This document shows, piece after piece, positions 1-64,000 of a DNA stretch of 64,000 nt (positions are counted from its first letter, which is position 1; each line of letters begins with the position of its first letter). The stretch covers positions 2,195,595 to 2,259,594 of the forward strand of contig JAWPMO010000001.1 of the NCBI GenBank assembly GCA_033344875.1, in the 5' to 3' direction. The translations under genes and the position numbers were made by a program. The notes beneath the pieces were generated by a model. That model did not search any database. It was not told where the DNA came from and worked only from the letters and a program-made list of their open reading frames with translations. The DNA comes from Ilumatobacteraceae bacterium. GTDB lineage: Bacteria; Actinomycetota; Acidimicrobiia; Acidimicrobiales; Ilumatobacteraceae.

Positions 1-399
1 GGTCGACCACGCGCTCGCGACGGTCGGGGAACGACCGACGACACCGACGACGTGATCCTCCAGCCCGGCATCGTGGATCGCGCACCGGAAGAACGGGAGG
101 GTGTCCATCTTGCCGACCCGATCGTCGACCACGTCGGCGTCGTGGTGCTCCCAGCCCGACTGGTTCTCCTCCGACCCGCGATGGTGATCGACCGCGAACA
201 ACGTCGCACCGGTCGTGCGTGCGGCGTCGCCGAGCCAGATCGTCGACCGGCCGCAGTACGAGCCGACCTCGACCCACGGCAGACCCGGGACGGCGGCACC
301 TGCCGCGAGGGCGGCGGCGTGGAGCGCATCGCCCTCGTCCTCGGGCATGAACCCCTTGGTCGCGAGTGCGAGTTCACGCAGGGTCGGGTCGAGCGGCAC
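1..399 (-). CDS. class I SAM-dependent methyltransferase, N-terminal part (cut by window edge)
   Basis: Reads on the minus strand from a GTG at 399 to the window edge (133 codons, no stop, C-terminus missing). Residues 43-52 read VEVGSYCGRS, the SAM-binding motif I of class I methyltransferases, and residues 69-75 read AVDHHRG, matching the acidic motif II that usually holds the SAM ribose. The arrangement resembles the Methyltransf_24 type, which acts on small molecules or sugars. The substrate cannot be told. The gene is divergent from the beta-propeller lipoprotein, with 85 bp between the starts. There is no clear Shine-Dalgarno before the GTG, so the exact start is uncertain. Confidence 0.7.
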   Translation of the reverse strand, partial: MPLDPTLRELALATKGFMPEDEGDALHAAALAAGAAVPGLPWVEVGSYCGRSTIWLGDAARTTGATLFAVDHHRGSEENQSGWEHHDADVVDDRVGKMDTLPFFRCAIHDAGLEDHVVGVVGRSPTVASAWST

Positions 400-484
400 C
401 GGGCCAGGCTAGGACTCGGGGACGGACATGTGACGAGATCGTGACGTTCGGGAACCGGACGACGGTCGGGCACGTCCAACCCTC

Positions 485-2848
485 ATGCGTGCCATTCCTG
501 CCCTCATCGCGTCACTGGCCCTGGCCGCCTCGGCGTGCTCGGCCAACGGCGAGACCGCCGATCCCCGGGTGGTCGGTTCGACGACCCCATCGTCGACCGA
601 ACCGGGCGGAACGACGAACAGCCGGACCGACGGCACCCCAGCGTCGGGTGGCACGGGTGGGTCCGCTCGCTTCCCACAGGCGCTGACGCCCTTCTCCGAT
701 TGCAGCACGTTCCTCGACCACGTCAAGGCCGAGGCCCGCGAGCGGGTCGGTCCGTACGGCCTGAATGGCAGCCCCTGGGGCTACTGGGGCGGCGAGGACG
801 TGATCATGGACGAGATGGCGACCGCAGACGACGCGGCCGAAACGGCCGAGGCCCCCGTCGGGAACAGCGACACAACCGAGTACTCGGCCGCCGGCGACGA
901 CGGTTCCTACACCGGCACCAACGTCCAGGAGCTCGGCGTCGACGAGCCCGACATCGTGAAGACCGACGGCACGCGGATCCTCACGGTCTCCGAGAATCGC
1001 CTCAGCTACATCGACGTCACGGGCGACCCCACGCTCACCGACACGCTGGTGGTCCCCGAGGGATGGGGTCATCAGCTGTTCATCAGGGGCGACCGTGCGC
1101 TGCTGTTCACCAACGGCGGTCAGTGGGGCTACCCGATGCCGATCGACATCGAAGCGACCGACGACGCCGAGTCCGACTTCGCCTCCGGCGACATCGTCGC
1201 GGACATGCCGTTCGAGCAGTTCGGGCCCGCCACGCTGATCCTCGACGTCGATCTGAGCGATCCGACCGACCTGCGGATCGCCGCCACCATGCGGATCGAG
1301 GGCCAGTACCTCAGCGCCCGGGCGATCGACGAGCGAGTGCGCCTGGCGGTCACCAGCCCGCCGAGCCAGCTGCCCTGGCTCTTCCCGCAGAACCAGAACG
1401 GCGAGGACCGCGCCGAGGAGGCCAACCGGGCGATCATCGACGAGTCGACGCTCGCCGACTGGCTGCCCGACTACGAGCTCGACGCCGACGGTTCGACCAT
1501 CTCGGGCACCCTGCTGTCGTGCGAACGGGCCCATCGCCCCGCTGAGTTCTCCGGTTTCGACATGGTCTCGATCGTCGACCTCGACCTCGACACCGGGCTC
1601 GCCGGCGCCGCCGACCGCATCGAAGCCGTCGGCGTGCTGGCCGGCGGGCAGACCGTCTACTCGTCCACCGACCGGATGTACGTCGCCACGACCAAGTGGA
1701 TCGGCCAGGACCTGGTCGACGATGCCGACCGCGTCCGGGAGTGGACCGAGGAGTTCGAGACCGAACTCCACTCCTTCGCCATCGCCGCGGGTGAGCCGAC
1801 CCGCTACGTCGCTTCGGGAGCGATCGCCGGGAGCCTCCTCAACCAGTTCGCACTCGACGAGCACGACGGCTACCTCCGGGCGATCACGACCGACGGCTCG
1901 CCGTGGTCCCAGGACGGTGAGAGCGAGACCCATCTCGTCGTGTTCGAGGAGCAGGGCGATCAGCTCGTCCCCGTCGGCGAGGTCGGTGGCCTCGGCAAGG
2001 GTGAGCAGCTGTACTCGGCACGCTTGATGGGCGACGTCGGCTTCGCGGTCACGTTCCGCCAGATCGACCCGTTCTACGTCCTCGACCTCAGCGACCCGAC
2101 CAACCCGAGGGTCACCGGCGAACTCAAGATCCCCGGATTCTCCACGTACCTCCACCCCGTCGGTGACGACCGGGTGCTCGGCATCGGTCAGGCGGCCACC
2201 GAGGACGGTCGCACGACCGGCCTCAAGCTCAGCCTGTTCGACGTGTCCGATCCGGCCGACCCCCGCGAGGTCTCGATCTGGACGCAGCCCGACAGCAACT
2301 CGCCCGTCGAGTGGGACCACCGGGCGTTCCAGATGTTCGGCTCGACGGCGATCGTGCCGGTGCAGAGCTGGACCGGCGATTTCAACGGCGCCGTGCTCTT
2401 CGACATCGGCGACGGCATCACCGAGGTCGGCCGGGTCACCCAGGTGCCCGCCGACACGGCACCGTCATCGGACTGCCGTGAGATCACCAGCGACGACCTG
2501 ACCCAAGATGCCTCCGAGCTGTACTGGATGACGACCGACGGCCACGCCCACGTGCAGCTCTGCGAGCCCGACGCGATCGGTGGCTGGGGCAGCTGGTACT
2601 GCGACCGCCTCCCGGTCGACGAGATCGCCGGGTGGTACGGCGACAGCGAGGCCACCGAACGGGACCTGGACGCGATCGGTGCCGATGGCGACGATGTGAT
2701 CGAGATCTGCTGGTCGGACGGCGGCTACCAGGAGTCGATCCAGCGCAGCCTGGTGATCGGCGAGACACTCTGGACGCTCACCCCGTCGGCTGCTCAGGCC
2801 AACGCACTCGACGGCCTCGGCGTGATCACGCAGATCTCACTGCGCTGA
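485..2848 (+). CDS. secreted beta-propeller lipoprotein (Beta_propel family)
   Basis: Encodes 787 residues. The N-terminus is a lipoprotein signal with a lipobox ending at Cys18 (LAASAC), followed by a Ser/Thr/Gly-rich linker to about residue 60. From about residue 147 the motif NVQELGVDEPDIVKTDG starts the domain typical of the secreted proteins with C-terminal beta-propeller (PF09826 type). Repeated segments of the form VLDLSDPTNPRVTGELKIPG correspond to propeller blades. It should sit on the outer face of the membrane. Biochemical role in this family is unknown; a binding or scaffold function is inferred. The 3' end overlaps the convergent deaminase gene by 12 bp. No Shine-Dalgarno is visible before the ATG. 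Confidence 0.85.
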   Translation: MRAIPALIASLALAASACSANGETADPRVVGSTTPSSTEPGGTTNSRTDGTPASGGTGGSARFPQALTPFSDCSTFLDHVKAEARERVGPYGLNGSPWGYWGGEDVIMDEMATADDAAETAEAPVGNSDTTEYSAAGDDGSYTGTNVQELGVDEPDIVKTDGTRILTVSENRLSYIDVTGDPTLTDTLVVPEGWGHQLFIRGDRALLFTNGGQWGYPMPIDIEATDDAESDFASGDIVADMPFEQFGPATLILDVDLSDPTDLRIAATMRIEGQYLSARAIDERVRLAVTSPPSQLPWLFPQNQNGEDRAEEANRAIIDESTLADWLPDYELDADGSTISGTLLSCERAHRPAEFSGFDMVSIVDLDLDTGLAGAADRIEAVGVLAGGQTVYSSTDRMYVATTKWIGQDLVDDADRVREWTEEFETELHSFAIAAGEPTRYVASGAIAGSLLNQFALDEHDGYLRAITTDGSPWSQDGESETHLVVFEEQGDQLVPVGEVGGLGKGEQLYSARLMGDVGFAVTFRQIDPFYVLDLSDPTNPRVTGELKIPGFSTYLHPVGDDRVLGIGQAATEDGRTTGLKLSLFDVSDPADPREVSIWTQPDSNSPVEWDHRAFQMFGSTAIVPVQSWTGDFNGAVLFDIGDGITEVGRVTQVPADTAPSSDCREITSDDLTQDASELYWMTTDGHAHVQLCEPDAIGGWGSWYCDRLPVDEIAGWYGDSEATERDLDAIGADGDDVIEICWSDGGYQESIQRSLVIGETLWTLTPSAAQANALDGLGVITQISLR

Positions 2849-3520
2849 CCGCCCGCCGTCCCGAGCATCATCGTCGGCAGCGAGCGCGGCGACCTCGTCG
2901 ACACACTCCCCCAGCCGGTCCCAGACCCGGTCGGCCGCCTCGACGACCGTTCGGGCGTCGTCGAGCACCCCGGAGGCATCGACCTCGGCCACGAGCTCGG
3001 CGATGCCGGGCAGCACCGATACCCAGGCCTCGCCGAGCGTGGGGTGAGGAGCGGTATGGCGCGTCGGCCCCAAGAGCGCCAGCACCGCCCACTCGTCGAC
3101 CGGTCGCTGTTCGATCGTCGGCCAGCGGCGTGCCAGATACGGCGTCAGCTCCCGCATCCGTTCGATGCCGCGGAACAGCGGGTCGGGAGCGAGGACCTGG
3201 ACCCACTCGACCGAACTCAGCCGGATCGCGCCGAGGCACTGAACACACGGCTGCAGCGTGGTGTGCAGTTGCAGCCCGTCGTGGGCGCGGAAGGGCAGCT
3301 TCGCCAACACGTTCAGCTCGGCGTGGGCCAGCGAGGTACCGGCGAGCACGTCGTCGCCCGGGTCGGTCTCGTGGATCCGGTTCCGACCGACGGCGAGCAG
3401 TTCCCCGTCGCGCCCCGCGGCGGCCCCGATCCCGAGGCTGCCGGCTCGGGTCGACTCCCACGCCTGCTCCAGCGCGGCCCGCATCCCCGGATCGAGTGAT
3501 GCGAACGACTCGGGAGTCAT
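2837..3520 (-). CDS. cytidine/deoxycytidylate deaminase-like protein
   Basis: 227 residues from the ATG giving MTPESF; an in-frame ATG 18 bp upstream (3538) is an alternative start. The central part has HAELNVL and, about 30 residues later, TTLQPCVQCLGAIR. These are the zinc-binding HAE and PCxxC motifs of the cytidine deaminase fold, with the Glu as proton shuttle. The C-terminal 100 residues are family-unspecific. It could be a guanine, cytosine or tRNA-adenosine deaminase relative; substrate not assignable. It is divergent from tesB with only about 25-45 bp between starts and overlaps the preceding lipoprotein gene by 12 bp tail to tail. Confidence 0.7.
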   Translation of the reverse strand: MTPESFASLDPGMRAALEQAWESTRAGSLGIGAAAGRDGELLAVGRNRIHETDPGDDVLAGTSLAHAELNVLAKLPFRAHDGLQLHTTLQPCVQCLGAIRLSSVEWVQVLAPDPLFRGIERMRELTPYLARRWPTIEQRPVDEWAVLALLGPTRHTAPHPTLGEAWVSVLPGIAELVAEVDASGVLDDARTVVEAADRVWDRLGECVDEVAALAADDDARDGGRSAQ

Positions 3521-3562
3521 CGGGGAAGGGTAGATCATGCCGTCGCGTGGCAGCATGGCGTC

Positions 3563-4414
3563 ATGTCCGAGGCCTTGCGTGATCTGATCGAACTGCTGGA
3601 CCTGGAGCCGATCGAGGTCAACATCTTCCGTGGGGTCCAACCCGACGAGGACCGCCAGCGCGTGTTCGGCGGCCAGGTCGCCGGTCAGGCGCTGGTGGCG
3701 GCGGCCCGCACCGTCGACGAGCCAGGGCGGCTCGTCCACTCGCTCCACGCCTACTTCCTGCGCCCCGGCGACCCGAGCGTGCCGATCCTCTACGAGGTCG
3801 ACCGGCTCCGCGATGGCAGGAGCTTCACGACGCGCCGTGTCGTGGCGATCCAGCACGGCCGCCCCATCTTCAACCTCCAGGCGAGCTTCCACGATCCCGA
3901 GCCCGGTCTCGACTTCCAGCCGACCGCGCCGACCGACCTCCCGACCCCCGAGTCGCTCCCCGACTACAAGACCCGACTCGAGCCGCACCGGGCCCGGGTC
4001 GGCAACTGGATCGACCGACCGCGACCGATCGACACGAGGTACATCCCGCCCGACCCGGCGTTCGAGCCCGGCGTGAAGTCCGACCGCCAACTCGTGTGGA
4101 TGCGTGCCGACGGCGAACTCCCCGACGACCCCGTACTCCACGCCTGCATCGTCACGTACGCCAGTGATATGACCCTGCTCGACACGGCGCTCCGACCGTC
4201 GGGCAAGTCGTCGATGACCGACGATCTGATGATGGCGAGTCTCGATCACGCCATGTGGTTCCATCGACCGTTCCGTGCCGACGAATGGCTGCTCTACGAG
4301 CAGACCGCCATGTCGAGTTCGTCGGCGAGAGGCCTCGCCGGGGGTTCGCTCTACACCGCCGACGGCGCACTCGCCGTCAACGTGGTGCAGGAAGGGCTGA
4401 TCCGGGTCATCTGA
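3563..4414 (+). CDS. tesB: acyl-CoA thioesterase II
   Basis: 283 residues, the usual length for TesB. It is a double hot-dog protein hydrolysing acyl-CoA to free acid and CoA in the cytoplasm. Diagnostic segments are RVFGGQVAGQALVAA and LHAYFLRPGDP in the first hot dog, and YASDMTLLDTAL, SLDHAMWFHRPF and VNVVQEGLIR in the second. Asp in YASDMTLL, and Gln in VVQEG, match the E. coli TesB catalytic network; Thr was not assigned. It is followed by an ATGA overlap with the PQQ-type dehydrogenase gene, so the two are translationally coupled although no shared pathway is obvious. Confidence 0.93.
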   Translation: MSEALRDLIELLDLEPIEVNIFRGVQPDEDRQRVFGGQVAGQALVAAARTVDEPGRLVHSLHAYFLRPGDPSVPILYEVDRLRDGRSFTTRRVVAIQHGRPIFNLQASFHDPEPGLDFQPTAPTDLPTPESLPDYKTRLEPHRARVGNWIDRPRPIDTRYIPPDPAFEPGVKSDRQLVWMRADGELPDDPVLHACIVTYASDMTLLDTALRPSGKSSMTDDLMMASLDHAMWFHRPFRADEWLLYEQTAMSSSSARGLAGGSLYTADGALAVNVVQEGLIRVI

Positions 4415-5712
4415 TGACACGCCGACCGCCCGATGTCGGCCATCTCCTCGTGTTGGTCGGACTCCTCACGCTCGCGGCGTGCGCCGACGACGACGACGCC
4501 GGGCCCGCCGGGCCCCCGTCCGCCTCGATCATCACGACCGACACGAACACGACGCCATCGCCCGCGCCGGCATCGTCCGTGACGCCGACATCCGCGCCAC
4601 CGACATCCGCGCCGACGACACCGGCCGTGGCGACATCCGCGCCGCCGACGGTCGGCGCCCCGGTCGTCGCGAGCGAGGTCGTCGGCGAGTTCGACCAGCC
4701 GATCGACCTGGCGGTCCGCTCCGGCGACGACGCACTCTGGATCGTCGAGCAGGGCGGCCGCGTCGTGCGCGCCGACGACACCGCCCGGACGACCGCACTC
4801 GATCTGACGGGTCGCGTCAGCACCGCCGGCGAACAGGGCCTGCTGGGACTCGCCTTCAGCCCCGACGGCGGCACCGCGTACGTGAACTTCACCGACGCCG
4901 CCGGTGTCACGACGATCGCCGAGTACGCGGTCGCCGGCGACGCCACCCTCGACAGCGGTTCGGAACGGATCGTGCTGCAGGTCTCGCAGCCGTACTCGAA
5001 CCACAACGCCGGCGACCTCGCCTTCGGTCCCGACGGGATGCTGTACATCCCGCTCGGCGACGGTGGCTCCGGTGGCGACCCCGAACGCAACGGCAGCAAC
5101 CCCGAGACGCTCCTCGGTTCGCTGCTGCGGATCGACCCGGCACCCAGCGGCGACCGGCCGTACTCGATCCCGCCGGACAACCCGTTCGCGTCGGGCTCGT
5201 TCGGCGGTATCGACGGGGCACCCGAGGTGTGGGCCTGGGGCCTCCGCAACCCCTGGAAGATCGCCTTCGATCCGGTGACGGGTGAGCTCTGGATCCCCGA
5301 CGTCGGCCAGAACGAGTTCGAGGAGATCAACGTGCTCGCCCCGGTCGACGGCACCACGGCTGCCCGCGGCGCCGACTTCGGTTGGAGCGCGTTCGAGGGC
5401 ACCGAACGATTCGACGCCGACATCGCCGATACGGGTCGCACCACCGCGCCGGTCCTCACCTACAGCCATGCCGATGGCTGCTCGATCTCGGGCGGCGAGC
5501 CGTACCGGGGCACGGCGATCCCCGAACTGGAGCCGGCGTTCGTCTACAGCGACTTCTGTACCGGCACCATCTGGGCCCTCGATCTGGCCGGCGGACGCAA
5601 CCTCACCCTGCTCGACGGGTTCGACAGCGTCGCATCGATCCGCGCGGGGCCTGACGGCGAGTTGTACGTCCTGCAGCGCAGCGGCACGGTGCACCGCCTC
5701 GTCGCCGGTTGA
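4414..5712 (+). CDS. PQQ-dependent sugar dehydrogenase-like lipoprotein (GSDH family)
   Basis: 432 residues starting at the ATG that overlaps the tesB stop (ATGA). A lipoprotein signal ends in LTLAAC, followed by an Asp-rich and then Thr/Pro/Ala-rich linker of about 60 residues. The rest is a six-bladed propeller of the soluble glucose/sorbosone dehydrogenase family (PF07995): EQGLLGLAFSPDG, YSNHNAGDLAFGPDGMLYI, EVWAWGLRNPWKIAFDP, GELWIPDVGQNEFEEIN. These hold the conserved His, Arg and Asp of the PQQ/calcium pocket. Predicted extracytoplasmic aldose dehydrogenase; real substrate unknown. It ends 3 bp before the convergent ribonuclease gene. Confidence 0.88.
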   Translation: MTRRPPDVGHLLVLVGLLTLAACADDDDAGPAGPPSASIITTDTNTTPSPAPASSVTPTSAPPTSAPTTPAVATSAPPTVGAPVVASEVVGEFDQPIDLAVRSGDDALWIVEQGGRVVRADDTARTTALDLTGRVSTAGEQGLLGLAFSPDGGTAYVNFTDAAGVTTIAEYAVAGDATLDSGSERIVLQVSQPYSNHNAGDLAFGPDGMLYIPLGDGGSGGDPERNGSNPETLLGSLLRIDPAPSGDRPYSIPPDNPFASGSFGGIDGAPEVWAWGLRNPWKIAFDPVTGELWIPDVGQNEFEEINVLAPVDGTTAARGADFGWSAFEGTERFDADIADTGRTTAPVLTYSHADGCSISGGEPYRGTAIPELEPAFVYSDFCTGTIWALDLAGGRNLTLLDGFDSVASIRAGPDGELYVLQRSGTVHRLVAG

Positions 5713-5715
5713 CGC

Positions 5716-7104
5716 TCAGCTGACGCGTTCGAAGTCGATCTGGAACCGATCGACGTCGACCGACTCGAGTCGGACGCGCACATCGTCCCCCGGGTCGACA
5801 CGGCGGGCGCTGAGCCGAGCGAGCACCGCCGGATCGACGATTTGCACCTCGACGCCCCACTCGCCTTCGTCGACGACGACCGCCTCGAAGATCTCGCCCT
5901 CGCGCCCGGAGAGCGTCACCGCTTCGGCGAGGTCGAGTGCCTGGCGGTCGGCGCGGTTCGCTCGGTTGTCGGCGGCGGCCATCGCCGACGGCAGGGTGTC
6001 GAACGCCGCCGCGATCTCGTCGGGGACCGGCACACCGGCGGCCACCGCGAGTGCGGCCTCGATCACGTAGCGATCCTGGAGCCGACGGAGGGGCGCCGTC
6101 GCCTGGGCGTACGTCGCCGCGACCGCCGAGTGCCAGGGGCGTTCGTCGGGGTCGAACGGGGCGTAGCTCGCTCCACCCGCCGCCCGTCGGACGGAGATCA
6201 GGAACGCCGACGTGCGCGGGTCGTCTCGCGGCAACGACCGCTGGAACGCGTCGAGCGACACGTCGTCGGGCCAATCGAGCCCGAACGCCCTGGCCGAGTG
6301 CTTCAACCGTCGGTGGCGGCGCTCGTCGACGTCGGGCATCACCCGGAACAGCCCGGTACCGGCCTCGTACAGTGCCGCCCCGACCGCCATGTTGGTGGCG
6401 AGCGACATCGACGCGTTCTGCTCCTCCGATTCGAGTCGCGGCCGGAACGTCAGCCCGAACGAGCCGTCGGCGTGCCGCTCGATCTCCTGCTCGGGGAACT
6501 CGACCCGCGGGGCGCCGCGCTCGATCTCGGCCGCCGTGATGCGTCGGTAGAGCTCGGCGAAACCGTCGGGTACGTCATCGCTGCTGACGGTGTCGTAGGC
6601 GAGCTTGGCGCGGTTGCGGATGATCGCCCGCTCGACACCGTCGAGGCGTGGATAACCGGCCGAGTCGACCCGCACCGTGAAGATCACGGCGGGTCGGTCG
6701 ACGTCGGGCAGCAGGCTCGCCGCTCCCTCCGACAGGATCGTCGGGTACAGCGTCGACCTCTGGTCGGGGAGGTACACGGTGACGCCACGCTCGAACGCTT
6801 CGACGTCGAGCAGGTCGCCGGGCCGGACGAACCAGCCGACGTCGGCGATCGCATAGTGCAGGATGATGTCGTCGCCGGCGACCTCGATGTCGAACGCCTG
6901 GTCGAGGTCGATCGACGACGCCGGATCGAGCGTCAGGAACCGCCGGTCGGTGCGATCGGCGTGCGCGGCACCGAGCGGCTTGGCCGCGGCGGCCTCGGCC
7001 GCGGCGAGCACGTCGGCCGGGAACTCGGTCGGGATCTCGAGCTCGGCACGGATGCGGTCGAGCCCGCGCACCATCGCCTCGGGAGGAGCACCGAGCAACT
7101 TCAC
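5716..7104 (-). CDS. RNB-domain ribonuclease (RNase II/R family, short actinobacterial type)
   Basis: 462 residues. Residues about 55-70 read LDPASSIDLDQAF, the metal-binding aspartate cluster of RNB exonucleases, followed by HYAIADVGWFV. Further RNB blocks follow: YLPDQRSTLYP, the segment around RPRLESEEQNASMSLATNMAVG, and ATAPLRRLQDRYV. A short C-terminal region could form an S1/OB-like RNA-binding domain, but there are no long N-terminal cold-shock domains, so it is much shorter than E. coli RNase R (about 800 residues). It should degrade RNA 3' to 5' in the cytoplasm. It is convergent with the sugar dehydrogenase gene. Confidence 0.85.
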   Translation of the reverse strand: MKLLGAPPEAMVRGLDRIRAELEIPTEFPADVLAAAEAAAAKPLGAAHADRTDRRFLTLDPASSIDLDQAFDIEVAGDDIILHYAIADVGWFVRPGDLLDVEAFERGVTVYLPDQRSTLYPTILSEGAASLLPDVDRPAVIFTVRVDSAGYPRLDGVERAIIRNRAKLAYDTVSSDDVPDGFAELYRRITAAEIERGAPRVEFPEQEIERHADGSFGLTFRPRLESEEQNASMSLATNMAVGAALYEAGTGLFRVMPDVDERRHRRLKHSARAFGLDWPDDVSLDAFQRSLPRDDPRTSAFLISVRRAAGGASYAPFDPDERPWHSAVAATYAQATAPLRRLQDRYVIEAALAVAAGVPVPDEIAAAFDTLPSAMAAADNRANRADRQALDLAEAVTLSGREGEIFEAVVVDEGEWGVEVQIVDPAVLARLSARRVDPGDDVRVRLESVDVDRFQIDFERVS

Positions 7105-7591
7105 GACGACTCCTCCACTCCGACGACCATTCCATGTTCGGCCGACCGATCAACCCTCGGTGTCAACACGACGCCGACCCTACGACACCCTCCCGCAATC
7201 GACCCAGCGCTGACGCGTTGCGGCCGCACGCGCGCCGGCCGTCCGGCCGCGCCTCGACGTGAGTACGCAGGCGCAGATGCTCAGCCTGCTCGCCGACCTC
7301 CAGGACGAATACGGCATGGCCCACGTGTTCGTCGACCTCGACCTCGCTGTCGTGCCTCGCATCAGTGATCGCATCACCATGATGCACCAGGCCGATGTCG
7401 TCGAGACCAGGCCGGTCGACGACGTCTACCACGAGCCGATATGTCCAACCGATCTGCCGGGAGCAGACGCCGCAGTTGCGTCCACTCGGTCGGGGCGAAG
7501 TGGCCAGCCACGTCGCGGTCGAGCACAATGATCAGCGAACCCAGCAGACCAACGGCGCCGCCGACGCCGCCGACGCCACCGAGAGGACCCG
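7105..7591. other. 487-bp intergenic region with a gene remnant
   Basis: Lies between the divergent RNB ribonuclease and amidase genes. It contains one recognisable item, a fragment of a peptide-ABC ATPase at 7244-7441 (listed separately). The part next to the amidase includes an AC/CG-rich stretch with an imperfect repeated ccgacgcc motif at about 7560-7580 and the amidase Shine-Dalgarno GAGAGGA at 7581-7587. Nothing else is supported. Confidence 0.5.
7244..7441 (+). pseudogene. remnant of an oligopeptide/dipeptide ABC-transporter ATPase
   Basis: In the frame entered at GTG 7259 the translation runs LDVSTQAQMLSLLADLQDE, then AHVFVDLDLAVVPRISDR and VVETRPVDDVYHEP. This aligns along its length with the region after Walker B in Dpp/Opp ATPases, including the intact homologue at 55418-56452 (SALDVSIQAQIINLL, LFISHDLAVVRHMADD, YLGRIVEF). 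The H-loop SHD has become VDL, so the switch histidine is lost. There is no P-loop or signature motif upstream, and the downstream RHPYTAALM block is absent. It is a decayed fragment, not a functional gene. It suggests the neighbouring amidase/CoxL patch once had its own peptide transporter. Confidence 0.6.
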
Positions 7592-9004
7592 ATGATGACC
7601 GAAGCACGACCGCTGCTCGACCTGCCGATCGCACGACAGGCCGAACTGGTCCGGACCGGAGAGATCGGACCGAACGATCTCGCCCGGATCGCCCTCGACG
7701 AGATCGCCGAGCACGATCCCGCACTCAACTCATACCTGACGGTCGCCGACCAGCCATCGGGAAAGACGGCGGGACCGCTCGCAGGGGTACCGATTTCGAT
7801 CAAGGATCTCCTGTCGACCGCGGGGATGCGCACCACCTTCGGAAGCAGCGTCTTCGCCTCGCACATTCCCGATCGGGACGCACCCGTCGTCGACCGACTT
7901 CGCCGGGCCGGTGCCGTGATCATCGGCAAGAACAACACCCCCGAGTTCGGTCTCGGGGCCGAGACGCGCACGCGCTTCGCTCCGGCCGCCAACAATCCCT
8001 GGGACGTTGCTCGAACAACTGGCGGTTCGAGCGGCGGGAGCGCGGCCGCCGTTGCTGCCGGGTTGTGCAGCGCATCAATCGGGTCGGACGCTGGAGGGTC
8101 GATTCGGCTTCCCGCCGCCTGGTGCGGTGTGGTGGGCGTCAAACCCACCTATGGACGGGTCCCGTGCGAGGTCCGGCCGGCAGGATCCGACCACCCGACC
8201 GAGACGGTCGGACCGATCACTCGCACCGTCGAGGACGCCGCACTCCTCCTCCAGGTCATGGCTGGATTCGACCCTGCGGATCCGAGTTCGGAGCGAGTCG
8301 CCGTCCCCGATTACGTCACGAGACTCGACAAACCGAGCGCGCCGCTCCGCGTCCGATGGGGACTAAATCTGGGCATGGGTCCCTGCGATCCCGACATCGG
8401 ATCGGCGATCACTGCGGCCGTCGCCGCACTCGACGGCGCAGGCGCGTCGGTGACGCCATCGACGCTGGAGCTCGGCGAGCCTCACCCGTTCTTGTGCATG
8501 TGGGACATCCTCGCCGGCGCGGCCGTCGGTCGACAGGGCCCGATCGAGTCGACTCATCGGGAAGACCTGGCCGACTACACCGTCGAGTTCGTTGACGCCG
8601 GGCGCGATCTCACGGTCGCCGGCTACCTCGAAGCCGTCTATCGGGCCAAAGAGTTGCGCGTGCTGCTCGACGAGGAGCTGCACGACTGCGACGCGCTCCT
8701 GCTCCCGGCGACCGCCGTCTCGGCATGGCCGCACGGTCGACCCCCCACGGAGGTCGATGGTCAGCCGATGGCCGCCCGTGGCTTGATCGCGTACGGCGGA
8801 TTGCCGTATCTCGCACTCGCCAGCGTCACCGGGCACCCGGTCGTCTCCGTGCCGGTCGGGCTCGACGACGACGGGCTACCGGTCGGAGTCCAGCTGATCG
8901 GCAGACACTGGGACGAGGCGAGGCTCCTCCAGGCGGCCTTCGCGCTCGAGAGCGCTGTCGGCGGGTTCACCCGACCGCCTGTTCGGCAGTCCGGCGGCGC
9001 CTGA
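7592..9004 (+). CDS. amidase (amidase-signature family)
   Basis: 470 residues; two ATGs stand in tandem (7592, 7595) after GAGAGGA, and the second has the better spacing. The Ser-cisSer-Lys triad is present: Lys71 in GVPISIKDLL, Ser146 in TTGGSSGGS and Ser170 in GSDAGGSIRLP, with the 24-residue Ser-Ser spacing seen in fatty-acid amide hydrolase. The family hydrolyses linear or aryl amides, ureas such as allophanate, or acts as GatA. No gatB/gatC neighbours are present, so a catabolic amidase is more likely. It is convergent with the CoxL-type gene (27 bp gap). Confidence 0.9.
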   Translation: MMTEARPLLDLPIARQAELVRTGEIGPNDLARIALDEIAEHDPALNSYLTVADQPSGKTAGPLAGVPISIKDLLSTAGMRTTFGSSVFASHIPDRDAPVVDRLRRAGAVIIGKNNTPEFGLGAETRTRFAPAANNPWDVARTTGGSSGGSAAAVAAGLCSASIGSDAGGSIRLPAAWCGVVGVKPTYGRVPCEVRPAGSDHPTETVGPITRTVEDAALLLQVMAGFDPADPSSERVAVPDYVTRLDKPSAPLRVRWGLNLGMGPCDPDIGSAITAAVAALDGAGASVTPSTLELGEPHPFLCMWDILAGAAVGRQGPIESTHREDLADYTVEFVDAGRDLTVAGYLEAVYRAKELRVLLDEELHDCDALLLPATAVSAWPHGRPPTEVDGQPMAARGLIAYGGLPYLALASVTGHPVVSVPVGLDDDGLPVGVQLIGRHWDEARLLQAAFALESAVGGFTRPPVRQSGGA

Positions 9005-9031
9005 GGTCGTGACCGGAGCCGGAGCTGCGAA

Positions 9032-11278
9032 TCAGGTCCGTGCGTCGGTGATCGCCTGCCAGACCCGACCGGCGGTCAGCGGCAGGTCGATGTGTCTGAC
9101 ACCGAGGTGGGTGAGCGCATCGACGACAGCGTTCTGGACCGCGACCGTACTCCCGACGGTTCCCGACTCGCCGACTCCTTTCGCTCCGAGCGGGTTCTTG
9201 TGTGTCGGTGTCACGCTCGGAATCAACTCGAAGCTCGGAAGCTCGGGCGCGGAGATCACGGAGTAGTCGGCGAAGTTCGCAGTACGCGGGTTGCCGGCGG
9301 CGTCGTAGATCACCTCTTCCATCAGCGCCTGAGCGATGCCTCCGCCGATCCCCCCGTGGATCTGCCCCTCGAAGATGGCCTGGTGCAGGATCGGACCGGC
9401 ATCGTCGACGGCGATGAACCTCGCGACGTCGACTCCACCCGTCTCGGTATCGACCTCGACGACGGCGATGTGGGCCCCGAACGGGAAGGTGCTGCCCTGC
9501 AGGTCGACGTCAGCGGCCTCGACCAATGGCCCGGTGGCGGCAGCCAGTTCGGCCCAGCCGATGCTGATCGAAGGCGATCCGGCGACGTGGAACGATCCCG
9601 ATTCGAGGTCGAGTACGACGTCGTCGACGGCTGCCTCGAGGAGGCCCGCCGCCGCCGAGCGGGCGGAATCGACGAGCCGACACGCCGCGTCGTCGACCAG
9701 CGATCCGATGACTTGACCCGACCGCGAGCCGCCGGTGACGACCCCGTAGGGCACCTGGTCGGTATCCGATGTGACCACATCGATCCGATCGTCGGCAACG
9801 CCGAGCCTGCCCCCGATGATTCCTGCCCATACGGTCGCGTGCCCCTGGCCATGCGGTGTTCCGCTGCTGACAGCACGAAAGGTACCGTCGGATCGGAGCT
9901 CGACCGAGGCAAACTCGGCAACAGGGGTGGATGCGGTCACCTCGACGTACGAGGAGATACCGACTCCCAACTGTACGGTCGCACCCGCCGCCCGACGGTC
10001 CCGCTGCTGCGCTCGAATGCTGTCGTAGTCGACCGCGTCAAGGGCGGCTTCCAGCACCGCGTGGTAGTCGCCGCTGTCGTACTCGGCTCCACTCGCGGTG
10101 CGGTACGGGAACGCATCGCTCGGCACGAAGTTGCGCCTGCGGACATCGGCGGGATCGAGGTCACACTCGGCAGCGAACATGTCGACGGCGCGTTCGAGCG
10201 CCGTGGTCGCCTCCGGCCGACCCGCTCCGCGATACGCACCGACCGGAGTCGTGTTCGTCACGAACGATTCAGCGGCAAAGGCCGCATCCTCGATGGCATA
10301 GACGCCGGTGAGCATCGTCATGGTCAACCGCGGCAAGTACGCGGCGATCAGCGGGTAGGCGCCGGTGTCCTGCAGGACATGGTTCGAGTACTTCTCGATC
10401 GTGCCGTCACGACGGCCTCCGAGCGTCACATGTTGGATCTGGCCGCGACCATGCCCCAGACCGACCATGCTCTCCGATCGTGTCTCGGTCCAGGCCACCG
10501 GCCGGTCGAAACGTCGTGCGAACCAGCCGAGGAGTGCCTCTTCCGGATAGGCCCGGAACTTCGCTCCGAAGCTGCCCCCGACATCGGGGGAGACCACGCG
10601 AACATTCTGAGGTTCGAGCTCGTAGAGCTCGGCGAGGAGGGAACGATTCTCGTGGACCGCCTGGCTCGCGGAGTAGTGCACGAGGCGACCGGACTCCCAC
10701 CACGCCAGACCGGACCTCGGTTCCATGGGCGCGGCAGAAATTCGCTGGTTGACGAGGCGTTGACGGACCACGACATCGCAGGTCGAGAAGTCGGGCTCGT
10801 CTCCGACGGCGCATCGAAAGGCGACCGGGTCGGCGATTCCGGGGAAGAGCGTGGTTCCCGCCTCGCCTGCCGATTCGAGATCGACGAATGGATCGAGATG
10901 GTCGATGTCGACGAAGACACGTTGTGTCGCGTCGGCCGCCACGGCCGCGGTCTCGGCGACGATGGCGACGATCGGTTCACCGACGAAACGCACACGGTCG
11001 TGTGCCAGCATCGGGCGGATCATCTCCGGATTCATCCCCGGAAACGGATGTGGATAGATCTTGATGTCGATGTCCTCGAAAGTGAAGACACCGAGCACGC
11101 CCTCGATCGACGCCTCCGAGACGTCGATCGAGAGGATCCGGCCGTGTGCCTCCGGCGACAGTACGTACGCGACGTGAGCTGCATCCGGACCGACCAGGTT
11201 GGCAACGAATGTTCCCTCACCCCGAAGCAGAGCTGGATCCTCCCGTCGCGCGGACGTCAACGGTGATCTCGTCGCCAT
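9032..11278 (-). CDS. xanthine dehydrogenase/CoxL-type molybdopterin-binding subunit (form II motif)
   Basis: 748 residues from the ATG overlapping the preceding stop (TGATG). It is the large molybdenum-cofactor subunit of the xanthine oxidase family. The N-terminal hammerhead segment starts REDPALLRGEGTFV, the cofactor loop reads VGAYRGAGRPEA (AYRGAGR is the form II signature, unlike AYRCSFR of true CO dehydrogenase), and the catalytic glutamate lies in LGAKGVGESGT near the C-terminus. Length is close to the usual 770-790. The [2Fe-2S] and FAD subunits (CoxS, CoxM types) are not found in this window, so its electron path is unclear. MoaE, needed for its cofactor, is encoded 2.5 kb away. Substrate unknown. 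Confidence 0.88.
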   Translation of the reverse strand: MATRSPLTSARREDPALLRGEGTFVANLVGPDAAHVAYVLSPEAHGRILSIDVSEASIEGVLGVFTFEDIDIKIYPHPFPGMNPEMIRPMLAHDRVRFVGEPIVAIVAETAAVAADATQRVFVDIDHLDPFVDLESAGEAGTTLFPGIADPVAFRCAVGDEPDFSTCDVVVRQRLVNQRISAAPMEPRSGLAWWESGRLVHYSASQAVHENRSLLAELYELEPQNVRVVSPDVGGSFGAKFRAYPEEALLGWFARRFDRPVAWTETRSESMVGLGHGRGQIQHVTLGGRRDGTIEKYSNHVLQDTGAYPLIAAYLPRLTMTMLTGVYAIEDAAFAAESFVTNTTPVGAYRGAGRPEATTALERAVDMFAAECDLDPADVRRRNFVPSDAFPYRTASGAEYDSGDYHAVLEAALDAVDYDSIRAQQRDRRAAGATVQLGVGISSYVEVTASTPVAEFASVELRSDGTFRAVSSGTPHGQGHATVWAGIIGGRLGVADDRIDVVTSDTDQVPYGVVTGGSRSGQVIGSLVDDAACRLVDSARSAAAGLLEAAVDDVVLDLESGSFHVAGSPSISIGWAELAAATGPLVEAADVDLQGSTFPFGAHIAVVEVDTETGGVDVARFIAVDDAGPILHQAIFEGQIHGGIGGGIAQALMEEVIYDAAGNPRTANFADYSVISAPELPSFELIPSVTPTHKNPLGAKGVGESGTVGSTVAVQNAVVDALTHLGVRHIDLPLTAGRVWQAITDART

Positions 11279-11607
11279 CAGCCCGACGCCTCGAACTCGC
11301 GCAGCGCGGCGATGTCGAGCGTTCGGAGCACCCCGCACGAATGCTCCATCGGTTTCATGATGGGGTGGTACGCCGCATGGGCACTGACGAAGGCACCCGA
11401 TTCGTAGGCCTCGACCACGTCCATCGCCGGCTCCGGTGTCAGGTTCGCCTCGCTGCCGCTCCCTCCCACGTACACCGCGACACCCGCGGCGCGGAACCGT
11501 TCGAGGTGGGCCCTGAACCCATCGTGATCGAGATCGCCAGACCCAGTGAACGGGGTGTGACTGATCACGAACCTATTGCGGGCACCGCGCGTCATGGTGT
11601 CGTACAT
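11278..11607 (-). pseudogene. truncated dihydrodipicolinate-synthase-family protein
   Basis: 109 codons from ATG 11607 (AGGA six bases upstream). The first 65 residues, with FVISHTPFTGSGDLDHDGF and AAGVAVYVGGSGSEANLTPEP, match the N-terminus of DapA-family aldolase/lyases (beta strand 1, the glycine-rich GGSGE loop, the LTPEE helix). Directly after follow about 40 residues ending LRTLDIAALREFEASG, which look like a DapA C-terminus. The middle of roughly 180 residues, with the Schiff-base lysine and catalytic tyrosine, is missing without a break in frame. I infer an internal deletion. The stop overlaps the CoxL start, so its translation may still matter for coupling. It could also be an expressed small protein. 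Confidence 0.55.
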
Positions 11608-11712
11608 CTGCAATCCTGGCTCCTCGTCTCGGTGGTCGGCATCGGTGTCTCGTGGAGTCCGGAATCGGTCGGCACGATCGGCCGCCAGCTCGTTCACATC
11701 CAAAGGAACATG

Positions 11713-11746
11713 TTGTTGCACACCGGTCGAGCATGGTGCGCAACAA
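11713..11746. promoter_or_regulatory. inverted repeat, candidate operator
   Basis: TTGTTGCACACC (11713-11724) and GGTGCGCAACAA (11735-11746) form a 12-bp inverted repeat with one mismatch and a 10-bp spacer. It lies downstream of the minus-strand promoter at 11785-11813 and 106 bp before the ATG at 11607, a position suited to a repressor. The outer TTG..GCAA halves resemble, but do not match, the TTGCG-N5-CGCAA palindromes near the IclR gene at 48 kb. Confidence 0.5.
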
Positions 11747-11776
11747 TTCGCGAACGCGCCGACACCGAAGTATCGG

Positions 11777-11813
11777 CAATATCTAAATTATTGCGATATT
11801 GACGCTTCGTCAA
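11777..11813 (-). promoter_or_regulatory. sigma70-like promoter with AT-rich inverted repeat
   Basis: On the minus strand a -35 TTGACG (11808-11813) and a -10 TAATTT (11785-11790) are 17 bp apart and point to the DapA-like remnant and the CoxL gene. A 7-bp inverted repeat CAATATC/GATATTG (11777-11783 and 11795-11801) brackets the -10 element. The AT-rich stretch stands out strongly from the GC-rich surroundings. Confidence 0.55.
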
Positions 11814-12446
11814 GGACAGGAACGACTCGGTCTGCAACGTCAACCTCGCCGCAGCGGCGCTGACGACACCCGAGGCCCCTTTCCGACCAAGCGGCGACGC
11901 CGCGGTCGCCCTGGTGTTCCCCGCAGCCCGCTCAGCTCCGTCGGCGATGACGGCGATGACGGCGATGAGATTGATGCTTCATCGGTGCTCAGCGATCGAT
12001 CTCTCACACATCTGCGACTCCGGAGGCGCTCCGATCTCGATCTCCCCACAGCACTGACTTTGGCCCCACCACAGCGCCTCGAGCGCGCCGACCGTCACGC
12101 TGCCGCATTCTGCCACCAGCTGCTCGCGAGACTGTCGTGTGACACGGGCGAAGCGGGAAGCCTCGTCCACGAGACGCTCGGAGTCGAGCGACCGTCCACG
12201 TCGGGGGCGAGGCCGCCTCGATGACAGCGCCCGCGTTCGGTGCCAACGGATTCTTGTCGTCGGCGGCCAGCATGGCCGCGAGAAAGGCCGTCCTGTCGTA
12301 GTTCGGACTGCCCGGCGGCCCACCGCGTTCGTCGCACCTTGCCTTGCCGGCCGCCGAAGTCGAAGAGGTCGCTCGACAGATGGGGAGCTCGGTGTGCCGC
12401 ACTTCGAGGGCTGGGAGAGCTCGCCGACCCGACTCAGAGCCTCAGC
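11814..12446. other. 633-bp region without a supported gene
   Basis: Several open frames exist on both strands, but none gives a recognisable protein or a consistent codon pattern. Minus-strand frames between about 12000 and 12400 show short stretches of plausible protein character in two different frames (for example NYDRTAFLAAMLAADDKNP and then VDEASRFARVTRQSREQL), so a frameshifted remnant is possible but unproven. A 9-bp unit CGGCGATGA is repeated three times at 11942-11968. Confidence 0.4.
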
Positions 12447-13460
12447 TCAGCGGCGGGCGCCCATGAACATGCCTTTGAGCGCGTCGTAGTGCTCGATCAC
12501 GTGACCGGCACCCAGCACCACGGCCTCGAGCGGCACGTTCGACATCCGCACGGGCACCTCGGTCTCGCGTTCGATCCGCTCGGCGAGTCCGCGCAGGAGG
12601 CCACCACCGCCGACGAGGTACATGCCGCGCACCAGGAAGTCCTGCGACAGCTCGGGCGGCGCCTTGGACAAGCAGCGGATCACCGACGACACGATCGACG
12701 ACACGACGTCTTCGATCGCGTAACGGACCTCTTCGGGCGTGAGGATGACCGTCTTGGGCAGACCGCTCATGAGGTCGCGTCCGCGGACCTCGGCCTGGGA
12801 TTCCTGCGGCGTGGGATCGGCCGAGCCGATCGCCATCTTGATCTCTTCCGCGGTGCGTTCGCCGACGGCGATGCCGTGCTCGCGGCGGATGTAGTTCTGG
12901 ATCGCGGCGTCGATGTCGAACGAACCGACGCGGACCGCCTCGAGTGCGACGATGCCGCCGAGGCTGATGACCGCGGTTTCGCTCGTGCCGCCGCCGATGT
13001 CGATGACCATGTTGCCGACCGGCTCGTCGATCGGCAGGTCGGCGCCGATCGCCGCGGCCATCGGCTGCTCGATCAGGTTGGCGTCGGCGGCGCCGGCACG
13101 GCGAGCGGCGTCGGTGACCGCGCGCCGTTCGACCTCGGTGATCGCCGACGGTACGCAGATGACCACCTTGGGTCGCGTGAATCGGCTGACGCCGACTCGC
13201 TGCAGCAGCAGCCGGATCATGCGTTCGGTGATCTCGAAGTCGGTGATCGCCCCACCACGGAGCGGCCGCACGGCGACGATGTAGCCGGGTGTGCGGCCGA
13301 TCATCTGCCAGGCCTCGCGGCCGGTCGCGAGCACTTCGCCGGTCTGCCGGTTGAGTGCGATCACCGAGGGTTCGTTGAGGACGATGCCCCGACCCTTCAT
13401 GTAGACGAGCGTGTTCGCAGTCCCCAGATCGATTGCGAGGTCACGTGCCACGGGCACCAT
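12447..13460 (-). CDS. mreB: rod shape-determining protein MreB
   Basis: 337 residues, typical of MreB, starting at ATG 13460 (MVPVARDLAIDLGTANTLVY). It is a bacterial actin: phosphate-1 loop AIDLGTANT, phosphate-2 VIDIGGGTSETAVIS, adenosine motif MYLVGGGGLLRGLAE and connect motifs are all present. It polymerises under the membrane and directs lateral wall synthesis. The start overlaps the preceding small membrane-protein gene by 20 bp, which itself overlaps moaE, so the three are probably co-translated. No mreC/mreD follow; downstream is a gene-poor region. The N-terminal amphipathic helix is short or missing. Confidence 0.93.
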   Translation of the reverse strand: MVPVARDLAIDLGTANTLVYMKGRGIVLNEPSVIALNRQTGEVLATGREAWQMIGRTPGYIVAVRPLRGGAITDFEITERMIRLLLQRVGVSRFTRPKVVICVPSAITEVERRAVTDAARRAGAADANLIEQPMAAAIGADLPIDEPVGNMVIDIGGGTSETAVISLGGIVALEAVRVGSFDIDAAIQNYIRREHGIAVGERTAEEIKMAIGSADPTPQESQAEVRGRDLMSGLPKTVILTPEEVRYAIEDVVSSIVSSVIRCLSKAPPELSQDFLVRGMYLVGGGGLLRGLAERIERETEVPVRMSNVPLEAVVLGAGHVIEHYDALKGMFMGARR

Positions 13461-13686
13461 CCTCGTCGTCGGCATCGTCGTCGACCTCATCGTCGGGCGA
13501 CGCGTGCCGGCCTGCTGCGTTCTGGACCTGGTCGACGACCGGCCGGCGCGCCTCGGGTGACAGCGCGTCGATCTGGCGACGGAAGGAATCGACGCCGTCG
13601 TTGGCGCGACGCGACCTGACCAAGGCCGCCACGATGATCACGACCGCGACGGCCGAGATCAGCACCACGATCGTCGTGGTGGTCAC
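13441..13686 (-). CDS. small single-pass membrane protein
   Basis: 81 residues from a GTG that overlaps the moaE stop as GTGA. Residues about 2-22 (TTTTIVVLISAVAVVIIVAAL) form one membrane helix, followed by a basic RSRRAND segment, a helical stretch FRRQIDALSPEARRP and a very acidic tail (DDEVDDDADDEDG). Not assignable to a family. Its position between moaE and mreB, overlapping both, suggests co-translation; a link to MreB at the membrane is only a guess. Confidence 0.7.
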   Translation of the reverse strand: MTTTTIVVLISAVAVVIIVAALVRSRRANDGVDSFRRQIDALSPEARRPVVDQVQNAAGRHASPDDEVDDDADDEDGARGT

Positions 13687-14180
13687 TCCGGGGTTCCCCG
13701 GCCCGTGGCGGAACGGACCTCGGCGGCGTCGACCAGATCGGCGGCGTTGGTGCCCCAATCGGAGCCGCCCTCCCAGATCTCACGCTTCCAGACGGGCACC
13801 GAGACCTTGAGGGCGTCGATCGCGAACCGTGCGGCGGCGAATGCCTCGGGACGGTGCGGCGCCGAGACGGCGGCCACGACCGAACTCTCTCCGAGACCGA
13901 GCACACCGATCCGATGAACCAGCGCGATGCGGCCGACGTCGGACCAGCGGGCACGGGTCTCCGCGACGATCTCGGCGAGTTTCGGGACGACCATCTCGTC
14001 GTACGCCTCGTATTCGAGTTGGATCACGTCGGAGCGGCCTTCGGCGTGGTCGCGGACGGTGCCGCTGAACAGGACGACGGCGCCGCAGTCGGGTCGGACA
14101 CACCACTCGTACATCTCGCCGATCGGCAGCTCGGCGTCGGTCAGACCGAGCCAATCGTCGCCGGAGTCAGGTCGTTGCAC
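13683..14180 (-). CDS. moaE: molybdopterin synthase catalytic subunit MoaE
   Basis: 165 residues from GTG 14180; no in-frame ATG gives a sensible length. MoaE inserts two sulfurs into precursor Z (cPMP) to form molybdopterin. Diagnostic blocks are GAVVLFSGTVRDHAEGR, LEYEAYDEM, LVHRIGVLGLGESSVVAAV and VPVWKREIWEGGSDW, with the active-site lysines of the last block. MoaD is not in the window. The cofactor product would serve enzymes such as the CoxL-type subunit at 9032-11278. It overlaps the next gene by GTGA and heads the moaE-membrane protein-mreB run. Confidence 0.92.
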   Translation of the reverse strand: MQRPDSGDDWLGLTDAELPIGEMYEWCVRPDCGAVVLFSGTVRDHAEGRSDVIQLEYEAYDEMVVPKLAEIVAETRARWSDVGRIALVHRIGVLGLGESSVVAAVSAPHRPEAFAAARFAIDALKVSVPVWKREIWEGGSDWGTNAADLVDAAEVRSATGRGTPE

Positions 14181-14252
14181 ATCGGCATCGTAGCCGTGCG
14201 CGCTGGCGCGCGACGTCCGTGTCCGTTGCGTCTTCACTACGATCTCCTCTCG

Positions 14253-14984
14253 GTGGAGCCAGGACCCGTACCCCCTCACGAACGAACGTGGCGACACCCG
14301 TCGGAAGTCGCCGCCCAGGAACGTGCGCTGCTCGTCGCCGAGCCGTCGCCGCGCGGTGCCCGATTCCTGGCCCTGACGACCGGCGCACTCGGGCTGATCG
14401 CCGTCGGTGCGCTCATGATCGCGATCACCCCGAAGCCGTCCGACTCGCCGATCGCGCTGATCGCCAGCACCACGCCGTCGGCCGCCGCACAGGGCATCGG
14501 CCGTTCCGTGTCCGCCGCCTCGCTCGAGCCCGTGGCCACCGACCGGGTCGGGCTCCGCGCCGAGCCCGACGGTGTACTCGCCACGCCGATCGGCGACGGA
14601 CGGTTCGCACTCGTCACGCGAGCCAGCCTGGCCGGTACCGAGCGGACCATCATCGACGTACGACTCCCGTCGGGCCGGACATCGGCCGGATCGATCGTCA
14701 CCGCCTCGGGCGACACCGTCGTCGTGGCCCTCATGAACGCCGAACCCGGCCACGCGATCGCCAGCGATCGCCCGAGCGGGCGCGAGCTTGTGACCGTGAT
14801 GGCGACGCCCCCGATCACGGTCGAGTTCGACGATGTCGACACGTTGGCGGTCGAGGAGGGCACGCCGGTGGTCGACCGCGACGGCCATCTCGTCGGCATC
14901 TGCAGCCGGCAACGGAATTCCGAGCGGGTCTGGTTGATCGAGGTCAGCGAAGCGCTCGACGACGCCACCAGCGTCGTCCCATGA
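14253..14984 (+). CDS. membrane-anchored trypsin-like protein lacking the catalytic serine motif
   Basis: 243 residues from GTG 14253 (an in-frame TTG at 14226 is possible). The N-terminus has PPHERTWRHPSEVAAQ, a cytoplasmic motif I associate with actinobacterial S1C-type membrane proteases, then one membrane helix (FLALTTGALGLIAVGALMIA). The outside part has beta-rich trypsin-like character, but where active enzymes show GNSGGPLVD it reads EEGTPVVDRDGHLVGIC. The Gly-x-Ser-Gly-Gly nucleophile motif is lost, so I infer a non-catalytic homologue. It is divergent from moaE (72 bp) and its end overlaps the convergent epimerase gene by 41 bp. Confidence 0.6.
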   Translation: MEPGPVPPHERTWRHPSEVAAQERALLVAEPSPRGARFLALTTGALGLIAVGALMIAITPKPSDSPIALIASTTPSAAAQGIGRSVSAASLEPVATDRVGLRAEPDGVLATPIGDGRFALVTRASLAGTERTIIDVRLPSGRTSAGSIVTASGDTVVVALMNAEPGHAIASDRPSGRELVTVMATPPITVEFDDVDTLAVEEGTPVVDRDGHLVGICSRQRNSERVWLIEVSEALDDATSVVP

Positions 14985-15951
14985 GCGTCGCCACCACGCC
15001 GGCGACCACCGCGCCGCCGATCATCGCACCGAGCGCCAACTCCTGACGGCGCTTCGGCGTCACCATGGTCCACCACTTGGCCTCGGTGCCCTCGACGTAG
15101 GCCTGTTCGTTGGTCACGGTCGGCACCCAACCGGCCGCCCTCAATTTGTCGTTGGCGACGACCCACGACGCACGCGTGTACGAGCGGAGACCTGGCGGGA
15201 TCGGACCGCGCTGGAAACGCCACCTCAGACGGCCGACGACGTCGGCGACCCTCGATGGCAGCGGGAGGCGGAAACGCTGGCCGGTCAGTGCACGGACGCG
15301 GTCGCCAGGGATGCTGCCGTCGGGGGCCACGTTGTAGACGTCGTCGAGTCGTTCGGTCACCGCGAGCGCGACGGCACTCGCGACGTCGTCGTGGTGGACG
15401 AACTGGGCGTCGGGGTCGGACTCACCGAACGGTTGCCCGTAGCCGGCGGTGAGCGCTCGCGCCAGTGACGATGTCCCGTCGGCGGCGATCGGTACGGCCG
15501 GACGCAGCATCGCCACGCTGCGATCGGGCTCGGCGACCCGCCACACGTCGACCGTCTCCTCCGCCGCCGCGAGCTGTCGGGCGTAGACGAACGCCGGCTC
15601 GGGACGCAGCACGGCCGCCTCGGTCAGCGGCACCGGGTTGTTGGCGACCGCTCCGTACACCATCGCCGAACTCAGCACCACGAGATGTGTCGCACTGAGG
15701 ACGGCGGCGTCGGTCAGGAGTTCGGTGGCGCCGGCCGTGACGCTCGCGCCGCGCTGACCGAGCACGTCGTGGTCGGCGATCCCCACATCGACGATCGTGT
15801 CGAACGGTCCCATGTCGGGCGTTGCGGGTGAGTCACCGGACGCGATCACGACGTCGAAGCCGTCGAGGGCCGAGAGTTGGTCGGCCACGCGCCAACCCAG
15901 GTGTCCACGCACCCCACGCACGTACACCCTCCGTCGCGGTCGGTCGAGCAT
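14944..15951 (-). CDS. NAD(P)-dependent epimerase/dehydratase-like protein with C-terminal membrane helix
   Basis: 335 residues from ATG 15951. An extended short-chain dehydrogenase fold: RRRVYVRGVRGHLGWRVADQL is a variant of the N-terminal GxxGxxG dinucleotide motif (GVRGHLG), followed by LVVLSSAMVYGA with the catalytic Ser/Tyr region and VYARQLAAAEE at the usual YxxxK position (Tyr and a replaced Lys: YARQL). VYNVAPDG is the sugar-epimerase pocket block. The last 25 residues include a membrane helix (LALGAMIGGAVVAGVVATLMG) and an Arg-rich end. The altered YxxxK argues for an atypical or binding role. It overlaps the convergent protease-like gene by 41 bp. Confidence 0.75.
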   Translation of the reverse strand: MLDRPRRRVYVRGVRGHLGWRVADQLSALDGFDVVIASGDSPATPDMGPFDTIVDVGIADHDVLGQRGASVTAGATELLTDAAVLSATHLVVLSSAMVYGAVANNPVPLTEAAVLRPEPAFVYARQLAAAEETVDVWRVAEPDRSVAMLRPAVPIAADGTSSLARALTAGYGQPFGESDPDAQFVHHDDVASAVALAVTERLDDVYNVAPDGSIPGDRVRALTGQRFRLPLPSRVADVVGRLRWRFQRGPIPPGLRSYTRASWVVANDKLRAAGWVPTVTNEQAYVEGTEAKWWTMVTPKRRQELALGAMIGGAVVAGVVATLMGRRWWRRRALR

Positions 15952-16021
15952 CGCTCCTGCCACGTCGGCGACGCTACTCCCCCGCGCGGCAAACCATCCG
16001 CCGACCCGTAGCATCGATGGC

Positions 16022-17251
16022 ATGGCCGACGGCCCCGACAACCTCCCGAGCGACGATCGAGACGACGAGCGCGGAGACGGAGCGCCGGACCCTTCGCTCA
16101 ACCCGTTCGCGGCGATGCCCATGTTCGGCGATCTCGCCAAGGCGCTGCAGGGCCAAGGGCCGCTCAACTGGGACGCTGCCCGCCAGTTCGCGATGCTCGG
16201 CGCCACCCAGGGCGAGGCCGAGCACAACGTCGATCCGACGGCACGGATCGCCTTCACCGATCTGGCTCGCATCGCGGCGATGCACGTCAACGACGTCACC
16301 GGGGCCGACACCGAGTTCCCCGAGCCGCGTGTCGTCACGCGTAGCCAGTGGGCGGCGGAGACACTCGACGCCTATCGACCGCTGTTCACCGACATGGCGA
16401 CCTCGCTCGGGCAGCAGCCCGGCGGCGACGACACCGACGCATCCGGCGACCCGATGATGCAGATGATGGCCGGCCTCAACCGCATGATGGCGCCGGCGAT
16501 GATGGGCATGTCGGTCGGGTCGATGGTCGGCACCCTGTCGCAACGCGTGTTCGGGTTGTTCGATCTTCCGATTCCACGTGACCGGCACGAGGTCGTGCTC
16601 GTCGGGCGCACGATCGACGAGTTCGCCGCCCAGTGGGAGATCCCGCTCGACGAGATGCGACTCTGGGTACTCGCCCACGAGCTCTCCGGTTTCCGAGTCC
16701 TCTCGATCCCGCATCTGCGTGACGAACTGACCAGCCTGGTGCGGGCCCACGTCGGCGGCTTCCGACCCGACCCGTCGGCCATCGCCGACAAACTCGGCGG
16801 GTTCGATCCGTTCGGTGGCGGCGACGACCCGATGCAGGCACTGCAGCAGGCGTTCTCCGATCCCGAGATCCTGCTCGGTGCGGTCGAATCCCCGGCGCAA
16901 CGAGAGCTCCAGCCCCGACTCGATGCCGCCGTCGCTGCGGTCGTCGGCTACACCGACTGGGTGGTCGACGCGGTCGCCGTCCGGGTCGTCGGTGGCGACG
17001 CGTTGCGAATCGCCGACGCGGTGCGGCGCCAACGCTCCGGGTCGACGCCCGACGACCAGTTCGTCGAGCGGCTGCTCGGCATCCGTGTCGGCGAGTCGCA
17101 GGTCGTGCGCGGCAAGTCGTTCGTCCAAGGCGTGGTCGACCGGGTCGGCGAACACGAACTCACCCGCCTGCTCGATCTGCCCGACTCGATGCCGACACCC
17201 AACGAGATCGAGGCGCCGGGGCTCTGGATCGCTCGCGTCAGCGGCGACTGA
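16022..17251 (+). CDS. zinc-dependent metalloprotease-family protein (DUF2342 type) with altered HExxH
   Basis: 409 residues, starting MADGPDNLPSDD. It resembles the actinobacterial DUF2342 putative hydrolases: LNWDAARQFAM, the DLARIAAMHV region, the conserved LDLPDSMPTPNEIEAPGLW end and a central helix pair. Where relatives have an HExxH zinc motif, this protein has VLAHELSGFRVLSIPHLRDEL, that is HELSG, so the second His ligand is replaced by Gly. The family is thought, not proven, to be metallopeptidases; this copy may be inactive. The protein is rich in Met/Gly in residues 140-175. It overlaps the convergent MFS gene by 14 bp. Confidence 0.75.
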   Translation: MADGPDNLPSDDRDDERGDGAPDPSLNPFAAMPMFGDLAKALQGQGPLNWDAARQFAMLGATQGEAEHNVDPTARIAFTDLARIAAMHVNDVTGADTEFPEPRVVTRSQWAAETLDAYRPLFTDMATSLGQQPGGDDTDASGDPMMQMMAGLNRMMAPAMMGMSVGSMVGTLSQRVFGLFDLPIPRDRHEVVLVGRTIDEFAAQWEIPLDEMRLWVLAHELSGFRVLSIPHLRDELTSLVRAHVGGFRPDPSAIADKLGGFDPFGGGDDPMQALQQAFSDPEILLGAVESPAQRELQPRLDAAVAAVVGYTDWVVDAVAVRVVGGDALRIADAVRRQRSGSTPDDQFVERLLGIRVGESQVVRGKSFVQGVVDRVGEHELTRLLDLPDSMPTPNEIEAPGLWIARVSGD

Positions 17252-18419
17252 TCGGCGCGCCGGGCGGCACGTTGATCCCGGCCACGTAGTTCACGACCGC
17301 GGCGGCACAGACCGCTCCGACCAGCATGAACCCCACGCTTCCCGGCATCTCGAGCAGCACCGGGAGCACCGCGGCGATCACCCAACCGAGCTGGAACCTC
17401 GTCTCGAACCGGGCGAACGCCTGACCACGGTTGGTCTCGGGTCCGTCACGCTGCACGATGCTCTCGAACGACAGCCGGCAGATCGCCGCAGCGAAGCTCA
17501 CGACGGCCGCGACGGCGATGCCTGCGTTCGACCCGCCGATGACCGCGGCCACGAGTCCGGCGACGGCCGGAAGACCGAGTGCGAGCGTGATCATGCGCTC
17601 CTCGTGGATCACACGCCTCAGCCGGGGTGCGCTCGCGTTGCCCACCATCGTGCCGAGCGACGACATACCCACCGCGACGCCGAGCAGGAACTTGTCGTCA
17701 TCGCCCTCCCCACGGAACAGGAAGGCGAGGTGGAACAGCATGAAGCCCGCGGCGCCACGAAGGATGAGCATCGCCACCCAGGCCAACTGCAGGCTCGTCG
17801 TCGTGGCCTCGGCACTCGCCGCGGACGGTGCGTCGGGCCGGATCACCAGCTCGCGGGGCAGGCTGAACGAGGTGAACAGCGCCACGCCGAACAACGCGGC
17901 GCCGTAGACCAGGGTGGCCGCCGTGCCGACCCCGAACTGCAACGCCGCGGCCGGAGCGACCGCGATCGCACCGGCGACACCGGCGATCAGTCCGAGCTTC
18001 GAGTTGGCCTCCACCAGTTCGGTCTCGCTGCGCACGACCGCAGGTACGAGCGCCGACTTCGAGACCACGTACGTCTTCTGCAGCACGAGCGCCACGAACA
18101 CCAGCGGGAACAGCGCGATCTCGTCGACGAAGCGGATCATCAGCAGCTGGATCACGATCCTGGCGGCTGCGGCCACCTGGACGATGAACCGCCGACCGCC
18201 CCGCACCCGATCGATCAGCGGTCCGATCATCGGGGCCACGAGCAGGAACGGCGCGAAGCTCACCAGCAGGAAGGCGAGCACCTTGGAGCGCGCACCATTG
18301 GGGTCGACGTCGAAGAAGAACGAGTCGGCGAGGGCGACGACCATCGCGGCTTCGCCGCCCATCATCGCCGCATGTGTGAAGGCGAGGCGCTGGAACCGAG
18401 ATCGTCCGTGGCGCGTCAC
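17238..18419 (-). CDS. MFS transporter
   Basis: 393 residues with about 11-12 hydrophobic segments. The loop after helix 2 has GPLIDRVRGGRR, the MFS motif A (GxxxDRxGRR), and the second half opens with a long basic/acidic central loop (VIRPDAPSAASAEATTT). Probably a drug/metabolite exporter of the MFS_1 or MFS_3 type; substrate unknown. It is convergent with the DUF2342-type gene and divergent from the glycan cluster starting at 18595, with 175 bp between starts. Confidence 0.8.
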   Translation of the reverse strand: MTRHGRSRFQRLAFTHAAMMGGEAAMVVALADSFFFDVDPNGARSKVLAFLLVSFAPFLLVAPMIGPLIDRVRGGRRFIVQVAAAARIVIQLLMIRFVDEIALFPLVFVALVLQKTYVVSKSALVPAVVRSETELVEANSKLGLIAGVAGAIAVAPAAALQFGVGTAATLVYGAALFGVALFTSFSLPRELVIRPDAPSAASAEATTTSLQLAWVAMLILRGAAGFMLFHLAFLFRGEGDDDKFLLGVAVGMSSLGTMVGNASAPRLRRVIHEERMITLALGLPAVAGLVAAVIGGSNAGIAVAAVVSFAAAICRLSFESIVQRDGPETNRGQAFARFETRFQLGWVIAAVLPVLLEMPGSVGFMLVGAVCAAAVVNYVAGINVPPGAPISRR

Positions 18420-18594
18420 GGAAGCGATCGTAGGACCGTGGGAGTCGGCGAGGCGTCATCACCTCGTGTTCGCCCTCCCGTCGATCGGACGTGGTCGTCG
18501 CGCCACCGGAACGTCACCGAGTGGCGATCAAGTCTCCATGTCGAGGTTCGAAACTCCACACGTGTCGTTCATCTGAGGACGAGACACTCGTGCC

Positions 18595-19572
18595 GTGACC
18601 GAACGTCGGCTGCGAATCCACTTCGTCTGGACCGGGCGTCACTTCCCCTATCATGCGCGCCTCGCCGTCGAGTCGGCGATCGTGGCCGAACCGGATGCTG
18701 CGATCGAAATCCACATCGTCGGCGAGCCGCCGACGACCGTCGACTTCGAGGCCGTGCGGCGCCGCCCCGAGGTGACCACCAGGTGGTACACACTCCCGAC
18801 GCTGTTCGAGCGCTGCCCGACGGGACAGGGCCCGCTCCTCGACCTCGTCGCCCGTATCCCCGACGGTGCGGCGTCCGCAGTGAGCAACCTCGTCCGGCTG
18901 GCGGTGCTGTGGGAGCGCGGCGGCATCTACCTCGACACCGACGTGCTCGTACGCCGGCGCCTGACTCGCCCCGGCGAGGCAGGTTCGTTCGTCGGGTGCG
19001 AACTGGTCTGGGGCCAGAATCGACGTCGAGTCGCCGGCGCGTTCGGCACTCGGGAGGCGCTCAGAGCGATCCCCTGGGCAGTCGACTGGACGGGCCGGCG
19101 CCTCGATTGCAGGCTGACGCACGGTTCGATCGGCCTCGCCGCCCGGCCCCCCGTCGGCGTGCGGCACCAGGTGAACAACGCGGTGATCGGCGCACCCGCC
19201 GGATCGTCGTTCGTCCGCCGGGCGCTCGACGGGGCGCTCGACACCGACCCCACGGTCCGGTACGCACTCGGCCCCTCGCTGCTCGACGACGTCGCCCGCT
19301 CTCACCCGGCGACGGTCACGGTCCACCCACCGTCGCGGTACTACGCCGTGCCGCCGGGACAGAGCTTCCGGTGCTTCGAGGATCGTACGCTCACCCTGCC
19401 GCCGGACGCCCACGTGATGCACTACGTCGCGAGCAACCACCGACGCCTGCTCCGAGAGCTCAGGAGCGATGATGTGCGATTCGTCAACCGCTCCGAGCCG
19501 TTCTGGCGCGAGGCTCGGCGGGTTCGCGAACAGATGCGTCGAACGTCGGACGACCGGATGCTCGTCCGGTGA
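18595..19572 (+). CDS. glycosyltransferase with DXD motif (GT32/capsular type)
   Basis: 325 residues from GTG 18595. The start LRIHFVWTGRHFPYHARLAV and the block NLVRLAVLWERGGIYLDTDVLV match the Gly_transf_sug fold, with DTD as the metal/nucleotide-sugar-binding DXD. It is predicted to transfer a sugar from a nucleotide donor inside the cell. It is the first gene of a run of five joined by overlaps or short gaps (GTGA overlap with the flippase), pointing to assembly of a surface or secreted glycan. Confidence 0.75.
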   Translation: MTERRLRIHFVWTGRHFPYHARLAVESAIVAEPDAAIEIHIVGEPPTTVDFEAVRRRPEVTTRWYTLPTLFERCPTGQGPLLDLVARIPDGAASAVSNLVRLAVLWERGGIYLDTDVLVRRRLTRPGEAGSFVGCELVWGQNRRRVAGAFGTREALRAIPWAVDWTGRRLDCRLTHGSIGLAARPPVGVRHQVNNAVIGAPAGSSFVRRALDGALDTDPTVRYALGPSLLDDVARSHPATVTVHPPSRYYAVPPGQSFRCFEDRTLTLPPDAHVMHYVASNHRRLLRELRSDDVRFVNRSEPFWREARRVREQMRRTSDDRMLVR

Positions 19573-21050
19573 CGAGTGCGTTCGTTCGGCGCACCGGGAT
19601 GCTGGCCGCCGGCCAGGCGGCCGTCAAGTCGACCCAGTTGGTGTTGGCCGTCGTCCTCGTCAGGATCCTCAGCCCGACGGAGTGGAACGAGACGTCGTTC
19701 CTCCTCTCGATCTACCTGGCTGCGACCGTGATCGGTTCGCTGCACCTCCACCACGGGCTCCTGTACGTCGTCCCACGGGTCGACGTCGAACTTCGACGGA
19801 GTCTCGTGCTCCGCAACATCGCCCTGCTGCTCGTCGTCGGTGTCGCGATCGCGGTCCTGCTCACCGCCGCCGCCCCGCTGGTCTCCGGCGGTCGGCTCGG
19901 CGACGCCGCTCACCTCCCTTGGCTCGGGCTGGCGATCGCGCTCGAGCTACCAGCCGCGAGCGTTGCGATGACGCTGGTCGCCGACCAGCGATTCGGCTCC
20001 GCGGCGCTCTGGGACGTCGCCGGCACCGCCCTCGTGATCGTGTCCACCGTCGTCGGCGCCACGATGTGGTCGGGAGCCGGCGGTGTGCTCGGGGGCCTGA
20101 TCGCTTCAGGGACCGCCCGGCTGGTCGGGGGCCTTTGGTGTGTCTGGAGCGTGCTGCCCCGCGGCGGGCGGGCGCCGACCGCGGTGCTCGCCCGCCAGCT
20201 GCTGTACAGCATCCCGCTCGGGCTCACGGCAACCGTCTCGATCCTGAACCGGCTCGTCGACAAGTGGTTCATCGCCGTGTTCGACGCCGGGAACTTCGGC
20301 GTGTATGCGATCGCCGCCCAGGAGGTTCCCCTCCTCGCGGTGCTCCCCTACGCCGGCGGCACTGCGCTCGTCACGGCGCTCATCGGGGCGTTCCAGCACG
20401 GTGAGATCGGCGTTGCGCGTGCGCACTGGCTCCACCTGACAATGACGATGTCCGCGATCGTGGTCCCCCTCGGAACGGCCATCATCCTGATCGCTCCCGA
20501 ACTCCTCACGGTCGTGTTCACCAGCGAGTTCTCGACGGGCGTGGTGCCGTTCCAGCTGTTCACGTTCGTCACGCTGCACCGGGTCGCCGAGTACGGGATG
20601 CTCCTGCGGGCGGCGGGACGCACGCGTGACCTCCTCGTCGTCGCATCGATCACGCTCGGCAGCAACGTCCTGCTCGCCGGGTTCGGCGCCTGGCTCGGCG
20701 GCATGACCGGAGCGTCGATCGGCACCGTGATCGCGAGCGGGATCGGTTGGTGGGTCGCGCTCCGGTTCATCGCTGCGGCGCTCGAGGTCCCCGTTCGCGA
20801 CGCGTTCGCGTGGCGGGCGTGGTTGAGTTGTGTCGCCATCGCCACGCTGGCGGCCGTTGTCGCCCAAGTCACGGCCGACCTGTGGACCGACGGGGTGGCC
20901 GCGCGACTGATCATCAAGCTGGCCATTTTCGTCGCCGTCTTCACGAGCGGCCTTCGGTGGTGGCGAACACAACCCGGTTCCGCGCCGCCCACCGCCGTCA
21001 CCGCGCCGGAGCTCCCCGACCGACGTGCTCGACCAGGAGTCCCGACATGA
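19569..21050 (+). CDS. polysaccharide flippase (Wzx/MATE-like oligosaccharide exporter)
   Basis: 493 residues from GTG 19569 that overlaps the glycosyltransferase stop (GTGA). It has 12 or more hydrophobic segments with the typical Polysacc_synt start (RRTGMLAAGQAAVKSTQLV) and the VDKWFIAVFDAGNFGVYAIA segment like that of Wzx proteins. It would flip lipid-linked oligosaccharide across the membrane. It overlaps the following MFS gene by ATGA. Confidence 0.8.
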   Translation: MTSAFVRRTGMLAAGQAAVKSTQLVLAVVLVRILSPTEWNETSFLLSIYLAATVIGSLHLHHGLLYVVPRVDVELRRSLVLRNIALLLVVGVAIAVLLTAAAPLVSGGRLGDAAHLPWLGLAIALELPAASVAMTLVADQRFGSAALWDVAGTALVIVSTVVGATMWSGAGGVLGGLIASGTARLVGGLWCVWSVLPRGGRAPTAVLARQLLYSIPLGLTATVSILNRLVDKWFIAVFDAGNFGVYAIAAQEVPLLAVLPYAGGTALVTALIGAFQHGEIGVARAHWLHLTMTMSAIVVPLGTAIILIAPELLTVVFTSEFSTGVVPFQLFTFVTLHRVAEYGMLLRAAGRTRDLLVVASITLGSNVLLAGFGAWLGGMTGASIGTVIASGIGWWVALRFIAAALEVPVRDAFAWRAWLSCVAIATLAAVVAQVTADLWTDGVAARLIIKLAIFVAVFTSGLRWWRTQPGSAPPTAVTAPELPDRRARPGVPT

Positions 21051-22354
21051 CCGAGTGCACCCGCGTCCAACGTCGACAGAAGGTCATGCCGCACCGACCT
21101 CGGCGCCGCGTCGTCACTTCACGGCGCCAGCCCGGCGTGCTGTTCCAGTTCCTGGCCAGTCAGAGTGTCGGCCAGGCCGCCGACGCGATCACGGCGATCG
21201 TCCTCGCCCGCCTGTTGATCACCGGCGACGACGACGGGCTCGACCCGCAGGCGCTGATCCACACCCTCGGCGTGGCCGCTGTCCCGTACGCGATCGTCGG
21301 ACCCCTGTCCGGCGTCGTCGCCGATCGCTGGAGCCGCCGGCGACTCTTGGGCGGCGCGCACCTTGCCCGTGCGGTGACGACCCTGGCAGCGATCATGGCG
21401 ATCTCTCTCGACGACAGGGCGATCGGACTCGTGGCCGGCGGTCTGCTCCTTTCGCTCGCTCGGCTCGTCTACACGCTCAGGGCCGCCTCGCTGCCGGCTG
21501 TGGCCGCGTCGGGCCGACTCGTCGAGGCCGACGCCCGTTCGCTGCTCGTCGGCATGCTCGCCGTCCTGCTCGGCGCGTCGTTCGGAGCACTCGGCGCAGA
21601 CGGCGCCCCGGTGCTGATGCTCACGATCGCCTGCTGCGGTCAGCTGATCGGCGCAGCGGGCTTCGTCACGCTCCCACGAGGGCTCGGTGGGCGTTCAACA
21701 GGCCCCGATGCGTCGATCGCCGAGATCGCCCGCCGGCTCGGCCGACTCGTCACGTCGGCTCCGACGCGTTTGGCGATCGTGCTGACGAGCCTGCATCGCA
21801 GCCTGCTCGGCGCACTGTTCGTCACGTTCGTCCTGCTGGCCGCCTCCGAGCTGGGCATGGGGTCCGACGCCTACATCTTCGCGCTCGGCGTCTCGGGGAT
21901 CGGCTCGTTCGCCGGCACCCTCACGGCACCGGCCGCAGCCCGCACCCTCGGCTCGCGGCGGCTGGCCATTGCCGCATTCCTGTGCCCCGGCGTCGTGGTC
22001 GTCGCGATCACCTCGATGCGGTGGCCGCCGATCATCGCCCTCGCCGTGTGTGCATCGTTCTTCGTGTTCCAGAACCTCCGGGTGAGCACCGATGCGACGG
22101 TGCAGGCCCACATCGCGAGCGATGCCCGTGCCCGTGTGTTCTCGATCTACGACGCGGCCTACAACCTCAGCTACTTCGGTGGTGCGCTGGTCGCGGTCAC
22201 GCTCGGCGCAGCCACGGCTCCGATGACCGCCTTCCTGACGATCGGCAGCATCGATCTGTTGATCGGGCTGACGCTCGCCGCCGGCCGGGTCGAGCTCTTC
22301 GTCCCCCGTGTCGCTCCGACGAAAGGAATCCATGCTGCAACGTCGAAAACGTGA
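21047..22354 (+). CDS. MFS transporter in the glycan cluster
   Basis: 435 residues from ATG 21047 (ATGA overlap with the flippase). The first 30 residues are basic and cytoplasmic; then about 12 hydrophobic segments. Motif A appears as GPLSGVVADRWSRRRLL. It resembles the MFS_3/enterobactin-exporter type. Its location between a flippase and two GT4 enzymes suggests export of a cluster product or precursor, but this is inferred. The 3' end overlaps the next gene by 23 bp. Confidence 0.8.
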   Translation: MTECTRVQRRQKVMPHRPRRRVVTSRRQPGVLFQFLASQSVGQAADAITAIVLARLLITGDDDGLDPQALIHTLGVAAVPYAIVGPLSGVVADRWSRRRLLGGAHLARAVTTLAAIMAISLDDRAIGLVAGGLLLSLARLVYTLRAASLPAVAASGRLVEADARSLLVGMLAVLLGASFGALGADGAPVLMLTIACCGQLIGAAGFVTLPRGLGGRSTGPDASIAEIARRLGRLVTSAPTRLAIVLTSLHRSLLGALFVTFVLLAASELGMGSDAYIFALGVSGIGSFAGTLTAPAAARTLGSRRLAIAAFLCPGVVVVAITSMRWPPIIALAVCASFFVFQNLRVSTDATVQAHIASDARARVFSIYDAAYNLSYFGGALVAVTLGAATAPMTAFLTIGSIDLLIGLTLAAGRVELFVPRVAPTKGIHAATSKT

Positions 22355-23519
22355 TCGCCTCGACCGACTCACCGACGGTCCACTCCGGGTCGCGATCGTC
22401 TCCGAGTCGTTCCTTCCGTCGGTGAACGGTGTCACCAACTCGGTGCTCCGAGTGATCGAGCACCTCCGTGAACACGGCCACGAGGTGCTCGTGATCGCAC
22501 CGGGCCCTGGTGAGGAGTGGTACGGCGACGTGCCCGTCGTCCGGGTCAGAGCGTTCGACGTGCCGCGCTACGAGGATCTGCGGGTGGGCATGCCACTGGC
22601 GCGTCTGACGTCGGTGCTGCGCGACTTCCGACCCGACGTCGTGCACCTCGCGGCCCCGGCCGTGCTGGGAGCGGCGGGCCTGAGGGCAGCCCGCCGGCTC
22701 GGCGTGCCGACCGTGGCCGTGTTCCAGACCGATCTGGCAGGCTTCGCACGACGGCACGGCCTCGGACGGGTCTCGGACGGCATCTGGAACTACCTGCGGT
22801 GGGTCCACGGCCAGGCCGACCGAACGCTGGCCCCGTCGACCTCGACCGTGTGGGCCCTGCGAACCCGCGGCGTGCCGAACGTCCATCACTGGGCCAGGGG
22901 CGTCGACCTCGAACGATTCGATCCACGACACCGATCGGCCGACCTGCACCGGTTCCTCGCCCCGAACGCCGAGGTGCTCGTCGGCTACATCGGGCGGCTC
23001 GCCCGGGAGAAGCAGGTCGAGCGGCTCGCCCCGCTGGCCGACCTCGACGGCGTGCGACTGGTCGTCGTCGGCGACGGTCCGGAGCGAGCCGAACTCGAGC
23101 GGGAGCTCCCGACGACCCGCTTCGTCGGCTTCCAGAACGGGGCGGACCTCAGTCGACTCCACGCGACGCTCGACGTGTTCGTCCACACCGGAATCGATGA
23201 GACGTTCTGCCAGGCACTCCAGGAGTCAATGGCCTCGGGTGTCGCGGCCGTCGCACCGAGTGCCGGGGGCCCGATCGATCTCGTTCGGCACGGCCAGACC
23301 GGCTACTTCTGGTCGCCGGAGGCCCCCGAGACGCTCGTCGGCGCGGTCGCAGAGCTGGCCGGCGATGCCGAGCTCCGTGCCCGATTCGGTGCGGCAGCAC
23401 GCGCGGATGTCGAACATCGCCCGTGGGGCTCGATCATGGACGAGTTGCTCGGTCATTACCGAACGACCGCCACGGCGGCTCTGGGCGAGGACCTCGACGC
23501 CGACTCGTTCGTCGCCTGA
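22332..23519 (+). CDS. GT4 glycosyltransferase (MgtA/PimB-like mannosyltransferase type)
   Basis: 395 residues. I chose ATG 22332 (AAAGGA five bases upstream) over an in-frame GTG at 22308. The GT-B fold is clear: SESFLPSVNGVTNSVLRVIE in the acceptor domain, VGYIGRLAREKQVERLAPL at the interdomain hinge, and ETFCQALQESMASGVAAVAP in place of the usual E-x7-E donor-sugar motif. The closest family pattern is GDP-mannose-dependent alpha-mannosyltransferases of actinobacteria. It overlaps the MFS gene by 23 bp and is 4 bp from the next GT4. Confidence 0.85.
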   Translation: MLQRRKRDRLDRLTDGPLRVAIVSESFLPSVNGVTNSVLRVIEHLREHGHEVLVIAPGPGEEWYGDVPVVRVRAFDVPRYEDLRVGMPLARLTSVLRDFRPDVVHLAAPAVLGAAGLRAARRLGVPTVAVFQTDLAGFARRHGLGRVSDGIWNYLRWVHGQADRTLAPSTSTVWALRTRGVPNVHHWARGVDLERFDPRHRSADLHRFLAPNAEVLVGYIGRLAREKQVERLAPLADLDGVRLVVVGDGPERAELERELPTTRFVGFQNGADLSRLHATLDVFVHTGIDETFCQALQESMASGVAAVAPSAGGPIDLVRHGQTGYFWSPEAPETLVGAVAELAGDAELRARFGAAARADVEHRPWGSIMDELLGHYRTTATAALGEDLDADSFVA

Positions 23520-23523
23520 CACC

Positions 23524-24687
23524 ATGCACATCGTCCAGCTCGCGAACTTCCACGGGCCCCGGTCCGGCGGCTTGCGCACTGCCCTCGACGCCCTCGCCAC
23601 CCGGTACGCGTCGGCCGGACATCGATGCACACTGATCGTTCCGGCCGCCGAGCATCACGTCTCGGCGACCGCGTGGGGATCGGTGATCGGCGTCGCAGCG
23701 CCGGTGATCCCCGGGCTCGGCGGCTATCGCGTGGTCACCGACGTGAAGCGGGTCGACTGGCTCCTGACGCGGCTTGCTCCCGATGTCGTCGAGCTCTCCG
23801 ACAAGACGACGCTCGTGCGTGCCGCCGGCCGGGCGCGACGACGCGGCGCATCGGTCGTGCTGCTGTCCCACGAACGCCTCGACGCCGTGCTCGGGCACGT
23901 CACCCGGCTCGGCGGGTTGGTGAGCGCTCCCGTTCGCCGATTCGACCGCTGCCTGGTCGCCGACGTCGATGCCGTCGTGTGCGCATCGCGATTCGCCGCC
24001 GCGGAGTTCGACGGGGTGCCGTGCCAACGGATCGAGCACATACCGCTCGGCGTCGATCTGGAGCGGTTCACACCCCGGACCAACGGCCGGAGGCCCGGCC
24101 CGCTCCGCCTCGTCTCGGTGGTCCGCCTCTCCCCCGAGAAGTCGCCCCACCTGCTGGTCGAGACGAGTCGAGCCCTCGTCGAGCGCGGGGTGGAGCACGA
24201 ATACCTCGTGCTCGGCGACGGCCCCCGTCGACGACGGCTCGTCGCTGCGGCACATGGTCTGCCGATCCGATTCGCCGGTCATTGCGCCGATCGACAGGCG
24301 GTCGCAGCGGCGATGTGCGATGCGGACATCGGCATCGCTCCCGGACCGAACGAGACGTTCGGGTTGGCCGCGCTCGAACTCCTGGCATCCGGCACGCCCG
24401 TGGTCGTTGCCGACCGGGGGGCGCTCCCCGAGGTGATCGGTACCGGCGTCGGTCTCACGGCGCCGGCGACCGGGGCCGGCTTCGCAGCGGCGATCGCCCG
24501 CTTGGCGGCAACCGTGATGTCGCCGACGGCTGAGGAAACGATCCGCGCCGACGCCCGCCGACACGCCGAGCAGTTCGACTGGGACGTGGCCGCCGGTTCG
24601 TTCCTCGATCTCTTCGCGCAGTTGCGGTCGGGCACGCCCGACGGGGCTCAGCGGGAGGCGGCGACGGTCGGGCGCTCGTACTTGTAG
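23524..24687 (+). CDS. GT4 glycosyltransferase
   Basis: 387 residues, beginning MHIVQLANFHGPRSGGLRTA, a typical GT4 acceptor-domain start with the GG loop. The donor half has RLVSVVRLSPEKSPHLLVE and ETFGLAALELLASGTPVVVA (E-x7-E donor motif: E...E). Predicted retaining glycosyltransferase using a nucleotide sugar, probably mannose or glucose. It lies 4 bp after the first GT4. Its 3' end overlaps the convergent response-regulator gene by 40 bp, so the last 13 codons are read on both strands. Confidence 0.85.
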   Translation: MHIVQLANFHGPRSGGLRTALDALATRYASAGHRCTLIVPAAEHHVSATAWGSVIGVAAPVIPGLGGYRVVTDVKRVDWLLTRLAPDVVELSDKTTLVRAAGRARRRGASVVLLSHERLDAVLGHVTRLGGLVSAPVRRFDRCLVADVDAVVCASRFAAAEFDGVPCQRIEHIPLGVDLERFTPRTNGRRPGPLRLVSVVRLSPEKSPHLLVETSRALVERGVEHEYLVLGDGPRRRRLVAAAHGLPIRFAGHCADRQAVAAAMCDADIGIAPGPNETFGLAALELLASGTPVVVADRGALPEVIGTGVGLTAPATGAGFAAAIARLAATVMSPTAEETIRADARRHAEQFDWDVAAGSFLDLFAQLRSGTPDGAQREAATVGRSYL

Positions 24688-25370
24688 CCGAGCCCCCGGA
24701 TCGTCACGATCCGCTGCGGGGAGCCGGGCGAGTGTTCGACCTTCGACCGAAGACGCTTGATGTGCACGTCGAGCGTCTTGGTGTCACCGACGTAGTCCGC
24801 GCCCCAGACCCGATCGATCAGCGTCTCGCGCGTCATCACTCGTCCCGCGTTGGCCAGCAGCAGGTGCAGCACCTCGAACTCCTTCAGCGGCAACGAGACC
24901 ACGTCGCCGTCGACGGTGACGCGATGTTCATCGGGGTCGAGTTCGACCGTGCCGACCCGGATCGCGCTGTCGGACGGGATCTCGAGCTCGCCGGTCGGGT
25001 CCGCAGCCGAACGGCGCAGCAGGGCCCGGATTCGGGCGATCAGCTCGCGGATCCGGTACGGCTTCGCGACGTAGTCATCGGCACCGACCTCGAGTCCGAC
25101 CACCGTGTCGATCTCGCTCGCCTTCGCAGTCACCATGATGATCGGCACCGCGCTCGTCGCCCGGATCTGCCGGCACACGTCGATGCCCGAGATGCGTGGC
25201 AGCATCACGTCGAGCAGCACCAGGTCGGGGGTGACCTGTTCGAACCGTTCGAGCGCCATCACGCCGTCGGTGGCGACGTGGACGTCGAATCCCTCACGCG
25301 TCAAGCTGATCTGCAGCGCGTCGACGAAGCTCTCCTCGTCTTCGACGATGAGGATCGTGGGCTGGCTCAT
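24648..25370 (-). CDS. OmpR/PhoB-type response regulator (RegX3/PhoP-like)
   Basis: 240 residues. The receiver domain (1-120) has EDEES acidic residues, the phosphoacceptor Asp in LVLLDVMLPRISGID, Thr in IIMVTAK and Lys in YVAKPY. The C-terminal winged helix ends with GDTKTLDVHIKRLRSKVE and VTIRGLGYKYERP, typical of RegX3/PhoB. As last gene of the pst-phoU-kinase run (ATGA overlap with the kinase) it should activate phosphate-starvation genes. The candidate target is the repeat set at 32318-32412 upstream of pstS. Confidence 0.92.
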   Translation of the reverse strand: MSQPTILIVEDEESFVDALQISLTREGFDVHVATDGVMALERFEQVTPDLVLLDVMLPRISGIDVCRQIRATSAVPIIMVTAKASEIDTVVGLEVGADDYVAKPYRIRELIARIRALLRRSAADPTGELEIPSDSAIRVGTVELDPDEHRVTVDGDVVSLPLKEFEVLHLLLANAGRVMTRETLIDRVWGADYVGDTKTLDVHIKRLRSKVEHSPGSPQRIVTIRGLGYKYERPTVAASR

Positions 25371-26563
25371 GCGACTCCTTCTTCGTGGTCGTTCTTCTGG
25401 TCGTTCTTCTGGTCGTTCTCGGATTGATGGCTCACGCCGGCGTCGAGCAACGGCAGACGCAGGGTGAAGGTCGAACCTTCACCCTCGATCGAGTCGACCG
25501 AGATCGACCCACCGTGGTTGGACACGACATGCCGCACGATCGAGAGACCGAGGCCGGTGCCGCCGGTCGACCTGCTCCGTGCCCGGTCGACCCGGTAGAA
25601 GCGCTCGAAGACCCGGTCGAGATCGCGGCGTGGGATGCCCGCACCTTCGTCGATGACGGCGACTTCGACCGTGTCGGCATCCGGCCGAACACGAATCTGG
25701 ACGACGTCGCCGGGATCGCTGTACTTCACCGCGTTCTCCAGCAGGTTGCCGACCGCCGACGACAGTTGGCGACGATCTCCGTGCACGACGGCGCGTTCGG
25801 CGTTCGGTCCATCAGGTCCGACAGAATCGAGCGTCGACAGCGAGATGTCGCTTGCGGCGGCCAGTTCGGCGACACGACCGACTGCGTCGATCACCACGTC
25901 GGACATCCGGACCGGACCGAAGTCACGCTGCTCACCACTCTCGATCTGCGACAGCTCGAGCAGATCGTCGATCGTGTGCGACGCCCGATCGGCCTCGCCC
26001 TGCATCCGACGGACGACCCGCTGGACGATCTCCGGGTCGTCGGTGCCCACGAGCGTCTCGGCCAACACCATCAGAGCGCCGATCGGTGTCCGAAGTTCGT
26101 GCGAGACGTTCGCCACGAAGTCGGTGCGCACCTGGTCGACCCGACGACGCTCCGTGATGTCGGTGACGAACGCGACCGCTCGACCGTCGTCGAGCGGTTC
26201 GGTGACGACGTGCACGACCCGGCGGGGTGGACCGAAGAAGTCGAGCACCTCGTCGCTGTGCGCACCGCGGGCGGCGATCATGAGGTGCTGCGTGACCGCG
26301 CCGTCGATCAAGGCGCCGACGTGGGTACCGGCCAGCGCCTCGGCGGCCGGGTTCCGGTACTCGACCACGCCGTTGCTGCCGGCGATCACCACACCGATCG
26401 GCTGGCGCTCGAGCGCTCGCTGGAAGAGTGTCGGCTCCGCCGGAGGCGGCGACACCGTGACGACCCCCTCGCCCGGGGGCACGGCCATGGTCGCCCTGGC
26501 CCACGACCACCCGGCAAGAAAGACGACGACCGCCCCCGCAACCATGAGGACCGCCATCGGCAT
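25367..26563 (-). CDS. sensor histidine kinase (SenX3/PhoR-like)
   Basis: 398 residues from ATG 26563. Membrane helix at residues 3-22 (AVLMVAGAVVVFLAGWSWA), a PAS domain (about 50-150; LFQRALERQPIGVVIAG), HisKA with the phosphorylated His in NVSHELRTPIGALMVLAETL, and an HATPase_c with N box LLENAVKYSD and G boxes DEGAGIP and GGTGLGLSIV. One helix plus PAS is the SenX3 pattern. It controls the adjacent regulator, with PhoU and PstB signalling phosphate status. The C-terminus reads NDQKNDQKNDHEE, encoded by a 12-bp tandem repeat. Only 2 bp separate it from phoU. Confidence 0.9.
   Translation of the reverse strand: MPMAVLMVAGAVVVFLAGWSWARATMAVPPGEGVVTVSPPPAEPTLFQRALERQPIGVVIAGSNGVVEYRNPAAEALAGTHVGALIDGAVTQHLMIAARGAHSDEVLDFFGPPRRVVHVVTEPLDDGRAVAFVTDITERRRVDQVRTDFVANVSHELRTPIGALMVLAETLVGTDDPEIVQRVVRRMQGEADRASHTIDDLLELSQIESGEQRDFGPVRMSDVVIDAVGRVAELAAASDISLSTLDSVGPDGPNAERAVVHGDRRQLSSAVGNLLENAVKYSDPGDVVQIRVRPDADTVEVAVIDEGAGIPRRDLDRVFERFYRVDRARSRSTGGTGLGLSIVRHVVSNHGGSISVDSIEGEGSTFTLRLPLLDAGVSHQSENDQKNDQKNDHEEGVA
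25387..25420. repeat. 12-bp tandem repeat at the 3' end of the kinase gene
   Basis: GGTCGTTCTTCT occurs at 25387-25398 and 25399-25410, followed by a partial third copy GGTCGTTCTC. On the coding strand it yields the NDQK-NDQK-ND series at the extreme C-terminus, a spot where in-frame slippage would change only tail length. Confidence 0.85.
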
Positions 26564-26565
26564 GG

Positions 26566-27291
26566 TCAATCGGCGCCTTCGTCCCCTGCGGATGTCGCTG
26601 CACCGACTCGCGCCTTGTGACGGAGCGCCGCGTCGTGCTCGGGCAACCATCCGGTCTTGATGTAGAGCACACGCTGACTGATGTTGACCGCGTGGTCACC
26701 GAGGCGCTCGTAGAACCGGGCGACCATGGCCATCTGCACCCCGACCTGGAGGTCGATGTGTCCGGCGGCGTGGCTCTCGAAGATCTGCTGGATCAGTTGG
26801 CGATGCAAGTCGTCGAGGTACTCGTCCATGTTCGGGATCGCTGCCGCTGCGACCTCGTCGTTGGCCATGTACGCCTCGACGACGTTCTTGTACTCCTGCT
26901 GCGCCTGATCGCTCATCCGCTGGATGATGCCGCGCAACTTCGGGTCGAGATCGTGTCCGTAGATGCGGCGCGCCGCCTTGCAGATGTTGCAACACAGGTC
27001 GGCGGAACGCTCGATCTCCGGTGCCAGCTTCAACGCAGCTGCGAGGTTTCGGAGGTCGCCGGCCACCGGAGCCTGCAACGCGAGCAACCGGAGCGCCTGC
27101 TCCTCGATGTCGATCGCCCTGGCGTCGATCTCGTCGTCGCCGCGCAGGACGTACTCGGCCCCCTCGAGGTCCTGTTGGAGCAGGATCCCGGTGACCCGCG
27201 GGATCAGTTCCACCACTGAGGCGCCCAGTCGGGCGATCTCACTCCGCACGCTCTCGAGGTCGCTGTGGAATTCATGTCGAAGGTCGTTCAT
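26566..27291 (-). CDS. phoU: phosphate transport regulator PhoU
   Basis: 241 residues, made of two three-helix bundles with the metal-binding repeats: ALKLAPEIERSADLCCNI in the first half and MVARFYERLGDHAVNISQRV in the second (E/DxxxD patterns binding Fe or Mg clusters). PhoU links PstB activity to the PhoR/SenX3 kinase and represses the regulon at high phosphate. Its start shares one base with the pstB stop (TGATG) and the kinase follows directly. Confidence 0.93.
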   Translation of the reverse strand: MNDLRHEFHSDLESVRSEIARLGASVVELIPRVTGILLQQDLEGAEYVLRGDDEIDARAIDIEEQALRLLALQAPVAGDLRNLAAALKLAPEIERSADLCCNICKAARRIYGHDLDPKLRGIIQRMSDQAQQEYKNVVEAYMANDEVAAAAIPNMDEYLDDLHRQLIQQIFESHAAGHIDLQVGVQMAMVARFYERLGDHAVNISQRVLYIKTGWLPEHDAALRHKARVGAATSAGDEGAD

Positions 27292-28202
27292 CAGCCGAAC
27301 CGTCCCGTCACGTATTGTTCCGTGCGCTCGTCATCCGGGTTGGAGAAGATCTTCGCCGTCGGGTTGAACTCGATGAGCCGACCGGTTCGACGGTCGCTCT
27401 CGGCGTTGACTTCGGTGACGAAGAACGCCGTCCGGTCGCTGACCCGGGCTGCCTGCTGCATGTTGTGAGTCACGATCACGATCGTGTAGTCCGACTTGAG
27501 TTCCTGCATCAGTTCCTCGATCCGGGTGGTGGCGATCGGATCGAGCGCTGAACACGGCTCGTCCATCAGCACCACGTCGGGGTTCGTCGCGATCGCCCTG
27601 GCGATGCAGAGGCGCTGCTGCTGCCCGCCCGACATCCCGAGCGCCGACTCCTTCAGACGATCCTTGACTTCGTCCCAGATGGCCGCCTTGCGCAACGAGC
27701 GCTCGACGATCTCGTCCATCTCCGGGCCCTTCTTGGCGAGCCCGCTCAGGCGGGGACCGTAGGCGATGTTGTCGTAGATCGACTTCGGGAAGGGGTTCGG
27801 CTTCTGGAACACCATGCCGATCCGCCGGCGCACCTCGACCGCATCGACCTTGGGGTCGTAGAGGTCGACGCCGTGGTAGCGGAGGCCGCCGGTGACCCGC
27901 GCCGACTCGATCAGGTCGTTCATCCGGTTGAAGCAGCGCAGCACGGTCGTCTTGCCACAACCCGACGGGCCGATGAAGGCCGTGATCTCGTTCTCGCGGA
28001 TGTCGAGGTTGACCTCCTTCACCGCCAGGAACTCGCCGTAGTACACCGCGAGGTCTTCTACCCCGAACACGACGCTGTTGTGGTCGGCGGTCTCGTCGGT
28101 GGCTCCGTGCCCGATGTCGGGCGCCGGGGCGTGCTGGTTCCGGATTTCCTCGGTCATGTTCACGTCCATCTGTCTTGGTGTCCTTGCTCCAGTGTTGCTC
28201 AT
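27291..28202 (-). CDS. pstB: phosphate ABC transporter ATPase PstB
   Basis: 303 residues from ATG 28202 (ATGA overlap with pstA). About 45 N-terminal residues precede the conserved start, longer than usual; an in-frame ATG (MTEEIRNQ) 15 codons in is an alternative. Walker [22 protein letters not shown]-loop [15 protein letters not shown], signature [20 protein letters not shown], Walker [13 protein letters not shown] and H-loop IVTHNMQQA are those of PstB. It powers high-affinity phosphate import. Confidence 0.95.
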
Positions 28203-29182
28203 CCGCGCTTCTTCTCGAAATGGTTCCTCAGGAGGATCGCCGCCATGTTCATCGCGAGGACCAGGCAGAGGAGCACGACGATCGCGCCGGCGGCGGCGCC
28301 GAAGAACCCCTCGTCACGGCCACGCTGTCCGACCCAGGTCACGATCTGGATCGGCAGTGCGGTGAAACGTTCACGAAGTTGGGTCGGGTCGGCCAACGAC
28401 GGGTTGTTCGTCAGGCCACCGCTGATCGCACCGATCAGGATCAGCGGAGCAGCCTCGCCGATCGCCCGCGACATCGCCAGCAAGCTGCCGGTGAGAATGC
28501 CGGGGGCGGCGTACGGGAGCACCTGGCTCCGAATCATCTCCGACTTCGTGGCACCGACGCCGTAGGCGCCCTCCTTGAGGCCCTGCGGCACGGAGCGGAT
28601 CGCTTCCTGGGCGGTGATGATCACGATCGGCAGCACGAGGATGGCCATGATGAGGCCCGCCGACGCGACAGTCGGACCACCGGTGATGGTCACCAACCAG
28701 CCGAGCGGGAGGAACCCGAGGATCTCGTTCCGCTCGACGAAGAGGAACAGGCCGAGCAGGCCGTAGACGACCGACGGTACGCCGGCCAGGTTGCGGATCG
28801 CGAGCTCGATCATCGAGTTGAGCCGGCTCTTGTGTGCGTACTCCTCGAGATACAGCGCAGCGGCGATTCCGGTCGGGAAGGCGATCACCGCGACGAAGAT
28901 GCCGATCCACAGCGAACCATACAGCCCCTGGTGGACGCCGAGTTGCTCGTCGATCGAACGAGACCGGAGGGTGCCGTTCAGGAAGTCGATGGGACGGGTG
29001 GTCAGGTGGAACCAGCCGTCGTCGACGACGGTGTAGATCAGTACCCCGATGAGGAGCAGCGAGATCAGGAGGCAGAGCGAGATCAGCGAACGAAAGACGA
29101 CACCGGAGGTGTCACGTTGCTTGCGTTCCAGGGCTTCGAGCCCGCGTCGCGCGCTGCCACCGATGGTGGATGTCATGGCCAT
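28199..29182 (-). CDS. pstA: phosphate ABC transporter permease PstA
   Basis: 327 residues from ATG 29182 (AGAGGA seven bases upstream). Six membrane helices and the PstA landmarks [35 protein letters not shown] and the EAA loop [18 protein letters not shown], which docks to PstB. Located 11 bp after pstC and overlapping pstB. Confidence 0.94.
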
Positions 29183-29193
29183 CGTCGATCCTC

Positions 29194-30138
29194 TCAGTAC
29201 TGCTCGCGGACGCGGGCGACGAACTTGTTGCCGATGATGTTGAGCACCAACGTCATGATGAAGAGCACCAGTCCGACGAAGAACAGGCTCTGGAACGTGA
29301 GGTCTTCCCCGACGACGGCGTCGGTTCCGCTGGCCAGCGATGCCATCGCTGCCGTCATCGTCAGGCTGCCGTCATACGGAGATGCCGTGTAGATCGCAGC
29401 GTCCGCAGCACCGCCGGCCATGAACACGACCATCGTCTCGCCGAGCGCACGGGAGATGGCGACGATGAACGCCGCGACCAGGCCGGAGACCGAGGCGGGC
29501 AACACGACCCGGAGGGTGGTGGTCACCTTGCGAGCGCCGATGCCCGCAGACGCTTCGCGAAGCGCATCGGGCACCGCTTTCATAGCGTCTTCCGAGATCG
29601 ACGCAACGAGTGGGATGGTCAGGATGCCGACGGCGATGCCGGCTGCCATGATCGAGCCACGGCCGCCTTCGCCACCGATGCGACCGACGACCGTCGGGGC
29701 GATCCAGGAGAGAGCGAAGAAGCCGAGCACCACCGACGGGATGCCGGCGAGCACCTCGAGGCAGGGCTTCAGGATGCGGCGGGCGCGAGGCCTGGCGTAC
29801 TCGGAGAGGTAGATCGCGGAGCCGAGCCCGATCGGTCCGGCGACGAGCATCGCGATCCCGGTGACCCAGGCACTCGCGATCAGGAGCGTCGGCATGTCGT
29901 ACAGACCACGACGCGGGAACCAGCCAACCTGGCCCCAGGTGGTCGACCAGTCGATGTCACGCATGAACACCCACGCCTCGGCGAACAATGCGTAGATGAT
30001 GAGGGTGGAGATGACGATCGAGAAGAGCGCCGCCCCGAGCAGGCTGAATCGGATCAGACGTTCACGCCGCAGACGTGGCGCCGACCCCATCAGGGCCGAC
30101 AGCGTCACGGGACTCGCTGTTTGGGTGATGTCGGACAT
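29194..30138 (-). CDS. pstC: phosphate ABC transporter permease PstC
   Basis: 314 residues from ATG 30138, with AGGAG about 15 bases upstream. Landmarks: EVLAGIPSVVLGFFALSWIA, EDAMKAVPDALREASAGIGA (EAA loop) and AISRALGETMVVFMAGG. Six membrane helices, with the N-terminal LIRFSLLGAALFSIVISTLI being the first. It forms the channel with PstA. A strong hairpin lies between pstS and this gene, so expression is probably lower than that of pstS. Confidence 0.94.
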   Translation of the reverse strand: MSDITQTASPVTLSALMGSAPRLRRERLIRFSLLGAALFSIVISTLIIYALFAEAWVFMRDIDWSTTWGQVGWFPRRGLYDMPTLLIASAWVTGIAMLVAGPIGLGSAIYLSEYARPRARRILKPCLEVLAGIPSVVLGFFALSWIAPTVVGRIGGEGGRGSIMAAGIAVGILTIPLVASISEDAMKAVPDALREASAGIGARKVTTTLRVVLPASVSGLVAAFIVAISRALGETMVVFMAGGAADAAIYTASPYDGSLTMTAAMASLASGTDAVVGEDLTFQSLFFVGLVLFIMTLVLNIIGNKFVARVREQY

Positions 30139-30165
30139 GTGCGAAGAACCTACTCCTGTCGAAAG

Positions 30166-30209
30166 TGAGCGTGACCCGAGCCGAGGGGGGACGGCTCGGG
30201 TCACGCTCA
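30166..30209 (-). terminator. 17-bp-stem hairpin between pstS and pstC (partial terminator/attenuator)
   Basis: Arms 30166-30182 and 30193-30209 pair perfectly (coding strand TGAGCGTGACCCGAGCC and its complement) with a 10-base C-rich loop. It starts 20 bp after the pstS stop and is followed on the minus strand by ACTTTCG, only a short T run. Such a structure can stop some transcripts and protect the pstS mRNA 3' end, giving more binding protein than permease. Confidence 0.75.
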
Positions 30210-30228
30210 GGGGACACCGGGGTGTCGG

Positions 30229-32244
30229 TCAGCCGGCCCAGGCGGCGCGGGTGGCGGCCTTGGCGTCGTCGGCGAGTGCGACGTATCCGACTTCGGCGAC
30301 GGCCTGGTCGAGACCGTCGGCCATGTAGAAGTCGACGAACGCCTGGACCTCAGGACGCTCCGAAGCACTGGCGTTGTTGACGTAGATGAACAACGGACGA
30401 GCGATCGGGTACTCAGCCGACGCAATCGTCTCCGGCGTCGCATCGATACAACCCGACTCACCATCATCGACCTGCAACAACTTCACGCCCTCGGCGTTGG
30501 CAGCAAAGGCATACCCGACCCAACCGAGGCTGGTATCGGCACCCTGGATGCCCTGCAGGATCACGTTGTCGTCACCCGACGGGTTGTAATCCGGACGGGT
30601 CGTCGCATCCTGACCACGCTCATCGGCGAAGTCCTCCAACACGATCTCCACGAAGCTGTCGAACGTCCCCGACTCCTCACCAGGACCGAAGATGTCCAGC
30701 GGCGCATCCGGCAGATCGCCGGCACCACCGAGCTCAGCCGAAATGGCATTGCCATCTGACCAGCTCGTGAACCCGGTCGATTCCGGACCGATCAGCGCAT
30801 ACAGATCAGCGAACGTCACACACTCCACCGGGCTCCCGGTGTGCGTCATCACACCGATGCCGTCGATACCGACCTGCAACTCGGTGAACTCGATGCCATT
30901 CTCCGCACACGTCGCAGCCTCTTCGTCCTTGATCGCACGAGACGCATCCGAGATGTCGGTCGCACCATCACAGAACAGCGCGAACCCGTCACCGGTACCA
31001 GGACCATCAACCGAGATGTTCACATCCGGATACACCTCATTGAACAACTCCTGCGTCCGAACCGAAATCGGCTCCACCGTCGACGAACCAGAAATCACGA
31101 TCTCACCCGACAAGTCGGCGGGTGCTGCGTCCTCGGTCATGTCCTCGCTCATGTCATCGGTCGTGTCGTCGGCCGGAGCATCGTCGGCCGGTGCCTCGCC
31201 GGCCCAGGCGGCGCGGGTGGCGGCCTTGGCGTCGTCGGCGAGTGCGACGTATCCGACTTCGGCGACGGCCTGGTCGAGACCGTCGGCCATGTAGAAGTCG
31301 ACGTAGGCCTGCAGCGCCGGGTTGGCAGCGGCATTCGCGTTGTTGACGTAGATGAACAACGGACGAGCGATCGGGTACTCAGCCGACGCAATCGTCTCCG
31401 GCGTCGCATCGATACAACCCGACTCACCATCATCGACCTGCAACAACTTCACGCCCTCGGCGTTGGCAGCAAAGGCATACCCGACCCAACCGAGGCTGGT
31501 ATCGGCACCCTGGATGCCCTGCAGGATCACGTTGTCGTCACCCGACGGGTTGTAATCCGGACGGGTCGTCGCATCCTGACCACGCTCATCGGCGAAGTCC
31601 TCCAACACGATCTCCACGAAGCTGTCGAACGTCCCCGACTCCTCACCAGGACCGAAGATGTCCAGCGGCGCATCCGGCAGATCGCCGGCACCACCGAGCT
31701 CAGCCGAAATGGCATTGCCATCCGACCAGCTCGTGAACCCGGTCGATTCCGGACCGATCAGCGCATACAGATCAGCGAACGTCACACACTCCACCGGGCT
31801 CCCGGTGTGCGTCATCACACCGATGCCGTCGATACCGACCTGCAACTCGGTGAACTCGATGCCATTCTCCGCACACGTCGCAGCCTCTTCGTCCTTGATC
31901 GCACGAGACGCATCCGAGATGTCGGTCGCACCATCACAGAACAGCGCGAACCCGTCACCGGTACCAGGACCATCAACCGAGATGTTCACATCCGGATACA
32001 CCTCATTGAACAACTCCTGCGTCCGAACCGAAATCGGCTCCACCGTCGACGAACCAGAAATCACGATCTCACCCGACAAGTCACCAGCGGGCTCGTCGGT
32101 CATGTCGTCGCCGGTGTCCGGCTCCGACGTCTCCTCGCCGGACGGCTCCGCCGCCGGGCTGTCATCGTCGTCGCCACCACATGCGGCGAGGACGAGGGAC
32201 GCTGCCATCGCACCAGCGAGGAAGCGTTTCGAAGAAAACTTCAC
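30229..32244 (-). CDS. pstS: double-domain phosphate-binding lipoprotein (two fused PstS domains)
   Basis: 671 residues from GTG 32244 (GGAG seven bases upstream). A lipoprotein signal (RFLAGAMAASLVLAACGG) and an Asp/Glu/Ser linker precede two PstS domains of about 295 residues each. Both start LSGEIVISGSSTVEPISVRT, have DGPGTGDGF and DISDASRAIKDEE phosphate-pocket loops, FGPGEESGTFDSF, and end in ADDAKAATRAAWAG. Normal PstS has one domain. The domains are joined by an acidic 27-residue linker (EAPADDAPADDTTDDMSEDM...). They differ essentially in one patch near the C-terminus (NANAAANPALQAY versus NASASERPEVQAF). First gene of pstSCAB-phoU-kinase-regulator. Confidence 0.9.
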   Translation of the reverse strand: MKFSSKRFLAGAMAASLVLAACGGDDDDSPAAEPSGEETSEPDTGDDMTDEPAGDLSGEIVISGSSTVEPISVRTQELFNEVYPDVNISVDGPGTGDGFALFCDGATDISDASRAIKDEEAATCAENGIEFTELQVGIDGIGVMTHTGSPVECVTFADLYALIGPESTGFTSWSDGNAISAELGGAGDLPDAPLDIFGPGEESGTFDSFVEIVLEDFADERGQDATTRPDYNPSGDDNVILQGIQGADTSLGWVGYAFAANAEGVKLLQVDDGESGCIDATPETIASAEYPIARPLFIYVNNANAAANPALQAYVDFYMADGLDQAVAEVGYVALADDAKAATRAAWAGEAPADDAPADDTTDDMSEDMTEDAAPADLSGEIVISGSSTVEPISVRTQELFNEVYPDVNISVDGPGTGDGFALFCDGATDISDASRAIKDEEAATCAENGIEFTELQVGIDGIGVMTHTGSPVECVTFADLYALIGPESTGFTSWSDGNAISAELGGAGDLPDAPLDIFGPGEESGTFDSFVEIVLEDFADERGQDATTRPDYNPSGDDNVILQGIQGADTSLGWVGYAFAANAEGVKLLQVDDGESGCIDATPETIASAEYPIARPLFIYVNNASASERPEVQAFVDFYMADGLDQAVAEVGYVALADDAKAATRAAWAG
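30232..31116. repeat. 885-bp direct repeat, copy B (C-terminal PstS domain)
   Basis: Matches 31198-32082 at an offset of 966 bp. By reading both copies I see only one divergent 33-bp patch (30338-30370) and one silent base (30757 T versus 31723 C). It covers the whole second phosphate-binding domain. Confidence 0.9.
31198..32082. repeat. 885-bp direct repeat, copy A (N-terminal PstS domain)
   Basis: Partner of 30232-31116. The 81 bp between the copies (31117-31197) code for the acidic linker and are not repeated. The divergent patch lies at 31304-31336 in this copy. Confidence 0.9.
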
Positions 32245-32317
32245 GTTGTCACTCCAATCAGGATGTTCACGGGTCGTGAGATCCCATGACCTCACGACGG
32301 TGACGCTACGAGTCCAA

Positions 32318-32412
32318 GGTGAACGGATGCCGGGCGCTCAGGTGAACGCTGACTGAACACACGCGTCGGATCTCGGGCACGCTGACCAGGGGTTCTTCAC
32401 CCCGAGTTCACC
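32318..32412 (-). promoter_or_regulatory. PHO-box-like direct repeats upstream of pstS
   Basis: On the pstS coding strand GTTCAGT (32352-32358), GTTCACC (32341-32347) and GTTCACC (32318-32324) are spaced 11 and 23 bp, that is near multiples of one helical turn. GTTCACC repeats at 11-bp spacing are the known actinobacterial PhoP/PHO-box pattern. On the opposite strand TTCACC at 32396-32401 and 32407-32412 form another 11-bp pair. The most downstream unit lies about 74 bp before the GTG, with TAGCGT (32304-32309) as a possible -10. Confidence 0.6.
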
Positions 32413-32473
32413 TCCGCCCGCGCAGAGGGCCACGTTGGACGTCGATGCGCCAGAAGATGAACGGACGGTGACG

Positions 32474-34570
32474 TCAGCGGCGACTCTGGTGTTGGCGTTC
32501 GACGGCCCAGCGGTACATCCGCTCCTGGGCGTCGGGCCCGAACTCGTCGGGGTCGCCACATCGCTCCCACGAGTCGTCGGGCTGGAGTTCCCAGCGAACG
32601 ATGTCGTCGGCCAGATCGAACTCGAGCACCTGATCGAGCCACTCGCGGTGCTTCGGGTGGTCGATCGGCACGAGCACCTCGACGCGACGGTCGAGGTTGC
32701 GCGGCATCAGGTCGGCCGAACCGATGAGGTACATCGGTTCGTCATCGGCACCGCCGTGTTCGAACCGGTAGATACGACTGTGTTCGAGATACCGGCCGAG
32801 GATGCTCCGGACACGGATGTTCTCGGACAGACCGGGTACACCCGCCCGCATCGTGCAGATCCCGCGCACGATGCCGTCGATGCGCACGCCGGCGTCGCTC
32901 GCTTCGTAGAGGGTGTCGATCACCGCGATGTCGGCGACCGAGTTGCACTTGAGCGTGATGCGGCCCTCGGCGCCGAACGACGCCTCGTGCTCGATCAGGT
33001 CGATGAGCTGGCGTTTGAGATCGCGGGGCGCCACCAGCAGGGTGCGGTACTCCTCGCTGCGGCTGTAGCCGGTGAGGTGGTTGAACAGCTGCGTCGCGTC
33101 GGCGCCGATCTCGTTGTCGCAGGTCAGGAAGCCGAGATCTTCGTAGAGACGGGCCGTCTTGGAGTTGTAGTTGCCGGTGCCGATGTGACAGTAGCGACGC
33201 AGCTGATCGCCGTCGTCACGGACCACCAGGATCACCTTCGAGTGGGTCTTCAATCCGACCATGCCGTAGACGACGTGCACACCGGCGCGTTCGAGCTGCT
33301 TGGCCCACTGGACGTTGTTGGCCTCGTCGAAGCGCGCCTTGAGTTCGACCAGCACGGCGACCTGCTTGCCGCGCTCGGCAGCACGGATCAGGCTCTTGAT
33401 CATGTTGCTGTCGCCGCCGGCGCGGTACAGGGTCATCTTGATCGACTGCACCCGCGGGTCCTCGGCCGCCTGCTCGAGGAACGCCTCGACGCTGCTGGAG
33501 AAGCTCTCGTACGGATGGTGCACCAGCACGGCACGGTCGCGCATCACCGAGAAGATCGGCCGATCGGTGCCCTCGGCGAGGAACAGTCGACCGGCGGTGA
33601 CCGGCGGCCACGCACGATCTTTGAGCTCGGGCCGATCGAGGGAGTGCAGCTGCCACAGACAGCTGAGATCGAGCAGGGCGCGGTGACGCGACACGTTGCG
33701 CGGGTCGAGTTCGAGCTCGCGGACGAGGAGTTCGAGCAACTCGTCGCCGATCTGCCCTTCGACTTCGAGTCGGATCGCCTTGTTGAACCGGCGCTTGCGC
33801 AGCTCGAGTTCGACGGCTTCGAGCAGATCGTCGGCCTCGTCCTCTTCGAGGGTCAGGTCGGCGTTGCGGGTGACCCGGAACACCGCCCACTCCTCGACCA
33901 CCATGCCGACGAAGAGCGTCGAGAGGTGGGCGCCGATGACCTCTTCGGCGGGCACGAACCGGCCGTCGCCCAGCGGGATCAACCGCGGGAAGACGTCGGG
34001 CACCTTGAGCCGGACGAACCGGCGCTCGGCCGTGACGGGGTCGGCGACGTGGGCGGCGAGACTCAGCGCGAGGTTGGAGATGTACGGGAACGGGTGGCCC
34101 GGGTCGACCGCGAGCGGGGTGAGCACCGGGAAGATGCGCTGCTCGTAGAACTCGCGCATCGTGGTGCGGTCGACGTCGGACAGACGGTCCCACGAGACGA
34201 TCTCGATGCCCTCGGCAGCGAACGCCGGCACGAGTTGATCGACGAAGATGTCCTCTTGCCGAGCGAGCATCTCGGGCACCTTGGCCGAGACCTCGACGAG
34301 TTGTTCGAGTGGCGTGCGGCCGTCCCACGTGCGGTCGTCGATGCCGGCCGCGACCTGGTCGCGGAGTGCGGCGACACGAACCTGGAAGAACTCATCGAGG
34401 TTGGTCGCGAAGATCGCACAGAACTTGGCTCGTTCGAGCAGCGGGATGGTCGGCTCGGCAGCCAGCTCGAGCACCCGCTCGTTGAAGTCGAGCCAGCTCA
34501 GCTCGCGATTGAGGACGCGATGGGTCAGATCGCCCATGTCATCGAACGGCGCATCGGCGAGCTCGGTCAT
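32474..34570 (-). CDS. ppk1: polyphosphate kinase PPK1
   Basis: 698 residues, the usual PPK1 length. N domain starts NRELSWLDFNERVLELA; head domain has NLDEFFQVRVAAL; catalytic domains have MTLYRAGGDSN, the autophosphorylated His in VGLKTHSKVILVV (about residue 441), YCHIGTGNYNSKTA, and the second active-site His in YLEHSRIYRFE (about 592), ending DLMPRNLDRRVEVLVP. It reversibly makes polyphosphate from ATP. Placed directly upstream of the pst operon on the same strand, 230 bp before the pstS start; it could share phosphate control. A small gene precedes it by 13 bp. Confidence 0.96.
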   Translation of the reverse strand: MTELADAPFDDMGDLTHRVLNRELSWLDFNERVLELAAEPTIPLLERAKFCAIFATNLDEFFQVRVAALRDQVAAGIDDRTWDGRTPLEQLVEVSAKVPEMLARQEDIFVDQLVPAFAAEGIEIVSWDRLSDVDRTTMREFYEQRIFPVLTPLAVDPGHPFPYISNLALSLAAHVADPVTAERRFVRLKVPDVFPRLIPLGDGRFVPAEEVIGAHLSTLFVGMVVEEWAVFRVTRNADLTLEEDEADDLLEAVELELRKRRFNKAIRLEVEGQIGDELLELLVRELELDPRNVSRHRALLDLSCLWQLHSLDRPELKDRAWPPVTAGRLFLAEGTDRPIFSVMRDRAVLVHHPYESFSSSVEAFLEQAAEDPRVQSIKMTLYRAGGDSNMIKSLIRAAERGKQVAVLVELKARFDEANNVQWAKQLERAGVHVVYGMVGLKTHSKVILVVRDDGDQLRRYCHIGTGNYNSKTARLYEDLGFLTCDNEIGADATQLFNHLTGYSRSEEYRTLLVAPRDLKRQLIDLIEHEASFGAEGRITLKCNSVADIAVIDTLYEASDAGVRIDGIVRGICTMRAGVPGLSENIRVRSILGRYLEHSRIYRFEHGGADDEPMYLIGSADLMPRNLDRRVEVLVPIDHPKHREWLDQVLEFDLADDIVRWELQPDDSWERCGDPDEFGPDAQERMYRWAVERQHQSRR

Positions 34571-34583
34571 CGATGCGTCGGGA

Positions 34584-34853
34584 TCACGCCTCGGCGTCTT
34601 CGGGCAGACCGAGTTCCCACTCGAGCGAGATCAACTCGCGCTCGGCGTCACGGTTGATGCGCTCCTTGTTGCGCCGGAACTGCGGATCGTCGCGCGGCAA
34701 CAGCACCAGCCGGGCCAGCGCCCGAGCTCGGAACTCGTCGAGGACCTGCCGCTCTCCCCAGTCGCCGTAGACCTCCCAGTGCGGTGACACCGGTCCGAGG
34801 TAGGCGATGCGGGCGTGCGCACGCGGTGCTGCTTCTTCGACGACGTCGGTCAT
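34584..34853 (-). CDS. conserved small protein upstream of ppk (unknown function)
   Basis: 89 residues from ATG 34853. Soluble, with an aromatic N-terminal half (ARIAYLGPVSPHWEVYGDWG) and an Arg/Glu-rich helical half (RRNKERINRDAERELISLEW). No family recognised. It ends 13 bp before ppk on the same strand, so it is probably co-transcribed with it. Confidence 0.65.
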   Translation of the reverse strand: MTDVVEEAAPRAHARIAYLGPVSPHWEVYGDWGERQVLDEFRARALARLVLLPRDDPQFRRNKERINRDAERELISLEWELGLPEDAEA

Positions 34854-35203
34854 GGCAGCGAGTGTACCGCTCGGACCGATCGACGGAACAGGGGCCGACA
34901 CCGGAGGGTTGCCGCTGGCACCATCGGTGTGTTCCGGATGCCCCTTTCGAGGACAACGGCGCCCGAACGGACGGTGACGTATCACCCAGATTGATGACAA
35001 AACGATGAACGGCGCGGAAACATCCCCCCAATCGATGGACCATTCTTTACAGTTCTGTTACAGTGCGACGTCAAGCGGGAACCAAGATGCGTGCCGGAAC
35101 GTCAAGAAGGGTAATCCAACCGGCAACCGGCACCGAAGAAGGTTCGGGGCACCATCACATGAGTCGGCCGAGGCGCCGATCGTCACACCCCAGGAGGCAG
35201 TAG
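34854..35203. other. 350-bp intergenic region, divergent promoters of the ppk unit and whiB
   Basis: No gene seen. It contains TTACAGT at 35047-35053 and again at 35058-35064, an 11-bp-spaced direct repeat in an AT-richer patch, which may be a regulator site for whiB. The whiB Shine-Dalgarno AGGAGG lies about seven bases before the ATG at 35204. Confidence 0.45.
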
Positions 35204-35479
35204 ATGAACACGAGCCCACTCCCCGATCCCGACTCGGCGACCGCATGGATGGCCGACGGCTCCTGTCGGATGTACCCGCCCGCCACGTTCTTCCCGAGCG
35301 ACGGCGTCGGCGTCGACAAGGCCCGCAAGATCTGCGCCGGCTGCCCGGTCATCGACACCTGCCTCGAGCATGCGCTCGAGCATCGCATCGAGCACGGCGT
35401 CTGGGGCGGCTGCAGCGAACGTGAGCGCCGTCGGATCCTGAAGCGCCGACGTCTCGCCGCCGAGGCCCACACCAACTGA
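35204..35479 (+). CDS. WhiB-family iron-sulfur transcription regulator
   Basis: 91 residues with AGGAGG at good spacing. The four [4Fe-4S] cysteines are Cys21, Cys44, Cys47 and Cys53 (KICAGCPVIDTC), followed by the GVWGGCSERER turn and a basic tail RRRILKRRRLAAE for DNA binding. WhiB proteins bind sigma factor region 4 and respond to redox or NO. The subclass (WhiB1/3/4/6) cannot be told with confidence. A second WhiB is encoded 320 bp away on the other strand. Confidence 0.93.
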   Translation: MNTSPLPDPDSATAWMADGSCRMYPPATFFPSDGVGVDKARKICAGCPVIDTCLEHALEHRIEHGVWGGCSERERRRILKRRRLAAEAHTN

Positions 35480-35507
35480 CCGGCCGGTCACACCGGACGG
35501 CCGGTCA
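35477..35507 (+). terminator. hairpin at the whiB stop codon
   Basis: TGACCGGCC (35477-35485, its first three bases are the stop codon) pairs with GGCCGGTCA (35499-35507), a 9-bp stem with a 13-base loop. No T run follows. Confidence 0.45.
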
Positions 35508-35551
35508 CCCCATCGAACCGGCGACCGCGCCGGAACACCCCAGACGCGCAA

Positions 35552-35583
35552 AACGGCCGGGCGCCCGAAGGTGCTCGGCCGTT
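35552..35583 (-). terminator. intrinsic terminator of tatA
   Basis: AACGGCCG (35552-35559) and CGGCCGTT (35576-35583) form an 8-bp stem. Read on the minus strand the stem is followed by TTTTGCG, fitting a rho-independent terminator 32 bp after the tatA stop. It may also stop whiB transcripts from the other side. Confidence 0.6.
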
Positions 35584-35614
35584 GACGTCGGTCGCCGAGG
35601 CGACCGGCGGAGGA

Positions 35615-35782
35615 TCAGGCCTCCTTTTCGGCGTCCTTGTTCTCTTCGAGCCCCTCGGACAGACCGTCCTTGAACTCCTTCTGCGCCTTTCCGAGGTTCT
35701 TGGCCAGCTTGGGGAGCTGAGAACCACCGAAGACGAGCAACACGATGACGAGGACGATGATCCATTCGGAACCACTAGGCAT
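35615..35782 (-). CDS. tatA: Sec-independent translocase subunit TatA
   Basis: 55 residues. One N-terminal membrane helix ([20 protein letters not shown]) with the conserved FG-x-LPK hinge, then an amphipathic helix ([16 protein letters not shown]) and a Lys/Glu-rich tail. Classical short TatA that forms the pore of twin-arginine export. TatC is not in the window. It lies 17 bp downstream of the second whiB on the same strand. Confidence 0.9.
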
Positions 35783-35798
35783 GCCGACAGCCTAACCC

Positions 35799-36113
35799 TC
35801 AGGCGCCGATGATGCTGCGCGCGGCCTGAGCCCGCTGGCGGCGGATGCGGCGACGCTCGCGCTCGGAGAGTCCGCCCCAGATGCCGAACTTCTCGCCGTT
35901 CTGCAATGCGAACTCGAGGCACTGACCGCGCACGACACAACCACGACAGACCTCTTTGGCCTCACGGGTGGATGCGCCACGCTCCGGGAAGAACAGGTCG
36001 GGATCGACGCCGAGGCAGTTGGCATCGTCCTGCCAGTTCTCCTCGAGCTCTCGTGGATGGAGCATGTCCTCGGCGATCGCGCCGGGGCTGTTGCCGTTGG
36101 TCGTGTTGGTCAT
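35799..36113 (-). CDS. WhiB2/WhmD-like transcription regulator
   Basis: 104 residues from ATG 36113, the start that leaves a usual-length protein. Cysteines 33, 56, 59 and 65 (EVCRGCVVRGQC) bind [4Fe-4S]. The segments DPDLFFPERGASTREAKEVC and GEKFGIWGGLSERERRRIRR are close to WhiB2/WhmD, which control septation and, in Streptomyces, sporulation. The 235 bp upstream (36114-36348) carry its promoter region and nothing else recognised. Confidence 0.92.
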   Translation of the reverse strand: MTNTTNGNSPGAIAEDMLHPRELEENWQDDANCLGVDPDLFFPERGASTREAKEVCRGCVVRGQCLEFALQNGEKFGIWGGLSERERRRIRRQRAQAARSIIGA

Positions 36114-36348
36114 GGTTTGGGACCCCCTGCCATGGTTCCCGCTTGCCCACCGGTGATGAGCACGTTCGATTGACCGCCTCGTCGATTGAGGTGACGGTGT
36201 AGTTACAACGATGTGATTCTCGCATACCATACCGCCTTCCCGCAAGGGTGCATTTCGCGAGTTCGTGACCTGGGTTGTCGCGCGGTTGTCGATGGTGCCC
36301 GTCGGCCTGCCCACTCGAACCCACCCAGCGTGGTCGACTGCGCGCGAT

Positions 36349-38361
36349 CTAGCCGGCGCGCCGGTGCGTCATCCGGCGACGATGCTCGAGAAAGTCGACG
36401 AGCACATAGTCACCGAGCGCCTCGTTCGTGGTGTAGAACGCCCGCCCGCCGTTGAGCTGCGTCATCTGCTCGATGAAGGCGGTCAGCGCGCTCGTCGCGT
36501 CGAGCACGAACGTGTTGATCCGGATCTGGTCGCGGGTGCAACGCACCACCTCACGCAGGGTGGCCTCGACCGTCTCCCGCACGGGCGGGTAGTTGAAGTA
36601 CACGTCGCCCTGGGGCGTGATGTGCGCCGTCGGCTCGCCGTCGGTGATCATGATGATCTGCTTGCTGCCACTCTGTTTGGCGAGCAGCTGGCGGGCGAGC
36701 GTGAACCCGTGGTGCATGTTGGTGCCGTACACGAAGTCCCACGACACTTCCGGCAGCTGCTCGGGCGTGACCACCCGTGCGGTCTCGCTGAACCCCACCA
36801 GCCCCAGGTAGTCGCGTGGGAACTGTGTGGAGATCAGGTGGTGCAGCGCCATCGCGACCTTCTTGGCCGGCAGGAAGTTGTCGCGCATCGGCATCGACAT
36901 CGACAGGTCGAGCATCAGCACCGTCGACGAACGCGTCAGGTGTTCGGTGCGCTCGATCTCGAAGTCGTCGGGTCGCAGGTCGACGGGCGTGCCCTGGCCA
37001 CCGCGACGGAGCGCGTTGCGGATGGTCCGGTGCAGATCGAGCTGGAACGGGTCACCGAACTCGTAGGGCTTGGTCTGGTAGGTCCGCTCGTGCCCCTGGC
37101 CGAACTGGTGGATCTGGTGCTGGCCGACGTGCTCCTTGTTCAGACTCGTGAACAGGTCGCGCAGCGCGTTCGAACCGATCGCACGCAACCCCCGGGGCGT
37201 CAGTTCGAGACGACCCTCCTTGTTCTCGATCAACCCGGACTCCTCGAGCATCTTCGTCAGCTGGCTGAGCCGCTCGAGCGACTTGGCGGCATCGTCACCG
37301 AGCAGTTCCCGCACCCGGTCGAGATCCGCCTCGGCCAACGCCCCCGGATTGGTGGCGTTCTGCAAGAGGTGCTCGAGCTGGTCGAGGTCGCCGAGGTCGG
37401 CCATCGCCTGCATGGCCTGCGACATCCCCATCGGGTCCTGGCCCTCGAACTCGTAGGACTGTCCCCAGTTCATCTGCGGGAACATCTGCTGCAGATTCGA
37501 GCCGAGCTGCTGCATCTGCCACTGGAGGTCCATGTCCTCCATCAGCTGGTCGGAGAGCTGCTGCAGCTGGGCCCGCTGCTCGGGGGACATCGAGTTGAGC
37601 ATCGCCTGCATGGCCGCCATCCGGCGTGCCATCTGCTCGAGCAGCTCCTCCACGTTCTCCGGGTTCTCGGGGAAGAAGTCGCCGTACTCCTCCATGAACC
37701 GGTCGAACGTCTCGGTCGTGTCCTCGCCCGCCTGATGCTGCTCGAGCATCTCGTTGAGGGCCGCCATCATGTCTTTCATCCGAGCCATGTCGTCGGGCGT
37801 CATGTTCTGCATCCCGTCCGACATCTGGTCGACCGCCTGCTGCATGAGCTGCTCGCGCAGCTGATCGAGCATCTGCTCGAAACGACGCTGCGCCTCGGCC
37901 GACTCGAAGTCGTACGCGCTGAGCTCCCTGACCTTGCCGGCCAGGTCGTTCGGCATCAGGTCGAGGCGCATGTTCCGCTCGGCAGCGGTCGTGCGGGCCG
38001 CGTCGGCGCGACGCTCGTCACCGCTCGTCTCGGCGTCACGCACCGCATTGTCGATCGCGTGTCGCTCCTCGTCGATGATGTCGTCGAGTTGATCCGCGAT
38101 CTCGTCGTAGACGCCACCGAGATTCGAGCGGTCGAGCCGGTCCTGGCGCTCCTCGCGCAGGCGCTCCATCATCTGGCGAAGGCCGTCGAGCCGGTTCCCG
38201 TCGGCATCACGCATGCCTTCCTGCATCATGCGACGGAGCGCCGCGTTGACGTCGCCGTGGTACAGCAGCTCATCGGTCAACTGGTCGAAGAGCAGGTCGG
38301 CGTCGAGATCGAAGCCGCGCTGCGTCCCGTCCCACCGCGAATAGCTGAACCGGGGTGCCAT
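36349..38361 (-). CDS. VWA-domain protein, long Gln/Met-rich
   Basis: 670 residues from ATG 38361 (MAPRFSYSRWDG). The first 430 residues are mostly helical and very rich in Met, Gln, Glu and Asp (for example LQWQMQQLGSNLQQMFPQM). A C-terminal von Willebrand A domain has the MIDAS DLSMSMPMRDN, the Thr/Gly loop YGTNMHHGF and the Asp in IIMITDGEPTA. Such proteins work with MoxR-type AAA+ ATPases as metal-dependent chaperones or remodelling adaptors. The likely partner is the ATPase at 40783-42192, here separated by three other genes. Confidence 0.8.
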   Translation of the reverse strand: MAPRFSYSRWDGTQRGFDLDADLLFDQLTDELLYHGDVNAALRRMMQEGMRDADGNRLDGLRQMMERLREERQDRLDRSNLGGVYDEIADQLDDIIDEERHAIDNAVRDAETSGDERRADAARTTAAERNMRLDLMPNDLAGKVRELSAYDFESAEAQRRFEQMLDQLREQLMQQAVDQMSDGMQNMTPDDMARMKDMMAALNEMLEQHQAGEDTTETFDRFMEEYGDFFPENPENVEELLEQMARRMAAMQAMLNSMSPEQRAQLQQLSDQLMEDMDLQWQMQQLGSNLQQMFPQMNWGQSYEFEGQDPMGMSQAMQAMADLGDLDQLEHLLQNATNPGALAEADLDRVRELLGDDAAKSLERLSQLTKMLEESGLIENKEGRLELTPRGLRAIGSNALRDLFTSLNKEHVGQHQIHQFGQGHERTYQTKPYEFGDPFQLDLHRTIRNALRRGGQGTPVDLRPDDFEIERTEHLTRSSTVLMLDLSMSMPMRDNFLPAKKVAMALHHLISTQFPRDYLGLVGFSETARVVTPEQLPEVSWDFVYGTNMHHGFTLARQLLAKQSGSKQIIMITDGEPTAHITPQGDVYFNYPPVRETVEATLREVVRCTRDQIRINTFVLDATSALTAFIEQMTQLNGGRAFYTTNEALGDYVLVDFLEHRRRMTHRRAG

Positions 38362-38482
38362 CCGGCCACCGTACCGCGGCCTGCGACGGTGGACCCGACG
38401 GGGCACGGCGGCAGCATGAACCCTGGGTGACGAGCGAATCCGATCGCCCGATCGGCCGTCAGGACTCCCTAGGCTGCACGGC

Positions 38483-39028
38483 ATGCGTGTCCCCCGCACG
38501 TTCGCGTTTCTCGACCTGAGCGGCTTCACCAACTACACCGCCGCCTACGGCGACGACGCGGCCGGCCGCATCCTCGGCATGTTCCGCACACTCGTCCGCG
38601 AGGTGGCCTCCGACCGCGGGGTCCGAATCGCCAAGTGGCTCGGCGACGGCTGCATGGTCGTCGGGGTCGAGCAACTGGCGGTGATCGAGTTCGTCACCGA
38701 GCTCGAACGGCGAGCCTCGTCGGTGTGCGCACCGCTGCAACTCCGGGCGGGCGTCGCCACCGGGCGGGCACTCCTGTTCGAAGGCGACGACTACATCGGG
38801 TCTGCCGTCAACATGGCCGCCCGGCTGTGTGACCACGCCCAGAACGTCGACGTGCTCATGCCGACGATGCATCTCGATCGGTTGCCCGAAGGTGTCAGCG
38901 CCGAACCGTTCGGCGAGGTCGAGCTGCGAGGGTTCCCGGGCAAGCTCGACATCGTCCGACTGACCGGTGCACCACCGGCGATCGCGATGAGCGACGTGTC
39001 CGAACTCTGGACCCGCGACATCCTCTGA
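38483..39028 (+). CDS. class III adenylate/guanylate cyclase domain protein
   Basis: 181 residues, little more than one catalytic domain. The metal-binding aspartates are Asp11 in FAFLDLSGFTNYT and Asp55 in AKWLGDGCMVV, with Lys51 at the purine-selecting position. The transition-state Asn and Arg are in SAVNMAARLCDHA. It would act as a homodimer making a cyclic nucleotide; cAMP is more likely given the Lys, but this is inferred. No membrane segment. Followed by a terminator shared with the convergent exported-protein gene. Confidence 0.8.
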   Translation: MRVPRTFAFLDLSGFTNYTAAYGDDAAGRILGMFRTLVREVASDRGVRIAKWLGDGCMVVGVEQLAVIEFVTELERRASSVCAPLQLRAGVATGRALLFEGDDYIGSAVNMAARLCDHAQNVDVLMPTMHLDRLPEGVSAEPFGEVELRGFPGKLDIVRLTGAPPAIAMSDVSELWTRDIL

Positions 39029-39041
39029 ACGACGGGTCCGT

Positions 39042-39081
39042 TCGTTCGGCACCCGCGGCGGTAGCCACGGGCACCGAACGA
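39042..39081. terminator. bidirectional hairpin between convergent genes
   Basis: TCGTTCGG (39042-39049) pairs with CCGAACGA (39074-39081), and after a CA/CA bulge CCCG pairs with CGGG. It lies between the cyclase stop (39028) and the exported-protein stop (39097). Confidence 0.55.
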
Positions 39082-39096
39082 CGAACTCGTGACCGA

Positions 39097-40026
39097 TCAG
39101 TCGGTCGTCAGACAGATCGCGTACACGAGGATCCGGTTGTTGTCCGCGATGTTGAACGCGTTCGACGTCGTCCATCCGGCCGGAGCATCACCGTCGGCGC
39201 CCGAGGGGTACGACAGGTAGTCCTGATCGGCGAACGCACCGGTCGGCGAGACGCGCGTGGCGGCCCCACCGGTCAGGTGGTCGCCGACGTCGCAGGCGGC
39301 CACGGGTGCCGCGTACGTACCGGGTCCGCAGCTCCCAGCGCCTCCGGTGTCGCAGTCGAACATCGCGGTCGAGATGTAGGTGCTCACGCTCCCTCCAGCC
39401 GGGATGTCGGCGATCGCATCGTCGACCTCGGACTTCGTGTAGACGTCGGCTTTGGCGTAGACGTCGGCGGCGTCCGCCTTGGCGGCGAACGCATCATCGA
39501 CCTGGGCCTTGGTGTAGTACCGCTCGTCGAGATCCTGGTCGGACGAGAAGCCGAAGACGTCGATCACGACGTCGACGGTGCCGAACTGGTTGAACAGCGT
39601 GATCGCACCGTCGGCGGACAGCGCCGTCGTGATGAAGTTCGGCGTCGGCGGCTGGCCGGCGAGGTAGTTCAGGCTCGAGGTCCCCGGGTTCGAGGCGTCC
39701 GACGGCCAGATCGACAGGAACGAATCGTTCGACGGGTTGAGTGCGATCACGTTGATGCTGACCGCGTCGGCCTCGGTCGGGATCGAACACTCGCCGTTGT
39801 CACCGTGCACCTGCACGACGACCTCCTCCGCTGCGGCGAGCGGTGTCGCACGCGAGCCGATCTGATCGGGGCCCAGCCGCGTGTCGGTCAGGCGGCAGGG
39901 GGTGATCGCCTGGTAGGTCGATGACGTGCCGCTGGTTCCGGCCGCGGCGACGCCGAGTCCGCTGACGGCGAGGGCCGCTGCCAGCCCTCCGACGATCCAC
40001 TTGGCGGTCCGATCGAATTTCTTCAT
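39097..40026 (-). CDS. exported protein with actinobacterial TxRLxDTR domain and stalk-like segment
   Basis: 309 residues. Sec signal peptide (KKFDRTAKWIVGGLAAALAVSGLGVAAAG). Residues about 38-160 form a beta domain starting AITPCRLTDTRLGPD and ending FGTVDVVIDVFGF, a module I know from secreted actinobacterial proteins. Then comes a stalk-like heptad region, DERYYTKAQVDDAF, AKADAADVYAKADVYTK, SEVDDAIADIPAGG, resembling phage tail-fibre or autotransporter stalks that trimerise. The C-terminal 90 residues have paired cysteines (MFDCDTGGAGSCGPG). Likely a surface or secreted structural/adhesive protein. Confidence 0.7.
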   Translation of the reverse strand: MKKFDRTAKWIVGGLAAALAVSGLGVAAAGTSGTSSTYQAITPCRLTDTRLGPDQIGSRATPLAAAEEVVVQVHGDNGECSIPTEADAVSINVIALNPSNDSFLSIWPSDASNPGTSSLNYLAGQPPTPNFITTALSADGAITLFNQFGTVDVVIDVFGFSSDQDLDERYYTKAQVDDAFAAKADAADVYAKADVYTKSEVDDAIADIPAGGSVSTYISTAMFDCDTGGAGSCGPGTYAAPVAACDVGDHLTGGAATRVSPTGAFADQDYLSYPSGADGDAPAGWTTSNAFNIADNNRILVYAICLTTD

Positions 40027-40154
40027 GGTTCAGTTCTCCTCTGAGGTCGAGGGACGAACGTACGGCCGGGCGACGGCTCGATGGTGGACCCCGAGAATTG
40101 AATGCCGACCGCCACGACCTGCTATCGGAGCCCGTCCCCTGACACACTCGGCGG

Positions 40155-40700
40155 ATGCATCCCGCCCGCCTCGTCATCGTCGGTGGCCTGCCCGGGGCCG
40201 GCAAGACCACGCGTGCGATCGAGCTCGCCGACCGCTTCGGTGCGGTCCGCCTGTCGCCCGACGACTGGCTCGAACGGCTCGGCATCGACATCTGGGACGA
40301 AGGTGCCCGATCGCGCACCGAGCGGATCCAGGCGGACCTGACGGTCGATCTCCTCCGGATCGGGGCGAGCGTGATCATCGAGTGGGGGACGTGGATGCGG
40401 TCCGAGCGGGAGGCACTCCGTGACTCGGCACGCCGAGCCGGCGCGCTCGTGCATCTCGAGTTCATGGACGCGCCCCTCGACGTGCTGTGGGAGCGCGTGC
40501 GCTCACGCGGACGAGAGCAGGAGGTCGGCGCTCGTGCGATCACCCGCGACGACCTGGTGATCTGGTCGGACCGGGTCGAGCGGCCGGGCGACGACGAGCT
40601 GGTCGGCTACGACCCGCTGCCACCGGTCGTCGCCGGCGAACGGCCCGGTTCGGCCGGGTACCCGTACGGCAACTGCCTCCCGCGCAGCCGCGTCCGGTGA
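40155..40700 (+). CDS. P-loop ATPase/kinase (zeta-toxin/AAA_33-like)
   Basis: 181 residues. Walker A GGLPGAGKTT at residues 10-19, LSPDDWLERLG in the place of the substrate-binding Asp, VIIEWGTWMRSERE and the LID-like ERVRSRGREQE with arginines. This matches small kinases that phosphorylate sugars, nucleosides or antibiotics (AAA_33). No antitoxin neighbour, so a toxin role is not favoured. Substrate unknown. Confidence 0.75.
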   Translation: MHPARLVIVGGLPGAGKTTRAIELADRFGAVRLSPDDWLERLGIDIWDEGARSRTERIQADLTVDLLRIGASVIIEWGTWMRSEREALRDSARRAGALVHLEFMDAPLDVLWERVRSRGREQEVGARAITRDDLVIWSDRVERPGDDELVGYDPLPPVVAGERPGSAGYPYGNCLPRSRVR

Positions 40701-40751
40701 CGCTCCCCGGCCGGGAGATCCCGCTCCTGCCGGATCCGCGACACCCGCGTT

Positions 40752-40775
40752 CGCCTCAGGATCGACCCTGAGGCG
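40752..40775. terminator. bidirectional intrinsic terminator-like hairpin
   Basis: CGCCTCAGG (40752-40760) and CCTGAGGCG (40767-40775) form a perfect 9-bp stem with a 6-base loop, placed between the convergent P-loop kinase and AAA+ ATPase genes, 7 bp from the latter's stop. Confidence 0.6.
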
Positions 40776-40782
40776 GACGGTC

Positions 40783-42192
40783 TCAGCGTCGACCGCGGTA
40801 GGTGGCGCTGCTGCCGGAATCGTCCTTGTTGAGGCGCTTGCTCAGATGGAGCCCCTCGAGCACGAACTCCACGGCAGCGGCGATCGACGCAGCCGAGGCA
40901 TCGCCCGCCGTCAGTGCGCCGACGGGTTCTCGCAGTGCCGGGACCTGCTCGACCAGCGCCGCCAGCTCGTCGCTGGTCATGTCTTCGCCGGTGTGGACGA
41001 CGAGCCCGGCTTCGAACGCATCGACGATCGGCGTCGTGTGCGACGGGTCGACCCGCTCCTTGAAGACGGTGAGCACCGCGCCCTTGACGAGCGAGTCGAA
41101 GATGACGCCTTCGCGCCCGTCTTCGAGCGCCTCGATCTCGATCTTGCCGATCGAACTGGCGGCCAACGCATCGAGATCGTCGACGCGGGCGACGATCGAG
41201 TGTTCGCCGCCGCGCAACCCCCGCCGGAGGGCATTGGCGGCGAGCGCCTCGTAGTTGGAGACGCTGAGACGCACGCTCACGCCGCTGCGCTGATTGACGT
41301 GGTTGCTGGCCCGCGCGAGCTGGCTGAAGTTGGCGACGACCTCACCCAGGTACTCGGGCACGGTGACGCCGACGGTCTCGCCGATCGACAGCGGGCGCGC
41401 CTCCTGGGTCATGATCTCGTACTCCAGCTCGGCGTCGAGCGGGTAGTGCGTACGGATCTGCGAGCCAAAGCGGTCTTTCAGCGGGGTGATGATGCGGCCG
41501 CGGTTCGTGTAGTCCTCGGGGTTGGCCGAGGCGACGAGCAGCACGTCGAGCGGCAGACGGATCTTGTAGCCACGGATCTGCACGTCGCGCTCTTCGAGCA
41601 CGTTGAGCAGACCGACCTGGATGCGCTCGGCGAGGTCGGGCAGCTCGTTGATCGCGAAGACGCCGCGGTTGGTGCGCGGCACCATGCCGTAGTGGAGCGT
41701 GAGTTCGTCGCTCAGGTACCGACCCTCCGCGACCTTGATCGGGTCGACCTCGCCGATCAGGTCGGCGATCGACGTGTCGGGGGTGGCGAGTTTCTCGCCG
41801 AAGCGTGTGTCGCGGTGCACCCAGTGGATCGGCGTGTCGTCGCCCATCTCCTCGACCAGGTCGCGGGCGTGCTTCGACACGGGCGCGTACGGGTCGTCGT
41901 TGATCTCGCTCCCGGCGATGATCGGCATCCACTCGTCGAGCAATCCGGTGAGCGACCGGATCATGCGGGTCTTCGCCTGGCCGCGTTCACCGAGGAAGAT
42001 GACGTCGTGACCGGCGAGCAGGGCGTTCTCGAGCTGGGGCATCACCGTGTCCTCGTAGCCGAGGACCCCGTCGAACAGCGCCTCACCGGCGCTGATCTTC
42101 GCCACCGCGTTGGCGCGAATCTCCTCCTTGACCGGGCGTGATTGCCAGCCGGATGCCTTCAACTCGCCCAACGTGGTCGCGCGTTCTGCCAT
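40783..42192 (-). CDS. MoxR/ChlI-like AAA+ ATPase
   Basis: 469 residues. Walker A FLGERGQAKTRMIRSL (GxxGxAKT form seen in MoxR-type proteins), a Mg-chelatase-like insertion, Walker B GVFAINELPDLAERIQVGLL, sensor-1 LVASANPEDYTN, arginine-finger region ITPLKDRFGSQIRTHYP. The C-terminal 170 residues are helical. It should form a hexameric ring acting with a VWA protein; the 670-aa VWA protein at 36349-38361 is the probable partner. The start is ATG 42192. Confidence 0.85.
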   Translation of the reverse strand: MAERATTLGELKASGWQSRPVKEEIRANAVAKISAGEALFDGVLGYEDTVMPQLENALLAGHDVIFLGERGQAKTRMIRSLTGLLDEWMPIIAGSEINDDPYAPVSKHARDLVEEMGDDTPIHWVHRDTRFGEKLATPDTSIADLIGEVDPIKVAEGRYLSDELTLHYGMVPRTNRGVFAINELPDLAERIQVGLLNVLEERDVQIRGYKIRLPLDVLLVASANPEDYTNRGRIITPLKDRFGSQIRTHYPLDAELEYEIMTQEARPLSIGETVGVTVPEYLGEVVANFSQLARASNHVNQRSGVSVRLSVSNYEALAANALRRGLRGGEHSIVARVDDLDALAASSIGKIEIEALEDGREGVIFDSLVKGAVLTVFKERVDPSHTTPIVDAFEAGLVVHTGEDMTSDELAALVEQVPALREPVGALTAGDASAASIAAAVEFVLEGLHLSKRLNKDDSGSSATYRGRR

Positions 42193-42245
42193 GCGCCGAA
42201 CCTAGCCCGAACCATGCCGACACGGAGATCGGAGGATCCGCCGGA

Positions 42246-42563
42246 TCAGATCACTGCCGAAGCCACCCAGAGGGTGATCATCCCGATCCCGAGGGTGGCG
42301 AGCAGGTTCTTCTTCCACAGTGCCATCCCGCCGGCGGCGACCAATGCGAGGGCCTCGGCGAGTTCCATGCCGGGGCCGCCTTCACCGCCGGCAGCGAGGT
42401 TCAAGGTGAGCGCCGCCAGGACGGCCGGGCCGATGCTGCGGAGGCTCCGTGCCAGCCATCCGGGGATCGTCCGGTTCGCGAGCGCGACGATCACGACCGC
42501 CCGCATCGAATACGTCATCAATCCCACCATTGCCACGATCAGCGTGGCCGACCAGACGCTCAT
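42246..42563 (-). CDS. azlD: AzlD-family branched-chain amino acid exporter subunit
   Basis: 105 residues, four hydrophobic helices. The segment MVGLMTYSMRAVVIVALANR and LARSLRSIGPAVLAALTLNL are typical of AzlD (YgaH). It pairs with AzlC to export branched-chain amino acids such as valine. Starts at the ATG overlapping the azlC stop (ATGA). Confidence 0.85.
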   Translation of the reverse strand: MSVWSATLIVAMVGLMTYSMRAVVIVALANRTIPGWLARSLRSIGPAVLAALTLNLAAGGEGGPGMELAEALALVAAGGMALWKKNLLATLGIGMITLWVASAVI

Positions 42564-43270
42564 GTCCGTGCCTCGGCCGCGCGTGCCTCGTCGCGCCACT
42601 CGACGTACGACCCGGCGGCGACACCGACGATCGCCCCGATGAGGACGCCGAGTCGGTCGGACAGACCGGCGGTCGCCAGGCCCACGAGCCCGCCTACGAC
42701 GGCCGCCGCCGCCTGAGGGCGCTTGTTGATCGACGCCAGCACCAGCCCGAGGAACATGATCGGCGGAGCGAAGCCCAGACGCCACGAGTCGGGAATAACC
42801 GGACCGACCACGAGACCGAGCGCGGTCGCCCACTGCCAGTTGAGATAGAAGAACAGTCCGACCGTCAGGTAGTACCGCCTGAACTCGGCCGGTGGCCGGT
42901 CGACCTGGAGCGTCACCAGTGCGAAGACCTGATCGATCAGCATGAACGGACCGGCCCACCGCATCCATCTCGGCTGGCGCTGGAACGTCGGGGCGAGCGC
43001 CGCGCTGTACATCACGTGGCGCGTGTTGATCACGAGACCGGCGACGATGACGGCCCACACCGACGCGGTGCCGGCCAGTTCGACCACGGCGAGTTGGGCG
43101 GCACCGGCGAAGACGAACAGCGAGGTCGCCCACCCGATCGCGATCGGCATCTCACCCTCCGACACGGCGAGGCCAATCACGAAGCCGAACGGGATCGCCG
43201 GTACGAACAGCGGAACCGCGTCAGCGACGGCACGGCGGTCGATCCATCCGGCTGGTCGCGGGTCGGTCAT
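42560..43270 (-). CDS. azlC: AzlC-family branched-chain amino acid exporter subunit
   Basis: 236 residues from ATG 43270. The conserved AVPLFVPAIPFGFVIGLAVS start, FVFAGAAQLAVVEL and INTRHVMYSAALAP are those of AzlC (YgaZ). About seven to eight helices. Forms the exporter with the overlapping azlD. Confidence 0.87.
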   Translation of the reverse strand: MTDPRPAGWIDRRAVADAVPLFVPAIPFGFVIGLAVSEGEMPIAIGWATSLFVFAGAAQLAVVELAGTASVWAVIVAGLVINTRHVMYSAALAPTFQRQPRWMRWAGPFMLIDQVFALVTLQVDRPPAEFRRYYLTVGLFFYLNWQWATALGLVVGPVIPDSWRLGFAPPIMFLGLVLASINKRPQAAAAVVGGLVGLATAGLSDRLGVLIGAIVGVAAGSYVEWRDEARAAEART

Positions 43271-43313
43271 CGCGCCGAGGGTACCCACGCACCCCGATCG
43301 GTACGATCGCCTG

Positions 43314-45434
43314 GTGGACCTCAACGGGGTGTGGCGGGTAACAGCCGCCGACGACGAGCAACGGCGCGACGGCATCGGCCTCGCGACCGACGACTCGTCA
43401 TGGCCCGAGATCACGGTTCCCGGCCACTGGCGGACGCACCCCGAGTTCGCCGACAGCGACGGTCCGCTGCTCTACCGCCGACGCTTCGAACTCGACGAGC
43501 TGCCCGAACAGCGACGCCGTTGGCTGACCCTCGACGGCATCTTCTACCAGGCCGACGTGTGGTTCGACGGCGCATATCTCGGCGACGCCGAGGGATACTT
43601 CATGCCGCACACGTTCGACGTCACGGCGCTGAGCCAGATCGGTGACGAGCACGTCGTCGCGGTCGAGACGGTGTGCTCACCACAAGACAGCCATCGCGGC
43701 AAACGCAACATCACCGGCATCTTCCAGCACTGGGACGGCATGGACCGCGACTGGAACCCGGGCGGCATCTGGCGCCCGGTGCACCTCTACGACACCGGGC
43801 CGGCGCGCATCGATCGACTCCGTGTCCTCTGTCGAGACGCCGACGAGGCCCGGGCCCACCTCCTCCTCAGGGCGTCGCTCGACTGCGACCAGAGTCGAGC
43901 GGTGGTGGTGCGCACGTTCGTCGACGGCGAGGTCATGACCGAGACCGAACGCCGTCTCGCCGCAGGCGCGAACGAGGTCAACTGGAGCATCGACATCTCC
44001 AACCCACAGCTGTGGTGGCCACGTTCGCTCGGCGAGCAGCCGCTCACCACGGTCGAGGTCGAGATCGAGATCGACGGACGGATCAGCGATTCGCGCATCC
44101 GCCGGACCGGCCTCCGGGTCGTCGCCTGGAACGACTGGTCGTGCTCGGTGAACGGGGAGCGACTGTTCCTGAAGGGCGCCAACCTGCTCCCCACGCGTGC
44201 CGGAATGGCCCACGCGACCACGACCGCTATGCGGCGCGACATCGAGCTCGCCGCCGAGGCGGGGCTCGACGTCCTGCGGGTCCACGGACACATCGCACCG
44301 CGTCAGATCTACGACGCAGCCGACGAACTCGGGATGCTCCTGCTCCAGGACTTCCCGCTCCAGTGGGGCTACGCCCGCTCGGTCAGGTCGCAGGCGATCA
44401 CCCAGGCCCAGGCCGCCGTCGACCAGCTCGGTCACCACCCGTCGATCATCCAGTGGAACGCGCACAACGACCCGGCCGCCGTGGCGATCGGCATCGAGGG
44501 CGACAGCACCAGGTCGCGGCTCCGGTACCTCGCTGCGCACCAACTGCCGTCATGGAATCGCACGGTCCTCGACCGGTGGGTGCGCCGGTCGTTCGAGCGA
44601 GCCGACCCGACCCGACTGTGCGTGCCCCACTCCGGCGTCCTCCCCCACCTCCCGCTGCTCGACGGGACCGACAGCCACTTCTACTTCGGGTGGTACCACG
44701 GCGACGTGCGCGACATCGAACGTCTCGCTTCGACCGTGCCGCGGGTGATGCGGTTCCTCTCCGAGTTCGGCGCCCAGGCGGTCCCCGAGACCGCCGACTT
44801 CATCGACGCCGACGCCTGGCCCGACCTCGACTGGGACACCCTCGAAACCCGCCACGGCCTGCAGAAGTGGGTGTTCGACCAACGGGTTCCGCCGGCCGAC
44901 TTCCCCACGTTCGACGCGTGGCGACAGGCGACGCAGCGGTACCAGGCCGAACTGATCCGACACCACATCGAACTCCTGCGTCGGCTCAAGTATCGACCGA
45001 CCGGTGGCTTCTGCGTCTTCGCGCTGAACGACCCGGCACCGGTGGTGTCGTGGAGTGTGCTCGACGACGAGCGGGTGCCGAAGCTCGGGTGGGAGGCGCT
45101 CAAGCGAGCTTGCGCGCCGGTCATCGTCGTCGCCGACCGTCCGCCCGAGGTCGTCGCTCCGGGCGAACCGCTGGCACTCGACGTCCACGTGGTCAACGAC
45201 CTGCGCCACACGATCGGCGGCGCCGTCGTCGACGTCACCGCGTCATGGTCGGGCGGCTCGCGGCGATGGCGCTTCGGTGGCGACATCGAACCCGACGACT
45301 GCGTGCGCGTCGGCAAGGTCTCGATGGACGTCCCCGACACCCTCGGCGCACTCAACGTCGACATCGTGCTCACGGCCGGCGAGCTGATCCAGACCAACCA
45401 CTACTCCACCGCGATCACCCACGTCCCGACCTGA
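43314..45434 (+). CDS. glycoside hydrolase family 2 protein (beta-mannosidase/galactosidase-like)
   Basis: 706 residues from GTG 43314. Sugar-binding domain with VPGHWRTHP, YRRRFELDE, VWFDGAYLGDAEGYFMPHTFDV; Ig-like domain with LWWPRSLGEQPL; TIM barrel with LKGANLLPTRAGM, VLRVHGHIAPRQIYDAADEL and LLQDFPLQWGYAR. The nucleophile Glu is in MRFLSEFGAQAVPE. At the acid/base position it reads SIIQWNAHNDPAAV, that is HND where active GH2 enzymes have NE, so Asp replaces Glu. No signal peptide, hence cytoplasmic. Substrate unknown. Divergent from azlC with 43 bp between starts. Confidence 0.85.
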   Translation: MDLNGVWRVTAADDEQRRDGIGLATDDSSWPEITVPGHWRTHPEFADSDGPLLYRRRFELDELPEQRRRWLTLDGIFYQADVWFDGAYLGDAEGYFMPHTFDVTALSQIGDEHVVAVETVCSPQDSHRGKRNITGIFQHWDGMDRDWNPGGIWRPVHLYDTGPARIDRLRVLCRDADEARAHLLLRASLDCDQSRAVVVRTFVDGEVMTETERRLAAGANEVNWSIDISNPQLWWPRSLGEQPLTTVEVEIEIDGRISDSRIRRTGLRVVAWNDWSCSVNGERLFLKGANLLPTRAGMAHATTTAMRRDIELAAEAGLDVLRVHGHIAPRQIYDAADELGMLLLQDFPLQWGYARSVRSQAITQAQAAVDQLGHHPSIIQWNAHNDPAAVAIGIEGDSTRSRLRYLAAHQLPSWNRTVLDRWVRRSFERADPTRLCVPHSGVLPHLPLLDGTDSHFYFGWYHGDVRDIERLASTVPRVMRFLSEFGAQAVPETADFIDADAWPDLDWDTLETRHGLQKWVFDQRVPPADFPTFDAWRQATQRYQAELIRHHIELLRRLKYRPTGGFCVFALNDPAPVVSWSVLDDERVPKLGWEALKRACAPVIVVADRPPEVVAPGEPLALDVHVVNDLRHTIGGAVVDVTASWSGGSRRWRFGGDIEPDDCVRVGKVSMDVPDTLGALNVDIVLTAGELIQTNHYSTAITHVPT

Positions 45435-45550
45435 CCGGGAGCTATCCCACAGCTGCGCACTGAACCTCGCCTCCGACGGCGGGATAATATAGCAATCTCA
45501 CAGGCAGCCGTCGGTGTGCAAAGGCTTCGGTGGGATCCGGAGAGTACGCA

Positions 45551-46993
45551 ATGCCAGAGCCACATGACCTGATCATCCGAAACGCCCGAATCATCGATGG
45601 CAGCGGGGGCCCCTCTCGCTGGGGCGATGTCGCTGTCGATGACGATCGGCTCGTGTCGGTCGGCGAGCAACCGGTTGGCACCGGACGCATCGAGATAGAT
45701 GCAGCGGGCAAGGCGGTCGCCCCCGGCTTCATCGATGCCCACACCCACGACGACCGCGCCCTCCTGAGCGACCCGGCGATGGCCTGCAAGGTGAGTCAGG
45801 GGGTGACGACCGTGATCACCGGGAACTGCGGGATCAGCCTTGCGCCCATCCGGCGTGCCGAACGTCCGCCGGCACCGCTCGACCTGCTCAGCCGCTCGGC
45901 GAGTTCCTTCTTCGAGCGCTTCGCCGACTACCTCGACGCGCTGGCATCGGCTCCCGCTGCCGTCAACTCCGTGGCTCAGGTTGGACATTCGACGCTGCGC
46001 GTCGCCCACCTCGCCAACCTCGAACGGCCAGCAACCGCCGGCGAGATCCGGCGCATGCGCGCAGACCTGGAGCGTTCGCTGAACGCGGGCGCTGCGGGCC
46101 TGTCGACAGGACTCTTCTACCCACCGGCCCAAGCGGCTTCGATCGACGAGGTGGCAGAGTTGGCCTCGGGGTTGGTTCGTTTCGGCGGTTTCCACACGAC
46201 TCACATGCGCGACGAGGGCGATCGCGTGCATGACTCGCTGGCTGAATCGTTCAAGATCGGGCGACGAGCGGGGGTACCGGTCGTCATTTCGCACCACAAG
46301 TGCTCCGGCAGCGCCAACTTCGGGCGCTCTACCGAGACGCTCGCGATGCTCGACACGGCACGTGCCTCCCAGACCGTTGGCTTCGATGTGTACCCGTACT
46401 CGGCAGGCTCGACATCGTTGGCCGCTGGACGCCGGCTCGGAGCCGACCGGACGACGATCAGTTGGTCCGAGCCTCACCCGGAGTTCGCGGGTCGCGATCT
46501 CGATTCTGTCGCCGCCGAGCTGTCCTTGAGCGTCGACGAAACCGTTGCGGCTCTCAGCCCCGCCGGCGGGATCTTCTACGCAATGGACGAGACGGACGTT
46601 CAGCGGATCGTCTCGCATCCTGCGGCGATCATCGGATCGGACGGGTTGCCACATGACACCCACCCACACCCCAGGCTGTGGGGCACCTTCCCGCGGGTCC
46701 TCGGTCGCTATTCGCGCGAACTCGGACTCTTCCGGATCGAGGATGCCGTCGCCAAGATGACCTCACGCTCTGCGACCACGTTCGGCATCCGCGACCGAGG
46801 ACTGTTGCAGACCGGCAACTACGCCGACCTCGTGATCTTCGACCCAGAGTCCGTCATCGACGAGGCAACGTACGCAGACCCGCAACGACAGGCGACCGGC
46901 ATCGAGTTGGTCGTCGTCAACGGGACCGTCGTCTGGCAAGATCGGAGATCGACCGGTGCCCGGCCCGGGCGTCCACTCCGGCCTACGAGGTAG
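45551..46993 (+). CDS. N-acyl-D-amino-acid deacylase family amidohydrolase
   Basis: 480 residues from ATG 45551 (GGAGAG nine bases upstream). Metal-dependent amidohydrolase: GFIDAHTHDDRALL, the cysteine in TVITGNCGISLAP, VISHHKCSGSANFGRS and GSDGLPHDTHPHPRLWGTFP are D-aminoacylase signatures. Expected to release D-amino acids from N-acyl forms; related members act on hydantoin-like or other N-acyl substrates. A TAATAT element at 45485-45490 may be its -10, but the -35 is weak. Its 3' end faces the SDR gene. Confidence 0.88.
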   Translation: MPEPHDLIIRNARIIDGSGGPSRWGDVAVDDDRLVSVGEQPVGTGRIEIDAAGKAVAPGFIDAHTHDDRALLSDPAMACKVSQGVTTVITGNCGISLAPIRRAERPPAPLDLLSRSASSFFERFADYLDALASAPAAVNSVAQVGHSTLRVAHLANLERPATAGEIRRMRADLERSLNAGAAGLSTGLFYPPAQAASIDEVAELASGLVRFGGFHTTHMRDEGDRVHDSLAESFKIGRRAGVPVVISHHKCSGSANFGRSTETLAMLDTARASQTVGFDVYPYSAGSTSLAAGRRLGADRTTISWSEPHPEFAGRDLDSVAAELSLSVDETVAALSPAGGIFYAMDETDVQRIVSHPAAIIGSDGLPHDTHPHPRLWGTFPRVLGRYSRELGLFRIEDAVAKMTSRSATTFGIRDRGLLQTGNYADLVIFDPESVIDEATYADPQRQATGIELVVVNGTVVWQDRRSTGARPGRPLRPTR

Positions 46994-47056
46994 CCCTCGG
47001 TCCACGACCGCGGGACTCTTGCGGAATGTCCCCGCCGCAGAGCCCCTCCGGTCCCC

Positions 47057-47776
47057 TCAGTAGGTGGCCCGACCACCTGAGATGTCGTGACAGGCACCGG
47101 TGGAGAAGCTGCACGCCTCGGAGGCGAGCCACCCCACGAGGTCGGCAACTTCGGTGGCTGTACCCGAGCGTCCCATCGGGATCCGCGACAACATGTAGGC
47201 AAGGACGTCGTCATCCGTCCCTGCGTTCATCGGAGTGGCGATCACCGCGGGGGCAATGCTGTGGACGAGCACGCCGTCTGCGGCAACCTCCTTCGCGACC
47301 GCCTTGGTCAGGCCGATCACACCCGCCTTCGACGCCGAATACGCTGCCAGATTCGGGTTGCCCTCCTTGCCTGCGATGCTGGCGATGTTGACGACTCGTC
47401 CCCAGCCTGCAGCCCGCATCCCCGGGACGAAGGCGCGCATCATGTTGAACGTCCCGGTGAGGTTGACGGCAATGGTTCGCTCCCACGACTCGGTCGACAC
47501 CTCCCAACTCGGCTGATTCGGCCCGACGACTCCTGCGCTGTTCACCAACACGTCCACAGCGCCGACGGCCTCGCTGAGACGGCTGACATCGGACGCGTCG
47601 GAGATGTCCACCGAGTAGAAGGCCTCATACTCCGACGGGCATCCGTCATCGGGCATCCTCAAGTCGGCACCGATGACCGAGTAGCCATCGCGATGAAGTC
47701 GAGCGCACGCTGCGAACCCGATGCCCTGTGCGGCACCGGTGACCAGGGCGCGGCGGGCCGGATTCGACGGGCTCAT
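47057..47776 (-). CDS. short-chain dehydrogenase/reductase
   Basis: 239 residues from ATG 47776. Classical SDR: ALVTGAAQGIGFAACARLH (TGxxxGxG cofactor motif), VDVLVNSAGVVG (NAG), Ser in VVNIASIAGKEG, catalytic YSASK in LAAYSASKAGVIGL. ADLRMPDD suggests NAD(H) preference (Asp after beta 2). It lies 20 bp after the iclR stop on the same strand, so both may be one transcript. Oxidises or reduces an unknown alcohol/ketone of the pathway. Confidence 0.88.
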   Translation of the reverse strand: MSPSNPARRALVTGAAQGIGFAACARLHRDGYSVIGADLRMPDDGCPSEYEAFYSVDISDASDVSRLSEAVGAVDVLVNSAGVVGPNQPSWEVSTESWERTIAVNLTGTFNMMRAFVPGMRAAGWGRVVNIASIAGKEGNPNLAAYSASKAGVIGLTKAVAKEVAADGVLVHSIAPAVIATPMNAGTDDDVLAYMLSRIPMGRSGTATEVADLVGWLASEACSFSTGACHDISGGRATY

Positions 47777-47796
47777 GCTCGGTGAGCCTCCCTCGT

Positions 47797-48570
47797 TCAC
47801 GTCGGTTCCGGGGCAGATTCGGCCGACGACGACAGCGCCTGAAATGGCTCGATGATCTTGAGGATCTCCGCTGCCATCGATCGGATGGTCGGCTCCGTGA
47901 AGCGTTCGGCCGGTCCGGTGATCGACAGGCAAATCGGCGCTTGCCGATCCCCCTGCAAGTTCAACGCCACAGCGAGAGCGGCCGTACTGTCGAGCGCTTC
48001 GCGCACGTTGATGGCGTAGCCGTCGTGCCGGATGTCATCGAGTTGGGCCCGCAACTTCTTCTTCGACGTGATGGTCGTCGGCGTATAGCGCTTCAAGGTG
48101 ATCCGGTCGAGGATCTCGGTGAGCCGACCCGATTCTTGACATGCGAGGTAGGCCTTGCCGACCGCTGTCGCGTGTAGTGGGTCCTCGGTCCCGAGATTGA
48201 AGATCACTCGAAGGACGTTCTGGCTCTCGATCGTCCCGACGATGAGCATCGCATCACCCGCCGGAATCGAGATGTGCACGGTCTCGCCCGTGAGATCACG
48301 CAACCGCTCGGCGATGGCGATGGCCTTGTCCATGCGGAAGCCCGCTGAGGCTGCCTCACCGACCCGAATCAGCCCGTGCCCGAGGCGATAACGCCCCTGC
48401 TGCTCGTCGACCGCCACCCAATCGAACCTGCGCAACGTTCCGAGGAGGCGCAGTGCGTTGCTCTTGTGCACTTCCAGCTCGAGGGCGACGTCATCGAGCC
48501 TCATCGACTTCCGCTCGGCCAACAGTTCGATGACGCGAATGACTCGAGCGGCACTTTGCAGCATCTCCAT
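47797..48570 (-). CDS. IclR-family transcription regulator
   Basis: 257 residues from ATG 48570 (GGGAG nine bases upstream). N-terminal winged helix (VIRVIELLAERKSMRLDDVA ... HKSNALRLLGTLRRFDWV) and C-terminal IclR effector domain (TGETVHISIPAGDAMLIVG, PLHATAVGKAYLAC, SITGPAERFT). It is divergent from the acetamidase gene. The 15-bp palindrome at 48688-48702 in the shared control region, repeated in front of the other two transport/hydrolase units, is its probable operator. Confidence 0.92.
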   Translation of the reverse strand: MEMLQSAARVIRVIELLAERKSMRLDDVALELEVHKSNALRLLGTLRRFDWVAVDEQQGRYRLGHGLIRVGEAASAGFRMDKAIAIAERLRDLTGETVHISIPAGDAMLIVGTIESQNVLRVIFNLGTEDPLHATAVGKAYLACQESGRLTEILDRITLKRYTPTTITSKKKLRAQLDDIRHDGYAINVREALDSTAALAVALNLQGDRQAPICLSITGPAERFTEPTIRSMAAEILKIIEPFQALSSSAESAPEPT

Positions 48571-48639
48571 TGGCGTGTCTCCCTTTCTCTTCGCAGCAGG
48601 TCTACCACCGGGATTTCGCTTGACCGGCCCGGACCGTGT

Positions 48640-48668
48640 TTGACGCCGACCCACACCCGGGGCAGAAT
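48640..48668 (+). promoter_or_regulatory. promoter of the acetamidase-amidohydrolase unit
   Basis: -35 TTGACG (48640-48645), 17-bp spacer, -10 CAGAAT (48663-48668, four of six consensus bases). The expected start near 48675 puts the palindrome at 48688-48702 just downstream, a repression position. Confidence 0.55.
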
Positions 48669-48687
48669 AGCGCTACAAGCACCATCA

Positions 48688-48702
48688 TTGCGTTGTACGC
48701 AA
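48688..48702. promoter_or_regulatory. candidate IclR operator (TTGCG-N5-CGCAA)
   Basis: TTGCGTTGTACGCAA, a perfect palindrome with 6-bp arms (TTGCGT/ACGCAA), between iclR and the acetamidase gene. It shares 14 of 15 bases with the site at 61439-61453. Confidence 0.65.
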
Positions 48703-48742
48703 CACACGCTATCAGCCGAACCGACCGTCCAAGGGGACAGAT

Positions 48743-49672
48743 GTGATCACAGTTCCGTCGGAACACCGAGCGTTCGCGTACGACCCGGGATTGTCCCCGG
48801 TCGAGTCGGTCGATTCGGGGACCACCGTCATATTCACGACGGAGGACGCTCGGTGCGGCGCGCTCCTCGACCGCGAGCGCGGCGTGTCATATCGATTGCC
48901 GCTGCCGACGCCGGGGTCGGGAAACCCTGTGACGGGACCGGTCGCCGTCAACGATACCGAGCCCGGGGACGCCATTGAGGTGTCCATCGACGCCATCGAC
49001 TTCGACCCGGTCGGATGGTGCGGTGCCCATGCCCACGTCGGGCCCGTCCCGACCGGGCGGGTGCCGGAACCGGTCGGCCGCACCGTCGACGTGGCCCACG
49101 GCACGATTCACTTCGGTCCTGATCTCACACTGCCGGTGAGACCGATGGTCGGTTGTGTCGGAACGGCGCCACACGACGGCCCGTGGTCCACCGCTCTCCC
49201 CGGTCGCCACGGCGGCAACATGGACCAATCGATCGTCACCGTCGGCGTGCGGGTCCTGCTGCCGGTGTACGTACCCGGGGCACTCGTCTTCGTCGGCGAC
49301 CTCCACGCCTCGCAGGGTGACGGTGAGCTCTCCGGCGTCGGTCTGGAGATCGGTGGGCGCGTGACCACCACGTTGAGCCGAGTCGCCGATGCCGGCCTGG
49401 CATGGCCATGGGCAATCGCTCCCGACCGGCTCGCCGTACTCGTCGCCGGGCAGACATTCACCGAAGCTCGCGAGGCCGCTGTCGACTCGATGATGACCGC
49501 CATCGAACATTCATTGGGGATGTCCCCCGGTGAGGCGCTGGCGCTGTTGTCGATCGCCGGCGACTTGCGGATCGGCCAGTCGTACGGCAGCGGCCCCATG
49601 ACCCTACGCCTCGAGGTCCCCAGAGACCTCGGCGTCTCGCCACTACCGATCACTCAAGGAGTTGCATCATGA
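48743..49672 (+). CDS. acetamidase/formamidase family protein
   Basis: 309 residues from GTG 48743 (AAGGGG upstream). FmdA/AmdA fold: ARCGALLDRERG, NPVTGPVAVNDTEPGDAIEV, MVGCVGTAPHDGPWSTALPG, HGGNMDQSIVTVGVRVLLPV, VGDLHASQGDGELSGVGLEI. The DLHASQGDGE and HGGNMD blocks hold the metal-binding residues. The family hydrolyses formamide or acetamide to ammonia and the acid, a logical step after dimethylformamidase-type cleavage. First of two genes (ATGA overlap). Confidence 0.92.
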   Translation: MITVPSEHRAFAYDPGLSPVESVDSGTTVIFTTEDARCGALLDRERGVSYRLPLPTPGSGNPVTGPVAVNDTEPGDAIEVSIDAIDFDPVGWCGAHAHVGPVPTGRVPEPVGRTVDVAHGTIHFGPDLTLPVRPMVGCVGTAPHDGPWSTALPGRHGGNMDQSIVTVGVRVLLPVYVPGALVFVGDLHASQGDGELSGVGLEIGGRVTTTLSRVADAGLAWPWAIAPDRLAVLVAGQTFTEAREAAVDSMMTAIEHSLGMSPGEALALLSIAGDLRIGQSYGSGPMTLRLEVPRDLGVSPLPITQGVAS

Positions 49673-50559
49673 TCGTTGACATTCACTCGCATCTGGGTTG
49701 GTACCCCGATCATCAGACCGAGGAGTTCGCCAGCGAGGCACTGGCTTCGAAGAAGGTCAAGCTCGAACAATCCGGCGGCGCCGCACACGCAACCTGCCTG
49801 AACCTCCACTCGTACGACTCACACCCCGAACAACACTGGGAAGCATCCACCAACGCCGACCGGGTCGTGGTCTTCGGCCTCCAAGCCAAAGCCACCGGAT
49901 TCTGGGTCCCGAACGACCTGATCGCCGACTACGCCGCTGCCCACTCCGACAAGATCATCGGCTGGGCGTCGGTCGACCCGACCGACCCCGGGCATCCCGA
50001 CGAACTCGAACGCTGCGTCGAAGACCTCAAACTCACCGGTCTCAAACTCGGCCCCGCGTACCAGGGATGGGACCCCACCAACCGCGACTACTGGACCGTG
50101 TTCGAACGCTGCCAGCACTACAACATCCCCGTCATCTGGCACCAGGGCACCACCTTCCCCTCCAAAGCCCGCCTACGCGTCTCACCGCCGCTCCTCCTCG
50201 AAGACATCGCCATGGAGTTCCCCGACCTCACCATGATCGTCGCCCACCTCGCCCACCCGTGGGAAACCGACCTCATCGTTCTCCTCCGCAAGACACCCAA
50301 CCTCTACGCGGACATCTCAGCGGTCCACTACCGACCCTGGCGCTACTGGCAAGCCATGGTCACCGCCATGGAATACGGAGCCACCAACAAACTCCTCCTC
50401 GGCTCCGACTTCCCATCCGCCACCATCGACCACGTCATCGCCGGCCTCCGAAAAGTCAACGACATCGTCGAGGGCACCAAACTCCCCACCATCCCCACCG
50501 AAATCCAAGACCGCATCATCCACCACAACTGGAAACAAGTCCTCCCAGATCTCACCTGA
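49669..50559 (+). CDS. TIM-barrel amidohydrolase (Amidohydro_2 family)
   Basis: 296 residues, starting at the ATG that overlaps the acetamidase stop. MIVDIHSHLGWYP carries the HxH metal motif, VIWHQGTTFP a third His, MIVAHLAHPWETD a fourth and LLGSDFPSA the catalytic Asp. Family members are decarboxylases or hydrolases of the ACMSD/hydratase type. From about codon 50 the gene uses GAA, AAA and NNC codons much more than its GAG/AAG-rich neighbours, and a second long frame stays open along it; this hints at separate origin. Confidence 0.85.
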   Translation: MIVDIHSHLGWYPDHQTEEFASEALASKKVKLEQSGGAAHATCLNLHSYDSHPEQHWEASTNADRVVVFGLQAKATGFWVPNDLIADYAAAHSDKIIGWASVDPTDPGHPDELERCVEDLKLTGLKLGPAYQGWDPTNRDYWTVFERCQHYNIPVIWHQGTTFPSKARLRVSPPLLLEDIAMEFPDLTMIVAHLAHPWETDLIVLLRKTPNLYADISAVHYRPWRYWQAMVTAMEYGATNKLLLGSDFPSATIDHVIAGLRKVNDIVEGTKLPTIPTEIQDRIIHHNWKQVLPDLT

Positions 50560-50581
50560 CCGGTCGAGCCCGGTTCCCCGG

Positions 50582-52090
50582 CTAGCCGGCCGAGGTCGCG
50601 ATCCGTCCGTCGAGCCGCTGCACCGAGCGCCCGACATCGTGACTCAGTTCCTCGGGAAGCAGTTCGGCGGGCATGTTCTGATAGGCGATCGGACGAACCC
50701 AGCGTCGGATCGCAGTGGCACCGACCGACGTGTCCGAGGAGGTGGACGCGGGATAGGGCCCGCCGTGGTGCATCGCCCAGGTGACCGCGACACCGGTGGG
50801 ATAGCCGTTCCAGACGATTCGTCCGGCGCCTGCCTCGAGGATCGGAAGTAGTCGACGGGCGAACTCCCGATCGTCGTCGTCGCACTGGAGTGTTGCCGTC
50901 AGGGCGCTCGGGAGCTTCCGCAACGTCGCCTCGAGCTGATCGTGGTCGGAGTAGCCGACCACGATCGTGAATGGCCCGAAGCACTCGTCGGCGAGCAGGT
51001 TCGACGGATCGCCGACGAGCTCGGCGATGTCCGCGAAGACCACGGTCGCGCCGTTCGAGCAACCCGAGGCGAGACCGTGCCGAGACGTCACGAGGGAGAT
51101 GTCACGTGCCCGGAGCTCGTCGACCCGTCGCTCGTAGGCGGCGGCGATTCCTGTGTTCAGCAGCACCCCCGGCGTCTGACCGAGCACCGCCTCGCTGATC
51201 GTGTCGCGCACGATCGCCATGGATTCATCCGGAACGAACAACAGACCCGGTTTGGTGCAGAACTGGCCGAGACCGAGAGTGAAGCTTGCGAAGAAGTCGT
51301 GTGCGATCGATTCGCCCCGTCGACGGGCGGCCGCCTCACCGACGACCATCGGATTCACACTCCCGAGCTCTCCGTAGAACGGAATCGGCCGTTCTCGCGA
51401 GGTAGCCAAGTCGAAGAGCGCTCGACCTCCGTTCAGCGAACCGGTGAATCCGACGCCGGCGATGTCGGGGTGCTCCACCAACAGCGATCCAGCCCGTGCG
51501 CCGTGAATCAGCCCGATCGCCTCGACAGGCATGCTCGACCGGTCGAGGCCGACTCTGATCGCTCGTGCGCAACGCTCACTCGTGGCCGGGTGGGACGGGT
51601 GGGCCTTGGCAACTACTGCGCACCCAGCGGCGAGAGCCGAGGCGACATCGCCACCCGGTACCGAGAATGCCAGCGGGAAGTTCGCCGCGCCGAATACCGC
51701 GACCGTGCCGATCGGGCGCATCATCCGCCTGATCTCAGGGTGACTGTCCGTCTCCGAGTCGATCGCGACCTCGAGGAATGCCCCGTCGTCCAGCACCTCG
51801 GCGAAGTGTTCGAACTGAGCCACCGTCCGAGCGAGCTCTCCTCGCAGGCGAGTCTCACCCAACGCTGTTTCCCGGTCCGCCAACGCGACGATGGCTTCGC
51901 CGTCCTCATCCAGGGCTCTGGCGACCGCTCGCAACATCAGCGCGCGGCTCCGTCGGTCGAGTGCCATGAGCTGCGGCTGCGCAGCGACGGCTCGCGCCAC
52001 GACGTCGTCGATGTCCGCGGAGGTCGACTCATCGGCGACCGCCTCCACCGACTCGCGAGTTCGAGCATCGATCGAAAACACTTCGGCCAT
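50582..52090 (-). CDS. aldehyde dehydrogenase, alpha-ketoglutarate-semialdehyde type
   Basis: 502 residues from ATG 52090 (AGGA six bases upstream). ALDH superfamily with Asn137 in VFGAANFPLAFS, Glu241 in FYGELGSVNPM and nucleophile Cys278 in LGLGQFCTKPG. The SVPGGDVASALAAGCAVVAKAHP and FYGELGSVNP blocks are those of KGSADH (2,5-dioxovalerate dehydrogenase), which makes 2-oxoglutarate, usually with NADP. In this cluster it may oxidise an aldehyde released from the carbon skeleton. Convergent with the amidohydrolase gene, 22 bp apart. Confidence 0.88.
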   Translation of the reverse strand: MAEVFSIDARTRESVEAVADESTSADIDDVVARAVAAQPQLMALDRRSRALMLRAVARALDEDGEAIVALADRETALGETRLRGELARTVAQFEHFAEVLDDGAFLEVAIDSETDSHPEIRRMMRPIGTVAVFGAANFPLAFSVPGGDVASALAAGCAVVAKAHPSHPATSERCARAIRVGLDRSSMPVEAIGLIHGARAGSLLVEHPDIAGVGFTGSLNGGRALFDLATSRERPIPFYGELGSVNPMVVGEAAARRRGESIAHDFFASFTLGLGQFCTKPGLLFVPDESMAIVRDTISEAVLGQTPGVLLNTGIAAAYERRVDELRARDISLVTSRHGLASGCSNGATVVFADIAELVGDPSNLLADECFGPFTIVVGYSDHDQLEATLRKLPSALTATLQCDDDDREFARRLLPILEAGAGRIVWNGYPTGVAVTWAMHHGGPYPASTSSDTSVGATAIRRWVRPIAYQNMPAELLPEELSHDVGRSVQRLDGRIATSAG

Positions 52091-52170
52091 GTCAATCCTG
52101 TCTGTCTCGGGGAGGGCCGAGAACGCCGCGTTCACGGCGATGCCCTCACGTCCTACCGATTTCGACGCCC

Positions 52171-53769
52171 CTACCCAGCGAGGAAACGCTCGAACACGTT
52201 CGACGTGATACGAGCCACGGTGTCGTCGATCGGGATGGCGCTCGGCCAGATGATCGAGCCAACCGAAAACACCGCGCCGCCGGATTCGGTTGTGTAGGTC
52301 ACGATCTCCCCGCCGCCGTCATCGGGGTTCGCCCCTTTCGCCAGGACCTCGAGACCTTCGGGCGACTGCGGTGTGATCTTGTCGGTCTCGTGCCCGGACG
52401 CGCCACCAGGGCAGCGCATGTGCAGACTCTCTTCGCCGAACAGGTCGCCGACCTGCAATCCGGTGCCCTCGAAGATCCAATGATCGGCAGCGATCGTGCG
52501 ATACGGGGCGCCGGTCATCCCACCCGACTCGGAGTACGCCACGCCGAGCAGGCTGGCCTCGGACTCGTTGTAGATGTGGAACCGGCTGTCGAGCCCCAGC
52601 TCGGTCATCTTGCCGGCGTTGCCGTACGCGCCGTTGCGGGCGACCATTGCCCCGTCGTCCGTCAGGATCACCTCGCAGTTGATGCCGTTGCCTCCGAGGT
52701 ACATCAGACGTCCACCGCGCTCGCGGACCCAGTTCGCAACCTGCGAGTACATGTTCGCGGTCCAATACTCCGGATGGGCGTTGAGCACCAGCACCTTGTA
52801 TCGATCGAGTTCGAGGTCGCCGGCGTCGAGTTGCGTCTCGGCGTAGAGGTCGAACTCGATACCCTGCTGCTCCATCCACCCGAGCAGCCGCCACTCGGCC
52901 GCAGCGAGGTGCGAGGCGGAGCGTCCTTCGATCGGGGAAGTCAGCGTGTCACCGAGAGGAATCGAGTTGAGCGGCTCTGGTCGTTCGAACGACAACGGGG
53001 CGTAGGTCTCCTCGGTGTAGAACACGTGGTCCGGGTTCACGTACCGGGCGAGATCCTGGCGACTGTTGACGATCGGCAAGTCCGGCAGCCGGGACATGTT
53101 CGCGTAGTTGCTGCGCCCACCGAAGTTGTTGTACGCGTTCCAGTTGATGTCGGATGCCAACACCGCGACGTCATGGCGCGGCTCCGCCGGCGCGACGATC
53201 CAAGGCCATCCGAAGAACTTCCCGGTCTCGGTCGTTGCGTGCAGGTAGTAGAGCCCCGAAGGCTCCGGTGCCTCGACGAACTGCAGGAAATGAGGCGCCG
53301 AGTAGCCGACCGCGTTCCAGTTCACACCCGTTTGGGAGTAGTCGCCATCCGGGGTGATCTGCATCGTCGCGCGAGGCCCGTGCTCGTCGTACCAACCGAT
53401 GTGACGAACGAGTTCACGAGTCGCCCCGTACCGCCACAACTCGAGCTTGTAGGGCTCGATGCTGTGAACGCGGAACTCGCTGCGCCCGCCGGATCGAGCA
53501 CACTTCGGCCACATGTAACCGAGCAAGCCGTCGGAGAGCAGTCGGAACTGGTGCACGTCCGCCCCGCCGGCCTCCACGCTCGACCGCTTGCTGCCGTAGC
53601 CGTCCTTGACGAGAATCACGTCGTAGGTCCCCGGCGGCACGTCGGCGTGGATCGCCCCCGATGGCGTCGATGTCACCACGAGGTCGACCGCAAGGCAGTC
53701 GCCAGCGATCTCCACCGTGACCCCGTTCAGTGCGACGAATCGTTCGTCGCTCACGTAGCCGACGATCAC
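52171..53769 (-). CDS. N,N-dimethylformamidase large-subunit-like protein, paralogue 2
   Basis: 532 residues from GTG 53769, overlapping the paralogue's stop (GTGA). Shares with paralogue 1 the order: N-terminal IVGYVSDERFVAL beta domain, SDINWNAYNNFGGRSNY, NAHPEYWTANMY, YLGGNGINCEV, CPGGASGHETDK and GGAVFSVGSI. These are the landmarks of the DMFase beta subunit C-terminal domain. The known enzyme uses a mononuclear iron held by two Tyr and one Glu; the Tyr of NWNAYN and HPEYW and the Glu of SGHETD are candidates. Cytoplasmic. No small (alpha) subunit gene was found. Confidence 0.82.
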   Translation of the reverse strand: MIVGYVSDERFVALNGVTVEIAGDCLAVDLVVTSTPSGAIHADVPPGTYDVILVKDGYGSKRSSVEAGGADVHQFRLLSDGLLGYMWPKCARSGGRSEFRVHSIEPYKLELWRYGATRELVRHIGWYDEHGPRATMQITPDGDYSQTGVNWNAVGYSAPHFLQFVEAPEPSGLYYLHATTETGKFFGWPWIVAPAEPRHDVAVLASDINWNAYNNFGGRSNYANMSRLPDLPIVNSRQDLARYVNPDHVFYTEETYAPLSFERPEPLNSIPLGDTLTSPIEGRSASHLAAAEWRLLGWMEQQGIEFDLYAETQLDAGDLELDRYKVLVLNAHPEYWTANMYSQVANWVRERGGRLMYLGGNGINCEVILTDDGAMVARNGAYGNAGKMTELGLDSRFHIYNESEASLLGVAYSESGGMTGAPYRTIAADHWIFEGTGLQVGDLFGEESLHMRCPGGASGHETDKITPQSPEGLEVLAKGANPDDGGGEIVTYTTESGGAVFSVGSIIWPSAIPIDDTVARITSNVFERFLAG

Positions 53770-55421
53770 GACGGGTCTCGCTCGCCGCTGAATCGGCGAA
53801 TCACGTTGGCCGTGACCGCCGAGACGCCCTCGTCGACCAACAGTGCGGCCGGCCACGAGATCGAACCGACCGAGAACACCGCGCCACCGGAGGGCGTGTC
53901 GAAGTGGACCATCTCTCCTCCTCCGTTGTCCGGATTCTCGCCTTTGGCGATCAGCTCGATGTTGGCCGGTGAGAACTCGTTGACTTTGTCGGTCTCGTGA
54001 CCTGACGCTCCGCCCGGCGGGCACCGTCGATCGAGCGAGTCGAGGCCGAACATGTCGCCTGCGGACACATCGAGTCCAGCGAGAGACCAGTGGTCGGCGT
54101 CCAGCACCCGGTACGGGGCCGTGGTATCCATCCCGGTGAGGGTCGTCGACACGCCGAGCAGGTGCGCCTCGTTCTCGACCTGAGCCCCGAACCTGCTCGG
54201 CATGCGGGCCTCCGGAACGTCCTCGAACGAGCGCACGTTCACCCATTCCGACACGTCGCCGTTGCGAGCGATCATCGCCGTCCCGTCGTCGGTCAGTTCG
54301 ACCATGCAGTTGATGCCGTTGCCACCGAGGTACATCAAGTTGCCCCCACGCTCGAAGACCCACTCCTTGGTTCGCGTGTACATCTCGCGTGTCCAGTACT
54401 CCGGGTGGGTGTGGATCAGCAAGGCGTCGTAGTCGTCGAGGTCGAGACTCCCGTCGTCGAGTTGGCCGTCGGCGTAGGTGTCGTGTGCGATCCCTTCGCG
54501 CTCGAGCCAGGCGAGCATCCGCCACTCCCCAGGAGCGAGGTGCTCGGTGCCGATCCGCCACATCGGGTCGGTGGCCTGCTCGTGCTCGCCGACGCCGTTG
54601 AACAATGCCGGCCTGTCGAAACTCAACGGGTCATAGTCCTCGCGATTCCACCATCGACCGCCGGTATCGCGGAACCACGGAGATTCCTGACGTGGCGCAA
54701 TCGAGGGCCGGTCCGGCAACTGCCCGGCGGCAACGTAGTTGCTGCGTCCGCCGAAGTCGTTGTACGCGTTCCAGTTGTACTCGGAGATCAAGACAGCCAA
54801 CTTGGCGGTCGGCGCACTCGGCGCCACGACGACGGGGAAGGCGAAGTGGGCACCAGAACGGGCCGACATGTGGAAGAAATACAAGCCTGATTCCTGAGGC
54901 GCCTCCCAGAACAGAGCACCGCTGGGAGGCTGAGCGCAGCCGTATCGATTCCACTGCGCCCCGCTCGCCGAGATGTCGCCGTCGGGAATCAACTGGCGGT
55001 CGCCGAGTGGCGCAAACGCCTCGTAGTGGCGCGGCTTGCCGACCGGCGCTCGCACGAAGCCGTGACGCATCAGTTGGATCCTGAACGGCTCGGCAGCGTG
55101 CAAGCACAGTTCGATCTGCTCGCCGGCACACACCGACTTGGGGCGGGCGTAGCCATACATCCGGTCGGACAGGAGCCGGAGCATCGACGGCTCACCATCA
55201 GCGGTCACCGTGATCTCGCTCACCTTCGACCCAAATCCGGGCGCTGCGAGGGAGACCTTCCAGCGGCCTACTGTGAGCGGTGCCGAGACCGCTCCTGAGG
55301 GACCGGTGCGGGCGACGAAGGTGTTCGCCGGGTGCTCCGGATCGACAAACTCGACCTGGGCATCGGCGATAGCGACGTACATTTCGTCGCTGACGTACGC
55401 GACGATTGGGGGTGCATTCAT
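53766..55421 (-). CDS. N,N-dimethylformamidase large-subunit-like protein, paralogue 1
   Basis: 551 residues from ATG 55421 (ATGA overlap with the ABC ATPase stop). Same domain order as paralogue 2: PIVAYVSDEMYVAI, SEYNWNAYNDFGGRSNY, HTHPEYWTREMY, YLGGNGINCMV, CPPGGASGHETDK, GGAVFSVGSI. It is about 20 residues longer, mainly in the region before the catalytic domain (SPWFRDTGGRWWNREDYDP). The two are clearly related but not recent copies. As they are translated from the end of a peptide-type importer operon, the imported amide is probably their substrate. They could form a hetero-oligomer. Confidence 0.83.
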   Translation of the reverse strand: MNAPPIVAYVSDEMYVAIADAQVEFVDPEHPANTFVARTGPSGAVSAPLTVGRWKVSLAAPGFGSKVSEITVTADGEPSMLRLLSDRMYGYARPKSVCAGEQIELCLHAAEPFRIQLMRHGFVRAPVGKPRHYEAFAPLGDRQLIPDGDISASGAQWNRYGCAQPPSGALFWEAPQESGLYFFHMSARSGAHFAFPVVVAPSAPTAKLAVLISEYNWNAYNDFGGRSNYVAAGQLPDRPSIAPRQESPWFRDTGGRWWNREDYDPLSFDRPALFNGVGEHEQATDPMWRIGTEHLAPGEWRMLAWLEREGIAHDTYADGQLDDGSLDLDDYDALLIHTHPEYWTREMYTRTKEWVFERGGNLMYLGGNGINCMVELTDDGTAMIARNGDVSEWVNVRSFEDVPEARMPSRFGAQVENEAHLLGVSTTLTGMDTTAPYRVLDADHWSLAGLDVSAGDMFGLDSLDRRCPPGGASGHETDKVNEFSPANIELIAKGENPDNGGGEMVHFDTPSGGAVFSVGSISWPAALLVDEGVSAVTANVIRRFSGERDPS

Positions 55422-56452
55422 CGGGTGTCGTGACTCTCTCGGGTGGGCAACATGGCCGGAACTTGGTCGCTGAAGTGACAGGCCGCCGTATGCGGAGACC
55501 CCGCGACGACCGGTATCAACGCGGGGTCGCTGGTCGTACACGGCGCAGGATTGTCCAGTGCCGAACGAAGCCAGCACCGAGTGTGGAAGCGGCAACCCGA
55601 TGGTGGGTTGCTCGGACTCGGAATATCGCCGGTCAGAACGACGCGATCACGTTCTCGCTCGATGTCCGCATCGGGTACCGGTGCCGCAGACATCAACGCC
55701 GCCGTATACGGATGGCGCGGCTGCGAATAGACGTCGCTCGCTGCGGCGAACTCTACGATTCGCCCGAGATACATCACTGCGAGATCGTCAGCCATGTGAC
55801 GCACAACGGCAAGATCGTGAGAGATGAAGAGGTAGGCGACGCCTGTCTCGCGCTGGACCCGCTTGAGCAGGTTGATGATCTGCGCCTGGATCGACACGTC
55901 GAGGGCCGACACCGGTTCATCGCAGACGATCAGATCGGGTTCGACGGCGAGGGCGCGTGCGATGCCGATCCGTTGGCGCTGACCGCCACTGAACTCGAAC
56001 GGATAACGCCGGCTCGCCGAACCGGGGAGACCAACCAACTCAAGGAGCTCGGTGACCCGCGCTGGATGGTTGCCGACCCCCTTACGATGAATACGCAATG
56101 GCTCCGTGATGATGTCGCCGACCGTCCACCGAGGATTCAGGCTCGACAGCGGGTCCTGAAAGATGAGCTGGAATGATCGGCGCGCATCGCGCAGTTGACG
56201 ACCTGTGAGCGCAATCAGGTCGCGCCCGTTGAGTTCGATCGAGCCGCGAGCCACGTCTTGCACCCGAACGATCGCCCGACCGACGGTCGTCTTGCCAGAG
56301 CCGGATTCGCCGACGAGAGCGAGTGTCCGACCGGCGTCCAAATCGAGATCGACCCCGTCAACCGCACGAATCGGATCACCGTGCCCGACGAGGCCGTCCG
56401 GCGGACCGCGGAAGTGCACTGCCAGGTCGCGGATCTCCAAGAGTCGGCTCAT
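55418..56452 (-). CDS. peptide ABC transporter ATPase (DppF/OppF type)
   Basis: 344 residues from ATG 56452. Walker [19 protein letters not shown], signature FEFSGGQRQRIGIARALA, Walker B LIVCDEPVSALDVSIQAQ, H-loop FISHDLAVVRH, and the Opp-type C-terminal block CRFHTRCWLRSALDNPAPC with spaced cysteines (4Fe-4S-like pattern of Opp ATPases). Overlaps dppD (ATGA) and the first DMFase-like gene (ATGA). Confidence 0.93.
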   Translation of the reverse strand: MSRLLEIRDLAVHFRGPPDGLVGHGDPIRAVDGVDLDLDAGRTLALVGESGSGKTTVGRAIVRVQDVARGSIELNGRDLIALTGRQLRDARRSFQLIFQDPLSSLNPRWTVGDIITEPLRIHRKGVGNHPARVTELLELVGLPGSASRRYPFEFSGGQRQRIGIARALAVEPDLIVCDEPVSALDVSIQAQIINLLKRVQRETGVAYLFISHDLAVVRHMADDLAVMYLGRIVEFAAASDVYSQPRHPYTAALMSAAPVPDADIERERDRVVLTGDIPSPSNPPSGCRFHTRCWLRSALDNPAPCTTSDPALIPVVAGSPHTAACHFSDQVPAMLPTRESHDTR

Positions 56453-57450
56453 CGGACAGCATCTCTCGGCCGGGCCGGGTTGTGGCACCAGGCCTCTTGG
56501 CCGTGATCGAGTAGGTGGACCGGCGGCTCGATCGTGGAGCACACGTCGATGGCGCTGTCACATCGTGGAGCAAATGCGCACCCTCCGATCGTCCGAGTGA
56601 GACTCGGCGGCTGCCCTCGAATCGAGTCGAGTTCGCCGAGGATGTCGGCGTCGACTCTCGGAACCGATCGGAGAAGTCCCAAGGTGTAAGGATGATCGGG
56701 GCCAGCGAGGACCTCTCGCGTCGGACCTGTCTCGACAACGCGACCGGCATACATCACTCCGACTCGGTCGGTGAATCCGGCAACCACGCCGAGGTCATGC
56801 GTGATGATCAAGACGGACATCTGACGTGCCGTCGTCAACTCGGCGATCAGTTCCAGGATCTGTGCTTGCACGGTGACGTCCAACGCTGTGGTCGGCTCAT
56901 CGGCGATCAGCAGGTCGGGCTCACAGCACAGAGCAATCGCAATCGCCACTCGTTGACGCATCCCGCCGGAGAGCTGGTGCGGGTACTGGTCGAGACGCTC
57001 GCGAGCCTGTGGAATTCCGACGGAGTGCAGCAGGTCGACGGCGCGCGTACGGGCGTCCTTGCGTGAGAGTTCGAGGTGCGCTTCCATTGCCTCCGTGATC
57101 TGCAGACCGATCGTCAGTACCGGGTTGAGACTCGAGAGCGGATCCTGCGACACCAGAGCGATGCGCTTGCCCCGGATCGTCCTGAACTGCCTCTCGCTCA
57201 GCCCGTTCAACTGACGCCCGTCGAAGCGGATCGAGCCGCTCACCTGGGCGCGACGCGGCGACAAGCCCAGGATGCTGCGAGCTGACAGGCTCTTGCCAGA
57301 TCCCGATTCGCCGACAAGCCCGAATCGCTCGGCGCTGCCGACCTCGAAGTTCAGGCCGCGCACCGCGTGGACGGCAGTCCTGCCTTCAAACGTGACGTGG
57401 AGATCGTGGACTCGCAGCAATGGTTCGACCGCTTCGTTTGGTGTCGTCAT
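56449..57450 (-). CDS. peptide ABC transporter ATPase (DppD/OppD type)
   Basis: 333 residues. Walker [39 protein letters not shown] signature, [20 protein letters not shown] Walker [14 protein letters not shown]-loop and a C-terminal [16 protein letters not shown] cysteine block. Works as heterodimer with the F-type ATPase to drive uptake. Overlaps dppC and dppF by ATGA. Confidence 0.93.
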
Positions 57451-58346
57451 TCTCGCGACTCCGGATCGACGGCGTCGCGCAGCCCGTCACCGACGAAGTT
57501 CACTGCGAGCACGACGAGCGCGATCGCTGCGGCGGGGGGCACCCAGACCCACTGCATGTTCGACAGGACGTCCGCCGCGCGGGCCTGACTCACCATCGAC
57601 CCCCAAGTCGGCGCCGGGGGGCGGACGCCGAGTCCGAGGAAGCTCAGTCCGGCCTCGGTCAGGATTGCACCGGCCACCCCGAAGGTGGCGGCGACCGAAA
57701 CCGGTCCGAGCACGTTGGGGAGTAGATGACGGAAGATGATCGCACGGTTGGGTGCACCGATCACACGGGCAGCCACGACGAACTCTGCGTCGCGCAGCGC
57801 AAGAAACTGGCCGCGCACCAGCCGCGCTGTAGCCGGCCAGCCCAGCAAGGCGATCACACCGATGATGCTCTTGGTGTTCGGTCCGATCAACGACACGAAG
57901 ACGACCGCCATCAGGAACGCCGGCATGCTCTGGAACGTGTCGATCAATCGACCGAGGGCACCATCGATGAAACCGCCGTAGTAGCCGGAGAGCAACCCGA
58001 CCAGGATGCCGATCGTGATCGATAGGGCAACCGCCCCGAAGCCGACGATGAGCGACACCCGACTGCCGTAGACCAAGCGGGACCATACGTCGTACCCGGT
58101 GCCGTCGGTACCGAGCCAGTGCGACCCACTCGGCGACTGCCGGATCTCGAGCAGGTCCAACTGTTCGGGATCATGGGTTGCCAACAGCGGTGCGAACACA
58201 GCCATCAGAACGAACAGCGTAATGATCACCAGCCCGACCATTGCCAACTTGTGGCGACGGAACCGTGCGAGCGCCTGGCGAGCCGGCGTGAGCGCCGGCT
58301 CGGTCGCCAACAGTTCGAGTTGGAGGGCGTCGCGGTCGTCGCTCAT
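57447..58346 (-). CDS. peptide ABC transporter permease (DppC/OppC type)
   Basis: 299 residues. N-terminal helix after a basic segment (RRHKLAMVGLVIITLFVLMA), HWLGTDGTGYDVWSRLVYGS periplasmic-facing block, and EAA loop ARVIGAPNRAIIFRHLLPN. Six helices. Overlaps both neighbours by ATGA. Confidence 0.93.
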   Translation of the reverse strand: MSDDRDALQLELLATEPALTPARQALARFRRHKLAMVGLVIITLFVLMAVFAPLLATHDPEQLDLLEIRQSPSGSHWLGTDGTGYDVWSRLVYGSRVSLIVGFGAVALSITIGILVGLLSGYYGGFIDGALGRLIDTFQSMPAFLMAVVFVSLIGPNTKSIIGVIALLGWPATARLVRGQFLALRDAEFVVAARVIGAPNRAIIFRHLLPNVLGPVSVAATFGVAGAILTEAGLSFLGLGVRPPAPTWGSMVSQARAADVLSNMQWVWVPPAAAIALVVLAVNFVGDGLRDAVDPESRE

Positions 58347-59320
58347 CGCTTACGAACCAGCCGGATGCGGGGGTCCGCGACGCCGTACGCCAGATCGGTG
58401 ACGAGATTGGCGATGAGGACCGTAATCGCCACGACGAGGATGACGCCCATCATCAGGCTGGCGTCGCGGCTGCTGGCGGCTTTGACCGCAAGCTGACCCA
58501 TGCCGGGCCAGCCGAAGATCGATTCGGTGATCACCGCTCCGGCGACGAGGTCGGGCAGCGCAAGGCCTCCGACGGTGATGATCGGCACGAGCGCGTTTCG
58601 GAGAGCATGTCGCAAGATCACCAGACGGACCCCGATTCCCTTGGCTCGGGCGGTGACGATGTAGTCGGCGTTCAACACTTCCAGCATGCTCGCCCTCGCA
58701 TAGCGGGTCACCGGGGCTGCGAGCGCCAGCCCCAGGATGGTTGCCGGCATCACCATGTGTTTGATGAGGTCGACCTTGGAGTCCTCCATCCCGGGCGTGT
58801 GCATTCCCGCGGCCGGCAGCCACTGCAACTTGGCCGCGAAGAAGTAGATGAAGACCAAGCCGACGACAAAGCCGGGAATCGCTACCATCGCCGTAGAGAA
58901 CCCGGCGATCAGGTAGTCGAGAGCCGAGTACTGCCGGAGCGCGGCGATCACACCCAGCACCGTGCCGACGACCATGCCGATCACCAAGGCGGTTCCCATC
59001 AGGAGCAGCGTCGGACCGATCCGCGCCTTGAGCTCTTCGGCGACCGGTCGCTTGTTGACCACCGAGTAGCCGAGATCGCCGCCCGCTACGTCCTGCAACC
59101 AGATGCCATATCTGGCGATGACCGGCTTGTCCAGTCCGAGATCGGAGCGAAGGCCCTCGATCTCGGACTGAGACAACTGCGACAGGATCTCCGGACCCAC
59201 CCGTGCTGTCAGCTGATCACCCGGAGCCATCGCCAAGGTGACGAAGCCGATGACGGTGATGATGAAGACAACGGGGATCGAGATCGCCAGTCGGCGCAGA
59301 ACGTAGCGGGCGAGCAACAT
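58343..59320 (-). CDS. peptide ABC transporter permease (DppB/OppB type)
   Basis: 325 residues. Start MLLARYVLRRLAISIPVVFI, PGDQLTARVGPE periplasmic loop, and the EAA loop YIVTARAKGIGVRLVILRHA. Six helices. It begins 6 bp after the SBP stop and overlaps the DppC-type gene. Confidence 0.93.
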   Translation of the reverse strand: MLLARYVLRRLAISIPVVFIITVIGFVTLAMAPGDQLTARVGPEILSQLSQSEIEGLRSDLGLDKPVIARYGIWLQDVAGGDLGYSVVNKRPVAEELKARIGPTLLLMGTALVIGMVVGTVLGVIAALRQYSALDYLIAGFSTAMVAIPGFVVGLVFIYFFAAKLQWLPAAGMHTPGMEDSKVDLIKHMVMPATILGLALAAPVTRYARASMLEVLNADYIVTARAKGIGVRLVILRHALRNALVPIITVGGLALPDLVAGAVITESIFGWPGMGQLAVKAASSRDASLMMGVILVVAITVLIANLVTDLAYGVADPRIRLVRKR

Positions 59321-59326
59321 GTTCGG

Positions 59327-61072
59327 TTACGAGTCGCTCAGCGTCCAGTTCTCGATCTGTGAGAACGACTCGCGGCTGTTCGGGTACATCTCGTAGCCGT
59401 CCAGTCTGGTGGAGGCGGCGTGCGTTCCCGACACCGTCCACAGGAACAGGATCGGCAGATCGGCATTGAGGATGGTCGCGACCTCGGCATACAACTCGGC
59501 ACGCTCCTCCGGCACACCGGTCGAGCGCGCGTCGACGTACAGCTGGTCGAGGTCGCAGTTCTGGTAGAACGTGCCACGAGGCTCGGTGCAGCTGTAGAAC
59601 CCGCCGCCGACGTTCGGGCTGATGCCGAACGAACCACAGCAGTTCAACGAGATCTCGTAGTCACCGGTGCCCAAGCGATCCTGCCAACCGGCGGAATCCG
59701 TCGGGTCGAGCACCGGGTTGAGACCCATGTTGGTCATGTCGTTCGCGAGCGCGGCGGCGATCTCCGGCCAACCCGGCTCTTCGGGGTAGTAGATGATGCG
59801 CAGCGGTGCTGACGGGTCGAAGCCGTCCGCAGCCGCTTCCTCGATCAACGCCTTCGCTCGATCGAGATCGAACTCGTACTTGTCGAGGCCGGGAGTGTCC
59901 GCATCGAGACCGGGGTCGGTCCAGGCCACCGGGCCGGCACCGGGGAAGATCGCGTCGTGGAGTGTCCATCGGTCGAAGCCAGCGTAGATCGCCTGGCGAA
60001 CCCTGGCATCTTCGACGAGCGGGTTGTCCACCCGGAACTGGATGAGCTGTGCGCCAACGCCGGGGATCTGCAAGAGATCGAAGCCATCGGTCCCCTGGAG
60101 CAGGTCGTAGTCGGTGCCACGGAGGTCGAACACGAGATCGATCTCGCCGCTCTGGATCAGCGCCGGAGCCGTGTCCGGCGTGACGTCGAGACGGTTGTAC
60201 AGCTTGTCGATCTGCGGAGCGCCCTTGAAATAGTCGGGGTTGGCGTCGAACTCGATCAACTGGTCGGGCGTGAAGCTCGTCAGCTTGTACGGGCCAGAAC
60301 CGATCGCTTCACCGGCAGTCGCGAACGCCGAAGCCTCCAACGAATCGACCGTCTCACCGTCGAGGATGTGCTGCGGCATGATCATGTACGCCGGATCGGC
60401 GAGGCCGGCCAGGAACTCGGCGTTCGACGCTCCGAGCGTCAACGTGATCGTGTGGTCGTCGACGACCTCGATGCCCGTGATCTCGCCGGAGTCGGCTCCT
60501 TCGAGCGACAACCAGTTCGTGATGGGGTACCCCGCCACGTATCCGTCCTGGAGTTCGACGGCCTGACGAATCGTGAACTCGACGTCGGCAGCGGTCACCG
60601 GTTCGCCGTCGTGCCAAACGGCATCCGGGTTCAGGTTGAACGTGAACGTCGTCGCGTCCGGCGAGACCTCCCATGAGTCGGCCAGGTCGGGAATCACGGT
60701 GACTTCGTCCGGTCCGCGCTTGACGAGGGAGTTAAAGATCAGCTGCATCACCATGTGCTGGTTGCCGGTCTCGAAGCAGATCGGGTGGAAGCAGGGTGGG
60801 AAGTTGCTGACGCGCGCCCACGTCAGCACCGTCTCCTCGTCCGAGCCAGCATCCGCGTCGTCGTCGTCGGCGGGCGGTTCCGCGTCCGGCTCGTCCGACC
60901 CGTCAGACCCCGCGTCGGCATCCTCGGACGTGTCGGCGCCGGAGTTGCTGCCGGAATCTGCGGACGCCTCCGGCGAGTCCCCGCCATCCGCATCGGAGTC
61001 GTCCGATGAGCCACAGGCGCTCACCAAGACGGCGAACGCGATCAGCGCTCCCGTTAACTTTCGACGGTTCAT
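59327..61072 (-). CDS. peptide/amide ABC transporter substrate-binding lipoprotein (SBP_bac_5)
   Basis: 581 residues from ATG 61072 (GGGAGA about seven bases upstream). Lipoprotein signal LIAFAVLVSAC, then a linker of about 75 residues rich in Ser, Asp and Glu. The SBP_bac_5 domain has PDLADSWEVSPDATTFTFNL, WHDGEPVTAADVEFTIRQAV, IGSGPYKLTSFTPDQLIEF and LPILFLWTVSGTHA. Near the start of the domain FPPCFHPICFETGN has a Cys pair unusual for the family. It should deliver the ligand to the B/C permeases; ligand unknown. Transcription starts probably near 61110, under site 61167-61181. Confidence 0.9.
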   Translation of the reverse strand: MNRRKLTGALIAFAVLVSACGSSDDSDADGGDSPEASADSGSNSGADTSEDADAGSDGSDEPDAEPPADDDDADAGSDEETVLTWARVSNFPPCFHPICFETGNQHMVMQLIFNSLVKRGPDEVTVIPDLADSWEVSPDATTFTFNLNPDAVWHDGEPVTAADVEFTIRQAVELQDGYVAGYPITNWLSLEGADSGEITGIEVVDDHTITLTLGASNAEFLAGLADPAYMIMPQHILDGETVDSLEASAFATAGEAIGSGPYKLTSFTPDQLIEFDANPDYFKGAPQIDKLYNRLDVTPDTAPALIQSGEIDLVFDLRGTDYDLLQGTDGFDLLQIPGVGAQLIQFRVDNPLVEDARVRQAIYAGFDRWTLHDAIFPGAGPVAWTDPGLDADTPGLDKYEFDLDRAKALIEEAAADGFDPSAPLRIIYYPEEPGWPEIAAALANDMTNMGLNPVLDPTDSAGWQDRLGTGDYEISLNCCGSFGISPNVGGGFYSCTEPRGTFYQNCDLDQLYVDARSTGVPEERAELYAEVATILNADLPILFLWTVSGTHAASTRLDGYEMYPNSRESFSQIENWTLSDS

Positions 61073-61143
61073 GTGTCTCTCCCTTGGTTCCATCGCCGAT
61101 CCGACGATTGCGTCTTGGCAGTCTGCGTCGAGCCGATCCGCCT

Positions 61144-61181
61144 TGTCAAGGAAAAACGCAAATGCGTTGCGGCTAGCGCAA
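61144..61181 (-). promoter_or_regulatory. SBP promoter -35 with upstream IclR-type palindrome
   Basis: On the minus strand TTGACA (61144-61149) is a consensus -35, with a weak -10 (CAGACT, 61120-61125, 18-bp spacing). Directly upstream TTGCG-GCTAG-CGCAA (61167-61181) is a palindrome that extends to 7-bp arms CGTTGCG/CGCAACG (61165-61183). A site above the -35 would suit activation. Confidence 0.55.
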
Positions 61182-61262
61182 CGTGCCGAATCACCGGAGA
61201 ATGAGCGGCCGGCGAGCCCAACATCCCCCCGAAGGCGCATCGGACAGGCGGCGTCGATGTGA

Positions 61263-61277
61263 GTGCGACAAGCGCAA
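61263..61277. promoter_or_regulatory. imperfect IclR-type palindrome
   Basis: GTGCG-ACAAG-CGCAA, one mismatch from TTGCG-N5-CGCAA, in the middle of the 410-bp divergent region 61073-61482. That region holds no gene. Confidence 0.4.
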
Positions 61278-61398
61278 CGTTAGTGCGATCAATGGTGCCA
61301 TGATGTCGAGCACAGCATCTTCACGCCGCCGAAACAACGGCCGAGATCGCAGCTGACCGAACTTCCGCCAACGGTGCGTTTCGGTACACACCTACCAC

Positions 61399-61453
61399 TT
61401 GACGCTCGCGCCGATCCTGTGTACCGTTCGCGCCCACGTTGCGTTGTGCGCAA
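61399..61453 (+). promoter_or_regulatory. promoter and operator of the U32-like/creatininase unit
   Basis: -35 TTGACG (61399-61404) and -10 TACCGT (61422-61427) with 17-bp spacing. TTGCGTTGTGCGCAA (61439-61453) lies just after the expected start point, as at the acetamidase promoter, and 30 bp before the ATG at 61483. Confidence 0.55.
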
Positions 61454-61482
61454 TACAAGTGCGAACACTGAAAGGCCCCACC

Positions 61483-62379
61483 ATGTCACCCGACACGACC
61501 CCTGACGCCGACGCGCCGAGCAGCCCTGCGTTCCCCGACGGCGCCGACTTCCGCATCGAGATCCCGTCGGTCGAGGGGCCTCAAGTCTTGACCGACGTGC
61601 TGGCCGAGGCGGAGGCGATCGGGGTGACGGTGAATCGCGTCTCGCAGGGTTCTGGAGCCGCGATGCTCAGTCGAGCCGAACTGCGGTCGATGGCACAGAT
61701 CGCCGCTGACAGCGGCGTCGAGGTCTGCCTGTTCCAGGCGGCCAGAGCCTCCTGGGACATCGGCGTCCTCGCTCACATGCCGGACGGGACCGGGCATGAG
61801 GTCGCCGTGCGCGGCGACGCGGCAATGCATCGGGCGATCGCCGACGTGGAACGAGCGGTCGAGTGTGGGATCCGTGGTTTCCTCATCGGCGACCTGGGTC
61901 TCCTGACGGAGCTGGTCGACCGACAGCGATCGGGAGATCTCCCGGCTTCGATCACCTGGAAGATCTCCGCTGCCTTAGCCGTGGCGAATGGTGCGATGGC
62001 GCGTTTGGTGACCGAGCTCGGGGCCACGACGATCAACATTCCCGCCGACCTACCGGCCGAGATCGTCGGCGAGCTACGCCGATCGACCGTACTGCCGCTC
62101 GATCTGTATCTCGAAGGCTCCGATGGCATGGGCGGAACGGTGCGAATCGCCGAAGCCGTCGAGCTGCTGGATGTCGGTGCACCGATGTATCTCAAGTTCG
62201 GTCTGCGCAATGCCACCCCCGTCTACCCATCCGGTGTGCACCGTGTCGAGAGCGCTTCGCTGCAGGCACGCGAAAAGGTGCGCCGAGCAGCGGTCGCGTT
62301 GGAGTGGATGGAACACTTCGGCTCCTCGTTCGTGCAGTCCGCGCCCGGTGCCGCAGGACTGGCGGTGCCTCAACCATGA
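61483..62379 (+). CDS. U32-like TIM-barrel protein
   Basis: 298 residues from ATG 61483 (AAAGG upstream). A barrel with LSRAELRSMAQIAADSGVEV, CGIRGFLIGDLGLLTELVDR, SAALAVANGAMARLVTELGA and INIPADLPAEIVGEL, which follow the U32 collagenase/YhbU pattern (IVGDLGL; N..A....L.ELG). The cysteine cluster of the [4Fe-4S] U32 maturases is absent. Function not assignable; a hydrolase or lyase of the imported compound is inferred from context. ATGA overlap with the creatininase gene. Confidence 0.6.
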   Translation: MSPDTTPDADAPSSPAFPDGADFRIEIPSVEGPQVLTDVLAEAEAIGVTVNRVSQGSGAAMLSRAELRSMAQIAADSGVEVCLFQAARASWDIGVLAHMPDGTGHEVAVRGDAAMHRAIADVERAVECGIRGFLIGDLGLLTELVDRQRSGDLPASITWKISAALAVANGAMARLVTELGATTINIPADLPAEIVGELRRSTVLPLDLYLEGSDGMGGTVRIAEAVELLDVGAPMYLKFGLRNATPVYPSGVHRVESASLQAREKVRRAAVALEWMEHFGSSFVQSAPGAAGLAVPQP

Positions 62380-63149
62380 ACCCTCGGCTGCTCGCCCACC
62401 GAACCCGAACTCAGGTCGCCGCCACACCACCCGACGTCGTCGTCGTGCCCGTCGGTGCCCTCGAACAGCACGGCCCACATCTGATGGTCGGGACGGACAC
62501 GATGCACGCCGAGGCCGTTGCCCTGCGCGCAGCGGAGGCCGCGACCGACGTCGACGTCGTCGTCGCTCCGGCCGTCGCCTACGGCTGCTCGGACCACCAC
62601 ATCCCGTTTGGCGCCACGCTCTCGTTGTCGAGTGCGACGCTGCTGGCGGTCCTTCGCGACGTCGTGCGGTCGGCCGCGGCATCCGGATTCCGACGGGTGT
62701 TCTTCCTCAACGGCCACGGCGGCAACCACGAATTGATCCAAGTCGCTGCACGCGACGCAGCCCAAGAGTTCGGCATCGCCGTCGGGGCCGGCTCGTGGTG
62801 GGCGATGGCCCGCGATGCGCTGATCGAGGCCGGCGGTGCTGACGGCACTCGCCTGCCGGGCCATGCAGGCGGGTTCGAGACCTCCGTGATCGGAGCGATC
62901 CTCGACGAGCGGATCACGGATCTGCCCGGGCCGTCGTCGTCATTCGGCCCGACCGACCCACGCAACCCCGAAGCGGCTTTTCGCACCGAACGACCGGAAG
63001 GTTGGAGCGACACGGAGGGGTACACCGACGACCCCGGAGCGCTCGACATCGACACCGGGCGCCGGTTGCTCGAGGTCGCCGGCCGGGCGATCGGCGACGA
63101 CCTCACCCGCTTCGTTGCGCAAACCCCGATCACCACAGAGGAGCACTGA
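62376..63149 (+). CDS. creatininase-family amidohydrolase
   Basis: 257 residues, start at the ATG overlapping the previous stop. Metal ligands are present: Glu and His in VGALEQHGPHLMVGTD, Asp and His in GTDTMHAEAV, FLNGHGGNHELIQ, and Glu in AGGFETSVIGAIL. Members open creatinine or related cyclic amides, or cleave formamides such as FAPy and mycofactocin precursors (MftE). Here it sits with amide-degrading genes, so a cyclic or N-formyl amide is plausible. One base overlap with the M20 gene (TGATG). Confidence 0.88.
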   Translation: MNPRLLAHRTRTQVAATPPDVVVVPVGALEQHGPHLMVGTDTMHAEAVALRAAEAATDVDVVVAPAVAYGCSDHHIPFGATLSLSSATLLAVLRDVVRSAAASGFRRVFFLNGHGGNHELIQVAARDAAQEFGIAVGAGSWWAMARDALIEAGGADGTRLPGHAGGFETSVIGAILDERITDLPGPSSSFGPTDPRNPEAAFRTERPEGWSDTEGYTDDPGALDIDTGRRLLEVAGRAIGDDLTRFVAQTPITTEEH

Positions 63150-64000
63150 TGTCTCAATCATTGGCGACGCTCGAGTCCGCCCTGGCGGCAGTCGATCATG
63201 ACCGCACGATCGACCTGGCGACCCAGTGTTGCTCGATCCCGTCGCCGCCTGGTGAGGAAGCGGCGCTGGCCGAGTTCATCGCCGATGTCCTCGACCGCAA
63301 GGGAATCGACGTCCACATCGAAGACGTCGTCGCAGGCCGCCCCAATGTGGTCGCCCGTGTACCCGGCGCGGACACCGCCCCGCCGCTCGTCCTCAACGGC
63401 CACATGGACGCCACGATCTACCCCGTCGGATGGAGCGGCGATCCGTTTCGGCCATGGCGCGACGGCAACCGGCTCTACGGCGCCGGGATCACCGACATGC
63501 AAGGCGCGTTGGCGGCGATGGTTGCAGCTGTCGAGGCTGCGCCCGACGCCGGAACGCTTCCCGGCGACCTGATCCTGCACGCCGTGATGCACCATGACAC
63601 GATCGGCTTGGGAGCCAAGTTCCTGATGGTGAGCGAAGGTCCGAACAGCGGCTACGGGATCTGCGGGGAACCGTCCGACATGGCGATCCACACCGCCAAC
63701 GGCGGTGCGATCAAATGGCAGATCCGACTACGCGGCAGTGGCGGGCACATCTCCCGCATGGAATCCGGAGTCGACGCGCTCGCCGCCGCCCACGACGTCT
63801 ACGCCGCCGTGTCACGCATCGAGTACGAACACGAGCCGTGCGACCGACTGCCGGATCTCCCCCGCTCGCTCGTCGGCATCGTGAAGGGTGGTGTCGCACC
63901 GGGAGCGATTGCTGAAGAGGCGTTCATCGAAGGCGACATCCGCACCGTCCCTGGGATGACCCGCGACGGCGTACTCCGGCAAGTTCGCGACGCAGCGCGC
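63149..64000 (+). CDS. M20-family peptidase/deacylase-like protein (cut by window edge)
   Basis: 284 codons visible, no stop before the edge. GAGGAG stands before the ATG. The M20 metal motifs LVLNGHMDATI (HxD) and YGAGITDMQGALAAM (D) are present, and ICGEPSDMAI carries a later Glu. At the place where active members have the EE pair (catalytic base and bridging ligand) it reads HAVMHHDTIGLGAKFLM, so the Glu pair is replaced by His-Asp. The dimerisation domain begins IKWQIRLRGSGGHIS with its His. Related proteins cleave N-acyl or N-carbamoyl amino acids. Activity of this copy is uncertain. Confidence 0.83.
   Translation, partial: MSQSLATLESALAAVDHDRTIDLATQCCSIPSPPGEEAALAEFIADVLDRKGIDVHIEDVVAGRPNVVARVPGADTAPPLVLNGHMDATIYPVGWSGDPFRPWRDGNRLYGAGITDMQGALAAMVAAVEAAPDAGTLPGDLILHAVMHHDTIGLGAKFLMVSEGPNSGYGICGEPSDMAIHTANGGAIKWQIRLRGSGGHISRMESGVDALAAAHDVYAAVSRIEYEHEPCDRLPDLPRSLVGIVKGGVAPGAIAEEAFIEGDIRTVPGMTRDGVLRQVRDAAR

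Follow-up and report, generated by a model that had tools for sequence, protein, structure and literature searches.

In high-affinity phosphate uptake, PstS carries out the capture step. The protein described here is a member of the PstS family, and substrate-binding domains in tandem are already known elsewhere. The published description of GlnPQ reports that its tandem domains bind ligand independently and that transport depends on the length of the linker (PMC8025302). Because the domains of GlnPQ differ, it does not isolate the question of whether an importer benefits from extra binding sites on each anchor, for which a homotypic two-domain PstS would be a natural test. Long-lasting concerted evolution in prokaryotes is described as rare (26 genes) in a study whose main text does not contain the word 'transporter' (PMC6053082). 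No title or abstract reporting a two-domain PstS was found in a literature search whose coverage excludes most subscription journals.

The 64-kb stretch of DNA analysed here (the window) comes from an actinobacterium related to Ilumatobacter and encodes a PstS chain with two near-identical binding domains instead of the usual one. The protein is probably a homotypic tandem PstS of an ordinary Pst importer, with copies kept alike by recombination and two putative phosphate sites per anchor.

Gene structure and the phosphate locus

The two-domain PstS lipoprotein gene is a single minus-strand open reading frame of 671 amino acids, with a GTG start at 32244 and its stop codon at 30229-30231. The copies at 30232-31116 and 31198-32082 align over 885 bases at an offset of 966 with 17 mismatches, of which 16 lie inside a 33-bp patch (30338-30370) and one, at 30757, is synonymous. 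Both copies are in frame within the same reading frame, and the original prediction of an in-frame 885-bp near-identical duplication, broken by a 33-bp patch and one silent base, proved exact to the base in the alignment. The higher-coordinate copy is the N-terminal domain (D1) and carries NANAAANPAL, while the lower-coordinate copy is the C-terminal domain (D2) and carries NASASERPEV; between them lies an acidic linker of 27 residues, EAPADDAPADDTTDDMSEDMTEDAAPA. Two stretches of the protein are matched by Pfam PF12849 and likewise two by NCBIfam TIGR02136, and one lipobox-like motif, LVLAACGG, was spotted by eye in the translation near the N-terminus, in agreement with the predicted arrangement of two binding domains behind a single lipoprotein signal. 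With a 24-base seed, no direct repeat of 100 bp or longer other than the pstS one turns up in the window, and a chance origin is thereby excluded. The features of the locus are as follows.

24648-25370, minus strand: PhoB-like response regulator (family matches below the curated cut-offs of named equivalogs; locus comparison)
25367-26650, minus strand: PhoR-like histidine kinase (family matches below the curated cut-offs of named equivalogs; locus comparison)
26566-27291, minus strand: phoU (Pfam/NCBIfam, locus comparison)
27291-28202, minus strand: pstB (Pfam/NCBIfam, locus comparison)
28199-29182, minus strand: pstA (Pfam/NCBIfam, locus comparison)
29194-30168, minus strand: pstC (Pfam/NCBIfam, locus comparison)
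30229-32244, minus strand: two-domain PstS lipoprotein gene, GTG start, 671 aa (ORF, translation, PF12849/TIGR02136)
30232-31116, minus strand: PstS domain D2, C-terminal (alignment, Pfam/NCBIfam)
30338-30370, minus strand: RPEV-like 33-bp patch of D2, 16 bases and 7 residues different from D1 (alignment)
31117-31197, minus strand: acidic linker, 27 residues (translation, linker comparison)
31198-32082, minus strand: PstS domain D1, N-terminal (Pfam/NCBIfam; AlphaFold2 model)
32083-32244, minus strand: signal with lipobox-like LVLAACGG and acidic N-terminal stretch (translation by eye; linker extents)
32343-32358, minus strand: PHO-box-like direct repeat of 11 bases, some 100 bp upstream of the pstS start (pattern search)
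32474-34570, minus strand: ppk1, polyphosphate kinase, upstream of pstS (Pfam/NCBIfam, locus comparison)

The AlphaFold2 model of D1 has a pLDDT of 92.7 and its top PDB matches are phosphate-binding proteins, the first being 4jwo; by sequence and predicted fold, D1 is a PstS. Residues T13, S59, R60, S149, G150 and T151 are invariant throughout a 28-row structure alignment (L063-L065 omitted) that includes both window copies, and the conserved GSSTV, ASR and SGT residues, which are presumably the phosphate ligand residues, are present in both D1 and D2. The full-length model, built from a three-row alignment, has a mean pLDDT of 33.7 and gives no domain arrangement.

The genes lie on one strand in the order ppk1-pstS-pstC-pstA-pstB-phoU-phoR-phoB. 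The order from ppk1 to phoB is also found in four related whole loci (G021, OX638350.1, L039 and G456), and the locus of G057 shares it as far as the contig end within phoU; at the G455 locus (L128) no ppk1 match was found within 16 kb. The PHO-box-like repeat upstream of pstS reads GTTCAGTCAGC-GTTCA, with a third GTTCACC 80 bp upstream of the start codon. The window contains a single instance of the pattern GTTCA-N6-GTTCA (0.06 expected from shuffling), and G021, G057 and OX638350.1 have equivalents ahead of their pstS genes. By analogy with the PHO boxes of Streptomyces, this 11-base direct repeat is a candidate PHO box. Beyond ppk1, two short reading frames with WhiB-like cysteine patterns, noted by eye, lie near each other at 35204-35479 (plus strand) and 35799-36314 (minus strand).

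The genome containing the window is a single contig of 4.97 Mb, 99.65% complete. Neither the full protein nor PF12849, used as queries against it, found a second PstS, a third PF12849 match falling below the family's cut-off. Among eight genus-mates searched, the TIGR02136 match is absent or weak and partial in six (G001, G003, G004, G005, G006 and G009), whereas G002 and G007 score 181 and 203 bits; the window pst locus may have been inherited patchily within its genus. The window's PstC and PstA are 76% and 72% identical to those of G455, a member of another family, versus 69% and 64% for the family member G021 (loci L124 and L128), while its PhoU is closer to that of G021 (62%, versus 47% to G455). 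Transfer or unequal rates are possible explanations of this unevenness.

Occurrence in other genomes and the question of assembly

A search of relatives for double-domain PstS, which the original prediction had proposed as a check, found the design in two further genomes. The first, G021, a single contig of 4,830,181 bp, is putatively that of Ilumatobacter coccineum YM16-304, a cultured relative; its pstS, at the same locus as in the window, is a reading frame of 702 codons with two domains. The published genome of I. coccineum YM16-304T is a finished sequence, for which one fosmid and two plasmid libraries were read on the ABI 3730xl (PMC3910706). The second, OX638350.1 (a chromosome record of 3,592,749 bp, taken as G391), likewise has a two-domain pstS at the same locus. 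Close relatives of both differ from them in this respect: G057, the sister of G021, has one domain in a 400-contig assembly, and G456, a one-contig near relative of OX638350.1, has a single domain.

The double form is infrequent in the overlapping samples that were searched. It was found in 2 of the 62 genomes with a match in the family sample (221 searched), in 3 of 160 among the matches listed for the order sample (397 searched), and in 1 of 21 in the family of G391, where the other 20 are single-domain (22 searched). A phylum sample of 246 genomes yielded a TIGR02136 match in 169, and only in G021 did two matches fall in one frame among the matches listed (G000 not being one of them).

The distribution also varies with contig number. 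When the family, order and G391-family samples were pooled, keeping the 74 genomes whose match reached 60% identity or more, with partial matches counted and contig numbers taken as rounded values, doubled PstS was present in 3 of 8 genomes with at most 10 contigs and in none of 66 with more than 10 (Fisher P 0.0009, or 0.008 once the window's genome is set aside). This is the pattern that short-read collapse of near-identical repeats would give, although contig number is confounded with lineage; fragmented genomes may under-report two-domain genes.

The absence of the double form from all 66 of the more fragmented assemblies could also be read the other way, as a sign that the organism really has one domain, or two separate genes, and that the tandem gene is an artefact of assembly. 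However, the copies are non-identical in the patch and the linkers, and collapse of near-identical repeats would lose a double form but never create one. Moreover, two further genomes, each a single contig, have this design at the corresponding locus, and one of the two, the putative I. coccineum, was finished from plasmid and fosmid libraries. Assembly error is therefore highly improbable; the objection that the original prediction had raised against itself is weakened accordingly.

Divergence and probable homogenisation of the two domains

Within each of the three genomes, D1 and D2 are far more alike than are counterparts between genomes. In a tree of 40 domains (40 rows, each a match with 59% identity or more that covers over 270 residues of the query), D1 and D2 are sisters within the window (100/99), G021 (100/99) and OX638350.1 (100/91). 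Grouping the window D1 with the G021 D1 is rejected (p-AU 3e-11); a single clade of window, G021 and G057 domains is not rejected (p-AU 0.076), although they do not come out together in the unconstrained tree. The synonymous divergence separating D1 from D2 is 0.04 in the window, where one of five synonymous codon differences lies outside the patch, 0.18 in G021 and 0.01 in OX638350.1, whereas between the window and G021 it is 0.83 for D1 and 0.71 for D2. Low divergence within genomes and high divergence between them imply either a recent duplication in each lineage or older copies that have been homogenised; the low values are also compatible with separate recent duplications.

D1 and D2 are 98% identical in the window and 93-94% in G021, and over an ungapped stretch ending 6 codons past the EVGYV motif their differences are clustered, as judged by the longest identical run, in the window (P 0.0004) and in G021 (P 0.017); OX638350.1, with 2 differences only, shows no clustering (P 0.61). 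The linkers were compared after trimming the final 18 bases from each stretch. In the window the N-terminal and internal linkers have a weak likeness (P 0.029), in G021 there is no detectable likeness (P 0.51), and in OX638350.1 the internal linker is an evident copy of the N-terminal one (none of 1000 shuffles scored as high). Between the window and G021 the N-terminal linkers are significantly alike (P 0.011), while the likeness of the internal linkers is not significant (P 0.28).

Clustered differences, together with linkers that have diverged while the domains have not, make homogenising recombination, by gene conversion or unequal crossover, a more likely explanation for the window and G021 than a simple new duplication. 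OX638350.1, by contrast, looks like a separate fresh duplication of a unit that included the end of the N-terminal linker, since a plain duplication suffices where there is no clustering and the linker is a fresh copy. The original prediction had offered very recent duplication or ongoing gene conversion as the meaning of the near identity, and of this the recombination component gains from the clustering and the diverged linkers. A single common origin for the window and G021 gains no such ground: the comparison of their internal linkers, which tested for a shared fusion junction, gave no significant likeness.

G021 offers a further sign of recombination between copies. Its D1 and D2 form a mosaic in which identical runs alternate with divergent patches, and at the codons where the two differ, the window and G057 favour opposite copies at 16 of the 33; the control mean is 0.28, and 3 of 120 controls were as high (120 quadruples from 12 pairs). 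Counted by sites the figure is 24 of 47 (control mean 0.27, 95% quantile 0.47), and it ranges from 0.33 to 0.57 with other outgroup pairs; L019 and L016 were omitted from the 40 tree rows in these tests. Over codons 17-24, a stretch chosen after looking, G021 D2 agrees with G057 at 0.90 and G021 D1 at 0.62. Because the control quadruples share rows and are non-independent, this mosaic signal is suggestive only.

Alternatively, the window gene may be a very recent, independent tandem duplication with no ongoing homogenisation, in which the patch was a later import into D2 and the internal linker came from the junction or from fast change. Such an event would explain why only one silent difference lies outside the patch, OX638350.1 looks exactly like one, single-domain relatives are common, and the internal linkers of the window and G021 lack a significant likeness. 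It is nonetheless considered rather unlikely: the window's two linkers are far more diverged than its domains, as a fresh copy of linker plus domain would not be, the G021 mosaic of identical runs and divergent patches does not fit, and the patch would still need one recombination event.

Under homogenising recombination, then, a PstS domain would first have been duplicated, and D1 and D2 would then have been kept alike by recombination between them, whether by gene conversion or by an unequal crossover such as from two domains to three and back to two. Meanwhile the linkers would have diverged, and the 33-bp patch would have escaped homogenisation or come from another PstS allele. The single domains of G057 and G456, relatives of G021 and OX638350.1, weigh against this history. 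A bolder version, in which the two-domain PstS is old and recurrent in the order, homogenised by recombination and hidden by short-read collapse, and in which the in-frame 966-bp (322-codon) repeat acts as a reversible dosage switch among one, two and three domains, is considered rather improbable. The repeat, near-identical and in frame, may nevertheless exemplify natural variation in the number of domains.

The patch, the two putative sites and known systems

All residue differences between D1 and D2 (seven) lie inside the patch, where several further residues are retained through different codons, and it is hence not a product of simple decay. Under a loose pattern, RPEV-like patches are present in 14 of the 62 distinct sequences less than 60% identical to D1; among the 38 at or above that level there is 1, namely the window's own D2. 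Since this version of the patch is seen elsewhere in the PstS family, the suggestion that it is a trace of a second pstS allele is supported, and the patch also speaks for recombination. Own-genome searches found no other PstS that could have been the donor, and within the window the patch sequence has a single occurrence. A break in codon composition was discarded as a sign of import, C-ending codons also rising toward the 3' end in single-domain relatives, among them L108, L103 and L105. Elsewhere in the order, two adjacent, diverged pstS copies occur as separate reading frames at L016 (G090), L020 (G077), G307:C1:379397-381428 and G369:C135; such pairs are a possible source of patches by recombination.

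Specialisation of the two domains, with the patch making D2 functionally different, has a precedent in the tandem domains of GlnPQ (PMC8025302), and the confinement of all seven residue differences to the patch might be read in this way. It appears very unlikely, however, because the patch, roughly residues 249-260 of the domain, falls where the C-terminal helices of the AlphaFold2 model begin and touches none of the columns invariant in the 28-row alignment, and everything outside it is the same. The original proposal that the patch may be the only functionally distinct part of the protein thus found no support. The sameness of D1 and D2 points to dosage or avidity, not to specialised domains. 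Two equal putative phosphate sites on one predicted lipid anchor would serve one PstCAB importer; under phosphate starvation each secreted lipoprotein would offer both sites, which would alternate in docking on the same PstCA, giving more sites per anchor with no second gene. The advantage in phosphate-poor water suggested by the original prediction is conjectural.

Compared with the PstS of PstSCAB (TIGR02136, nearest solved structure 4jwo), the window protein shares the predicted fold, the invariant residues, the lipoprotein-like signal and an operon with pstC, pstA, pstB and phoU. It differs in having two domains per chain where one is usual, though one is not a strict requirement. Tandem pstS genes that are separate, as in G090, G077 and G307 of the same taxonomic order, resemble it in having two adjacent PstS copies, but these are distinct reading frames and diverged, the G090 copies being 59% and 56% identical to D1. 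GlnPQ of Lactococcus lactis and the window PstS, the latter known from sequence, both have tandem substrate-binding domains that are joined by a linker and serve one importer. The GlnPQ domains form one chain with the membrane subunit and have different specificities (PMC8025302), whereas those of the window PstS are near-identical and sit on a separate lipoprotein, a contrast that points to dosage or avidity.
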